Of a stretch of 64,000 bases of DNA, positions 1 to 64,000 are shown piece by piece. Every line of letters begins with the position of its first letter. The first letter of the stretch is position 1. Source of the stretch: Mariniphaga sp. (lineage in GTDB: Bacteria > Bacteroidota > Bacteroidia > Bacteroidales > Prolixibacteraceae); assembly GCA_019429205.1 (NCBI GenBank), contig JAHYIT010000001.1, positions 1-64,000 of the forward strand, in the 5' to 3' direction. The translations under genes and the position numbers were made by a program. The notes beneath the pieces were generated by a model that made no database searches, was not told where the DNA came from, and saw only the letters and a list, made by a program, of their open reading frames with translations.

Positions 1-612
1 GAACCCTTCTTTTTTTCGCAGGCCGAAAGTAAAAACGATAAAAATATTTATGCTGAAATCATGAAGTATTTTGTGATTTTCGGATTGTTGATTTTTCTGG
101 GAATGATGCTTTATATTGATGTAATAAAACTGATAATTCCTTTAGAATATGCAGAAGGGTTTTCCATTGTACCGGTTATTATGCTGGCCAACCTGTTTTT
201 CGGCATTTATTTTACACTTTCGTTGTGGTACAAACTTACCGATATGACACGTTACGGAGCCTATATTTCCATTATGGGAGCTGTTATTACCATCACACTT
301 AATTTTATTCTGATTCCGCAATTTGGATACAAAGGTTCGGCTGTAGCACTTTTAATCGCCTTTTTTATCATGATGGTGGTTTCCTATTTTTTTGGTCAGA
401 AATATTATCCTGTTCCATACAATCTAAAACGAATTGGCACCTATTTTTTGGTTGCTGTTGTTATTTATATTTTATCACTCATTTCGTCCTCCCAACCGGC
501 TATCATTAAATTTCCTGTGAACACATTCTTATTATTTGGTTTTATTTTCGCTGTTTATAAACTGGAAAAAAGTCAGTTAAAGCGATTATTTAAACGAAAA
601 ATGACAAAATAA
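1..612 (+). CDS. Polysaccharide biosynthesis/flippase-like membrane protein, C-terminal part (5' truncated by window edge)
   Basis: Reading frame is open from base 1 (EPFFFSQAESKNDKNIYAEIMKYF...), multi-TM hydrophobic protein resembling the Wzx/MATE-like flippase C-terminus. Confidence 0.7.
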   Translation, partial: EPFFFSQAESKNDKNIYAEIMKYFVIFGLLIFLGMMLYIDVIKLIIPLEYAEGFSIVPVIMLANLFFGIYFTLSLWYKLTDMTRYGAYISIMGAVITITLNFILIPQFGYKGSAVALLIAFFIMMVVSYFFGQKYYPVPYNLKRIGTYFLVAVVIYILSLISSSQPAIIKFPVNTFLLFGFIFAVYKLEKSQLKRLFKRKMTK

Positions 613-635
613 ATGAATTAAATATCAAAAAGTAT

Positions 636-643
636 TAATTTTG
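636..643 (+). promoter_or_regulatory. Bacteroidota -7 box (TAATTTTG) just upstream of rpiB
   Basis: Matches TAnnTTTG; ends 5 nt before the ATG at 649. Confidence 0.45.
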
Positions 644-648
644 CCCGA

Positions 649-1098
649 ATGAAAATATTTAAAGGAAAAACTATTGCAATAGCCAGCGATCATGCCGGTT
701 TCGATAAAAAGCAAGTCATTATTCATTTTTTCGAAGAGAATGGAATTTTTTATAAAGATTTTGGCTGTTTTTCAAATGAAAGTTGCGATTACCCCGATTA
801 TGCCCATCTTATTGCCGATGCCATTGATAAAGGCGAGTACGACACTGGTATCACCTTTTGCGGAAGCGGGCAGGGAATCAGCATAACTGCCAATAAACAT
901 CAGAATGTACGTTCAGGATTATGCTGGAACCCTGAAATTGGAGCTTTGGCGAAACAGCATAACAACGCAAATATTTGTGCCATTCCTTCAAGATTTGTAA
1001 CCGACGAAGAAGCCGTTGCAATTGTAGAAGCCTATTTAAATGCCGAATTTGAAGGAGGACGACATGCCAGAAGGATAGCCAAAATACCGTTGAAATAA
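649..1098 (+). CDS. rpiB: Ribose-5-phosphate isomerase B
   Basis: IAIASDHAGFDKK, GSGQGISITANKHQNVRSGLCWN motifs of the RpiB/LacA/LacB family. Confidence 0.93.
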   Translation: MKIFKGKTIAIASDHAGFDKKQVIIHFFEENGIFYKDFGCFSNESCDYPDYAHLIADAIDKGEYDTGITFCGSGQGISITANKHQNVRSGLCWNPEIGALAKQHNNANICAIPSRFVTDEEAVAIVEAYLNAEFEGGRHARRIAKIPLK

Positions 1099-1127
1099 TT
1101 AGGTTTATATATTTAAAATTTACTGAT

Positions 1128-1571
1128 ATGCTTTCCAATACTTGTAAATATGCTCTGAGAGCTCTTATCTATCTGGCGAAATTTTCCAAAGACAACAAAA
1201 TGATTGGAATCAAGAAAATTTCGGAAGACCTGAAATTGTCGTCGCCTTTTTTGGGTAAAATTTTGCAAAACCTTGTAAAACAAAAATTGCTGGTTTCAAC
1301 CAAAGGACCAAATGGTGGTTTTGCCCTGGCAAAAACTCCGAACGAAATCACCTTAATGGATATAGTGATCAAAGTGGATGGTGAAGAATTTTTTACCAAT
1401 TGTTTGATTGGGCTTGAATCGTGTAAATCGCATGATTTGTCGAAACCTTATTGTCCGGTGCATTACCAGTATGAAGCGCTTCGGCAGGAAATTGCAAAAT
1501 TTTACAAGGAAACTTCGCTGAAAGTTATCAGCAAAGACATTGAAAAGTACGAGGACCTGATGAAGCTTTAG
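1128..1571 (+). CDS. Rrf2 family transcriptional regulator
   Basis: MLSNTCKYALRALIYLA...ISEDLKLSSPFLGKILQNLVKQKLLVSTKGPNGGFAL. Confidence 0.9.
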   Translation: MLSNTCKYALRALIYLAKFSKDNKMIGIKKISEDLKLSSPFLGKILQNLVKQKLLVSTKGPNGGFALAKTPNEITLMDIVIKVDGEEFFTNCLIGLESCKSHDLSKPYCPVHYQYEALRQEIAKFYKETSLKVISKDIEKYEDLMKL

Positions 1572-1588
1572 ACTGGTTCTTTGGAAGT

Positions 1589-1966
1589 TTAAGCGTATTT
1601 TTCCCACTTTCGTCCCGAAATAAAAATAAGGAAGAAAATTGTTGCTGCTGCAATTCCGGCACTGTTGGCTATCAAATCATAAAAGTTGCTGCTTCTCGAA
1701 CTTGATACCACGTGCTGAATGCCCTCCAAAACTGCTGCAAGAAATAGGGCAACAGTCGGAGCATATAAATAATGGTTTAGTTTTAGCTTTTTGAAAGGCA
1801 CAAAAAGTAAAAGACAAAAAATAAAAAATAACCCGAAATGGACGAGTTTATCGAAATGCGGAATGTTCAAAAATGGAGTTTTGGGAAGACTGCTCGCAGG
1901 AATAAACAGTCCGTAACAAATTATTGCTAACCAGATTAAGGGTTTAAAAAATATTTTAAATATCAT
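1589..1966 (-). CDS. VanZ family protein
   Basis: IPHFDKLVHFGLFFIFCLLL...EGIQHVVSSSRSSNFYDLIANSAG; start reset to the internal ATG (MIFKIFF) because the supplied ORF runs into antisense of hemW. Confidence 0.75.
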   Translation of the reverse strand: MIFKIFFKPLIWLAIICYGLFIPASSLPKTPFLNIPHFDKLVHFGLFFIFCLLLFVPFKKLKLNHYLYAPTVALFLAAVLEGIQHVVSSSRSSNFYDLIANSAGIAAATIFFLIFISGRKWEKYA

Positions 1967-2002
1967 CCATTCTATTTTAAACGGTGCAAAATAACAAAAT
2001 CT

Positions 2003-3130
2003 ATGGCAGGAATTTATATTCATATCCCTTTTTGCCGGCAAAAATGTTACTATTGCGACTTTTATAAAACCGTAAATACCACACAAACAGATAATTTTCT
2101 TTCTTCTTTAAAAAAGGAGGCCGCACTTCGAAAAGATTATATTTCCGAAGAAAAAATTAAAACCATTTATTTCGGTGGTGGAACTCCTTCTGTTTTAAAT
2201 GAAAATCAACTTTTTTTTATTTTTAATTTTTTGAGCGACTTTTTTTTAGTTGAACCCGAAGCCGAAATTACTTTCGAAGCCAATCCTGATGATTTAACAA
2301 AAGAATATCTTCAAATGCTTAAAAATGTGGGGATTAATCGTTTAAGTATAGGTATTCAATCATTTCAGGATGAGCATCTGAAAAAAATGAATCGCCGGCA
2401 CCAGGCAAAACAGGCCATTCAGTCCATAGAAAATGCTGCTTCGGCTGGCTTTTCAAACCTCAGTGCCGACCTCATTTACGGATTGCCGGGTTTAACCCTT
2501 CAGGAATGGAAAAGTAGTCTGCAACAAATGTTCAGGCTTCCGGTGGTTCACCTTTCTGCTTACCATTTAACATACCACCAGGGCACGCCGTTTTATACCT
2601 GGCTAAAAAAAGGAACTTTAAAAGAACTATCTGAAAATGATAGCATTAAACAGTTTAATCTGTTAATTGACGAAGCTGAAAAAGCAGGTTTTGAACAGTA
2701 TGAAATTTCAAATTTTGCCCGCAATGGATTGTATTCCAAACACAATTCAGCTTATTGGACGGGTGAAAAATACCTTGGGTTAGGCCCCTCCGCTCATTCG
2801 TTTAACGGAGATTCACGCCGCTGGAACGTGGCACATGTTGATGGATACATTCTCGGAAGTGAAAATAATTCTTCGGGGTTTGAAGAAGAACAACTTTCAG
2901 AAAAAGATAAGTTTAACGAATACATTTTAACCCGGATACGGACGAAATGGGGAATTTCTGTTTATGAAATTGAGAAGTGGTTTGGGTTGAAAATTGCCGG
3001 ACAGGTTGAAAAAGAAGCGGAAAAATATTTGCTTAGCGGAAAAATGAAAGAAACAAATGGCATTTTCACACTCACCAGAAAAGGCCTGTTTGTTTCAGAC
3101 GACCTGATGACAGATTTTATGATTATCTGA
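2003..3130 (+). CDS. hemW: Radical SAM family heme chaperone HemW
   Basis: AGIYIHIPFCRQKCYYCDFYK radical SAM motif and FGGGTPS, HemW-like throughout. Confidence 0.93.
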   Translation: MAGIYIHIPFCRQKCYYCDFYKTVNTTQTDNFLSSLKKEAALRKDYISEEKIKTIYFGGGTPSVLNENQLFFIFNFLSDFFLVEPEAEITFEANPDDLTKEYLQMLKNVGINRLSIGIQSFQDEHLKKMNRRHQAKQAIQSIENAASAGFSNLSADLIYGLPGLTLQEWKSSLQQMFRLPVVHLSAYHLTYHQGTPFYTWLKKGTLKELSENDSIKQFNLLIDEAEKAGFEQYEISNFARNGLYSKHNSAYWTGEKYLGLGPSAHSFNGDSRRWNVAHVDGYILGSENNSSGFEEEQLSEKDKFNEYILTRIRTKWGISVYEIEKWFGLKIAGQVEKEAEKYLLSGKMKETNGIFTLTRKGLFVSDDLMTDFMII

Positions 3131-3238
3131 TTGTTAACCAAATAATTGAATCACACCATTAATTTTATAAATATTGTTAATGCCAACGAGGTCTGTTTTA
3201 AAAATTCTATCTTAGCGGGTCTTTTAAAAAGCTGATGG

Positions 3239-3673
3239 ATGTTTGTTAAAATAGTAAATGAATCGAACAATCCTCTACCGGAATACAGCACAGAACTTTC
3301 GGCAGGAATGGATTTGCGTGCATATCTGAATGAGCCGGTGGTTTTAAAACCGCTCGAGCGGAAATTAATTTCCACTGGTTTATATATTGAGTTGCCAAAA
3401 GGTTACGAGGCTCAAATCAGGCCACGAAGCGGGCTGGCTATTAAAAAAGGAATTACAGTGTTAAACACTCCGGGAACCATTGATGCTGATTATCGGGGCG
3501 AAATAAGGGTGATTCTTGTAAATCTTTCCAACGAGGATTTTGTTATTGAAAATGGCGAACGAATTTGCCAAATGGTCATTGCATCGCACGAGACTGTGGA
3601 ATGGAATTTGGTAGAAGTGTTGAACGAAACACAAAGAGGAGCAGGCGGTTTTGGTCACACCGGAAAAAATTAA
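3239..3673 (+). CDS. dut: dUTP diphosphatase
   Basis: [49 protein letters not shown] motifs. Confidence 0.95.
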
Positions 3674-3763
3674 TAACAACCGGAAAAAATTCCATAGAAA
3701 GTATTTCGTTTAATTTCCGGGGGAATGAATGAAATACCAAAATAGTTTCTTATGAAAATTTAA

Positions 3764-5551
3764 TTGAAAAACATGAATAAAACAATGATAAAATGGATGC
3801 TGATGTTCCTGCTGTCAGGTTATATATTTGCCTGTTCAGGAACAAAAGGCATTACGCAGAATAGTATTGAAAATACCGAAAATCAGGAAGTTGAATTAAA
3901 CGAGAAGGAACTTCCGTTAGAAGAGCAGAAACAAATGCAATTTGATTACATGTTTGTGGAAGCTCTAAAGGAGAAAAGCCTGGGCAATCCGCAACAAGCT
4001 ATTCAGCTTTTATCGGGGTGCCTCGAAATAAATCCAAATTCTTCGGCAGCCATGTACGAACTGGCAACCATTCATGCAGAAAATAACGATTTTACAAGTG
4101 CTTCCCTGCTTTTGGAAAAAGCCATTCAACTCAATCCCGACAATAAATGGTACAGTTTGTTGCTGGCCCAGATTTATCAGCAAACCCAGCGATTTAATAA
4201 CGCTGCAGAAATATATGACAAGCTTTTACAGCAGGAACCTGAAAACCTTGAATTTTTGTATATGAAAGCTGCGTTGCTTTCCAATGCCAATAAAATTCAG
4301 GAGGCTATTAATGCCTACAACACGCTGGAAGAGAAAGTGGGTGTGAATGAGCAGATTTCTGTGTCAAAACAACAATTGTATGTTGAAAATAACGAGGTGG
4401 AAAAAGCCTTTTGGGAAATTGAAAAATTGATAGAAAGTAACCCTGACGATCCGAAATATTACGGGTTGATGGCCGATCTTTTTCAAAGCCAGGGCGATTC
4501 TATTAATGCCCTGAAATATTACCGTAAAATTCAGGAAATAGATCCTGAAAACGGTTTTGTGCACTTTTCTCTGGCCAATTATTACCTGCAAAACGGAGAA
4601 ATGGAAAAATCGTTTGAAGAAACGAAAATGGGATTTCTAAGTCAGGACGTTGATTTGCAAACCAAACTTCAGCTTTATATGATGTTAACTGGTAACCCGG
4701 CTCAGTCTGGCATTCAGCCTGAACAGGAAAATGAGTTGATTGATATTTTGCTGGAATCTCACCCCAACGAGCATATTGTTTATACAGTAAGGGCCGAAAG
4801 CCTTTTAAAAAGCAGAAAACTGGAAGAAGCACGCACCGAACTTTTAAAAGCCCTCGATATTGAAAAAAACGATTATATCCTTTGGGAGCGTGTGTTGTTT
4901 ATAGACAATGATTTGCAGGACTGGCAGGGTTTGTACAAACACAGTACTCAAGCAATGGACTTATTTCCCAATCAGCCACAGATTTATTTTCTGAACGCTG
5001 TAGCCTGCATTCAACTCGAAAAATACGACGAAACTGTAACCGTTTCAGACGAAGGACTCATGTACGTTTTAGGCAACAAACGGATGGAAGGTCAGTTTCT
5101 GATGTTGAAAGGCGAAGCGCTTTATAAAACTGGCAAAAGGAAAGAAGCTTTTGCATTGTTCGACAAATCAATTGACCTTGACCCAGATAATCACATCGCC
5201 CTGAATAATTACGCTTACTACTTGTCGCTTGCAGGAGAAAACCTGAATAAAGCAGAACAAATGAGCGGTAAAGTAATTGAACGTTTTCCTGATAATGCAA
5301 CCTATCTCGATACTTATGCCTGGGTGCTGTTTAAAAAAGGAGAATACAAACTGGCCAGGTTTTATATGGAATCGGCCCTTAAATATGGAGGAGAGAACAA
5401 TGGAACTCTTCTGGAACATTATGGCGACATTCTTTTTAAACTTCAACGGACTGAAGAGGCAATAAAATACTGGCAAAAAGCCAAAGATTTGGGTGAGGTT
5501 TCAGAACTTCTGAATAGAAAAATAAATGAACGCAATTATTTCGATGAATAG
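3764..5551 (+). CDS. Tetratricopeptide repeat lipoprotein
   Basis: Lipobox (SGYIFACSG) and many TPR units. Confidence 0.85.
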   Translation: MKNMNKTMIKWMLMFLLSGYIFACSGTKGITQNSIENTENQEVELNEKELPLEEQKQMQFDYMFVEALKEKSLGNPQQAIQLLSGCLEINPNSSAAMYELATIHAENNDFTSASLLLEKAIQLNPDNKWYSLLLAQIYQQTQRFNNAAEIYDKLLQQEPENLEFLYMKAALLSNANKIQEAINAYNTLEEKVGVNEQISVSKQQLYVENNEVEKAFWEIEKLIESNPDDPKYYGLMADLFQSQGDSINALKYYRKIQEIDPENGFVHFSLANYYLQNGEMEKSFEETKMGFLSQDVDLQTKLQLYMMLTGNPAQSGIQPEQENELIDILLESHPNEHIVYTVRAESLLKSRKLEEARTELLKALDIEKNDYILWERVLFIDNDLQDWQGLYKHSTQAMDLFPNQPQIYFLNAVACIQLEKYDETVTVSDEGLMYVLGNKRMEGQFLMLKGEALYKTGKRKEAFALFDKSIDLDPDNHIALNNYAYYLSLAGENLNKAEQMSGKVIERFPDNATYLDTYAWVLFKKGEYKLARFYMESALKYGGENNGTLLEHYGDILFKLQRTEEAIKYWQKAKDLGEVSELLNRKINERNYFDE

Positions 5552-6442
5552 ATGAAGAAGTTATTCCTGAATAAAAACAGCAGGATTTTTATTGTGCTTT
5601 TTATACTGGTGGTGGCGTTTTCTTCATGCCGCACCTCCCGCGATTTTGCCACCGAACGAATAAGGCCAATGGCGCCGGAAAAACTGCTGGAACAAGTGGA
5701 ACAGAATGCATTTGATTATTCTGATTTAACCATTCGCCGAATCAACGTCCAGTTTTCAAACAGCAATTCAAAAACCAGCTTCAGGGCAAATCTGAAAGCC
5801 CGGAAAGACGATAAAATTCTGGCATCTATCAGTAAAATTAATATTCCGGTTGGCCGGATACTTCTTACTCCCAACAATTTAACTTACGTCAATTACATCG
5901 ATAAAAGCTATTTTGAAGGCGATTATTCATTTTTAAGCAGTTTGCTGAATTTCAACCTTTCCTTTGAAACTATTCAGGCGATTATTTCAAATAAGGCTGT
6001 TTTTTCTTATTCAAAAAACAACCATACAAATTTTAATTCTTTTGTTGAAAATGGAAAATATGTTTTGCAAACGGCAAACAATACTGAAAATATTAAAACC
6101 GGTGGATTAAAGAGTTTTTTTCCCGGACGCGGACTGCAGACTTCCAGTGCTGACAAAACATTTGAAAACAATATTGTTAGAACCATGTATTTTAATCCTC
6201 GGAATTTTACCCTTGAGAAGTTAATTTTTGATGATTCAAAGAATGGATGGAATATGGAGGTGAATTTCAGCGATTTTGAACGTGTTGAAAAAAAGGATTA
6301 CCCGGGTTCAATCGACTTGAAAATAGTATCACCCGACGAAACAACAGAGCTGAAAATAAAACTGAACGGATTTTCAACTGAAAACATAGATTCAATTGAT
6401 ATAAATATTCCCGACAGTTATCAACAAATCAGGGCACGTTAG
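5552..6442 (+). CDS. DUF4292 domain-containing protein
   Basis: Lipobox FSSCRTS; position between TPR protein and EnvC-like peptidase typical of Bacteroidota; sequence resembles the DUF4292 family. Confidence 0.75.
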   Translation: MKKLFLNKNSRIFIVLFILVVAFSSCRTSRDFATERIRPMAPEKLLEQVEQNAFDYSDLTIRRINVQFSNSNSKTSFRANLKARKDDKILASISKINIPVGRILLTPNNLTYVNYIDKSYFEGDYSFLSSLLNFNLSFETIQAIISNKAVFSYSKNNHTNFNSFVENGKYVLQTANNTENIKTGGLKSFFPGRGLQTSSADKTFENNIVRTMYFNPRNFTLEKLIFDDSKNGWNMEVNFSDFERVEKKDYPGSIDLKIVSPDETTELKIKLNGFSTENIDSIDINIPDSYQQIRAR

Positions 6443-6478
6443 CAATTACATCATAAAAATCCGGAAATCCATCAGGAT

Positions 6479-7669
6479 ATGAGGACACTGGCACTTGCTT
6501 GCATATTTTTAATCTTTCAGGTTTCTGCACAGGCGCAGGCCCTTACCGACTTGCAGCTGCAAAAAGAAAATGCTGCAAAAGAAATTGAATTGACTTCCCG
6601 TTTGTTAAATCAGGTGCAGCAAAAAGAAAGGTCTTCGCTAAACACTCTGCAACTATTAAATAACAACATCAAACAACGCAATACCATAATTTCGAACCTG
6701 AACGCTGAAATAAAATTATATCAGGAATTTACTCAGAACAATATCCTGGTTGTTGAAATGCTTTCAGAAGATCTTGAAAAAATGAAAGCCGAGTATGCAC
6801 AGCTTATCAGGTTGGCTTATTTGAGTAAAAATGCAGGCAACCAGTTGTTATTTCTGCTTTCGGCCGGGAATTTTAACCAGGCCTACCGGCGGTTGCTTTA
6901 CATGAGAAGATATACTCAGTTCAGGAACAACCAGGCTGCTACCATGAAAACTTTACAGCATTTGCTGAATGAAAAAGCCGAAAACCTTGAAAAGTTGAAA
7001 GCTACCCGCGAACAACTGCTTGCTGAAACACAAAATGAAACACAAAAATTGGCTCAGGAAAAAAATCAGCAAAACCAGGAAATCCAGAAATTAAAAAAAC
7101 AGCAACAGGATTTAAAGCAAAAACTGCAGCAACAACGCCGTATTGAACAGCAATTGGAGCGCGAAATTCAGCAAATAATTGAAGAAGAAGCCCGCAAAAA
7201 CCGCGAGGCCGGTGAACCGGCTTATGCACTTACTCCTGAACAATTGCTGGTGGGCGAAAATTTTGAACAAAACAAACAACGGCTTCCCTGGCCGGTTGAA
7301 CGAGGCGTGATAACCGAACGGTTTGGTATTCACCGCCACCCGGTATTGGAAAATGTTCAGGTTAGAAACAATGGTATAAATATTTCCACCGAACCTGGTT
7401 CAAAAGTGCGTGCGGTTTTTAATGGCGAAGTGTCGCGTGTTTTTGGTATCTCCGGTGGAAATTCAGCCATAATTATCAGGCACGGAAACTTCCTGACCGT
7501 TTACTCCAACCTGCAGGAGGTAACGGTAAAAAAAGGCGATAAAGTTTCGGCCCGGCAAAACATTGGTACGGTTTACACCGATTTCGAAGACGGAAATAAA
7601 TCGATTCTGAAATTTCAGATTTGGCGTGAAAACCAAAAGTTGAATCCCGAGGAGTGGATAGGCAGATAA
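6479..7669 (+). CDS. Murein hydrolase activator EnvC family / M23-type peptidase
   Basis: Signal peptide, long coiled coil, C-terminal LytM-like domain (RFGIHRHPVLENVQVRNNGINISTEPGSKVRAVFNGEVSRV). Confidence 0.88.
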   Translation: MRTLALACIFLIFQVSAQAQALTDLQLQKENAAKEIELTSRLLNQVQQKERSSLNTLQLLNNNIKQRNTIISNLNAEIKLYQEFTQNNILVVEMLSEDLEKMKAEYAQLIRLAYLSKNAGNQLLFLLSAGNFNQAYRRLLYMRRYTQFRNNQAATMKTLQHLLNEKAENLEKLKATREQLLAETQNETQKLAQEKNQQNQEIQKLKKQQQDLKQKLQQQRRIEQQLEREIQQIIEEEARKNREAGEPAYALTPEQLLVGENFEQNKQRLPWPVERGVITERFGIHRHPVLENVQVRNNGINISTEPGSKVRAVFNGEVSRVFGISGGNSAIIIRHGNFLTVYSNLQEVTVKKGDKVSARQNIGTVYTDFEDGNKSILKFQIWRENQKLNPEEWIGR

Positions 7670-7796
7670 ATTTTACTTTTTCACGAACTTCCTTTGTAAA
7701 CGGCTTCCCAAGACCTTTTCTCCTTTGGTTATACCAAATGGCAGCCTCTTGGATATCTTTTTTAGCCAAAGGCAATATTTTTGGTTTATACATCAA
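7667..7796 (-). pseudogene. RelE/ParE-type toxin, 5' remnant only (about 43 aa)
   Basis: MMYKPKILPLAKKDIQEAAIWYNQRRKGLGKPFTKEVREKVKF is ParE-like; the frame then runs into antisense of the envC-like gene at its stop codon. Confidence 0.7.
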
Positions 7797-8023
7797 AGTT
7801 TATTTTCAATATCGTCCATGGCAGAATCAAAATCCAAAGCAGAGTCAGGGTTTTTATGATAATGTTCAAGACGTTCTTTTACCAAATTCAAATGCCACGA
7901 AGGAATTTCCATTTCTTCTTCTTCAATCCCTTTGTATTTGTTTTTTAACTCATTCCATTCATTTATAGGAATGAATACACCTGTTGTTTGACCCTTGCTA
8001 TCTGAGATGTATTGTAAGTTCAT
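7793..8023 (-). CDS. Antitoxin-like protein partnered with the ParE-like remnant
   Basis: 76-aa ORF, 4-nt overlap with the downstream toxin start (7793-7796), typical TA arrangement. Confidence 0.65.
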   Translation of the reverse strand: MNLQYISDSKGQTTGVFIPINEWNELKNKYKGIEEEEMEIPSWHLNLVKERLEHYHKNPDSALDFDSAMDDIENKL

Positions 8024-8108
8024 GATATTTGAATTTTGAATAAACTATCATACAAATTTACGGAAATATAAATCAGTTAAAATATTTATGAGTAACAAGT
8101 TCTGTTTT

Positions 8109-8891
8109 TTACTTCGAAACCACATAATAAACCGCAGTGGTAAAAAAGTTGCGAACCCACGGAATAGTGGAAATTAATTTGGATTGCCGGCGAGGTTTTA
8201 ATCCGAATTTGGTTTCGTAATTCGGGTTGATAAAAAAGAAGGTACGTTTTTCGATGGTGTAGTTTTCCTTTTTCAGTATCCGTTCGAATCGATCGATTGA
8301 AATTCCGGTTTTCTTTATCTCCATCAGGCCTGCCACACGCGCTTCATTTTTTTCGAAAGCTGATAGAATCCAGCGGTACATACCGCCGGGAAGCAAATGA
8401 AAATAGGGTAATTTTGACAAAAAATTGCTGCTGCAAATTTGCTGGTGCCCGCCAAACGGATTTTGCCATGGCGGAAAACCCAGGAAAAACTTACCGTCAG
8501 GTTTCAGGAATTTTTTAACGTAACCCATAAACTTTTCCTGGTTGGGAATGTGCTCAATCACATCGCGCATTAAAATGAGATCAAACATTTTTCCCTTTAA
8601 ATCTGCTTTGTATATGTCTTCACAAACCAGCTTTAGGTTTTCTTTTTTCGGATGTTTTGCAAAAAATTCACTGGCCAGTTCAATCCGTCCGCACGAAATG
8701 TCAATACCGGTAACTTTGCAGCCCAAATCCAGAAATGGTTTCAGATTTCCGGCTTCGGCACAGCCAATTTCCAGAACTTCGGTTTTTGGCCCTGTTTTTA
8801 ATATATCTTCCAGGTAAGGAATAACGTGTTTTTGGGTGGTACGTGCCTGTTCGTTAAAGTACCTTTTTTTATCCTGATGGCGTTCCTGCAT
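8109..8891 (-). CDS. Class I SAM-dependent methyltransferase
   Basis: EVLEIGCAEAGNLKPFLDLGCKVTGIDIS...LILMRDVIEHIPNQEKFM. Confidence 0.88.
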   Translation of the reverse strand: MQERHQDKKRYFNEQARTTQKHVIPYLEDILKTGPKTEVLEIGCAEAGNLKPFLDLGCKVTGIDISCGRIELASEFFAKHPKKENLKLVCEDIYKADLKGKMFDLILMRDVIEHIPNQEKFMGYVKKFLKPDGKFFLGFPPWQNPFGGHQQICSSNFLSKLPYFHLLPGGMYRWILSAFEKNEARVAGLMEIKKTGISIDRFERILKKENYTIEKRTFFFINPNYETKFGLKPRRQSKLISTIPWVRNFFTTAVYYVVSK

Positions 8892-8896
8892 GGAGA

Positions 8897-9598
8897 TTAA
8901 ATATTGGCAACGCGTCGCAAACCGGGCGTATCCAGAAACTTAATTTTCCTGCCCTGCAACTCAATCAGTTTATCCTGCTTAAATTCAGAAAGCAACCTGA
9001 TGACTGATTCGGTTGCCGTTCCCACCATGTTGGCCAGTTCTTCACGAGTAAGTGAAATTTGCAGGGTATTCTGTTTGTCCAGTTCAAAGTTTTCCTTCAG
9101 CAGCAGTAAAACTTCTGCCAGCCGTTCACGCACGGTTTTCTGGGCTATGTCGGTAATATAATCATTTGCTTCGCGCAATTCATGGCAAACAATCTGCAAC
9201 ATGTGGTGCGAAAACTGCCAGTTGTTTTTAATCAGGTATAGCAGCGTTTGGTAAGGAATGTGGCACAACACCGCTTCATCAATAACTTTGGCGGTGGTGC
9301 AGGCCAGTTCCTGGCTCAGCAGCGAACGGTAAGCAATTATTTCGCCGCGTTTGGCAAACCTGATAATTTGTTCCTTTCCGTCAATTCCGGTTTTGAATAT
9401 TTTTACAATTCCGCGGGTAACACAGAAAAATCCGGTAAGCCTGCTGCCTTCGCGGTAAATTACTGTGCCTTTTTTGTAAAGCGAACAGGTTTTTTCGTAA
9501 TTCAGACGGTTAAACTCCTCCTCGTCCAGTTTTTTAAATAACTGAAATCCAATCAAATCGGTTTCTTCCTCAGTTGGCCTTTTAATAATGCTTCTCAT
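8897..9598 (-). CDS. Crp/Fnr family transcriptional regulator
   Basis: cNMP-like domain plus C-terminal HTH (SLTREELANMVGTATESVIRLLSEFKQDKLIELQG). Confidence 0.92.
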   Translation of the reverse strand: MRSIIKRPTEEETDLIGFQLFKKLDEEEFNRLNYEKTCSLYKKGTVIYREGSRLTGFFCVTRGIVKIFKTGIDGKEQIIRFAKRGEIIAYRSLLSQELACTTAKVIDEAVLCHIPYQTLLYLIKNNWQFSHHMLQIVCHELREANDYITDIAQKTVRERLAEVLLLLKENFELDKQNTLQISLTREELANMVGTATESVIRLLSEFKQDKLIELQGRKIKFLDTPGLRRVANI

Positions 9599-9725
9599 TT
9601 GCGCTAAGTGTTATAATTATTTGCATGTTTCTGCCCCATGCAGTGCCTGCCAGTTTGTTAAAGACCCTAAAGATACAATTTCACGGAATATTTGAAAAAC
9701 TATTTATATAGATAGTTGTATATCG

Positions 9726-9733
9726 TATATTTG
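9726..9733 (+). promoter_or_regulatory. -7 box TATATTTG upstream of OsmC-family gene
   Basis: Matches TAnnTTTG, 41 nt before the ATG. Confidence 0.4.
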
Positions 9734-9774
9734 CTATTCAAAATAGTTGAATTATAATTAAAAAGAATACTAAT

Positions 9775-10191
9775 ATGAAACATATTGTAGATTTAGCCTG
9801 GACCGATAAAGTTGCATTTGAAGCCGATATGGACGGGCACAGGGTTGTAGTTGATGCTACAAAAGAGTCTGGTGGAAACGATTTGGGACCCCGTCCCAAA
9901 AAATTAATGTTGACCGCCCTGGCAGGATGCACCGGAGTGGATGTAATTATGATTCTGAAAAAAATGAAAGTGGAACCCGAAGCATTTAATGTAATTGTGG
10001 AAGCGGATGTTACTGATGAGCACCCGAAACATTACAGCAAAATGAAAGTGATTTACCAGTTTAAAGGTAAAGATTTACCCAAAGAAAAGCTGGAAAAAGC
10101 GATAAAACTTTCTGAAGAAAAATATTGCGGGGTAACTGCCGTTTACAAAAAAGCTATGGATATGGAAAGCGAAATCAGGATAGTAGAATAA
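9775..10191 (+). CDS. OsmC family protein
   Basis: GPRPKKLMLTALAGCTGVDVIMILKKMK...EEKYCGVTAVYKKA. Confidence 0.92.
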   Translation: MKHIVDLAWTDKVAFEADMDGHRVVVDATKESGGNDLGPRPKKLMLTALAGCTGVDVIMILKKMKVEPEAFNVIVEADVTDEHPKHYSKMKVIYQFKGKDLPKEKLEKAIKLSEEKYCGVTAVYKKAMDMESEIRIVE

Positions 10192-10215
10192 TTGGAATAC
10201 ATTTTTAATTTTAGC

Positions 10216-10243
10216 AAAAGCAACTAAAACGTTGCTTTTTTTT
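10216..10243 (+). terminator. Rho-independent terminator
   Basis: AAAAGCAAC-TAAAAC-GTTGCTTTT followed by T-tract, 25 nt after the OsmC-family stop. Confidence 0.8.
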
Positions 10244-10310
10244 GTCCTTTGAACAAAATAAAGACTTTTTTGTCTTTATAATTGAAATTAAAAAACAAAA
10301 ATTAAAAATA

Positions 10311-19006: not shown

Positions 19007-20539
19007 TTAATTCTGAATATTTTTTACTGCCGTTTCAATGCGCTGAATGGTTTCTTCTTTTCCCAGAATTTCACAAATTTTGAACAAGTCGGGGCCCATG
19101 TTGCCGCCTACCAAACAGAGACGAAGCGGATTCATGACGGCTCCAAATCCCCAGCCTTTTTCGTTCATAAATGCAGAGAATGTTTCTTTTATTTCTTCTG
19201 CTTTCCAGGTGTCAACAGATTTTAACACTGCTGTTAGGGCAGCAAGTTGTTCCGGTGTGTCGTCTTTCCATCGTTTTTTTACGGTTTTTTCGTCGTAAGA
19301 AGTGGGCGCCACAAAAAAGTAACTTCCCTGTTCCCACAAATCAGAAACAAACTCGCACCGTTCCTTGATTTCTGCAACCACAGCAGTAATTTTTTCACCG
19401 GGTGCAACAATTCCTTTTTTTTCCAGAACGGGTTTAAACAGTTGGGCCAGTTCTTCTTCCGTTTTTTGCTGGAAATAATGCCGGTTGAACCATTTGGCTT
19501 TTTCGGGGTTGAACCTCGAACCTGATTTCACCACACGATCAAGGCTGAAAAGCTGCGTCAGTTCTTCCATCGAAAAGAACTCCTGTTCTGTTCCGGGATT
19601 CCAGCCCAGCAGGGCCAGCAGGTTAATAAAAGCTTCCGGGAAATAACCGTCTTCGCGGTAGCCGCGGAAAACTTCATTTGTAGCCGGGTCTTTCCATTCC
19701 AGCGGAAAAACCGGGAAACCCATTTTATCGCCGTCGCGTTTGCTCAGTTTTCCTTTTCCCTGCGGTTTTAGAATGAGGGGCAGGTGGGCAAACTGCGGTT
19801 TGGTTTTTTCCCAGTCCAGAGCGCGGTACAACAACACATGCAGCGGCATAGACGATAACCACTCCTCGCCGCGGATAACATGGGTAATCTCCATCAGGTG
19901 GTCGTCCACCACGTTGGCCAGGTGGTAAGTTGGCATGCCGTCCGATTTAAACAGCACTTTGTCGTCGAGGCTTTTCGTGGTGTTAAACGTTACGCTTCCG
20001 CGAATAATATCGTTTTCAGTAACATCTTCATCTTCCGGCATTTTAAAGCGCACAACATAAGGTTCGCCGGCAGCCATTTTTTGCTGCACTTCCTCTTCGG
20101 AAATGTTCAATGAATTATTTAGCTTTTCGCGCGTTCCAATTCCGTAAGAAAAAGTTTCCTTATTTGCCTCAGCATCCGTGCGGAGTTTTTCAATCTCTTT
20201 CGGTGTGTCGAAAGCTATGTAGGCCCAACCTGATTTCACCAGTTGATCGGCATATTTCTTATACAAATGTTTACGTTCGCTTTGCCGGTAAGGGCCAAAA
20301 TTACCGCCCATTCCGGGACCTTCGTCGGGATGTAGCCCGCACCATTTCAGGCTTTCCGCAATGTACTCCTCAGCACCCTGTACAAACCGGTTCTGGTCGG
20401 TGTCTTCAATGCGAAGGATAAAATCGCCACCTTGTTTTTTGGCAAAAAGGTAGTTAAAAAGCGCGGTGCGCACGCCACCCATGTGAAGCGGGCCTGTTGG
20501 ACTTGGGGCAAATCGTACCCTTATTTTCTGGTTGCTCAT
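19007..20539 (-). CDS. gltX: Glutamyl-tRNA synthetase
   Basis: VRFAPSPTGPLHMGGVRTALFNYLFAKK and KLSKRDGD motifs. Confidence 0.96.
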   Translation of the reverse strand: MSNQKIRVRFAPSPTGPLHMGGVRTALFNYLFAKKQGGDFILRIEDTDQNRFVQGAEEYIAESLKWCGLHPDEGPGMGGNFGPYRQSERKHLYKKYADQLVKSGWAYIAFDTPKEIEKLRTDAEANKETFSYGIGTREKLNNSLNISEEEVQQKMAAGEPYVVRFKMPEDEDVTENDIIRGSVTFNTTKSLDDKVLFKSDGMPTYHLANVVDDHLMEITHVIRGEEWLSSMPLHVLLYRALDWEKTKPQFAHLPLILKPQGKGKLSKRDGDKMGFPVFPLEWKDPATNEVFRGYREDGYFPEAFINLLALLGWNPGTEQEFFSMEELTQLFSLDRVVKSGSRFNPEKAKWFNRHYFQQKTEEELAQLFKPVLEKKGIVAPGEKITAVVAEIKERCEFVSDLWEQGSYFFVAPTSYDEKTVKKRWKDDTPEQLAALTAVLKSVDTWKAEEIKETFSAFMNEKGWGFGAVMNPLRLCLVGGNMGPDLFKICEILGKEETIQRIETAVKNIQN

Positions 20540-20637
20540 TGTTCTCTTTTTGAAATTCAGTGCAAAGATAGAGGAAATTAAAAAACACTTTCTCTTTTCA
20601 AAATATTATACCTTTGTGGCCAGAAATTTTGAGCAAT

Positions 20638-21897
20638 ATGGAGCGAAGAGAGATAGAAATTATGGCGCCGGTGGGGTCGTACGAATCGCTGATGGCCGCT
20701 ATTCAGGGCGGGGCCGGTTCGGTTTATTTTGGTGTGGAACACCTGAACATGCGGTCGCGCTCGGCCAATAATTTTTCGCTCGACGACCTTAGAAAAATTG
20801 TGGAAATTGCCACAGCCAACGGTGTAAAAACCTACCTTACCCTGAACGTGGAAATTTTCGACAACGAAACAGACCAGATGCATGCTGTGCTTTATGCGGC
20901 CAAAAATGCCGGCGTTTCGGCTGTTATTGCCGCCGATATTTCAGTGATTATGTATGCCCGCTCCATTGGGCTTGAAGTGCATATTTCCACCCAGGTAAAC
21001 ATTACCAATGTGGGGGCGGTGAAGTTTTATGCGCAGTTTGCCGATGTGGTGGTTTTGGCCCGCGAAATGAACCTGGGCCGCGTTTGGGAAATCAGCAACC
21101 AGATAAATGAGCAACAGATAAAAGGACCTTTGGGAAAATTGGTGCGGCTGGAAATGTTTGTGCACGGTGCGCTCTGTATGGCTATTTCAGGCAAATGTTA
21201 CCTGAGCCTGCACGAAATGAACTCGTCGGCCAACCGGGGCGCCTGCCTGCAAACCTGCCGCCGGGCCTACACGGTTACCGACAAGGAAACGGGTGCGGAG
21301 CTGGAAATCGACAACGAGTACATTATGTCGCCCAAAGACATGAAAACCATTCATTTTTTGAATAAAATTCTGGATGCCGGCGTTTCAGTATTAAAAATTG
21401 AAGGGCGCGCCCGTTCGCCTGAATACGTGAAAACCACCGTGCAATGTTACCACGAAGCGGTGGAAGCCTATTTTGAAAAAACCTTCACCCAGGAGAAAAT
21501 AGAAAACTGGAACGAACGGCTTGCTTCTGTTTTTAACCGTGGTTTCTGGGATGGTTATTATTTGGGGCAACATTTGGGAGAATGGAGTGCCAATTACGGT
21601 TCGCGGGCTACAAAACGAAAAATATACATTGGCAAGTGTACCAACTATTTCACCAACATTGAGGTGGCCGAGTTTAAACTGGAAACGCAAAACCTGAAAA
21701 CCGGCGACGAAATAATTGTTACCGGACCAACAACCGGCGTGGTTCAAACCACAGTGAGGGAAATCCGGTTCGAAATGGAACCTGTTGGGGAAGGTTTAAA
21801 GGGGCAGCATGTTTCGGTCCCGGTTGACATAAAACTCAGGCGTTCGGATAAATTATTTAAAGTGGTGGATGCAAAAGATGTAAAAGAGCGGCGGTAG
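20638..21897 (+). CDS. Peptidase U32 family protein (TrhP/YegQ-like)
   Basis: EIMAPVGSYESLMAAIQGGAGSVYFGVEHLNMR..., CLQTCRRAY, LKIEGRARSPEYV; start reset to 20638. Confidence 0.9.
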   Translation: MERREIEIMAPVGSYESLMAAIQGGAGSVYFGVEHLNMRSRSANNFSLDDLRKIVEIATANGVKTYLTLNVEIFDNETDQMHAVLYAAKNAGVSAVIAADISVIMYARSIGLEVHISTQVNITNVGAVKFYAQFADVVVLAREMNLGRVWEISNQINEQQIKGPLGKLVRLEMFVHGALCMAISGKCYLSLHEMNSSANRGACLQTCRRAYTVTDKETGAELEIDNEYIMSPKDMKTIHFLNKILDAGVSVLKIEGRARSPEYVKTTVQCYHEAVEAYFEKTFTQEKIENWNERLASVFNRGFWDGYYLGQHLGEWSANYGSRATKRKIYIGKCTNYFTNIEVAEFKLETQNLKTGDEIIVTGPTTGVVQTTVREIRFEMEPVGEGLKGQHVSVPVDIKLRRSDKLFKVVDAKDVKERR

Positions 21898-22032
21898 TTT
21901 TTTCCCGGATTCGCGTTTTTTGTTCACAACAAAAAAAAGCGGAAGTAAGAATAATGTCAGTTTTTTAACCGCTGGTTTGGATTTTTAGCCAGTAATGTCA
22001 TATCTTCATGGCTGAAAATAAAACCAATAATT

Positions 22033-22932
22033 ATGAGACGTTTTCTTGCCCTCTTGTTTCTGTTTATTTTGGTTTACGGAGTTGCTTCCGGGCAAATTTT
22101 CAGATACCGTTTAAGCGCCAACGGTGGCATGTTTTTAGGTGAACCCGGGAATGCAGAAATCGATTACCCCATGAAAGATGAATTGTCAAACCCGGGCAGT
22201 GAGGAATTTTCAGCCGTTTTTAAACCGGGTGCAGAACTGGAAATAATGGCGCCCGTTACACCCGATTTTGAATTGGGATTACAGTTTGGCTATTCAAATT
22301 TTGCAGGCCAAACGCCGTCGCCTCCATTGTATAATTTTTTTCTGTCGCGCTATAATCCGCTTCCTGACAATTACAAATACCCCAACAAGGCATTGATTTA
22401 CGATACTAAAATATTGAGTATCCTGGGAACAGCCCGTTTTTATGTTCTGCCGTTGAGCGGGAATATGAATGTTTTTTTGAAATTATTGGGTGGTGTTTCA
22501 TTCACAGGCACTGATTTTACTTTTGAAGATCCGGTTCACCGGGTGCAATATGATGTTGGGGTTCTGCATTCCCGTGGTACCAAAAACAGTGATTATCCCA
22601 AAAAAGCGGCTTTAACAGGCGGAATTGGGCTTGGAGCCTCTTACCGGTTGTATGACAGATTAGACATTAATTTTGATGCCACAGCATCGCTTATTAATTC
22701 TGATATTGTGAACGGAGTGCCCAACTATAATTACATCAATAACGAAGGGCAAACTTCAATGGAAAGGACCAATAGTCTGGCAACAGTGGCACAGTTCAGT
22801 ATTGGTCTGATTTATTCTGCCATTCCCGACCGAAGATTTAATAAAAGTAATTTTACACGTTCATCGAGAGTAAGCAAAAATCTTTTCCACAGAAAAAAGA
22901 AAGGAAAGCCTTTTTCAAAACGAAGGAGATAA
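22033..22932 (+). CDS. Secreted/outer-membrane beta-barrel-like protein of unknown function
   Basis: Signal peptide and beta-rich sequence; no specific family recognised. Confidence 0.6.
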   Translation: MRRFLALLFLFILVYGVASGQIFRYRLSANGGMFLGEPGNAEIDYPMKDELSNPGSEEFSAVFKPGAELEIMAPVTPDFELGLQFGYSNFAGQTPSPPLYNFFLSRYNPLPDNYKYPNKALIYDTKILSILGTARFYVLPLSGNMNVFLKLLGGVSFTGTDFTFEDPVHRVQYDVGVLHSRGTKNSDYPKKAALTGGIGLGASYRLYDRLDINFDATASLINSDIVNGVPNYNYINNEGQTSMERTNSLATVAQFSIGLIYSAIPDRRFNKSNFTRSSRVSKNLFHRKKKGKPFSKRRR

Positions 22933-22968
22933 AAAAAGCAGTGAATGAGTAATTTCCACTGCCTTTTT
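22931..22968 (+). terminator. Probable terminator
   Basis: GCAGTG...CACTGC flanked by A-tract and T-tract. Confidence 0.55.
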
Positions 22969-23140
22969 CCCCAATAAATATTAATTTTTAACCTGTCTTG
23001 AACCAGCCTCAACCAATCAATTCTGTAAGTCCACTTATAAAACAAAAATTCAAGACAATACTAAAATTACGGTACTGTTTTGCCTTTGTTTCAAAATTAC
23101 CCTGGTTTAACAAATTTTAACCGGTGCACTTACTGTAAAA

Positions 23141-23741
23141 TCAGGCCAGGCTTTCAAAAACTTTTTCAAGAAGTTTTTTTGTAGCCAAAATTCCTTCTTT
23201 TTCAGATAATTCACTTCCTTCGTATTCAATCCCAATCCAGCCTTTGTAACCTGAATCCTTTACAATTTTCATCAGGCGAAAATAATCGGAACGGGTTTCA
23301 TTTCCTTCCGAATCAAAATTATTTGACTTGGCACTTACTCCCTTGGCGTAAGGCATGAGTAATTTTGTCCCTTTATAGCGGTCAAATTCTTCGCCCGTTT
23401 GTCTGTTTATAAGGAAGTTGCCAAAATCGGGTAAGGTTCCCACCCGTTTGTGGTCAGCCATTTCCATAACGCCGGCCAGCCATTCGCCATGGCTCGACCA
23501 TCCGCCGTGATTTTCAACAATTACGTTAATTTTTTGGGTGTCGCCATATTCGCATAACATGCGTAACCCATCGGCAGCCAGTTTTTGCTGTTCTTCGAAA
23601 CTTCCCTGGCTACCTGCATTAACCCTAATGGAATGGTGATTTTTTTGCAGCCATTCCGGCAAAAGCAGGTGATACAAGCAAAGTTCCGGCAGTTGCCGCA
23701 AGTGTTGCTTTTAAAAAGTTTCTTCTTGATGTATTTTTCAT
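23141..23741 (-). pseudogene. Sugar phosphate isomerase/epimerase with Tat signal, internally deleted and frameshifted
   Basis: ATG at 23741 opens [38 protein letters not shown], stop 23625-23627; the C-terminal half continues in another frame ([23 protein letters not shown]...[13 protein letters not shown]). Confidence 0.82.
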
Positions 23742-23779
23742 TTGATGTGATTTTAATATGAACCCCGTAATTTCAGTTT

Positions 23780-24910
23780 TTATATTTTAAAAAAGATTCT
23801 TTTTCGGTATAAATAGTAGCATAAAAGCCATTCAAGCGCCAAAACAGTTAACGAAGTTACCAGTGCCATCAGAAATTCCGGAGCATGAAACCAACTTAAA
23901 AATCCTTTGGAGAAAATGCCCACAAATCCGTTAAACCATTGTCCGCCAACAGTATTCGAAAACAGGTATATAAAAATCGGATTCATACCAACAATAACAA
24001 AGGGGAAAATCCAGCGGTTAATTTTTTTCATGTCGATAAACCAGTAACTGATCGCCAGTACCAAAAGCGACCAACCCCCCGATGCCAATACGAATGATGA
24101 GGTGGAAATGCGTTTAATAATGGGTGTTACCGAAGTCCAGTGAAGCAGGTAGCCCGCTGCAAGGATTACTAAACCACCAATTACAAGCTGTTTAAGTTTT
24201 TTTGCTGCAGGTTTTTCAGAATGAAGCAACTGACCGGCAACAACCCCCCAAATGGTGTGGGCTGCTGTTGGAATAAAATTGATGGCCACCCATCCGCCGC
24301 CTGAATTAATTTTTCCCATTAAAACCATGTCCATCCAGGAGCCAAAATTGTGGTCTTTAACAAACGGCTGGTTGTATCCTTCCAAAGGAAAAGTCCGGTA
24401 GAGTATTTCTGTCAGAAATAATAGTCCGAATGAGACAATAATTTGAACAGAAGGTTTGTACCGCATTAAAAAGTAAGCAATGATGATGGTAACCGAAAGT
24501 TGTGAAAGTACGTTCCACAATTCCCAAACCAGTTCGCGGCGGTATCCGCAGTGCAAACCCACGCCAAATGCCAGCAAAAGAATACACCGCTGAATGATGT
24601 GGCGGGTAATTTTTTGTTTGGAATCGCCTCTTTTGCGTCTTTTTGCATAGGAAAACGGCATGGCTACGCCCACAATAAACATGAAAAACGGCTGCACCAA
24701 ATCCCAGAAACGCAGTCCGGCCCAGGGGTGGTGATGAAACTGCTGAAAAAAGGATTCCAGAAAAGTCCCTGCAACGGGTTCTTTTATCAAAACACTCCAA
24801 AGGGCAGTCCCCTCGGCAACCAGAAGAAACATGGTCATTCCGCGAAAAAAATCAAGCGATAACAAACGGGTTCCGGTTGGATCAATTCCTTTTTGATTTA
24901 ACTGGCTCAT
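23780..24910 (-). CDS. Acyltransferase family protein (DUF5009/NagX-like)
   Basis: RLLSLDFFRGMTMFLLVAEGT...HHPWAGLRFWDLVQPFFMFIVGVAMPFSY. Confidence 0.85.
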   Translation of the reverse strand: MSQLNQKGIDPTGTRLLSLDFFRGMTMFLLVAEGTALWSVLIKEPVAGTFLESFFQQFHHHPWAGLRFWDLVQPFFMFIVGVAMPFSYAKRRKRGDSKQKITRHIIQRCILLLAFGVGLHCGYRRELVWELWNVLSQLSVTIIIAYFLMRYKPSVQIIVSFGLLFLTEILYRTFPLEGYNQPFVKDHNFGSWMDMVLMGKINSGGGWVAINFIPTAAHTIWGVVAGQLLHSEKPAAKKLKQLVIGGLVILAAGYLLHWTSVTPIIKRISTSSFVLASGGWSLLVLAISYWFIDMKKINRWIFPFVIVGMNPIFIYLFSNTVGGQWFNGFVGIFSKGFLSWFHAPEFLMALVTSLTVLALEWLLCYYLYRKRIFFKI

Positions 24911-24984
24911 GGATACAAAAGAGTTATACTATCGCACAGTTTAATGAATGCATATTGATTTAAAACATAACTGGCGAAAAGCAT

Positions 24985-26625
24985 TTATACATATTTAAAC
25001 CTCTTGATGTTCTTTTTGGGTGTTTTTTCAAATTCTTCACTCACCATTTCAAACGCGCTAATTTGTTCATAACGCGGAAGTTCTGCATTCAGTTTTTTGC
25101 GGTTTTCCTCCATCGCGTCTGGCAGTTCTTCCATCGAAATGTTGCCGGCTTCCATGGCTTCAAAGTCGGGGTAAACTTTGGCAATCAGTTTTCCCTGGCG
25201 TTCGGCAACCACACATTCGGCCACATAAGGCAGGTTGCTAATTTTGGCTTCAATTTCTTCAGGATAAATGTTTTGACCGGAAGGACCCAGTATCATATTT
25301 TTGGACCGGCCCCGAATAAAAATAAAGTTGTTTTTGTCAATTACGCCCAAATCGCCGGTTTTAAGCCAACCGTCTTCTGTGAAGGTTTCAATGGTCGCTT
25401 GTTCATTTTTAAAATATCCGGTCATAATGTTTTCTCCCCGAACCTGAATTTCACCTACAGCATTGTAAGGATCAGGTGAATCGATGCGTACTTCCATGCG
25501 ATCAACCATACGGCCTGCCGAGCCTGGCATGGTTTTGTCCCACGCTTCATAACTGATTAGCGGTCCGCACTCGGTCATGCCATAGCCAATAGAGAATCTG
25601 AAATTGATTCGACGGAAGAATTTCTCCACATCAGCACTAAGCGGGGCGCCTCCAATAACAATTTCAAAAAATCTTCCTCCAAACGTTTCTTCCAGTTTTT
25701 CTTTTATCTTTTTAAGCAGAATTTTTTGAATTCCAGGTGTTTTAAGCAGAATTCTTATAACTGGTTTTTCGATGGTTGGCAGGATTCGTTTTTTATAAAT
25801 CTTTTCGATAATTAGTGGTACCGAAAGGATCAGATGAGGTTTCACTTCGCCAAAAACCTTGGTAATAATTGCGGGCGAAGGCATTCTGCTTAAAAATGTA
25901 ATATGGCAACCAAGTGTTACTGGGAATAAAAATTCGAACAAAAGCCCATAAACATGCGCCATGGGCAAAAATGATACGATTTTATGTCCTGGTTGTAAGG
26001 GCATGTGTTCCCGGGCATAAACAATATTTGAAAACAGGCTTCTTTCGGGTATCATCACACCTTTAGTAAAACCAGATGTACCAGATGTGTATGAAATAAT
26101 GCAGGTATCTTCGGGTTTCCAGTTTTCAAACTTGAAGTTTTCTTTTTTCAGATTGTTTTCTTTGTAATACTGAAATGCATCGGCCAGTTTATACTGAATG
26201 TTTTTATTTTTGGTTGCATGCAAAGAAAAATCTTCCAGAGCCAAAACAGCATGAAGTTTTTCTGCCTTATCAAAATCGACCTTGTTGAGCAATGTTTTTG
26301 CACCAAAAATGAGTTTTGCCTCTGAGTGATTGATAATGTGGTTGGTGTTGCTTTCATTAAAATCGGGCAAAATGGGAACAATAACAATTCCTGATGACAA
26401 GGCTGATAAAAATACTGCAGCCCAGTTGGCTGAATTCCGTCCGAGAACGGCAATCTTGTCTCCGCGCTGTAATCCTGACAACTGATAAAACAGGTGCAGC
26501 GATTTTATGGTGCTTGCAATATCGCTGTACTTGAAATCGCTTCCTTCGTAATCCGTAAATGCTCGGTTATCCCAGTTTTTCTGAAAGGCTCCGGTGTAAA
26601 GATTTGATAATGTTTTATTTGCCAT
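24985..26625 (-). CDS. AMP-binding protein (acyl-CoA synthetase-like)
   Basis: IISYTSGTSGFTKGVMIPERS, YGMTECGPLISYE, GWLKTGDLG motifs. Confidence 0.93.
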   Translation of the reverse strand: MANKTLSNLYTGAFQKNWDNRAFTDYEGSDFKYSDIASTIKSLHLFYQLSGLQRGDKIAVLGRNSANWAAVFLSALSSGIVIVPILPDFNESNTNHIINHSEAKLIFGAKTLLNKVDFDKAEKLHAVLALEDFSLHATKNKNIQYKLADAFQYYKENNLKKENFKFENWKPEDTCIISYTSGTSGFTKGVMIPERSLFSNIVYAREHMPLQPGHKIVSFLPMAHVYGLLFEFLFPVTLGCHITFLSRMPSPAIITKVFGEVKPHLILSVPLIIEKIYKKRILPTIEKPVIRILLKTPGIQKILLKKIKEKLEETFGGRFFEIVIGGAPLSADVEKFFRRINFRFSIGYGMTECGPLISYEAWDKTMPGSAGRMVDRMEVRIDSPDPYNAVGEIQVRGENIMTGYFKNEQATIETFTEDGWLKTGDLGVIDKNNFIFIRGRSKNMILGPSGQNIYPEEIEAKISNLPYVAECVVAERQGKLIAKVYPDFEAMEAGNISMEELPDAMEENRKKLNAELPRYEQISAFEMVSEEFEKTPKKNIKRFKYV

Positions 26626-26738
26626 TGCTTTTGATTTTTATTTGCCCAAATGTAGAAAAAATAGAGACTAAACCCACCAAATTCAAAATGATAATGAAAG
26701 ATTCAGTTTATTACCTGCTAAAGTGGCTTTGTAAATGG

Positions 26739-26746
26739 TATCTTTG
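26739..26746 (+). promoter_or_regulatory. -7 box TATCTTTG upstream of DUF4271 gene
   Basis: Matches TAnnTTTG; lies inside the longest ORF, so the ATG at 26759 is the likelier start. Confidence 0.4.
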
Positions 26747-26758
26747 CAACGTGGAAAT

Positions 26759-27745
26759 ATGGATTATCGATTTATATATCAGCAAGACACAAGCAAGGTG
26801 AAATTACCTGTTGAAAAAAGCTCAGGAATTCCTGATGGCGGACAACTGAATATTGATCGAAATGCCCTGTTGCCACTGGGTCCAATACCAGAACGTAAAA
26901 AAGAAATAAAGGAAGTTGATACGGTGAAACCTCAGCCAGTATCAGTTGCACCTTTCAGGATTCAGCTACGCAATATTTGGTGGCAGCAGGAGAATAAGTT
27001 GTTAATCGGCGATTCACGCTATTTAGAACCCCGCACCGAAATTCAGTTGGTTTCACCTTTAAATAATGAACATGTCGGGTTGCAGTTACCGGCTCATCAG
27101 ATAAATCAAATGAATTACGACTGGCTGACTTTTTTGCTGTTGGCAGCCCTGGCCATCTTTGCGTCTGTAAGAACTACCTGGAATAAATACGTGTTGCATC
27201 TTTTTCAATCAGTAGTAAATAATACCACTTCTGCAAGATTGTTTCAGGAAAAAAACACATCGGATATACAGGGCGCTTTTCTGCTTGACATTCTGTTTTA
27301 CCTTGTTTTTGCAGTTTTTTCTTTTCAGCTGTTGAATTTTTTTCAGGTTGATTTGTCCTTTGGAAATAGCCGGCTTTTTTTATCCAGCATGGGTTTAATT
27401 GTTGCCTATTTCCTTATTAAAAAATTAATATACAGGTTTTTTGGTTTTTTAATTGAAAAAACAGGGGAAACAAAAGAATACCTTTTCAATATGAATAATT
27501 TTGCCAGAGTAGCTGGTATTATTCTCTTTCCAGTGGTTACTGTAATTGCATTTTACCCGTTCAGCAACATCAAAATACCGGTTTTTTTCGGATTGTTTTT
27601 AGTAGGAGCAATTTATTTTTTACTGATTTCAAGAGGATTTGTAATTTTAATGAACAAACAATTTTCTATATTTTATCTCTTTTTATACTTTTGTACCCTT
27701 GAATTTTTACCCTTGGTTTTACTTTTTAAGATTTTGGTGGTATAA
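26759..27745 (+). CDS. DUF4271 domain-containing membrane protein
   Basis: Multi-TM protein directly upstream of hemD, characteristic Bacteroidota order. Confidence 0.72.
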   Translation: MDYRFIYQQDTSKVKLPVEKSSGIPDGGQLNIDRNALLPLGPIPERKKEIKEVDTVKPQPVSVAPFRIQLRNIWWQQENKLLIGDSRYLEPRTEIQLVSPLNNEHVGLQLPAHQINQMNYDWLTFLLLAALAIFASVRTTWNKYVLHLFQSVVNNTTSARLFQEKNTSDIQGAFLLDILFYLVFAVFSFQLLNFFQVDLSFGNSRLFLSSMGLIVAYFLIKKLIYRFFGFLIEKTGETKEYLFNMNNFARVAGIILFPVVTVIAFYPFSNIKIPVFFGLFLVGAIYFLLISRGFVILMNKQFSIFYLFLYFCTLEFLPLVLLFKILVV

Positions 27746-27780
27746 GAGTTTGGGTATAGTTTAAATTAAAGAAGCAAATT

Positions 27781-28530
27781 TTGAAAATCAAGAGTATTCT
27801 GGTTTCACAACCAAAACCGTTAACGGCAAAATCACCTTATTTTGACCTGGCCGAAAAGAACAATGTAAAAATTGATTTCAGGCCGTTTATACAGGTCGAA
27901 GGTATTACGGCGAAAGAGTTTAGGCAAACGCGAATCCATATTTTGGAACATTCTGCCGTAATTTTCACCAGCCGTACTGCTATCGATCATTTTTTCAGAA
28001 TCAGTCAAAACCTCCGGCTTACCATTCCCGACAGCATGAAATATTTCTGTATTTCTGAGGCCACAGCCTATTATCTTCAGAAATATATTGTGTACAGAAA
28101 AAGGAAGATTTTTTATGGAAACGGAAATTTTTCTGATCTAATTGCGCTTATGAAAAAGCACAAGGATGAAAAATTGCTGGTACCACTTTCTGATATTCAT
28201 AAGCAGGAAATCCCGGAATTGCTTGATAAAGGCGATTTTAAATACACTAAGGCCATTTTATACAGGACTGTTAGCAGCGATTTGTCTGATTTACGTGATG
28301 TGAATTACGACATTTTAGTGTTTTTCAGTCCTTCGGGGATAAAGTCATTGTTCCAAAACTTCCCCGATTTTCAACAAAATGAAACACGAATTGCATGTTT
28401 CGGGCCAACCACTGCGCAGGCAGTTCGCGAGGCAGGCTTACGGCTTGACATTGAAGCTCCTACTGCAAAAGCACCTTCAATGACAATGGCTTTGGAGCAA
28501 TACATCATTAAAGCAAACAAAAACAATTAG
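27781..28530 (+). CDS. hemD: Uroporphyrinogen-III synthase
   Basis: AVIFTSRTAIDHFF, FFSPSGIKSLFQNFPDF, IACFGPTTAQAVREAGLRLDIEAPTAKAPSM. Confidence 0.88.
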   Translation: MKIKSILVSQPKPLTAKSPYFDLAEKNNVKIDFRPFIQVEGITAKEFRQTRIHILEHSAVIFTSRTAIDHFFRISQNLRLTIPDSMKYFCISEATAYYLQKYIVYRKRKIFYGNGNFSDLIALMKKHKDEKLLVPLSDIHKQEIPELLDKGDFKYTKAILYRTVSSDLSDLRDVNYDILVFFSPSGIKSLFQNFPDFQQNETRIACFGPTTAQAVREAGLRLDIEAPTAKAPSMTMALEQYIIKANKNN

Positions 28531-28551
28531 AAAGAAAATATTTACCTTTGA

Positions 28552-28586
28552 AAGGCTGTCTGCAAAAGAAGCAGGCAGCCTTTTTT
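28552..28586 (+). terminator. Rho-independent terminator between hemD and rnpA
   Basis: GGCTGTCTGC-AAAAGAA-GCAGGCAGCC-TTTTTT. Confidence 0.8.
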
Positions 28587-28594
28587 ATTAATTC

Positions 28595-29008
28595 ATGAAT
28601 AAAGATTCAGAAAATAGTAAAGTTCCTGATTTTTCGCTTAAAAAAGCAGAACGTTTGTGCAGCAAAAAACAAATTGAAAAATTGTTTTCTGAAGGTAATT
28701 CATTTTTGTTTTATCCGCTGAAAGTTGTTTATATTGATATTGATTTTCCCGAACCATTTCCAGCCAAATCAGCATATTCTGTAAGTAAAAAACGATTTAA
28801 AACCGCGGTGCGGCGAAATTTAATTAAACGCCGCATGCGCGAATCCTACCGTTTAAACAAGCATTTGCTTACTTTAGATGATAATTCTTCTAAAAAGGCT
28901 GTTTTTTTTATTTACATAGGTAAGGAAATACTGGATTTCCATACCATTGAAAAGGCAATGAAGCGAAGCCTGATTGCCCTGGCAAAAATTTCTACTCCGA
29001 ATCCATAA
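28595..29008 (+). CDS. rnpA: Ribonuclease P protein component
   Basis: SVSKKRFKTAVRRNLIKRRMRESYRLNK. Confidence 0.95.
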   Translation: MNKDSENSKVPDFSLKKAERLCSKKQIEKLFSEGNSFLFYPLKVVYIDIDFPEPFPAKSAYSVSKKRFKTAVRRNLIKRRMRESYRLNKHLLTLDDNSSKKAVFFIYIGKEILDFHTIEKAMKRSLIALAKISTPNP

Positions 29009-30083
29009 TTTCGGTTTGCATCCGAACCGAATCTTCGTGAATTAACTGAAACAAAATTTTCACAAAAGTTTCGTTTAAATCGAGCGTTTTACCAATGTTT
29101 ACACGGTTATCCATAAGTTGCGACCAACGGCTAATCTGTAAAGCTGTAACGTTGTTTTCCTTTTTGTACCGTCCAATTTCTTTTACAATTTCTACCCTTG
29201 AAGACAACATCTCAAGCAATTCAGAGTCGATGGCATCAATCCGGCTACGGAGCATATCCAACCGGGTTTCAAACTCAGGGTTATTGGCTGTTTGGTGCCT
29301 GATAACCAATTTATCGAGCAATTTGGCCAAATCAGCCGGGGTTACCTGCTGGGCAGCATCACTTAAAGCACACGACGGATCGATGTGCGATTCCAGCATC
29401 AGCCCTTCCATGCCCATATCAAAAGCTTTTTGGGAAATCTCGTAAAGTAATTCTCGTTTTCCGGCAATGTGGCTGGGATCGCAAATAATTGGCAGGTTGG
29501 GCATTACCCGGCGCAGTTCAATAACCGTTTTCCAGTTGGGATAATTCCGGTAAACCGTATCGCCGAATGGGGTAAAACCGCGATGAATGGCCACAATATT
29601 TTTTATACCGGCCTGGTAAATGCGCTCAATGGCACCCACCCAAAGCTGAACATCGGGGTTGACCGGATTTTTTACCATGACAACAACATTAGTTCCTTTC
29701 ACAACATCGGCAATTTCCTGCACCACAAACGGGCTGGCAGTTGATCGTGCTCCAATCCAAACTACATCAAGGCCGGCATTCAGTGCTTCCTCAGTATGTT
29801 GTGCGTTGGCTACTTCGGTACCTACAGGCAAACCGGTTTCTTTTTTCACCATTTGCAGCCATTTTAGACCAATGGAGCCAACCCCTTCAAACGATCCCGG
29901 GCGGGTGCGGGGTTTCCAAACGCCTCCCCGGAAAACAAAAACCCGGGGATCTTTTGCCAGTAGTTTAGCAGTTTCAAGTGTTTGTTGCTCTGTTTCGAGG
30001 CTGCATGGCCCCGAAATTAGAAGTGGATTGTTAATGTGGGGAAGCCACTCCTTTATTGGATTGATTTCAATATTTGTACTCAT
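28992..30083 (-). CDS. Bifunctional DAHP synthase / chorismate mutase type II
   Basis: ISGPCSLETEQQTLETAKLLA...FRGGVWKPRTRPGSFEG; C-terminal chorismate mutase (MLRSRIDAIDSELLEMLSSRVEIVKEIGRYK). Confidence 0.94.
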   Translation of the reverse strand: MSTNIEINPIKEWLPHINNPLLISGPCSLETEQQTLETAKLLAKDPRVFVFRGGVWKPRTRPGSFEGVGSIGLKWLQMVKKETGLPVGTEVANAQHTEEALNAGLDVVWIGARSTASPFVVQEIADVVKGTNVVVMVKNPVNPDVQLWVGAIERIYQAGIKNIVAIHRGFTPFGDTVYRNYPNWKTVIELRRVMPNLPIICDPSHIAGKRELLYEISQKAFDMGMEGLMLESHIDPSCALSDAAQQVTPADLAKLLDKLVIRHQTANNPEFETRLDMLRSRIDAIDSELLEMLSSRVEIVKEIGRYKKENNVTALQISRWSQLMDNRVNIGKTLDLNETFVKILFQLIHEDSVRMQTEIMDSE

Positions 30084-30085
30084 TG

Positions 30086-30982
30086 CTATTTTGTATAAAG
30101 TTTTATAAATGTTTCTTCATTTTTAATGAAATGCGGGTGTTCGCCATCGAGGATAGTTCTGATTTTATTGGCATTTAATATAAGTTCTTCCAGCTTATCG
30201 AATTCGTTATTTTTCATACAGTCGCGAAATTGCTGCAGGTGCTGGATATAAACATTCAGAGAGTTAACCACATATTGGCTGTTTTGTTCAAAAATGGGTT
30301 TCCACATGGAACACGAGCTTTTTGCCAGCCGAACTGTTGAACGGAATCCTCCGCTGGCCAAATCAAAAATAATGTTGCGGTCTTCTTTGGCCTGAACTGC
30401 ATTGGCCAGGGCAAAGGCTGCTGCGTGTGGCAAATGCGAGACAAAAGCTGTGCTGTGGTCTTGATCGTCAGACGACATGTAGGCAATATCCATTCCAAGT
30501 ACCTGGAACATCTTCTCGATTAGAGCCAGGTGTTGCGGGCCGGAATCTTCGTGATCACAAATTATGGCAATCTTTCCTCTGAACAGATCATCAATGGCTG
30601 CAGTTGGACCTGAATTTTCAGTTCCTGACATAGGGTGGGCCGGAATAAACTGTTTTCTTTTCGGGTGATTTTTAACCAGGTCGGTAATCATTTTTTTGGT
30701 GGAGCCCATATCGGCAACTGTTGTGTTGGGGTCAATCCCGTCAAGGACTGCCGGCAACACTTCAAGTTCTTTATCTACAGGTATTGCGATAATAACCAGA
30801 TCAGCGTTTTTTATTCCTTTTTCAAATGGCTCAACCCGGTCAACCAAACCCAGTTCAAGCGCTTCGCCGGCATGAATTTCGTTTGCATCTACACCTGTAA
30901 GTTCGGTCGCAAATTTCGAACGTCGCAAATCTTTCGCCAGCGATCCTCCAATGAGTCCAAGTCCAATAATTGTTATTTTCAT
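30086..30982 (-). CDS. tyrA: Prephenate dehydrogenase
   Basis: ITIIGLGLIGGSLAKDLR, HPMSGTENSGP, FRSTVRLAKSS. Confidence 0.92.
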   Translation of the reverse strand: MKITIIGLGLIGGSLAKDLRRSKFATELTGVDANEIHAGEALELGLVDRVEPFEKGIKNADLVIIAIPVDKELEVLPAVLDGIDPNTTVADMGSTKKMITDLVKNHPKRKQFIPAHPMSGTENSGPTAAIDDLFRGKIAIICDHEDSGPQHLALIEKMFQVLGMDIAYMSSDDQDHSTAFVSHLPHAAAFALANAVQAKEDRNIIFDLASGGFRSTVRLAKSSCSMWKPIFEQNSQYVVNSLNVYIQHLQQFRDCMKNNEFDKLEELILNANKIRTILDGEHPHFIKNEETFIKLYTK

Positions 30983-30996
30983 GTTTAATTCTTTTC

Positions 30997-31028
30997 AAAA
31001 AAAAGGCCCCGGAAATTCCGGGACCTTT
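30997..31028 (-). terminator. Rho-independent terminator/attenuator in the tyrA leader
   Basis: Minus strand AAAGGTCCCGGAATTTCCGGGGCCTTTTTTTT, inverted repeat followed by T8, between leader ORF and tyrA ATG. Confidence 0.85.
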
Positions 31029-31057
31029 AGCAAAATATGTTTATCTGTAACAATACC

Positions 31058-31132
31058 CTACTGGTTGATCCCGCTTTCAGAACCAAAATAAAAATACCAG
31101 TAAAAAGATGTATTGTTAATTGCAGAATTCAT
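31058..31132 (-). CDS. Predicted aromatic amino-acid leader peptide MNSAINNTSFYWYFYFGSESGINQ
   Basis: 24-codon ORF with FYWYFYF run, between a -7 box and a terminator, upstream of tyrA-aroF/CM. Confidence 0.82.
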   Translation of the reverse strand: MNSAINNTSFYWYFYFGSESGINQ

Positions 31133-31150
31133 TTTCTTTCAATTTGTAAG

Positions 31151-31158
31151 CAAAGATA
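31151..31158 (-). promoter_or_regulatory. -7 box (TATCTTTG on the minus strand) for the leader/tyrA operon
   Basis: Plus strand CAAAGATA; matches TAnnTTTG, 18 nt before the leader ATG. Confidence 0.6.
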
Positions 31159-31168
31159 GCTATTATTT

Positions 31169-33640
31169 TTAATAACGAATTAATTTTTTTGTGAAAACCT
31201 GATTCCCGTTTTCTTTAACAACAACGAGGTATATGCCGGTATTTGTATTTTCAATTTCAATTTGAGCAGAAATATTACCTGAAGCATGAGAAAGCAGTTT
31301 GGATTTTACTTTTTGCCCGTACATGTTATACACTTCAAATTGAAGTACTTCCACCATTTTGTTTAAATGAGCGTCTATTCTGAAGGAACCTGTAAACGGA
31401 TTGGGATAAATCTGAATGTTTCCGGGTGACAAAACCGGCAAGGCTGCTGAAACAGGAGATTGAATACGCAGGTTATCGATTGCCCAGCCCCAGCCATGGG
31501 CATAAGGATCTGAAAAAAGCCGGAACCTGAAAAGAATGGTATCGCCGGCAGTAAAGTTGCCATTTTCAAGGATGTTTATTTGCCTGTTTACAAACAAATC
31601 GGGACTTCCGGCAGCAGTTGAATTATTTCCTGTTATGGAATTGTTATAACTTGTTTCCCAGGAAGAATTTTCCCTTGCATCGTAACCGTTTGTTAACGGC
31701 AACCAGGTTTCTCCTTTATCTTTGCTGCCTTCCACAATCACGTAATCCCAAAACTCGAAATCGCCGAAAACGGTTCCATTGGTACCGGGTTCAACCAGTA
31801 CAATTTCATCAAAACTCATGATGGCATTCTCACTCAGAATTACAGGGTATTTCAGGATGGTTTCAAAATTAAATTCTGTGTCATCCATGTCCGGACTGGG
31901 ATAGGGGTGAGGGCTATGCAAGGCGCCGTTTTCAAAACCATCTTCTGTAAACACGTTAAAATCTGTAAGAATAAAATCTGAATTGGCTATATCAAAACTA
32001 TTCTCGTAGCCGGAAATGGGATCATACATTTTTTCTACTATAAAAGAAAAACTACTTTTTCTAGGAATTCTTCGGGTATTTTGTGCCACGGAAGAGTCTC
32101 TTGCAACAATGGAATATTCAATGACATCGCCATCAATTAACATATCTGTTATTAGCGGAAATTCAGAAGAATAAAGTGTGCCCGAATCAAATGAAAGGCC
32201 AAATGAGGGTTGTGGCTGGCCATTGACGGAATACTCCACAAAAACGGTATCAATTCCGAGATTATCATCTGCCTGAGCAGTAATTTTCAGACTTTTTCCT
32301 GTAACAAAAAAATAAGGAATGGGGTCGTGTTCAATTTTGGGAAGGGTAATATCTGGTCCAAAATTTATCCGGTAAAATTCTTCAGGTGCCTCTGAAGGTT
32401 TTGTAAAAGTCCTGTTTTTAATATCGCCGGTACTAATATAATACTGAGCCTGGCTGGTCCCGGAGAATGGTGTCCAAACAGCTTCAAAATTGCCAGATGT
32501 ATTTATTGATAAGGGAATCGAGTCGTTTATTACCTGAAAAGTATCTGAAGATAACACTATAAATAACTGATTGGTATCTAAAGGAAAATCACTTGTAATA
32601 TTTACTTCGAAACGCAGGGGTTTTACTTCTTCCTGGTCTTTAACCGGTGAAAAATCAAACCATATGTTTTTCCATCCCACATCGGCCAAAATACCCATGG
32701 AAAGCGGGCCGGGATCGTGAACTGCCTGTCCCCTTCCGATGGAATGAGTCATCAGTGAATTGATATTGCTGGCCGGATAGGTATTCCCGTTAAGGTGATA
32801 AATACTTGAACCATCATCCCATGAAGAAGGTGCATAAAGCCGGGGTCTGGCATTGTTTCCGTCGGTTTTCGCAACAGGGCTGTTTGAATATAAATTTGAT
32901 TCAAGTGCATTTTTCAGAGGTACTGAAGGATTTGTGAAAACCGATGTATCAATAAGCCGGTCGCCGTTAAATCGTTCAACAAGGCAATCGAACGATGTTG
33001 CATCTCCATTTTCCCACCAGCCATATCCACCGAGCTGGTTGTTAGCATAAAAAAATCCGGTAAAGCCAAGTCCATGGCATATTTCGTGCAAAACAACAGA
33101 AACAAAATCATACATTAGCGTTGGTGTATTGCCGTCTGTGCCGAAGTACCAGTTAATTTCTTTATTAAAATCAGCAACCATGTCGGGGCGGAAAGAATCG
33201 GTAAGTTCTTTACCTAAAATTTTTTCTGCAAGCGCTATGGGATAATAAATTTCTTTTTGGGGAGCGCCTTCAAAATTTTTTTTAAAATCGGCAGGCGCAC
33301 AACTTCCCAAAACGTTCTGCTCTTTGGGGCGCCAGTTTGCCTGAACATGAATAGGAACAGGGGATTCAATTAACTGTTCCAGAATGCTCACTGCATATTC
33401 AAAAGCATTTTTTGCCTCTTGCGGAAAAAGACTGTAGGTAACCACAAAATCAGATTTTTTTTCGGCTGACTTCAATTGATTCATTATCTCTGCCGGAGGT
33501 GGTACAAATACCTTTTCCACCTTGTGGGAGGCATAGCACACCGGTGGCGAAATTACAATCCCTTGCTTTTGCCACAATTTTTGTCCGGTGACAGAAATTG
33601 CTCCCACCAGAAATATAATTACGAGAAGTATTTTATGCAT
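31169..33640 (-). CDS. T9SS type A sorting-domain secreted zinc metalloprotease
   Basis: Signal peptide; HEICHGLGF (HExxHxxGF); C-terminal IQIYPNPFTGSFRID...GIYLVVVKENGNQVFTKKLIRY sorting domain. Confidence 0.88.
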   Translation of the reverse strand: MHKILLVIIFLVGAISVTGQKLWQKQGIVISPPVCYASHKVEKVFVPPPAEIMNQLKSAEKKSDFVVTYSLFPQEAKNAFEYAVSILEQLIESPVPIHVQANWRPKEQNVLGSCAPADFKKNFEGAPQKEIYYPIALAEKILGKELTDSFRPDMVADFNKEINWYFGTDGNTPTLMYDFVSVVLHEICHGLGFTGFFYANNQLGGYGWWENGDATSFDCLVERFNGDRLIDTSVFTNPSVPLKNALESNLYSNSPVAKTDGNNARPRLYAPSSWDDGSSIYHLNGNTYPASNINSLMTHSIGRGQAVHDPGPLSMGILADVGWKNIWFDFSPVKDQEEVKPLRFEVNITSDFPLDTNQLFIVLSSDTFQVINDSIPLSINTSGNFEAVWTPFSGTSQAQYYISTGDIKNRTFTKPSEAPEEFYRINFGPDITLPKIEHDPIPYFFVTGKSLKITAQADDNLGIDTVFVEYSVNGQPQPSFGLSFDSGTLYSSEFPLITDMLIDGDVIEYSIVARDSSVAQNTRRIPRKSSFSFIVEKMYDPISGYENSFDIANSDFILTDFNVFTEDGFENGALHSPHPYPSPDMDDTEFNFETILKYPVILSENAIMSFDEIVLVEPGTNGTVFGDFEFWDYVIVEGSKDKGETWLPLTNGYDARENSSWETSYNNSITGNNSTAAGSPDLFVNRQINILENGNFTAGDTILFRFRLFSDPYAHGWGWAIDNLRIQSPVSAALPVLSPGNIQIYPNPFTGSFRIDAHLNKMVEVLQFEVYNMYGQKVKSKLLSHASGNISAQIEIENTNTGIYLVVVKENGNQVFTKKLIRY

Positions 33641-33730
33641 GGTTTAATGTTATTTCAAACTATATACAAATTACGAAACTAAAAAGTTTGAAAATAAGAT
33701 AAGTTTACTCAAAACCATACAATTTAAAAA

Positions 33731-33841
33731 TTAATTGATTTTCCGTCTCTTTTTCGAAGTCAGCAACTTGTACATTAAAATTGAAGAAGTTACAAAACCT
33801 GCCAGTGAAGCTCCCAATACTAAAATTAATAAAGTTCCCAT
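33731..33841 (-). CDS. Small predicted single-TM protein, 36 aa (MGTLLILVLGASLAGFVTSSILMYKLLTSKKRRKIN)
   Basis: Complete small ORF in the gap between two T9SS proteases; hydrophobic segment with basic C-terminus. Confidence 0.45.
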   Translation of the reverse strand: MGTLLILVLGASLAGFVTSSILMYKLLTSKKRRKIN

Positions 33842-33889
33842 TTTTCTTATTTTAAATTATTTATTTGATATTCAATTTTTTCTAAAACA

Positions 33890-36340
33890 CTAATTTTTAA
33901 CAATTTTGCTGGTAGCAACAATGTTTTTACCGTTGCTAACGCTTACCAGATACATTCCTGAACTGATTCCGGACAAATCGATTTCTGCCTTTGCCGAATA
34001 AAAAGTTTCAATTCCTGTTTCGTGCCGGATTGTTTTTCCGTACAAATCGGACAAAATAATTTCTATCGGTTCATTTTCTGTTGATTCAGGCCATTCAACA
34101 AACAAATGATTTTTAGCCGGATTAGGATAAACCTGGAATCTGCCTTCTGCAAAAAGTTCTTCAGTGCCGGTTTTCAACTCCTGAATTTTAAGGTTGTCAA
34201 TAGCCCATCCAAAGCCGTTAACCAAATTGTCGGAAGCCAGTCTGAAACGGAAAAGTACCGTATCTCCGGCCTCAAGACCCGTGTTTTGGGTCAGGTTAAT
34301 TGTGCGATTTATAAACATACTTTCGTGAGGTGTGGCTTCTGATGTATTATTTGAAAAACTATTCTTAAAGGCAGAATACCAGGCATCATTTATCCCCGAA
34401 TCATATTGTTCTGTAATCGGCATCCAGCTTTTTCCTCCATTTTGGCTTGCTTCCACTACCACAAAATCCCAGTTTTGAGGCTCAGCTTCGCGTGTACCTG
34501 GTTCAACCAAAACAATTTCATCGAACGAAATTTTACCATCAGGTTGAATGATTACCGGGTATTTAAGTTGTGCAACCAGGTTATGTTTTTCTTGTTCAAG
34601 GGCCGAAACCGGGTAAGGATTTTTGGTATGCAGGAGGTTGCCTGAAAAACCATTTAAGTTGGAAATACTAAAATCGGAAACTGAAAAATCGTTTTCGGCC
34701 CCGTTAAAATCTGTAAAGTAACTGTTAACTGGTTCATAAGCCGCGAAAACTTCCACCCTTTGAAAACCCATTGCCGGGAATGACCGTTTGTTTCCCCTTG
34801 ATGAGTTATCAATTGCTGTTAAACGATATTCCAGTTTGTCGGTGGCTCCAACCTGTTCGGGAAACTGCAATTTGCCGGAATAGAGGTTTTTTTCTATATT
34901 TTCGAGATGAAAGGATTCTTGCAAAACACCGTTGATTTTATATTCAACTGTTACCGATTTAATTCCCAAATTATCATTGGCTTCGGCACTTAATTCAATT
35001 TCTGGTACAGTTGTGGCAACAACTTTAACCGGATTGTGAAAAAGATCTGGCACATAATAATCGGGGCCAATGCGCAGTGTAAAACTTTTTGCAGGTGCTT
35101 CTGCCGGGTTTTTGAAAACGCGGCCTTTAGCTGTTTTTGCTTCAATAAAATATTGAATTTTGCCTGAAGTAAATTCAAGAGGAAGTTTTCCTTCAAAATT
35201 ATAGGCTGTTCCTGTTTGTTCCAGGTCTGCAATTTGGGAAGACGAGAAATTATCAGTGGAATAAACAATTTTTACACTTGAAAAATCTTCGTCTGATTCA
35301 GAAATTACGCCCATTTTCACTGGAATTTCGGCCACAGCTTCTTCGCGGTCTTTAAATGGTTCAAAATTAAATTTAACCGAACTCCATCCTAATTCAGAAA
35401 GAATTTCCATCGTAATTTCACCCGGGTTATGAATGGCTTCACCTTTACGGGCAGAAGGAGTCATTAAGCTGTTTTCTTCCCCGTATGAATATCCTTTCAG
35501 GTGGTAAATACTGGAACCTTCACTCCAAACCGGCGGAGCATAAATCCAGTCAACAGTGCTCAATTGGCTCGTTGAACCCTCCTGGCAGAATTTCAGATTG
35601 TCTGATGTAAGCTGGCTGTGCAATTCGCGTGATGGACTGTGGAACAATGTATTATCTGCAATTTTTTGGTTTTGGTTATTAAAAATAAAATGGTCGTAAA
35701 TGCTGGGCAGGTTATTATTGTTGTTAAAAAATCCATTTCCATCAGTGCCTTTAAGGAATCCTGAAAAACCTAAACCATGGGTAATTTCATGGAGAACAGA
35801 ACTTACAAAATCATACTGTGTTGATGGTGTATTTCCGTCGGTACCAAAATACCAGTCGTATTTATTATTAAAATGGCAAATAATGTCCGGGTTTCCCGGA
35901 TTCAAATCTTTGTTGCTCAATTTTTCGGCTAAAGCTACCGGGTAATAGGTGTTGGGGTGCGGAGTTCCGCTGAAATTATTATAGAATACAGCCGGTCGGC
36001 CTTGTGCAAGTATATTTTCATTCATGTATTCCCAGTGTGCATTAATATGAATGGGCACTGAAGATATAATTAGTGATTCCCAGATAGAAACAGCATATTG
36101 AAATGCCTGTTTGGCTTCTTCAGGAAAATTATAATAAGTAACCTTAATTGTTGATTGAGAAGTTCTTGCCGACTTTAGCTGGTTAAACTTTTCAGGAGGG
36201 GCAATAAATGTATTTTTAACCTCATCAAGAGCAATATTTATCAGGTTTTCGCTTTGGGCAACAGTTGCCGGAAATCGTTCCTGAGCCCTCGCATTGCCAA
36301 TTATAGCAATGAGAAGAAATAATTGAAGCGTCCACTTCAT
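33890..36340 (-). CDS. T9SS type A sorting-domain secreted zinc metalloprotease (paralogue of 31169-33640)
   Basis: HEITHGLGF; same architecture; C-terminal FQVYPNPAKNHLFVEW...GMYLVSVSNGKNIVATSKIVKN. Confidence 0.88.
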   Translation of the reverse strand: MKWTLQLFLLIAIIGNARAQERFPATVAQSENLINIALDEVKNTFIAPPEKFNQLKSARTSQSTIKVTYYNFPEEAKQAFQYAVSIWESLIISSVPIHINAHWEYMNENILAQGRPAVFYNNFSGTPHPNTYYPVALAEKLSNKDLNPGNPDIICHFNNKYDWYFGTDGNTPSTQYDFVSSVLHEITHGLGFSGFLKGTDGNGFFNNNNNLPSIYDHFIFNNQNQKIADNTLFHSPSRELHSQLTSDNLKFCQEGSTSQLSTVDWIYAPPVWSEGSSIYHLKGYSYGEENSLMTPSARKGEAIHNPGEITMEILSELGWSSVKFNFEPFKDREEAVAEIPVKMGVISESDEDFSSVKIVYSTDNFSSSQIADLEQTGTAYNFEGKLPLEFTSGKIQYFIEAKTAKGRVFKNPAEAPAKSFTLRIGPDYYVPDLFHNPVKVVATTVPEIELSAEANDNLGIKSVTVEYKINGVLQESFHLENIEKNLYSGKLQFPEQVGATDKLEYRLTAIDNSSRGNKRSFPAMGFQRVEVFAAYEPVNSYFTDFNGAENDFSVSDFSISNLNGFSGNLLHTKNPYPVSALEQEKHNLVAQLKYPVIIQPDGKISFDEIVLVEPGTREAEPQNWDFVVVEASQNGGKSWMPITEQYDSGINDAWYSAFKNSFSNNTSEATPHESMFINRTINLTQNTGLEAGDTVLFRFRLASDNLVNGFGWAIDNLKIQELKTGTEELFAEGRFQVYPNPAKNHLFVEWPESTENEPIEIILSDLYGKTIRHETGIETFYSAKAEIDLSGISSGMYLVSVSNGKNIVATSKIVKN

Positions 36341-36653
36341 CGTATTTTGAATTTAAGGTTTGTAATCAGTAGCTAAAGTAGGGTTTGCCGAAACATCCTG
36401 AATAAATTCGTTGCTGATTTGAAATGGAGTGATTTGCTGAAATCGCATCAGTAAATTGCTGATAGCGCGTCAGTTTAAGTTGTTGGTTCTTAGTAACGAC
36501 TCTTAATTACTTCCGGGGTTCATCATATTTTTTATGATTCAGGTTCAATTCATTCACAAAAAAACAATACATTTGTAATTGTTGAAGTTGTTAATATTCA
36601 ATAGGTTTAAATATATTGTATCAAACATATTAAATCAAGTCGGAGGCGCTTAA

Positions 36654-38174
36654 ATGAAAAAAATCCTGGCAATTGATGACAATGAAATAAATTTAGTACT
36701 GTTAAATCAAATAATAAAACTATATTATTCTGATTTTACTTATTTGCAGGCTACTTCCGGAAAAGAAGGAATTGAAATGGTACTAAAAGAAAAACCTGAA
36801 ATTATTTTGCTCGACATTTTAATGCCCGAAATGAATGGTTACGAGGTTTGTGCTCATTTAAAAGGCAATTCAGATACCCGGCATATTCCCATTTTAATGA
36901 TTTCGGCTTTGGGGCAGAACCCCATGGAGCGCACCAAAGGTCTGAATGCAGGTGCTGATGCTTTTATTTCGAAACCGTTCAGCCAGGACGAACTTCGGGC
37001 TCAGATTGATGTGGTTTTGCGTATTAAAAAAGCAGAAGATTTATTACGGAAAAGAAATGAAAGCCTGGAAGTTTTAATTAAAGATCAAACTACAAAATAC
37101 CTGCAAAGTGAAGAACGGTTTCTGCAAATATCAGAACACGCCCTTGAATTTTACTGGGAACTGGACTCTAACGGAATTTTTACATATGTAAGTCCGGTAA
37201 TTGAAAAAATTCTGGGAGTGAATCCTGAAGACATTATCGGTGAGGAAAGCTATATTTCGCTTTTTCAACTTAAACCAATGAAAGAGGAAAAGACAGTTTT
37301 AGAGGAAAATTTTCTGAATAAATCGAGTTTTAAAGATTTTGAAATTGAGCTGAAAGTAAAAAATCAGGAAAAAAAATGGCTATCGGTAAGTGGGTTCCCG
37401 GTATTTGATAAAAATGACAAGTATTATGGTTTTAGAGGGGTGTGTTACGACGATACCCAACGCAAACAAGCTGAAATAGCATTGAAAAAAAGCCTGGTAC
37501 AAATAAAAAATTACCAGAAAAAGCTTAAAGACCTGAATACCGAAATTATTCTGGTTGAGGAAAAGGAACGAAGAAGAATAGCTGAAAACCTTCATGACAG
37601 CCTTGGGCAAACACTTTCACTTGCTTTTATAAAACTCTCTTCTATTGTGAATGAAAAATATACGCCCTACGTAGAAAAAACAATTAATGAAATTTCCGAT
37701 TTACTCAATAAAGCAATTTCAGAATCGCGTACATTAACTTATGACCTTAGTCCGCCCATACTATATGAACTGGGTTTAATTCCGGCATTTAAATGGAAAC
37801 TTGAAGAAATAGAAGAAAAACATGGTTTACAAACCATACTTATTGGCGAAGACCAGAAAATTGGAATCAGAAAAGAATTTAATATTTTTCTTTATCGTAT
37901 TGTAACTGAATTACTCAACAATGTATTAAAACATTCGCAGGCAGATTTAGTAGAGATGGAGGTAAAAAAAGAGAAAAAATATTACTATATTACAGTACGC
38001 GATAATGGCGTTGGTTTTAAAAAGCAAACGAGCAAAAAGAATTACCTAAACGGCGGTTTTGGTTTGTTAAGTATAACCGAACGGCTTGACAGCATAAAGG
38101 GGCGGCTCGAAATTAAATCTGCTATAGGAAAAGGAACGAAGGCAACAGTAATTATTCCAACGAGGGAAGGATAA
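36654..38174 (+). CDS. REC-PAS-histidine kinase (NarX-like HisKA_3/HATPase)
   Basis: N-terminal receiver (ILLDILMPEMNGYEV), PAS, ERRRIAENLHDSLGQTLSLA, GGFGLLSITERL. Confidence 0.9.
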   Translation: MKKILAIDDNEINLVLLNQIIKLYYSDFTYLQATSGKEGIEMVLKEKPEIILLDILMPEMNGYEVCAHLKGNSDTRHIPILMISALGQNPMERTKGLNAGADAFISKPFSQDELRAQIDVVLRIKKAEDLLRKRNESLEVLIKDQTTKYLQSEERFLQISEHALEFYWELDSNGIFTYVSPVIEKILGVNPEDIIGEESYISLFQLKPMKEEKTVLEENFLNKSSFKDFEIELKVKNQEKKWLSVSGFPVFDKNDKYYGFRGVCYDDTQRKQAEIALKKSLVQIKNYQKKLKDLNTEIILVEEKERRRIAENLHDSLGQTLSLAFIKLSSIVNEKYTPYVEKTINEISDLLNKAISESRTLTYDLSPPILYELGLIPAFKWKLEEIEEKHGLQTILIGEDQKIGIRKEFNIFLYRIVTELLNNVLKHSQADLVEMEVKKEKKYYYITVRDNGVGFKKQTSKKNYLNGGFGLLSITERLDSIKGRLEIKSAIGKGTKATVIIPTREG

Positions 38175-38179
38175 AAAAT

Positions 38180-38827
38180 ATGGCAACAAAAGTATTAATT
38201 GCAGACGATCATCAACTCTTCAGAGAAGGGTTGGTTAACTTGATCACTTCGGCTCCCGACATTGAGGTTATAGCCGAAGCGAAAGACGGAAAAGAAGCTA
38301 CCGAAAAGTCTCAAAAACTAAAACCGGATGTCGTTTTGATTGACATTGGGATGCCTGTTATGAATGGCATTGAAGCCACCCGAATTATAAAAAAAGATAA
38401 TCCGAAAATAAAGGTTATTGCAGTGTCTATGCACTCCGACAGGCAGTTTGTTAAAGGTGTACTTGAGGCCGGAGCCGATGGTTATCTGTTAAAAAATTGC
38501 ACTTATCGCCAGCTTATTGAGGCCGTTCAATCAGTAATTTCGGGCAAAAAATACCTGAGTGACGATATTACAGAAATGGTCATTCAGGGTTACCTTGATC
38601 CGGTGGATGAAAATTCTGAAAGCCAGAATGAACTTTCGGAAAGAGAAATGGAAGTGTTAAAACTTTATGCAGAAGGCAAATCAACACGGGAAATTGGAGA
38701 AAAATTGTTCATCAGTGTTAAAACCGTGGGTACACATAAACAGCATATTTTTGAAAAACTTGATCTGAAAAGCAATGCCGATATGGTAAAATATGCCATT
38801 AAGGAAGGATTAATCCAGCTTCAATAG
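38180..38827 (+). CDS. NarL/LuxR-family response regulator
   Basis: ADDHQLFREGLVNLI, LIDIGMPVMNGIEATR, LSEREMEVLKLYAEGKSTREIGEKLFISVKTVGTHKQHIFEKL. Confidence 0.94.
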   Translation: MATKVLIADDHQLFREGLVNLITSAPDIEVIAEAKDGKEATEKSQKLKPDVVLIDIGMPVMNGIEATRIIKKDNPKIKVIAVSMHSDRQFVKGVLEAGADGYLLKNCTYRQLIEAVQSVISGKKYLSDDITEMVIQGYLDPVDENSESQNELSEREMEVLKLYAEGKSTREIGEKLFISVKTVGTHKQHIFEKLDLKSNADMVKYAIKEGLIQLQ

Positions 38828-38834
38828 AAAAATA

Positions 38835-39145
38835 CTACAAGTTTTTGTCGTTGGCTTTTTCAAAATGACCAAACAGTTCAGTATAACTTTTTCCGTTCGA
38901 AACAAAAAATCCCGTTGCGTTTCCAATTATGTCCAGGTTAATCATCAGCGCGGTTTTTTCAACCGGAAAAATCGGGTGATTCACATAATGAGTACTGCCA
39001 TAAAATCCACATTTTTCACCACCTGGCTGCTGCATGGTATTCAGGAGAACCCATACAACAGCTTTTGTGTATTTTTCATCATTTAATTCTTCTGCAAATT
39101 CAAGTATTTCGTGGCTTGAAATGGAATGAAACAGGCTTAAAAATT
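38835..39145 (-). pseudogene. M28-type peptidase remnant
   Basis: HSISSHEILEFAEELNDEKYTKAVVWVLLNTMQQPGGEKCGFYGSTHYVNHPIFPVEKTALMINLDIIGN resembles a mid-segment of M28 aminopeptidases; no N-terminus and the usual EE-GLLGS segment is altered. Confidence 0.6.
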
Positions 39146-39147
39146 TA

Positions 39148-40110
39148 CTATTTCACTTCAATAACTGCGTATTTCGTCAATTTCCAGAATTCATTCGGGT
39201 CTTCAATTTCCAGGAAAGCGATTAAATCATCCTGGTAAACGAAATGATAAGAACTATCTGAATGTTCAGAAATAATTTCAGCTTTTTTGGCATAAAGCGG
39301 AATGGTTTGTGTATTTCTGATATCAAGTTCTGTAAAGTAATTCTCGTTTAAATTTTTGTTTAGGGCTTTGGTTTTACCCAAAATTCCCAGGATTCCGCCC
39401 TCACGGGTAACAACGCCGTTTTCTTTCAATTCTTTAAAAGTGCCAAACGTCCAGTAAGCTTTATGAAGTTGTTCGTCCATATGCTGAAGTTTTTTCGTTT
39501 TGTCCACAATGGAATCGTTCATTACACTAATGGAATCATACATTACCAGAATTTCCTGTGACATTTCGGTAACTTTCATGTCCATTTCTGCAAGCTGAAA
39601 ATCTTTTTGCTCCAGTTCGCGTTGCAATTGTACCACCACCTCGTTTTGTTCTTTCAAATCGCTGGTGAGTTTTGCAATACGGTTTCTGAATGAGGCAAGA
39701 TCCACATTCGATGAGGCAAGCTTTTCATTCAACTCTTCAATTTTTTTCTCACTTTCTTCCAGCATGGTATTCATTAGCGCAATGTCCTCAATTATCCGTT
39801 CTTTCTGATCCGGACTTCCTTCCTGCTGTTCCAGTTCAAGCTGTCCGCGCTTGTTTTTAATGAACGTAATGTTTTGCTCAATTTCGCTAATGGTTCCATC
39901 CAGTTCATTAATTACAGAATCTCTGGTTTCGATTAACGAGTTCAGATTGTTTTTTTCCACATACAACTCGCTGATTTTTGCATCCTTATTGAGGATGATA
40001 ATGAAACCTGTAATGGCTATTAACAAGACAACTGCTCCGGTAACAATATTTCGGAGAAGTGATTTTTCCCATTTTTTCGACTTTTTTTCTTCTTCAAAAC
40101 CTTTTTTCAT
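39148..40110 (-). CDS. Membrane-anchored coiled-coil protein of unknown function
   Basis: N-terminal TM (IVTGAVVLLIAITGFIIIL) then long coiled coil. Confidence 0.65.
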   Translation of the reverse strand: MKKGFEEEKKSKKWEKSLLRNIVTGAVVLLIAITGFIIILNKDAKISELYVEKNNLNSLIETRDSVINELDGTISEIEQNITFIKNKRGQLELEQQEGSPDQKERIIEDIALMNTMLEESEKKIEELNEKLASSNVDLASFRNRIAKLTSDLKEQNEVVVQLQRELEQKDFQLAEMDMKVTEMSQEILVMYDSISVMNDSIVDKTKKLQHMDEQLHKAYWTFGTFKELKENGVVTREGGILGILGKTKALNKNLNENYFTELDIRNTQTIPLYAKKAEIISEHSDSSYHFVYQDDLIAFLEIEDPNEFWKLTKYAVIEVK

Positions 40111-40346
40111 GGCTTATTCCTCCCAAATTTATTTAACATTTTACCGGCTTTTAAAATTTATTTGTTCATTTTAAATCTTCCTTTTTTGCCGGAATGGAAG
40201 ATGTTAAACCAAATGAAGTGCCAGGAGATAAATCTTTGGTTATTTGGCTGTATGTCAACTTTTTATTTACTAAGGTGAATGTTTAAATCCTATCTGTTTG
40301 AAAAGATTTTATCAAAATGATAAGAGGAAAGCCATTTTTTGGAGGA

Positions 40347-41705
40347 TTATTCAATCGGATTATTTGGTTTTTTCATCATCCGGTAAACGGTGGCAACTCC
40401 AATTCCCAGTTTCCCGGCCACAACTGATGTGTTGTTGTTGTATTTTTCGAGGTATTTTTTTAAAATTCTGAGGTTATATTCTTTTAGGGTCATTTCCTGA
40501 TTGGTAATGTCCGGCATAAGCACCTCATTTTCCAGTACGATGTGTTCATTGGTAATTTCATCGTTGTCAGCCAGTGTAATGGCCAGTTCCATAACCGATT
40601 TCAGTTCCCTGATATTTCCCGGAAAACTATAGGGCAAAAGTTTATCAACGGCTGATTTGGAAAGGGTTTTAGCAGGAAGCCCGTTTTCTTTACAAAATTC
40701 ATTTATAAAATGTTTGGCAAGCAATATCACGTCGTTACCGCGTTTTCGCAATGGCGGAAGTTCAATATGCAGGCCGTAAAGGCGGTAATAAAGGTCTTGC
40801 CTGAACGTCTTTTTCAACACTTGTTCCTGCAGGTTTTGATGTGTTGCCACAATAATCCGGCAATCGGTTTTCACCGGTTTGTTGCTTCCAATGCGTACAA
40901 TTTCTTTTTCCTGAAGTGCACGCAGCAGTTTGGCCTGAAGGGCAATGTCCAGCTCGGCAATTTCATCCAGAAAAAGTGTTCCGCCGTGGGCTTCCTCAAA
41001 TCGTCCAATGCGTCTGTAATTGGCCCCGGTAAATGCTCCTTTTTCAAAACCAAACAGTTCGCTTTCAAGTAAATCGTGCGGAATGGCTGCCACATTCACC
41101 GCCACTAAAGGTTTTTCTGCCCGTGTTGAGTTGTAATGAATGGCTTTGGCAACCAGCTCTTTTCCTGTGCCGGTTTCGCCGGTAATTGTAACGGTAATTC
41201 CGGTACGGGTGGCTTTTTCAATGGAACTGTAAATTTCCTGGATTGCAGCGCTGTTTCCAACGATGGTATTTTGGTAGCTGTACTTTTTTTTCACCTCGCT
41301 GCGCAACGAAATAACTTCACGTTTCAACCGTTCACCCTTTCTGATGTTTTGAACCGTGTTAAGCAATCGTTCGCGAATGTCGTTCGTTTTTACTATGTAA
41401 TCATAAGCGCCAAATTTTAGTAGCTCAACAACCACTTCAATTTCGCTTTGTTCCGAAATTAGAATCACCTGTATATCTTCGTTTTCGGTCTTAATTTTTT
41501 TCAGCATTTCCAGGCCTTTAATGTCGGGAAGCCGGTAATCAAGTGTAATTACATCAGGTGCTCTGTGCAAATTATCGAGGCATTCTTTGCCTGTTGTGAA
41601 TGATTCAATATCGTAATCGGGATTTAAGGAAAGATTGTGAACGAGCAGCCTGTTGTACCACTCGTCGTCTTCAACTACAAATATTCTGAAAGGTTTCCCG
41701 TCCAT
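40347..41705 (-). CDS. Sigma-54-dependent NtrC-family response regulator
   Basis: REC domain; GETGTGKELVAKAIHYNS, GAFTGA, Fis-type HTH. Confidence 0.95.
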   Translation of the reverse strand: MDGKPFRIFVVEDDEWYNRLLVHNLSLNPDYDIESFTTGKECLDNLHRAPDVITLDYRLPDIKGLEMLKKIKTENEDIQVILISEQSEIEVVVELLKFGAYDYIVKTNDIRERLLNTVQNIRKGERLKREVISLRSEVKKKYSYQNTIVGNSAAIQEIYSSIEKATRTGITVTITGETGTGKELVAKAIHYNSTRAEKPLVAVNVAAIPHDLLESELFGFEKGAFTGANYRRIGRFEEAHGGTLFLDEIAELDIALQAKLLRALQEKEIVRIGSNKPVKTDCRIIVATHQNLQEQVLKKTFRQDLYYRLYGLHIELPPLRKRGNDVILLAKHFINEFCKENGLPAKTLSKSAVDKLLPYSFPGNIRELKSVMELAITLADNDEITNEHIVLENEVLMPDITNQEMTLKEYNLRILKKYLEKYNNNTSVVAGKLGIGVATVYRMMKKPNNPIE

Positions 41706-41789
41706 TTTTTGGTAAAATTAAGCCTGTTTTATTTTTTCTGCAATTAGAAGTTGAAGATAGCATTTTTTTTGGCTTGTGTAAATGCAGAA

Positions 41790-44189
41790 TTAGTTTTGGT
41801 TTTTTTCCCAACTGGATAAAAATGCGTTTAAGAATTCGATTACTTCGGCAGTTTCTGATTTTATTGAAGAGTATAATTCCGAAATTTTGTTTTCATCCAA
41901 ATTGTTCTCTGGTGCATTTTCAAGCATTTTCAGCTTTTTGTAAAGATTTTCAGCCTTTAAATGTTTTCCGGGTGCCGCCATTTTGTGTGCAGTTTCAGAA
42001 ACTGTTTCCCAGTTTTTTTCGGCCACTGCTTTTTCCATGATTTTCAACCCATCTTGCGAAGTTTTAAAATAAAGTAAAATCATTTCTTTGAAAAAATCTG
42101 GATCGCCCGCCGCAATTTTTTCCAGGTGAAGAGGATTAATTTTAGGCGCAGTTTCAGTGCTTTTGGCCAATAATTCTGAGCTCCAAAATTGAGCAACAAC
42201 ATTAAACAGTTCTTTTTCAGAAAATGGTTTAACTATAAAACCGGCCATTCCTGCTTTTTTACTGGCTTCCTGGTCTGCTACCCGATCCGATGCTGTTACG
42301 GCAATAATGCAGGCAGCCGGTTTAGCTTTCAGAATTTCCTGCGCAGCTTCCAGTCCGTTTTTTTTCGGCATGCGCATATCCATAAAAATCAGGTCGAAAT
42401 GGTTTGATAAAGCCAGCGATACGGCCTCCTGACCATTTTTTGCTTCCTGGTATTTTACTTTCCATTTATCTAAAATTTTTTTCAGAACAAACCGGTTAAA
42501 GTCTTCATCGTCAGCAATTAAAACTTTCCGGTTTTTAAAATGTTTTGGGATTTCAGGAGCGAAAAAAGCTTCGTGAACAATTTGAGATTTGTCGCCTGCC
42601 AAATATGGAATAGAAACCGACATGGTGGTGCCAACGCCGGGTTCACTTTCAACCGATATGGAACCATTGTGCAGTTTAACAAGTTTTTTTACAATGGCAA
42701 GTCCGAGACCGGTTCCGCTGTATTTTTTGCCGGAAAGATTTTCTGTTTGAACAAACTCATCAAAAATAATCTGGTGGTTTTTGTGAGGAATTCCAATTCC
42801 GGTATCGGCAACCTTAAAATGGAGCCATATTTTTTGTGCATTTTCTGCTTCTGTTTTTACCTTCAGTTCAACCTTTCCTGTTTCGGTAAATTTTACAGCA
42901 TTTCCAACCAGGTTTATTAAAATCTGCTTTAATCGCAACGGGTCTCCCATCAAGGCATCGGGGAGTGAACTTTCTTTTTTGTAAATTAATTCAATTCCCT
43001 TGTTTTTTGCTTCTGTTTCCTGCACGCCGGCAACTTCTTCAAAAACCGAAGCCGGCGAAAAATGGACTGCATCGAGCGATAACTTTTTGGCCTGAATTTT
43101 TGAAAAATCAAGCGTATCATTTATGATGGATTTCAGGTGGCTGGCCGAATGTGCTAAAACAGACAATTGCTTCTGAAGCGATTTCTCCGCGGTCTGCATT
43201 TGCATTTGTTCGGCCATGCTGTAAATGGCGTTTACCGGAGTTCGCATTTCGTGGCTGACATTGGCAGCAAACTGCTCTTTTGCCAGGGCCAGGCTTTCAG
43301 CTTCATCCCTGGCTTTTTTTAATGCCCGCTGATATGCCCGCGCTTTTCGCTGGTAATTAAAAAGCAGAAAAATGACAGCCAAAAGAAGGAACATTACAGC
43401 TACTGAAAACATGGCCAACCGTTTATAAGTGATTTGAGCCAACCATTGTGCTTTTTCAATTTTTGAAATACGTTTGTCTGATTCGTACCGCTCGCCCCAT
43501 TGAATAATTTGATTCAATCTTTTGCCAATTTCTCCGTTCCGCTCAATTAACTTCGATTCGAGAATGTTGATCTGGGAATCTTTTTCTTTTATCGATGATT
43601 CAATATTCTGGATTTCATCTTTTAGCTGGGTTCTTTCCAGGGATTTTTTAACCAGCAAGGTGTCAACAATTACTTTTCGTTTCCCTAAAATTCCTTTTAA
43701 AAAACCTTTTTCCCTGGTTTCGGTAATAATGGTATCAACCTCTATTGCGTCCAGTTTTGAATAAATTTCATTGAATGCGGGTTTTTCACTTAGCGATGAA
43801 TGGTGCAAATTAAGAATTCCCTGCCAGATATCGAGTTTTTCAAGGGCCAGGTTGTGAAAAGAGTCAACTACACTGGCATACTCAGGTGAATAATTGGTTT
43901 GCAGATTTTTCAGCTTATTGCGCACTGTTTCATCAGTTTGGAGATATGGTTCAAGGTTTTGTTCTTCGTTGGTAAGCACATACAATCGCACTGAGTTTTC
44001 TATAGAAGCCAAATCAGAAGCAATGTCTTTAATTACAAAAAGCTGGTAATCGGGAGTAACCTCTTGTTGGATGGAATATACAATGTTGGAAAGACTTTTA
44101 TAGGCCAGGTATCCGGCAGCAATTACCGAACCTGCAATGATAACAGCCAAAACTGTAATCTGAATTTCAATCCTTAATTTTGCCATCAA
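41790..44189 (-). CDS. Hybrid sensor histidine kinase/response regulator with HPt domain
   Basis: ANVSHEMRTPVNAIYSM, GTGLGLAIVKKL, LIFMDMRMPKKNGLEA, C-terminal HPt (ETAHKMAAPGKHLKAENL). Confidence 0.94.
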   Translation of the reverse strand: MMAKLRIEIQITVLAVIIAGSVIAAGYLAYKSLSNIVYSIQQEVTPDYQLFVIKDIASDLASIENSVRLYVLTNEEQNLEPYLQTDETVRNKLKNLQTNYSPEYASVVDSFHNLALEKLDIWQGILNLHHSSLSEKPAFNEIYSKLDAIEVDTIITETREKGFLKGILGKRKVIVDTLLVKKSLERTQLKDEIQNIESSIKEKDSQINILESKLIERNGEIGKRLNQIIQWGERYESDKRISKIEKAQWLAQITYKRLAMFSVAVMFLLLAVIFLLFNYQRKARAYQRALKKARDEAESLALAKEQFAANVSHEMRTPVNAIYSMAEQMQMQTAEKSLQKQLSVLAHSASHLKSIINDTLDFSKIQAKKLSLDAVHFSPASVFEEVAGVQETEAKNKGIELIYKKESSLPDALMGDPLRLKQILINLVGNAVKFTETGKVELKVKTEAENAQKIWLHFKVADTGIGIPHKNHQIIFDEFVQTENLSGKKYSGTGLGLAIVKKLVKLHNGSISVESEPGVGTTMSVSIPYLAGDKSQIVHEAFFAPEIPKHFKNRKVLIADDEDFNRFVLKKILDKWKVKYQEAKNGQEAVSLALSNHFDLIFMDMRMPKKNGLEAAQEILKAKPAACIIAVTASDRVADQEASKKAGMAGFIVKPFSEKELFNVVAQFWSSELLAKSTETAPKINPLHLEKIAAGDPDFFKEMILLYFKTSQDGLKIMEKAVAEKNWETVSETAHKMAAPGKHLKAENLYKKLKMLENAPENNLDENKISELYSSIKSETAEVIEFLNAFLSSWEKNQN

Positions 44190-44304
44190 ATAAGTAATTT
44201 ACAATTGTCTGAATCCCAAACCCGTTGATTTGATTATCTAAACGTAAACTATCTTTTTTTGTTGAGTTTCAACTCAGCTATCTGAAAGCAAAAAAAATTG
44301 CAGT

Positions 44305-46023
44305 TTATTTCCCCTTGGCAATATCAATACCCATTTTTAGTCCTTTGTATGTGGCGTTGGAGAATGCTTTCAGAATTTGTTTTTCGTAGCGTTTATCTAC
44401 CTCGAAAAAAGAGAAATTTTTCATTACTTCAATGGATCCAATTTCGGCGCTTTTGTTGGGCAGGTGTTCGTTAACCAGGTCAATAATTTTACGTTTGTTG
44501 ATTCCGTTTTTCTTTCCAAGTGTAAAAAAGAAACGTGAAAATTCATATCCTCCTCTTTTCCTGCCACCTCGATCGCTTCTGTCAAAACGGTCGCTCCTGT
44601 CACTTGGGGCACTTCTGTCAAAACGGTTGTTACGTTCTTTTTTTACACGTTTTCCTCTTTCCTGTGGTTCATAGTCACGTCCGCTTTGCCGCGATTCATC
44701 AACATTGATATCGGGCGCATTTTCGTAATATTTAAAAAACCGGTTAAATTCCAAAGAAACAAACCTTTTAATCAGGTCTTCGCGTTCGAGCCAGGAAAGT
44801 TTTTTATAAATAACCGGCATAAACTGGCCAATTTCAGCTTCGTTCACCTCGGTTTTTTCCATTTTATCGATGAGGCTGAAAAGCTGTTTTTCGCAAATCT
44901 CATTGCCCGATGGAACTGCTTTTTGAAGGAATGTTTTATTCACTTTTTTTTCTACCTGGCGCAGTTTTCCTTTTTCGCGCAGGTGAATTAAAGTTACTGA
45001 AATGCCTTTTTTCCCGGCTCGTCCGGTACGTCCGCTACGGTGAATATAAATCTCCGGGTCGTCGGGTAAATTGTAGTTGATTACGTGTGTCAGGTCATTA
45101 ACATCAAGGCCGCGGGCGGCTACATCAGTTGCAACCAGCATTTGCAAATGTTTTCCGCGAAAACGCGCCATCACATGGTCGCGCTGTGCCTGCGACAGAT
45201 CTCCGTGGAGCGCATCTGCGTTATAACCATCTTGCATCAGTTTGTCGGCTACGTCCTTGGTTTCGGCCCGGGTACGGCAAAAAATAATACCGTAAATATT
45301 TGGATTGATATCGGCCACCCGTTTCAGCGCAATGTAGCGGTCTTTTGCATGAATCAGATAATAATGGTGTTCTACATTTTCGGCGCCGGTATTCTTTTTC
45401 CCCACCGAAATTTCGTGTGGATTGGTCATATACTTGTTGGCGATGGAAACAATCTCTTTGGGCATGGTAGCCGAAAAAAGCATGGTTTGCTTTTCTTTGG
45501 GAGAAGTTTCCAGAATGGCGTCCAAATCGTCTTTGAAACCCATGGAAAGCATTTCATCGGCCTCATCCAGCACCAACCATTTGATTTCGTTTACTTTCAG
45601 TTTTTTGCGTTTGATTAAATCGAGGGTTCTTCCGGGTGTTCCAACTACTATGGAAACGCCGCGATCCAACTGATCGATTTGCTTCCTTATATCGGCGCCA
45701 CCGTAAACCACAGCAATATTAATTTTATGAGAAAACTTCGAAAAGTTGGTCAAATCACTGGCAATTTGCATCGCCAGCTCGCGCGTTGGACTAAGAATTA
45801 AAGCCTGCGTATGATTTTTTGATGTGTCGATTTGCTGAATGATGGGCAAGCCAAAGGCAGCGGTTTTTCCCGTTCCTGTTTGTGCCAGCGCCACCATGTC
45901 GGTGTTGGTTTCCAATAAAAAAGGAATGGTTTTTTCCTGAATGGGGGTGGGGGATTCAAAACCCAGCAATTCAACAGCTTGCTGAAGTTCAGAGCTGAGG
46001 CCCATCTCGTTAAATAATGTCAT
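44305..46023 (-). CDS. DEAD/DEAH box RNA helicase (CsdA/DeaD-like with DbpA RNA-binding domain)
   Basis: AQTGTGKTAAF, VLDEADEML, SATMP, HRSGRTGRAGKKG; basic RSDR/RFDR-rich linker. Confidence 0.95.
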   Translation of the reverse strand: MTLFNEMGLSSELQQAVELLGFESPTPIQEKTIPFLLETNTDMVALAQTGTGKTAAFGLPIIQQIDTSKNHTQALILSPTRELAMQIASDLTNFSKFSHKINIAVVYGGADIRKQIDQLDRGVSIVVGTPGRTLDLIKRKKLKVNEIKWLVLDEADEMLSMGFKDDLDAILETSPKEKQTMLFSATMPKEIVSIANKYMTNPHEISVGKKNTGAENVEHHYYLIHAKDRYIALKRVADINPNIYGIIFCRTRAETKDVADKLMQDGYNADALHGDLSQAQRDHVMARFRGKHLQMLVATDVAARGLDVNDLTHVINYNLPDDPEIYIHRSGRTGRAGKKGISVTLIHLREKGKLRQVEKKVNKTFLQKAVPSGNEICEKQLFSLIDKMEKTEVNEAEIGQFMPVIYKKLSWLEREDLIKRFVSLEFNRFFKYYENAPDINVDESRQSGRDYEPQERGKRVKKERNNRFDRSAPSDRSDRFDRSDRGGRKRGGYEFSRFFFTLGKKNGINKRKIIDLVNEHLPNKSAEIGSIEVMKNFSFFEVDKRYEKQILKAFSNATYKGLKMGIDIAKGK

Positions 46024-46220
46024 TTAAATACGTCTAAAATTTGTGGGCACAAAGGTAACCTTTTTTAATGTATTTCAGGTATTTATGCCATTTTCTTTAA
46101 TGTTTTAACAAATACATAATTCTGTTGGGTGGTTTTACATTTTTTAAAACGTGTATAAAAGAAATTTCAACCGAAATCCGTTACATTTGTTTAATTTTTG
46201 TACCAATTCAGTTGAATTGT

Positions 46221-47051
46221 ATGGAAAAAATAAAACACAAAAAAAAGACTGTTTTTTTTGTTCGGTTAAAATTGACTGGATTAGCAATCGTTTTTTGGTC
46301 TGTTGGTTTAACGGCGCAAAACGATACCATTGTACCGGTTGATAAAGATCCGGAAAAATTGCTGAGGAAAATTAATCTCAGGGAACTTGCAGATGGCGGA
46401 TTTAATTTTTGGCAAGACGATTTTTCAGGCAACTGGGCCGGAGTCGATTTTGGATTCAATCTGTTTCTGAACCCCAATTACACCGGATACGATTTCGATT
46501 TTATGGAAAACGACGTGTTCCGGTCCAATTCCACCTACATCAACCTCATTCAGCAAAGTATAGCATTGCAACGAAACCGCAACACCATTGGACTGGTTAC
46601 CGGTATTGGGCTGCATCTTGAAAGTTACCGGCTGGGAAGGAATGTAACCCTGCAGCGCCTCGAAAACGATAAAATTGAACCCCGCATTCTCGATTTCGAT
46701 CAAAACCAAAAATCAAAATTATCCCTTATTTCACTTTATGTGCCACTGCTGGCCGAATTTCAGGTTCCACTGAACCATTACCAAAACCGGATACATTTTT
46801 CGGGCGGAGTGTACGGAAGCCTGCGGCTCAGCAGCCACACAAAAATCAAATACCGGGCCGATCGGAAAAAAGAAAAGCTGAAAACACCCGACCACTTTTC
46901 CCTTCCCGATTTCAAATACGGATTGATGGTTCGGGCCGGATACCGCTGGTTTAACGTTTTTGCTACGTATGAACCGGGGTCAATTTTCGAGGAAGATAAA
47001 GGACCTGATCTTACTCCGGTAACGTTTGGAGTAACGCTTGTCCGTTTTTAA
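46221..47051 (+). CDS. Outer-membrane beta-barrel protein (paralogue of 62930-63853)
   Basis: NWAGVDFGFNLFLN, GLVTGIGLHLESY, SSHTKIKYRADRKKEK, VTFGVTLVRF; start reset to 46221. Confidence 0.72.
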   Translation: MEKIKHKKKTVFFVRLKLTGLAIVFWSVGLTAQNDTIVPVDKDPEKLLRKINLRELADGGFNFWQDDFSGNWAGVDFGFNLFLNPNYTGYDFDFMENDVFRSNSTYINLIQQSIALQRNRNTIGLVTGIGLHLESYRLGRNVTLQRLENDKIEPRILDFDQNQKSKLSLISLYVPLLAEFQVPLNHYQNRIHFSGGVYGSLRLSSHTKIKYRADRKKEKLKTPDHFSLPDFKYGLMVRAGYRWFNVFATYEPGSIFEEDKGPDLTPVTFGVTLVRF

Positions 47052-47061
47052 AATTTATAAT

Positions 47062-47823
47062 ATGAGACCTTACATTTTAGAAGAAACCAACTGGAAACAG
47101 ATTAAAAATCAGAAATACGATGTGGCAGTGTTGCCCTGGGGGGCAACTGAGCCGCACAACTACCATTTACCTTACGGAACAGATTCGCTGGAAACTGCCC
47201 GCATTGCTGCCGATGCAGCTAAAAAAGCCTGGGACAATGGCGCCAAAGTCATGGTACTTCCTGCAATACCGCTGGGAGTTCAAAATCCAGGACAGATTGA
47301 AATGCCGTTTTGCCTGCATACGCGACCATCAACGCAAATTATTATTCTCGAAGATATTGTCAGGGCGCTTTTTAATCAGGGAATCCGAAAACTGGTGGTA
47401 ATGAACGGACATGGAGGCAATGATTTTAAACCGATTATTCGCGAAGTTTTGCCACAGTTTCCCGGCATGTTTATCGCTTTGAATGAATGGTTTAAACTGG
47501 TTCCCAACTCCGATTATTTTGAAGAAGAAGGCGATCATGCAAATGAAATGGAAACCAGCATTATTATGCACTATTTTCCTGAATTGGTATTGCCATTGGA
47601 AGAAGCCGGCGAGGGGAAAGGCAAAACATTCAAATTAAAAGGTTTGGCCGACAAAACCGCCTGGACACCCCGTCAATGGGATAAAGTTTCGGAAGATACC
47701 GGCATAGGAAACCCGAAAAAAGCAACTGCTGAAAAAGGGAAAAATTTTTTGGAAACAATAACCTCAATCATAGGGGAGTTTTTTGTTGAGTTGGCAGAAA
47801 GCGATTTGGGTGAATTGTATTGA
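47062..47823 (+). CDS. Creatininase family protein
   Basis: VAVLPWGATEPHNYHLPYGTDSLET, VVMNGHGGNDFKPIIRE, DHANEMETSIIMHYFPELV. Confidence 0.92.
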   Translation: MRPYILEETNWKQIKNQKYDVAVLPWGATEPHNYHLPYGTDSLETARIAADAAKKAWDNGAKVMVLPAIPLGVQNPGQIEMPFCLHTRPSTQIIILEDIVRALFNQGIRKLVVMNGHGGNDFKPIIREVLPQFPGMFIALNEWFKLVPNSDYFEEEGDHANEMETSIIMHYFPELVLPLEEAGEGKGKTFKLKGLADKTAWTPRQWDKVSEDTGIGNPKKATAEKGKNFLETITSIIGEFFVELAESDLGELY

Positions 47824-47905
47824 AAATTGTTATCAAACCCAATAATTGTCATTTCTTAAATCCCTAAAATTTCTGTTATTGCATTAAAATAAAAAAAGCA
47901 GAAAC

Positions 47906-48628
47906 ATGAAACTCTTACTGATTAGCAACTCAACCATGGCAGGGGAAGCCTACCTGGATTACCCGAAATATGAAATTCAAAAATTCCTTGGCGAAAAGCC
48001 GGTAACAGCATTGTTTATTCCTTACGCGGCTGTTGTATTTTCGTTTGATGAATATTGTGAAAAAGTGGAAGAACGGTTTGCGGAAGTGGGTCACCACATT
48101 GTAGGCATTCACACTTTTGCCGACCCGGTGAAAGCTGTTGAAGATGCAGAAGCCATTGTGGTGGGCGGCGGCAACACCTGGCAGCTTGTTAGGATGTTGC
48201 ACGACCGGAAACTGATGAATCCCATTCGCGAAAAAGCATTTAACGGAACGCCTTATATTGGCTGGAGCGCCGGAGCTAATGTGGCCTGCCCCAATTTACG
48301 TACAACCAACGACATGCCCATTATCGATCCGCACGGGTTTGAGTGTATTAGCCTGGTTCCTTTTCAGATTAATCCGCACTACCTCGACGCCCATACCCAG
48401 GGACATGCCGGAGAAACACGCGAGCAACGAATTGAAGAATTTATTGAATTGAATCCGGAAATTTACGTGGTCGGATTACGCGAAGGATCCATGCTGAAAC
48501 TGGAGAATGACAAATTGGAATTGATTGGAGAACGGATGTGCCGAATTTTCAAAAAAGGAAAAGAACCGGTGGAACTTTCCACTGCCGATGATTTCAGTTT
48601 TTTAATGAAAAACGGTTTTTATCTTTAA
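47906..48628 (+). CDS. pepE: Dipeptidase E (S51)
   Basis: VVGGGNTWQLVRMLHD, YIGWSAGANVACPNLRTTNDMPI. Confidence 0.93.
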   Translation: MKLLLISNSTMAGEAYLDYPKYEIQKFLGEKPVTALFIPYAAVVFSFDEYCEKVEERFAEVGHHIVGIHTFADPVKAVEDAEAIVVGGGNTWQLVRMLHDRKLMNPIREKAFNGTPYIGWSAGANVACPNLRTTNDMPIIDPHGFECISLVPFQINPHYLDAHTQGHAGETREQRIEEFIELNPEIYVVGLREGSMLKLENDKLELIGERMCRIFKKGKEPVELSTADDFSFLMKNGFYL

Positions 48629-48727
48629 GATTTTAACACACATTTAGGATTCGCATAACCCTCTGTTTAAATTTGGAAGAATTTAACCGGTTATCTGTCA
48701 CGTTAATACATAAAGTGAACAATTCAC

Positions 48728-48735
48728 TACCTTTG
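48728..48735 (+). promoter_or_regulatory. -7 box TACCTTTG upstream of AspT/YidE-type transporter
   Basis: Matches TAnnTTTG, 22 nt before the ATG at 48758. Confidence 0.4.
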
Positions 48736-48757
48736 CACCGTAAAACCGAAACAGAAA

Positions 48758-50344
48758 ATGGAACTTCTTTCAAATAATTATTTCGCCCTTTTTTTAATTG
48801 TTGCGCTTGGCTTTATTCTTGGCAGAATAAAAATATTCGGGCTGTCGCTCGACGTATCGGCGGTTATTTTTGTGGCGCTGGTGTTTGGCCATTTCGGGGT
48901 GGTAATTTCCGAAGACTTTCAGTACCTCGGGCTGGTGCTGTTTATTTTTACCATTGGTATTCAGGCGGGGCCCGGATTTTTCGAGTCGTTTAAAAAGGAA
49001 GGCCGGCAACTGGCCTCGTTTGCAACTTTGCTTATTCTTACAGCAGCTTTTATTACTGTTGCTGTAGTTTACTTCTTCAAAATAGATAAAAATATTGCCG
49101 TAGGACTCTTTACCGGCGCGCTAACCAGTACACCCGGTTTGGCTGCGGCCATAGATATAACCGGTTCTCCGCTGGCTTCCATAGGATACGGGGTTGGCTA
49201 TCCGTTTGGCGTAATCGGAGTTATTCTATTTATCCGATTTCTTCCCAAAATACTGGGTGTTTCGCTGAAAAAAGAAGAAGAAGAATACCATTCAAAAACA
49301 AAAGAAGAATTTCCGGAAATTTTACGACGGAATTTTTTGGTTGAAAACGAAAAAGTGGCGGGAAAGTCTATTGGCGATCTGCGTATCAGGTACATGACAA
49401 AAGCTGTTGTTTCGAGGGTTGTGCACGAAGGATTAGCGGTAACCCCAAAACCCGAAACCATTTTATACAAAGGCGATTTGATAAAAGCTGTGGGAACAGA
49501 TGAATCCCTGAAACGTGTGGAATTGCTCATTGGGCCTCCAACCGAGGAGGAAATTCCGCTCGACCCAAATTATGATGTGCGTACGGTTTTGGTTACCAAT
49601 AAAGAAGTGGTAAATAAAACCATCGGGCAAATTAACCTTCTGCACACTTACAGTGCAACAATTACACGTATTCGCCGCTCGGGGATTAACATTTCGCCCA
49701 CCCCCAACTCGAAACTGCAGTTTGGCGACAAGCTGATAATTGCCAGCAGCAAAGCCAACATGGAAATGGTGGCCCGGGTTTTTGGCGACGACCAGAAACG
49801 GCTTTCCGACACCGATATTTTACCGGTGGCGCTGGGAATTCTCCTGGGGGTTGTGGTCGGGAAAATCAATATTACGCTCGGAAACTTCGCATTCAGTTTG
49901 GGATTGACAGGCGGTGTGCTTGTTGTTGCGCTGGTTTTAAGCCGCATGGGGAAAACCGGTCCCATTATCTGGACCATGAGTGGCGCCGCCAACCAGTTGC
50001 TGCGGCAGTTGGGGCTTATCTTTTTCCTGGCCGCTGTGGGAACCGGTGCAGGAGCCGATATTCTGGATACATTTGAACAATACGGCTACCGGCTGTTTCT
50101 GTTTGGCGGGGTGATTACCCTGGTTCCAATGATTCTGGCCGCCATTGCCGGAAAGTGGTTTTTTAAAATGAACCTGCTGAGTATGCTTGGCGCCATCAGC
50201 GGTAGTATGACCAGCACACCCGGTTTGGCTGCCGCCGATTCCATGACCGAAACCAATGCGCACAGCATCGCTTACGCAACCGTTTATCCGGTAGCTATGG
50301 TGTTGCTCATTGTCATTGTGCAGTTAATTTCGCTTTTTCTGTAG
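48758..50344 (+). CDS. AspT/YidE/YbjL-type putative transporter with RCK_C domains
   Basis: Duplicated membrane halves each with GxxTSTPGLAAA, two central TrkA_C-like regions. Confidence 0.92.
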   Translation: MELLSNNYFALFLIVALGFILGRIKIFGLSLDVSAVIFVALVFGHFGVVISEDFQYLGLVLFIFTIGIQAGPGFFESFKKEGRQLASFATLLILTAAFITVAVVYFFKIDKNIAVGLFTGALTSTPGLAAAIDITGSPLASIGYGVGYPFGVIGVILFIRFLPKILGVSLKKEEEEYHSKTKEEFPEILRRNFLVENEKVAGKSIGDLRIRYMTKAVVSRVVHEGLAVTPKPETILYKGDLIKAVGTDESLKRVELLIGPPTEEEIPLDPNYDVRTVLVTNKEVVNKTIGQINLLHTYSATITRIRRSGINISPTPNSKLQFGDKLIIASSKANMEMVARVFGDDQKRLSDTDILPVALGILLGVVVGKINITLGNFAFSLGLTGGVLVVALVLSRMGKTGPIIWTMSGAANQLLRQLGLIFFLAAVGTGAGADILDTFEQYGYRLFLFGGVITLVPMILAAIAGKWFFKMNLLSMLGAISGSMTSTPGLAAADSMTETNAHSIAYATVYPVAMVLLIVIVQLISLFL

Positions 50345-50350
50345 CAGCCG

Positions 50351-51796
50351 TTAGCGCCACGCCGATTCTACCCGGTAAATATCGAGTTTCTCCACAATCA
50401 CTTCACCTCCGCTGGAGAAAAGAACAAGGCCTTCAGCTCCTTTATCCGGGGTGAAATTGTTGGAAACAGCTACCTGCCCGCCGTTGGCATACACCTCTAC
50501 AGATGCACGGTCTATAAGTATTTCAAGCGTAATTTTATTGTCGATGGGTTGCAGCGGGGCCGACGTTCCCAATAGTGATAATGTTCCGCGTTTTACATCG
50601 TAAAGTAATTCTGTCCCAGTACTTTTTTTGCTATGCCGGATATAAAATCCAAAGTTATTACAGGTTCTCAGGTCGAACTCACCAACAATGTGCAGGCAAT
50701 CGCCACTCACCCTTTTTACGATGTTCTGGTTGATCCCGGGAATCAGTTTTTCATTTTCCCAACTATAATGTTTTCCGTGCAGCAATTCAATTTCCGAAAT
50801 GGGTTTGCGGGTTATTTTATATCCGAAATTGAATTTGGTAAGTTCCAGTTCTGTTGGAAAAGTCATTTGCCCGTTAAAAGGCATTTCAGGGAAATTGCCG
50901 CCACGCATCCAGGCAATTTGAATAACCCGGCCGTCTTCTTCCGGAATATTGCTCCAGGTTTGTGTGGCGTAATAATTTTTGCCGAAGTCGCTTTTCATTT
51001 TTGCCGTTTCGGGTGAAAATTCCTCACCATCGAAGTTGCCAATGAGGTAACTACCGTCGCCATCAAACAATACCCATTTGGTTTCCTCGGGGCGGTTGCT
51101 CACCTGCATGGGAATCAAATCGGGGCATTCGTAAAATCCAAAAATATGGCTTTTGTATTCCCAGTCCACCAAATTTTCCGAAGTGTAAAACGAAACCCCT
51201 TTCGATCTGTCTTCTTCGGTGGTTTTACGGTACAGAACCATCACATATTTTTGCGAGGGCTCGTGCCAAATCACTTTCGGGTCGCGGGCATCGTCGGTTT
51301 CGTCGTAAGGAATGATTGGGTTTCCTTCGTATTTTTCCCAGGTGCGTCCCCGGTCGGTGCTGAAGGCAATTCGCTGTCCGCAATGCTGGCTGGTGTAAAA
51401 AGCAATCAGCGTTTTTACATCACCTTGTTGCTTTTCAAGTAAATTGTTGTGATCAACAATTGCCGACCCCGAAAAAGCCGTGCAGTATTCCTTGTCTTCC
51501 GAATTTTCATCGGGATATAAAGCAATGGGAAGATGTTCCCAGTGGATCAAATCAGTACTGATGGCGTGCCCCCAGTGCATGTAACCCCACTCTTTACCTT
51601 TGGGATTGTACTGGTAAAACAGGTGGTATTCGCCATCGTAGTAAACCAAACCGTTGGGATCGTTGTGCCAGTTTTCTTCAGGAGTGAAGTGAAACTGCGG
51701 CCGGTACAGTTCGTTGTAATAATTTTTATCCGGTTTTGAAGCAGTCAGCAAAAAAACCGAAGCCAGTGCAAATAAAGCAATTACAACATTCTTCAT
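50351..51796 (-). CDS. Glycoside hydrolase family 32 protein (levanase/fructanase-like)
   Basis: RPQFHFTPEENWHNDPNGLVYYDGEYHLFYQYNP, ARDPKVIWHE, YECPDL, IDRASVEVYANGG. Confidence 0.95.
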   Translation of the reverse strand: MKNVVIALFALASVFLLTASKPDKNYYNELYRPQFHFTPEENWHNDPNGLVYYDGEYHLFYQYNPKGKEWGYMHWGHAISTDLIHWEHLPIALYPDENSEDKEYCTAFSGSAIVDHNNLLEKQQGDVKTLIAFYTSQHCGQRIAFSTDRGRTWEKYEGNPIIPYDETDDARDPKVIWHEPSQKYVMVLYRKTTEEDRSKGVSFYTSENLVDWEYKSHIFGFYECPDLIPMQVSNRPEETKWVLFDGDGSYLIGNFDGEEFSPETAKMKSDFGKNYYATQTWSNIPEEDGRVIQIAWMRGGNFPEMPFNGQMTFPTELELTKFNFGYKITRKPISEIELLHGKHYSWENEKLIPGINQNIVKRVSGDCLHIVGEFDLRTCNNFGFYIRHSKKSTGTELLYDVKRGTLSLLGTSAPLQPIDNKITLEILIDRASVEVYANGGQVAVSNNFTPDKGAEGLVLFSSGGEVIVEKLDIYRVESAWR

Positions 51797-51859
51797 AGCG
51801 TATATTTTTTCTGAATTTTGGTCTGTTCATACGGTGTGCAAGATAGGAATTTATTGCGT

Positions 51860-52211
51860 TTATTGCAGTTTTTTCATCTCATACTCAATGTATCTTTCCA
51901 GTTGGTTTTTCCCGGGAAGTTTTAAAATCACCAGGATACTCAATTAATGCAGACAGTGTCTGCATTATTGGGAAATCACCTTGTACAATTTGTGCAGACA
52001 ATGTCTGCAACATTGAACTACTACTTTTCTTATCTGAAAAAAGCGAAATGGAACTCGGGTAAGTTTGATAAAACTGTTTGAATAATTTCAGGTTTCGTTC
52101 TGAAAGTCCCTTTCGCTGAAGTGAATCTGCTAATCGTTTTTCAAGCATAGCACCATAATCCGCTCTGTCCTGACCTTTTTGTTCATACTCCGTGATGTGA
52201 AATCCAATCAG
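51860..52211 (-). pseudogene. DUF1016/YhcG-type PD-(D/E)XK nuclease remnant
   Basis: LIGFHITEYEQKGQDRADYGAMLEKRLADSLQRKGLSERNLKLFKQFYQTYP is DUF1016_N-like; a possible C-terminus LPGKNQLERYIEYEMKKLQ* lies in another frame to 51860; most of the protein is missing. Confidence 0.62.
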
Positions 52212-52491
52212 TCAATTTCTCAGTGTTAATGGAACATTTACAGTCTCATAACGGTTCAGTTTACAAACTTGCAATAGGACTATCAACTTCCTCACTTTAG
52301 TAACTAACTTAACTTTTATGTTAATTGTGAATGAAAAATTTTAACAACAAATTTTCTTTACGTTGGCATACGAGACGCTTGTAATATACTTTTGAATAAC
52401 GATTAAATAAAAAATTGTTGAAAACTTTTTCAAATAAATATTGAATTAATATTATAAAATATTGTATTTTTAGACAAAATTTGACAAGTCA

Positions 52492-52499
52492 TAAGTTTG
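52492..52499 (+). promoter_or_regulatory. -7 box TAAGTTTG 6 nt before XRE gene start
   Basis: Matches TAnnTTTG; implies a near-leaderless transcript if used. Confidence 0.4.
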
Positions 52500-52505
52500 C
52501 AAAAT

Positions 52506-52814
52506 ATGAGTAATTTAAACTCAGGTTTAGGGCAGTATTTAAGGAAACTACGAAAAGATAGAAGTCAAACATTGCATCAGGTTTCCAAAGAAACTGACAT
52601 TGATTCACCATTACTAAGTAAATTAGAAAGAGGTGAAAGATTGCCAACTGATGAACAGATAAAGAAATTGTCTAAGCACTTTAAAGTGTCAGAAACAGAT
52701 TTGAAAGTTAAGACAACAGCAGATAGAATAATTAAAAATTACGGCTTAAATATTACAACTTACGAAGCTATTAATTTAGTAATGGAACAATTAACACCTT
52801 ACATTAAAAAATGA
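52506..52814 (+). CDS. XRE-family HTH regulator (candidate R-M controller)
   Basis: LGQYLRKLRKDRSQTLHQVSKETDIDSPLLSKLERGERLPTDEQIKKLSKHF; 4-nt overlap with the downstream methyltransferase. Confidence 0.88.
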   Translation: MSNLNSGLGQYLRKLRKDRSQTLHQVSKETDIDSPLLSKLERGERLPTDEQIKKLSKHFKVSETDLKVKTTADRIIKNYGLNITTYEAINLVMEQLTPYIKK

Positions 52815-53644
52815 AACAATTGATTACAGATACATTTGAATTACATTTACAAGATGCTATACAAGGTTTATCCAATTTACCGAACAGTTCGTTTGATTTA
52901 GCAATTTGTGATCCGCCATATGGTGCAGCAACTTCTGCAAAATGGAATTACGATAGCGATAAAAAATTGAACGGTTTTGGCGGCAATTGGAAATTGAATA
53001 GCGAAGAATGGGACTTACTTACAGGTAATGATATATTCAAAAGCACTCATCAATGGCTTACTCAATTAAAAAGATTAGTAAAGCCGACAGGGTCAATTTG
53101 GATTCATTCAACATATCATAATTCGGGTTTTGTAAATGTCGTTTGCCAATTATTAGGATTGGAAATTATCAATGAAGTCGCATGGTATAAGCGGAATGCA
53201 TTTCCAAATTTATCTGCAAGACGATTGACAGCAAGTCACGAAACAATACTGTGGGTACATACAGGCGGTGAAAAGCAACGCAAATACAACTTCAATTACG
53301 ACGATGTAAAAAGAGCAAAGTTTCAGGGCGACAATATGAAAGAAGCCGATAAACAACTTAGAACCGTTTGGGATATTCCGAACAACAAAAGCAAAGATGA
53401 ATTAAAATTTGGAACGCACCCGACACAAAAACCTTTAAGAGTTGCCGAAAGATTATTGATGATTTCAGGTATTAAAGGTGGAAAATTACTTGTGCCGTTT
53501 GCAGGTTCAGGTACCGAAATGATTGCAGGGATAAAATACGGAATGCAAGCCGTTGGATTTGAAATAAGCGAAGAGTATTTTGAACTTGCAAAAAGTCGAT
53601 TGCTGTTTGAAGAATGTAATATTAAAAGCCAATTATTTGTATGA
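52811..53644 (+). CDS. Site-specific DNA methyltransferase (N4/N6, DPPY)
   Basis: LAICDPPYGAATSAKWNYD; C-terminal GKLLVPFAGSGTEMIAGIKYGMQAVGFEISEEY. Confidence 0.93.
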   Translation: MKQLITDTFELHLQDAIQGLSNLPNSSFDLAICDPPYGAATSAKWNYDSDKKLNGFGGNWKLNSEEWDLLTGNDIFKSTHQWLTQLKRLVKPTGSIWIHSTYHNSGFVNVVCQLLGLEIINEVAWYKRNAFPNLSARRLTASHETILWVHTGGEKQRKYNFNYDDVKRAKFQGDNMKEADKQLRTVWDIPNNKSKDELKFGTHPTQKPLRVAERLLMISGIKGGKLLVPFAGSGTEMIAGIKYGMQAVGFEISEEYFELAKSRLLFEECNIKSQLFV

Positions 53645-54528
53645 TGCAAAAGCCCAAAAATATAGTTGAACCTGTTGTGAAATGGTCGGGTAGCAAACGA
53701 TATGTTGCTCCCGAATTGAGCAGACATATTGTAAAACAAAAACGATACTTAGAGCCGTTTGTCGGAGGTGGTGCTATGTTGCCTTTTCGACATATTTCAA
53801 AAGCTGTGGCAAGTGATATAATTCCCGAATTGATTAATCTGTGGAAACAAATTAAAAATAATCCTGAAAAGGTAGCCGAAGAATACAAACAACGTTGGGA
53901 AAGACTGCAAACTGAAGGTCACAATGTTTATTATGAAGTTCGGGATAACTTTAACAGAACGAAAAACGAATTTGATTTCTTGTTTCTTACACGAACTTGT
54001 GTAAACGGTTTGATAAGATACAATACGAACGGGGAGTTCAATAATTCAATGCACAAAAACCGCCCAGGAATTAATCCAAATACTTTAAAAGAAATAATCT
54101 TAAAATGGAGTTATTTTGTTCGTGATGTAGAATTTCTGAATTGCGATTACAGGCAAACATTAGCTGATGCTGATAATAACGATTTTGTTTTCCTTGACCC
54201 TCCTTATGGTGGAACAAAAGACCGATACACAAAAACGGAATTTAACCTTGTTGATTTTTATAATGAATTAGAACGATTAAATTCTGTTGGAGCAAAATGG
54301 ATTTTGACTTTTGACGGAACTGCTGGCAATCGTGAATACGATTATCAATTGCCGGAAGAATTATATAAGCACAAAACAGAAATTAAAACAGGAAATTCTC
54401 CTTTTACAAAATCAATGAAAACAAGCATTGATGCAGTTTACGAATCAGTATATTTTAATTTTGAAACTTCTGTTGAACTGCGAAATAATGTCGGTAAAAA
54501 TGCGGTTCAAGAATTGGCACTTTTCTGA
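53641..54528 (+). CDS. DNA adenine methylase (D12 class)
   Basis: VVKWSGSKRYVAPEL, YLEPFVGGGAMLPF, VFLDPPYGGTKDRYT. Confidence 0.94.
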   Translation: MMQKPKNIVEPVVKWSGSKRYVAPELSRHIVKQKRYLEPFVGGGAMLPFRHISKAVASDIIPELINLWKQIKNNPEKVAEEYKQRWERLQTEGHNVYYEVRDNFNRTKNEFDFLFLTRTCVNGLIRYNTNGEFNNSMHKNRPGINPNTLKEIILKWSYFVRDVEFLNCDYRQTLADADNNDFVFLDPPYGGTKDRYTKTEFNLVDFYNELERLNSVGAKWILTFDGTAGNREYDYQLPEELYKHKTEIKTGNSPFTKSMKTSIDAVYESVYFNFETSVELRNNVGKNAVQELALF

Positions 54529-56430
54529 AAGCAAAAGATGTCCGATTGTTTCCGTTCCGTCATTTTTGAACTCAATCGCAAAGATAAAATCCAAACTACC
54601 ATCCTGCATTTCGGATTTCATTTCGTCCAAATTTTTAAAAACAAACGCACCGCCCGAATACGATGAAAAGTTGCTAAGCGGTGATTTTTTCCCTGTGAAA
54701 GATTGCCAATCTTGTTTGTTTGGTTTGTATGCTGTTGGTGCAATTTTTAAAAGTGCTTTTACATATTCTGTTAAGCGCTTACCTATATTATTATCCAAAT
54801 CTCTTGCATTGTTTTTGGATTCAATTACAAGAAAAATGTTTTCCTTTTTCGTGTTTATCTGAATAATATGGTCGGGTCGTTTTGCTTTAATTGCCGAAAC
54901 TCTTGGCAACGAAGTCCAACGATATTCTGTTTTGTCCGAAAAATCAAAATAGGAAATTCCACTCCAATCGCCACCGGGCGGATTGCACATTGATTCAAAT
55001 ATATACGAACTCAACTGTCGTGAAAACAATGTATGAATTGCGGTGTCCACATCGTGTTCGCCAAAAACATCGCTTGGGGTTGCAGAATTGAAAATAACTT
55101 TTACGTTTTTTCGTTTCAAGTCTCGGTTAACAATATTTGTCAAAATTCCCTGTTCAGAAGTTGCACTATCGGCTAAAACGTAATTACTCAAATTCAAAAC
55201 CGCTTGCCAAAGTCCGTTTCCTAATACAAGTTTTGCAGGATTATCTTTAAACGTTTTCCAAGTTTGTTTTCCTGCAGGTCCAAAAACAATCGTCAAAATA
55301 TCAATGTCGTTGCCAAACAACATTCTTGCAAGCGGAACAAGTCCTCTATCTGGACGAGAATCATCGCCTCTCGGTTTGAACCCTGTAACCCAAACAATGA
55401 TGAGCGGTTTATTTTTCTGTTCAACTGTGTTTGCTAATTCATTTATTTTATCTGAAGGGTAAATTTCTTTCAGAAGGGAAGCGAATTTTTTCACGTTGCC
55501 ATTTGCAACAAGACAAATAGGAATTTCTTTTGCCCCAATTGAAAGCAAATTGAGTTCCTGTGTTTTCGTTAAAAGCTTTTTGAAAGTTTTAGTAACATTT
55601 ACTTTATCTGATGATTTTTTACGCCAAATTTGTTTGTTCGGGTGGTTTTTAATCCATTCGGCTTTTTTCTGTCCCGATGATATTTTTAGAAATTCTTCCC
55701 ATTCCAAAGCACGGAAAGTATCAACTCGTTTTCTATCGCCCGAAAGTATTTTTACAAGGGTTGTTCCTTTCTGAATCAACACGTCCATTGCATCATTTGT
55801 CAAGTTTTGCTCAATGAGAGACTTCAACAAATCCAAACTTGCTTCTTTGCCGAAAATATGCGTAAATTTTTTCCGTAGTTCTTCTGTAATTGCAGGGTGT
55901 GCCTCGTAAATCGGAACACAAACCACATTCAACGTTTTAGAAGAAGTCAAGTAAGAAAACGGAACAATAGGATTTGGGAAACGTGGTGCTTTTACTTTTC
56001 TGTCGGCATCTAACTCAACGCCTCCGATTTCAGCAAAATAAAAATACGGAATACCAATTTCAGCACAAGTAACGGCTCTGCCGTTTCTTTGCCAAGCATT
56101 ATTCCCTGCCGGCAAAGCGTTACAAAACTCAATTGCAAGTAGTAATTCTTCTGTTTTACTATCCTTTGAAACTTTTGTAATGTATGCGTCTGTTGCCTCC
56201 CTCAAAGGAGCGCCGTATTTCATGAGTTCTGAAGTAAAATTTACGTTCCAACGATTGTGTCCACCTAATAATTCAACTTCAAAAATTTCTTTGGTTTTGT
56301 TTTGCAGACTGTATGAGGGCATAAAAATATTTCTACAATTTGAAACAACCTGACAGTTGTATGCGTGAGCTAATAGTGATAATGCTCTTTCGCACTCAAT
56401 AATATTGTCTCCGTGTATTCTAAGTTTCAT
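54445..56430 (-). CDS. Putative type II restriction endonuclease (PD-(D/E)XK)
   Basis: 661-aa protein convergent with two MTases; RPDHIIQINTKKENIFLVIESKNN fits PD-X(n)-(D/E)XK. Confidence 0.72.
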   Translation of the reverse strand: MKLRIHGDNIIECERALSLLAHAYNCQVVSNCRNIFMPSYSLQNKTKEIFEVELLGGHNRWNVNFTSELMKYGAPLREATDAYITKVSKDSKTEELLLAIEFCNALPAGNNAWQRNGRAVTCAEIGIPYFYFAEIGGVELDADRKVKAPRFPNPIVPFSYLTSSKTLNVVCVPIYEAHPAITEELRKKFTHIFGKEASLDLLKSLIEQNLTNDAMDVLIQKGTTLVKILSGDRKRVDTFRALEWEEFLKISSGQKKAEWIKNHPNKQIWRKKSSDKVNVTKTFKKLLTKTQELNLLSIGAKEIPICLVANGNVKKFASLLKEIYPSDKINELANTVEQKNKPLIIVWVTGFKPRGDDSRPDRGLVPLARMLFGNDIDILTIVFGPAGKQTWKTFKDNPAKLVLGNGLWQAVLNLSNYVLADSATSEQGILTNIVNRDLKRKNVKVIFNSATPSDVFGEHDVDTAIHTLFSRQLSSYIFESMCNPPGGDWSGISYFDFSDKTEYRWTSLPRVSAIKAKRPDHIIQINTKKENIFLVIESKNNARDLDNNIGKRLTEYVKALLKIAPTAYKPNKQDWQSFTGKKSPLSNFSSYSGGAFVFKNLDEMKSEMQDGSLDFIFAIEFKNDGTETIGHLLLSEKCQFLNRIFTDIISQFNRSFKIKIY

Positions 56431-56572
56431 TTATTTTTTTTATAAATTCAAAGTTAAAAAAAACGTTGTCAAAGAGTGTATGTGTTTTGGCAATTGTAAA
56501 GAAATTAGGTGCGTTGGAAAAATAAAAACAGTCAATGTGTTGGCAACTTTGACACACATTTTTATCAATGGA

Positions 56573-56752
56573 TTAATAAATTACAGATTTTTCTGAAATA
56601 TTGGTCGGCCTTAAAATGTGAATTTTTAAGTCTGAAACGTAATATTTACTTTTAAAAATTTCGTCCAGAAAGGTTTCAGAATTGCTTGTTAATAGTAATC
56701 CAAAATAGTAAATGGCTATATTGGTATCAATCAGATAGTTCTTTCTTCCCAT
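56573..56752 (-). pseudogene. PIN-domain (VapC-like) toxin, C-terminally truncated (59 aa)
   Basis: MGRKNYLIDTNIAIYYFGLLLTSNSETFLDEIFKSKYYVS then unrelated tail; too short to hold the later PIN acidic residues. Confidence 0.65.
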
Positions 56753-56943
56753 TCCTCCCTTGATTGTTCTATTTTTTTGATAAGCTCAACTGCTCTTTCT
56801 CGGGTAATCGCTCCTTTATGACGAACAGGAGTGTTTTTTTCTTTGGTTTTTGGCTTTATTAGTTTTATAATTTTTGCCTTCTCAAGTCCCCTCAGAATTG
56901 ACAACGCATTTTTATTTTTAATTTCAGTTTCAATTGTTTCCAT
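56731..56943 (-). CDS. Antitoxin-like protein upstream of truncated PIN toxin
   Basis: 70-aa ORF overlapping the PIN start codon, charged C-terminus (IKKIEQSREEWEERTI). Confidence 0.6.
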   Translation of the reverse strand: METIETEIKNKNALSILRGLEKAKIIKLIKPKTKEKNTPVRHKGAITRERAVELIKKIEQSREEWEERTI

Positions 56944-56985
56944 TATTTTTGATTTGTTACAAATTTACATTAAAAAATCATTGTC

Positions 56986-57759
56986 ATGGAATCGAAAAAA
57001 GAAAAATACCGGCACAAACTGGATGAACTGGTTAAAAGCGGAAGATTTATTCCGGGCATTTACAACTATTGTGACCGTTGGTGCGAGCGTTGTACGCTCA
57101 GTCACCGGTGCCTCAATTATTCACATGAACAAGAAATGATGGAGAACAAAAATGATCCGGAGATAAACGACATAAAAAACAAAAAATTCTGGGAGCAAAT
57201 CCGGCTCTCTTTCGAGGTGGCTATGGATATGATTTCCGAAGATGCCGAGCGGCTGGGTATCGATTTGGACAACCTGCCCGATGTGGAAGAACCTGAACAA
57301 GTGGAAAGTCCGGCGGAAAAACTGGCGGAAAAGTATGGTTATGCCATGCACGACTGGCTGAAAGAAAACCATGGTAAACTAAAAGAAAAAGCCGAACAAT
57401 TGCTGGTTGTGTACACCGATGAAAAAAATGCTGTAAAATTTGCCGATGCCTGGGAAGTAGTGCAGTGGTACAGCTTTTTTATCTCGGCCAAGGTGCACCG
57501 GGCACATCTCGATTTGGATGAACGCCTTAATGAAGAGGAAGACGAATACAATATGATGTCGGACAACCTCGGTTCGGCCAAAATTGCCCTAATCGCCATT
57601 GACCGCTCAATGGAAGCGCTTTCGGTGCTTTACCCCGAAATGAAAGAGCAGGAAGATGAAATTCTGCAGTTTCTAGCTCTGCTTTCGCAAATAAAAAAAC
57701 AGGTTCAGGCTACCTTTCCAACAGCCATGGAGTTTAAACGTCCGGGGTTTGATGATTGA
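56986..57759 (+). CDS. Conserved-looking protein of unknown function with N-terminal Cys cluster
   Basis: YCDRWCERCTLSHRCLNYSHEQEM (C-x3-C-x2-C-x5-C). Confidence 0.65.
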   Translation: MESKKEKYRHKLDELVKSGRFIPGIYNYCDRWCERCTLSHRCLNYSHEQEMMENKNDPEINDIKNKKFWEQIRLSFEVAMDMISEDAERLGIDLDNLPDVEEPEQVESPAEKLAEKYGYAMHDWLKENHGKLKEKAEQLLVVYTDEKNAVKFADAWEVVQWYSFFISAKVHRAHLDLDERLNEEEDEYNMMSDNLGSAKIALIAIDRSMEALSVLYPEMKEQEDEILQFLALLSQIKKQVQATFPTAMEFKRPGFDD

Positions 57760-57774
57760 ATCTTTAAATCAACT

Positions 57775-57806
57775 CAAGAAACAATCAACGCACTGATTGT
57801 TTCTTG
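57775..57806. promoter_or_regulatory. Perfect 13-bp inverted repeat between 56986 gene and AAA ATPase gene
   Basis: CAAGAAACAATCA-ACGCAC-TGATTGTTTCTTG; may be a terminator or operator. Confidence 0.5.
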
Positions 57807-57878
57807 TGATATTTTTATCAATGCATTGATGATTTAAGCTAAATATGTTATATTTGCATTGATATAACAGAATATTAA

Positions 57879-64000: not shown

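Follow-up and report, generated by a model that had tools for sequence, protein, structure and literature searches.

The tyrA-aroF/CM operon of Mariniphaga sp. is very probably controlled by a ribosome-mediated transcription attenuator of the trp/phe type. The window, i.e. the whole stretch of 64,000 nucleotides analysed here (contig JAHYIT010000001.1, positions 1 to 64,000), carries the operon and its leader on the minus strand (Table 1). The parts of the attenuator, their conservation, the coevolution of three alternative helices and the range of ribosome positions that favours the antiterminator were established by computation, and from these we infer the cotranscriptional kinetics, the translation of the leader ORF and the response to starvation for each amino acid. 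An initial annotation of this DNA had read the region as leader attenuation following trp/phe logic, an overall reading that is supported in silico by conservation, covariation and a ribosome-position model, and every coordinate that it gave for the -7 box, the ORF, the hairpin with its T8 tract and the tyrA ATG was confirmed when the sequence was read again.

In the proposed mechanism, RNA polymerase would start just past the -7 box and a ribosome would begin the 24-codon leader. During a shortage of charged tRNA-Phe or tRNA-Tyr (or tRNA-Trp) the ribosome would stall within FYWYFYF and cover segment 1 (TAACAATAC), so that no protector could form. CGGGATC and the strand past the stop codon, left free, would then pair with GGTCCCG and ATATTTTGC to give the antiterminator, the terminator would not form in time, and transcription would proceed into the operon. 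When aromatic amino acids are sufficient, the ribosome would reach the stop codon and cover CGGGATC. After its release the protector would form too, sequestering segment 2 and, in the window's leader, CGGGATC; segment 3, then free, would fold into the terminator and transcription would end before tyrA.

Table 1. Features of the putative attenuator and of the genes that follow it, all on the minus strand, in window positions.
Feature	Position	Strand	Basis
-7 promoter element TATCTTTG (Bacteroidota type TAnnTTTG)	31151..31158	-	direct sequence reading
Leader-peptide ORF MNSAINNTSFYWYFYFGSESGINQ, 24 codons	31058..31132	-	direct reading; counterparts in 66/66 relatives
Control codons F-Y-W-Y-F-Y-F	31085..31105	-	direct reading
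Protector segment 1 TAACAATAC, immediately 5' of the aromatic run	31110..31118	-	pairs with 31056-31048
Segment 2 GTATTGTTA, just past the stop codon	31048..31056	-	pairs with segment 1; overlaps inner antiterminator helix
Antiterminator outer helix, 5' strand CGGGATC	31067..31073	-	pairs with GGTCCCG
Antiterminator inner helix, 5' strand GTAGGGTAT, spanning the stop codon	31053..31061	-	pairs with 31038-31030
Antiterminator inner helix, 3' strand ATATTTTGC	31030..31038	-	covariation count
Segment 3 GGTCCCG, serving as 3' strand of the outer antiterminator helix and as 5' arm of the terminator	31019..31025	-	covariation counts
Intrinsic terminator, 12-bp hairpin and T8; hairpin AAAGGTCCCGGAATTTCCGGGGCCTTT (31028-31002) runs into T8 (31004-30997)	30997..31028	-	direct reading, terminator scan, covariation
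tyrA, prephenate dehydrogenase, presumed regulated gene 1, ATG at 30982	30086..30982	-	NF006307; PF02153, PF20463
aroF/CM, DAHP synthase-chorismate mutase fusion, presumed regulated gene 2	28992..30083	-	PF00793, PF01817

The product of tyrA matched NF006307 with 350.6 bits, above the cut-off of 295, and contains PF02153 and PF20463; together with the Pfam domains of the second gene this confirmed the earlier assignment of prephenate dehydrogenase followed by DAHP synthase/chorismate mutase. The two genes adjoin each other in all 30 relatives tested by tblastn, and the genes downstream of the attenuator make the amino acids that the leader codons would sense. The named TyrA proteins in the genome collection that match best belong to Draconibacterium (up to 77%) and to further Prolixibacteraceae, among them Prolixibacter bellariivorans. 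Two contigs titled as Helicobacter pylori and Campylobacteraceae MAGs (L196, L199) encode Bacteroidota-like TyrA proteins with 38-40% identity to that of the window, and these bins are possibly mislabelled or contaminated. A comparison of the leader DNA with the plasmid collection gave no match.

The leader open reading frame and its control codons

The region upstream of tyrA was read in 66 Prolixibacteraceae genomes (TyrA 61-86% identical). In 66/66 a leader ORF rich in aromatic codons lies upstream of tyrA, with an intrinsic terminator after it; the case named beforehand as counting against attenuation, a relative with the operon but without the run or the terminator, was thus looked for and did not occur. 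Alignment A1 comprises 64 of these leaders. The remaining two are L061, with the leader MNTISNTFFYFYYGSIDGIV, and L015, in which the aromatic run is interrupted (FFYRSSYYYVPY). In 57/64 leaders a TAnnTTTG element is present in the 60 nt that precede the leader ATG, mostly at 18-25 nt from it, whereas shuffled sequences lead one to expect it in 3.8%.

Aromatic runs are present in every one of the 64 aligned leaders and are mostly eight residues long. Among the 425 TTN/TAN codons of the runs the third position is never a purine, which argues for coding selection on the leader ORF, and the larger length differences within the ORF in A1 are multiples of three. From the end of the run to the antiterminator strand the distance is 11-14 nt in 61/64 leaders. 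In three leaders of genus g11 (L066, L071, L077) the stop codon directly precedes a/cGGGATCG, i.e. the ORF ends just before the antiterminator strand, so that a ribosome at the stop codon would need to mask this strand from upstream.

It had been proposed that one leader senses Phe, Tyr and Trp. Codons for Phe and Tyr are universal (64/64 runs), but Trp codons occur in 53/64 and are absent from 11/64, namely from the sampled leaders of g9, g16, g20 and g22, from most of g10 and from one of g14. Phe and Tyr are thus the invariant signal; sensing of all three amino acids is plausible at the window's leader, though no invariant of the family.

The same runs bear on a different mode of stalling, in which the nascent peptide arrests the ribosome on a free aromatic amino acid, in the manner of TnaC, rather than through slow decoding of hungry codons. 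Some residues flanking the run are indeed conserved (Asn-Asn before it, Gly-Ser after it), as such an arrest peptide might lead one to expect, but the Asn codons beside the run fall on a segment that pairs in the RNA, and within the run F, Y and W follow one another in no fixed order (FYYWFYYF, YFYFYFYY, FFYFYYYF). Moreover, in leaders of trp, his and leu genes, whether from the relatives or from the source genome, the codons are those for W, H and L/I. A TnaC-like arrest is therefore very unlikely.

Competing helices and the position of the ribosome

The RNA of 31140-30997 folds with an energy of -47.3 kcal/mol, compared with -26.6 +/- 3.6 kcal/mol for 200 dinucleotide shuffles; with z = -5.7 against such shuffles a fold of this strength is not due to chance. 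Unconstrained RNAalifold recovered only the terminator from the full alignment, added the outer antiterminator helix in a sub-region and gave no protector, probably because the register of the protector helix drifts and its loop exceeds 50 nt. For this reason the helices were named beforehand and their pairs counted, with shuffles, slid registers and a cross-genus swap test as controls; the last was added because related sequences can exceed shuffles without any structure.

In the 64 leaders the terminator has 86.4% of its cells paired and changes on both sides in 10/12 pairs, with 63 both-side cells compared with 25.7 in shuffles (0/500). Terminator hairpins are found in 64/64, with energies of -12.6 to -27.4 kcal/mol and at 23-39 nt past the stop codon, and a scan of 12 kb placed that of the window among the two strongest terminator-like sites.

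The antiterminator proposed in the initial annotation, CGGGATC:GGTCCCG, exists, is conserved and covaries: it consists of six Watson-Crick pairs and one G-U pair, 96.0% of its cells are paired, and changes on both sides occur in 4/7 pairs. The partner of CGGGATC is the terminator's own 5' arm, and antiterminator and terminator are mutually exclusive. The earlier scheme was right in this outer helix and in the terminator, but lacked both an inner antiterminator helix and a protector between segments 1 and 2. The inner helix, GTAGGGTAT:ATATTTTGC, has 73.6% of its cells paired and both-side changes in 5/9 pairs. The two antiterminator helices together show 62 both-side cells against 28.2 in shuffles (0/500), and the covariation that had been sought in both the terminator and the antiterminator stems of aligned relatives is thus present and above shuffles and slid registers in each. 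In the swap test the antiterminator duplex of a leader's own strands had an energy of -12.5 kcal/mol, as against -10.6 kcal/mol across genera, with a genus-permutation z of -5.7.

The protector, TAACAATAC:GTATTGTTA, has 81.9% of its cells paired and both-side changes in 7/9 pairs, with 43 both-side cells against 20.2 in shuffles. Its covariation score of 0.253 (0.175 in shuffles) was reached by 0/500 shuffles, all slid registers scored lower, and in the swap test own strands paired at -11.5 kcal/mol compared with -7.7 kcal/mol across genera (genus-permutation z -8.9). Segment 2 is common to the protector and the inner antiterminator helix, and segment 3 to the antiterminator and the terminator. 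These helices therefore compete, and on the evidence of the aligned sequences protector, antiterminator and terminator appear to make up a full four-segment attenuator of the trp type.

A rival reading takes the hairpin for a mere terminator of the upstream metalloprotease gene and the aromatic ORF for a chance T-rich stretch. That gene does run in the same direction as the operon and ends 141 nt before the hairpin (stop at 31169), but a promoter element lies between it and the leader, the three alternative helices covary, and leader ORF, frame, spacing and terminator are all kept ahead of tyrA in the 66 relatives, which makes it extremely unlikely that termination of the upstream gene is all that this region does. 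Directly upstream of the leader there are two adjacent, similar-looking genes for large proteins (31169-33640 and 33890-36340, minus strand); both proteins have a metalloprotease-like motif (HEICHGLGF/HEITHGLGF) and, at the C-terminus, a tail similar to type IX secretion signals.

A ribosome-position model was used to relate the attenuator reading to translation of the leader. The mRNA was masked as far as the ribosome's leading edge, which was set at 17 nt counted from the first base of the codon in the P site, and the transcript was grown only as far as the terminator loop (nascent-transcript calculation). With any of the seven aromatic codons of the window's leader in the A site, the probability of the antiterminator was at least 0.99; it was 0.76 one codon after the run and 0 beyond. 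Without a ribosome the protector had a probability of 0.98 and the antiterminator of 0.01 in this leader. Averaged over the 64 leaders, the probability of the antiterminator was 0.83-0.92 at the last eight run positions, fell to 0.62 and 0.22 at one and two codons past the run, and was 0 from the third codon on and at the stop codon. In 52/64 single leaders it exceeded 0.5 at every codon of the run. In the model, then, the positions that permit antitermination match the aromatic run, and the earlier prediction that a stalled ribosome frees CGGGATC and a ribosome at the stop codon covers it is borne out both for the window's leader and for the average of the 64 leaders. The model further predicts that a stall at a Phe, a Tyr or a Trp codon would each suffice at the window's leader, i.e. 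that it would act as an OR gate.

For the state without a ribosome the family median of the antiterminator probability is 0.53, so that termination by default, in the absence of translation, is predicted for some relatives but not for all. Four leaders of genus g5 (L014, L016, L023, L028) had near-zero scores in the position model, probably because their pairing is shifted in register against the fixed columns; they make up at least part of the leaders outside the 52/64. When the finished transcript was treated at equilibrium the terminator won at every ribosome position, and only the nascent-transcript calculation separated the states; the decision must thus be kinetic. Kinetic competition is the accepted view of trp attenuation.

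Comparison with known leaders

Leader-peptide attenuation is best known from Proteobacteria, and a comparative study by Vitreschak and colleagues from 2004 reportedly mentions candidates from Bacteroidetes/Chlorobi. Single leaders whose control codons stand for more than one product of the same pathway are known from E. coli thr (Thr/Ile) and ilvGMEDA (Ile/Val/Leu). These belong to a different pathway, and in the leader of the window three types of aromatic codon are interleaved in one uninterrupted run. Closer in its target is the leader of E. coli pheA (pheL, RF01859), which has a leader ORF with Phe codons, the same protector, antiterminator and terminator logic and a role in aromatic biosynthesis. 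In contrast to pheL, the window's leader mixes Phe, Tyr and Trp codons, precedes tyrA-aroF/CM instead of pheA and has a Bacteroidota promoter.

Rfam RF01859 (Phe_leader) gave a weak full-length match to the window, with 25.2 bits (E 0.037), below its cut-off of 55 bits; the other weak sub-threshold matches, leader families aside, look like terminator matches. A metabolite riboswitch or a T-box tRNA sensor with a secondary ORF, which a 5' leader that is structured and can form either a terminator or an antiterminator might suggest, has next to no chance of being the explanation, given that no Rfam family, T-box and riboswitch models included, reached its gathering score either in the window or at eight loci of relatives, that the best sub-threshold match, Phe_leader, is itself a leader-peptide family, and that the aromatic run is conserved as codons.

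Bacteroid-trp RNA (RF01692) has been described as a candidate cis-regulatory RNA of Bacteroidetes (PMC2864571). It had no match at its cut-off in the window and none in the source genome, and matched in 17/121 relatives, trp-gene leaders with WWW among them. The RF01692 matches in relatives from the family and the order (L031-L045) have WWW leader peptides and, where the contig shows it, trp genes downstream. The leader of the window differs from this RNA in codons, target and sequence. Database predictions from 2005 placed attenuators ahead of tyrA-containing operons, including pheA>hisHb>aroAIbeta-aroQ>tyrA of B. thetaiotaomicron (PMC1173090, Table 7). The predicted attenuator of B. thetaiotaomicron resembles that of the window in pathway and phylum, but its operon begins with pheA, and the text names no leader peptide (PMC1173090). 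Clues to leader-peptide attenuation at amino acid operons come from Flavobacterium psychrophilum (PMC9723704), and a bacterial RNA screen lists, for shikimate genes, uORFs that contain Phe and Tyr (PMC6429828, Fig. 6b); the passages of these two papers that concern such leaders describe neither a Phe/Tyr/Trp leader of tyrA-aroF nor a four-segment architecture. A search of the literature, to which subscription papers were mostly inaccessible so that absence is weak evidence, turned up no account of a leader with Phe, Tyr and Trp codons before tyrA-aroF/CM. The principle of attenuation is textbook knowledge; this version of it, a leader of tyrA-aroF/CM with mixed aromatic codons, is conserved through Prolixibacteraceae and belongs to a set that is apparently phylum-wide.

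Related leaders in Bacteroidota

A model built from A1, R1, found the tyrA leader as its sole high-scoring site in the source genome (130 bits). Three further R1 matches in that genome (L088-L090) are ordinary terminators by their appearance and have no convincing leader, L089 overlapping a non-aromatic ORF. Beyond the source genome, R1 matched in 57 of 395 genomes of the order and in 37 of 399 of the phylum. The matches inspected outside the family were mostly aromatic leaders before pheA or a class I/II aminotransferase gene, as in the pheA leader L098 (MKKTYTSRYFFFYFFFFTR), and an aromatic leader stands ahead of pheA in 22/29 loci sampled in the order. The initial annotation had presented a single leader in a Bacteroidota operon; the leader itself is confirmed, but it is less isolated than that, with related leaders preceding pheA across Bacteroidota.

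In Prolixibacteraceae pheA is separate, and 3/3 of its loci examined (L086, L216, L217) have no leader. The tyrA genes sampled from four further families of the order (L082-L085) have no leader directly before them. On the simplest reading, the leader of an ancestral pheA-aminotransferase-aroF/CM-tyrA operon would have stayed with tyrA-aroF/CM when Prolixibacteraceae separated pheA. We would give roughly even chances to the wider proposal of a phylum-wide, uncatalogued class of aromatic attenuators, ancestral to pheA-aminotransferase-aroF/CM-tyrA, kept before tyrA-aroF/CM and acting as a Phe/Tyr/Trp OR gate.

The sister leaders found with R1 include those of pheA and aminotransferase operons and of aromatic amino acid hydroxylase, his, leu and aspartokinase genes. 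Two of these are in the source genome and are his and leu leaders, respectively, rather than aromatic ones. L092 (G000:C195:49235-49383, minus) has a His-rich leader, MNYGLGHYGHHYKT, and a terminator upstream of hisG (PF01634), and is likely a His attenuator. L091 (G000:C179:44325-44464, minus) has a Leu/Ile-rich leader, MKLKNNIVLLSLIIGIILLIKKN, and a terminator, and the gene downstream is 2-isopropylmalate-synthase-like (HMGL-like, PF00682). A Tyr-only leader, MKNLNNTYYYYPILTRRIGQ, precedes an aromatic amino acid hydroxylase gene (PF00351) at L234 (G829:C4:189584-189724), possibly as a Tyr-specific attenuator on the route from Phe to Tyr. In two Bacteroidota genomes (L233, L238) the leader MIFNTSIITTIIITTG, with Thr/Ile codons like those of E. 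coli thrL, lies upstream of an aspartokinase-like gene.

Leader-peptide control has been known in Bacteroidota mostly as scattered predictions. Here three helices coevolve across 64 leaders, which is strong non-experimental evidence for attenuation, and A1 can serve directly as the alignment from which to define a new RNA family. If the proposed reading is true, the OR gate would report a shortage of any of the aromatic amino acids to the first enzyme of the pathway, and this design of aromatic amino acid control would operate in a phylum that dominates guts and sediments.
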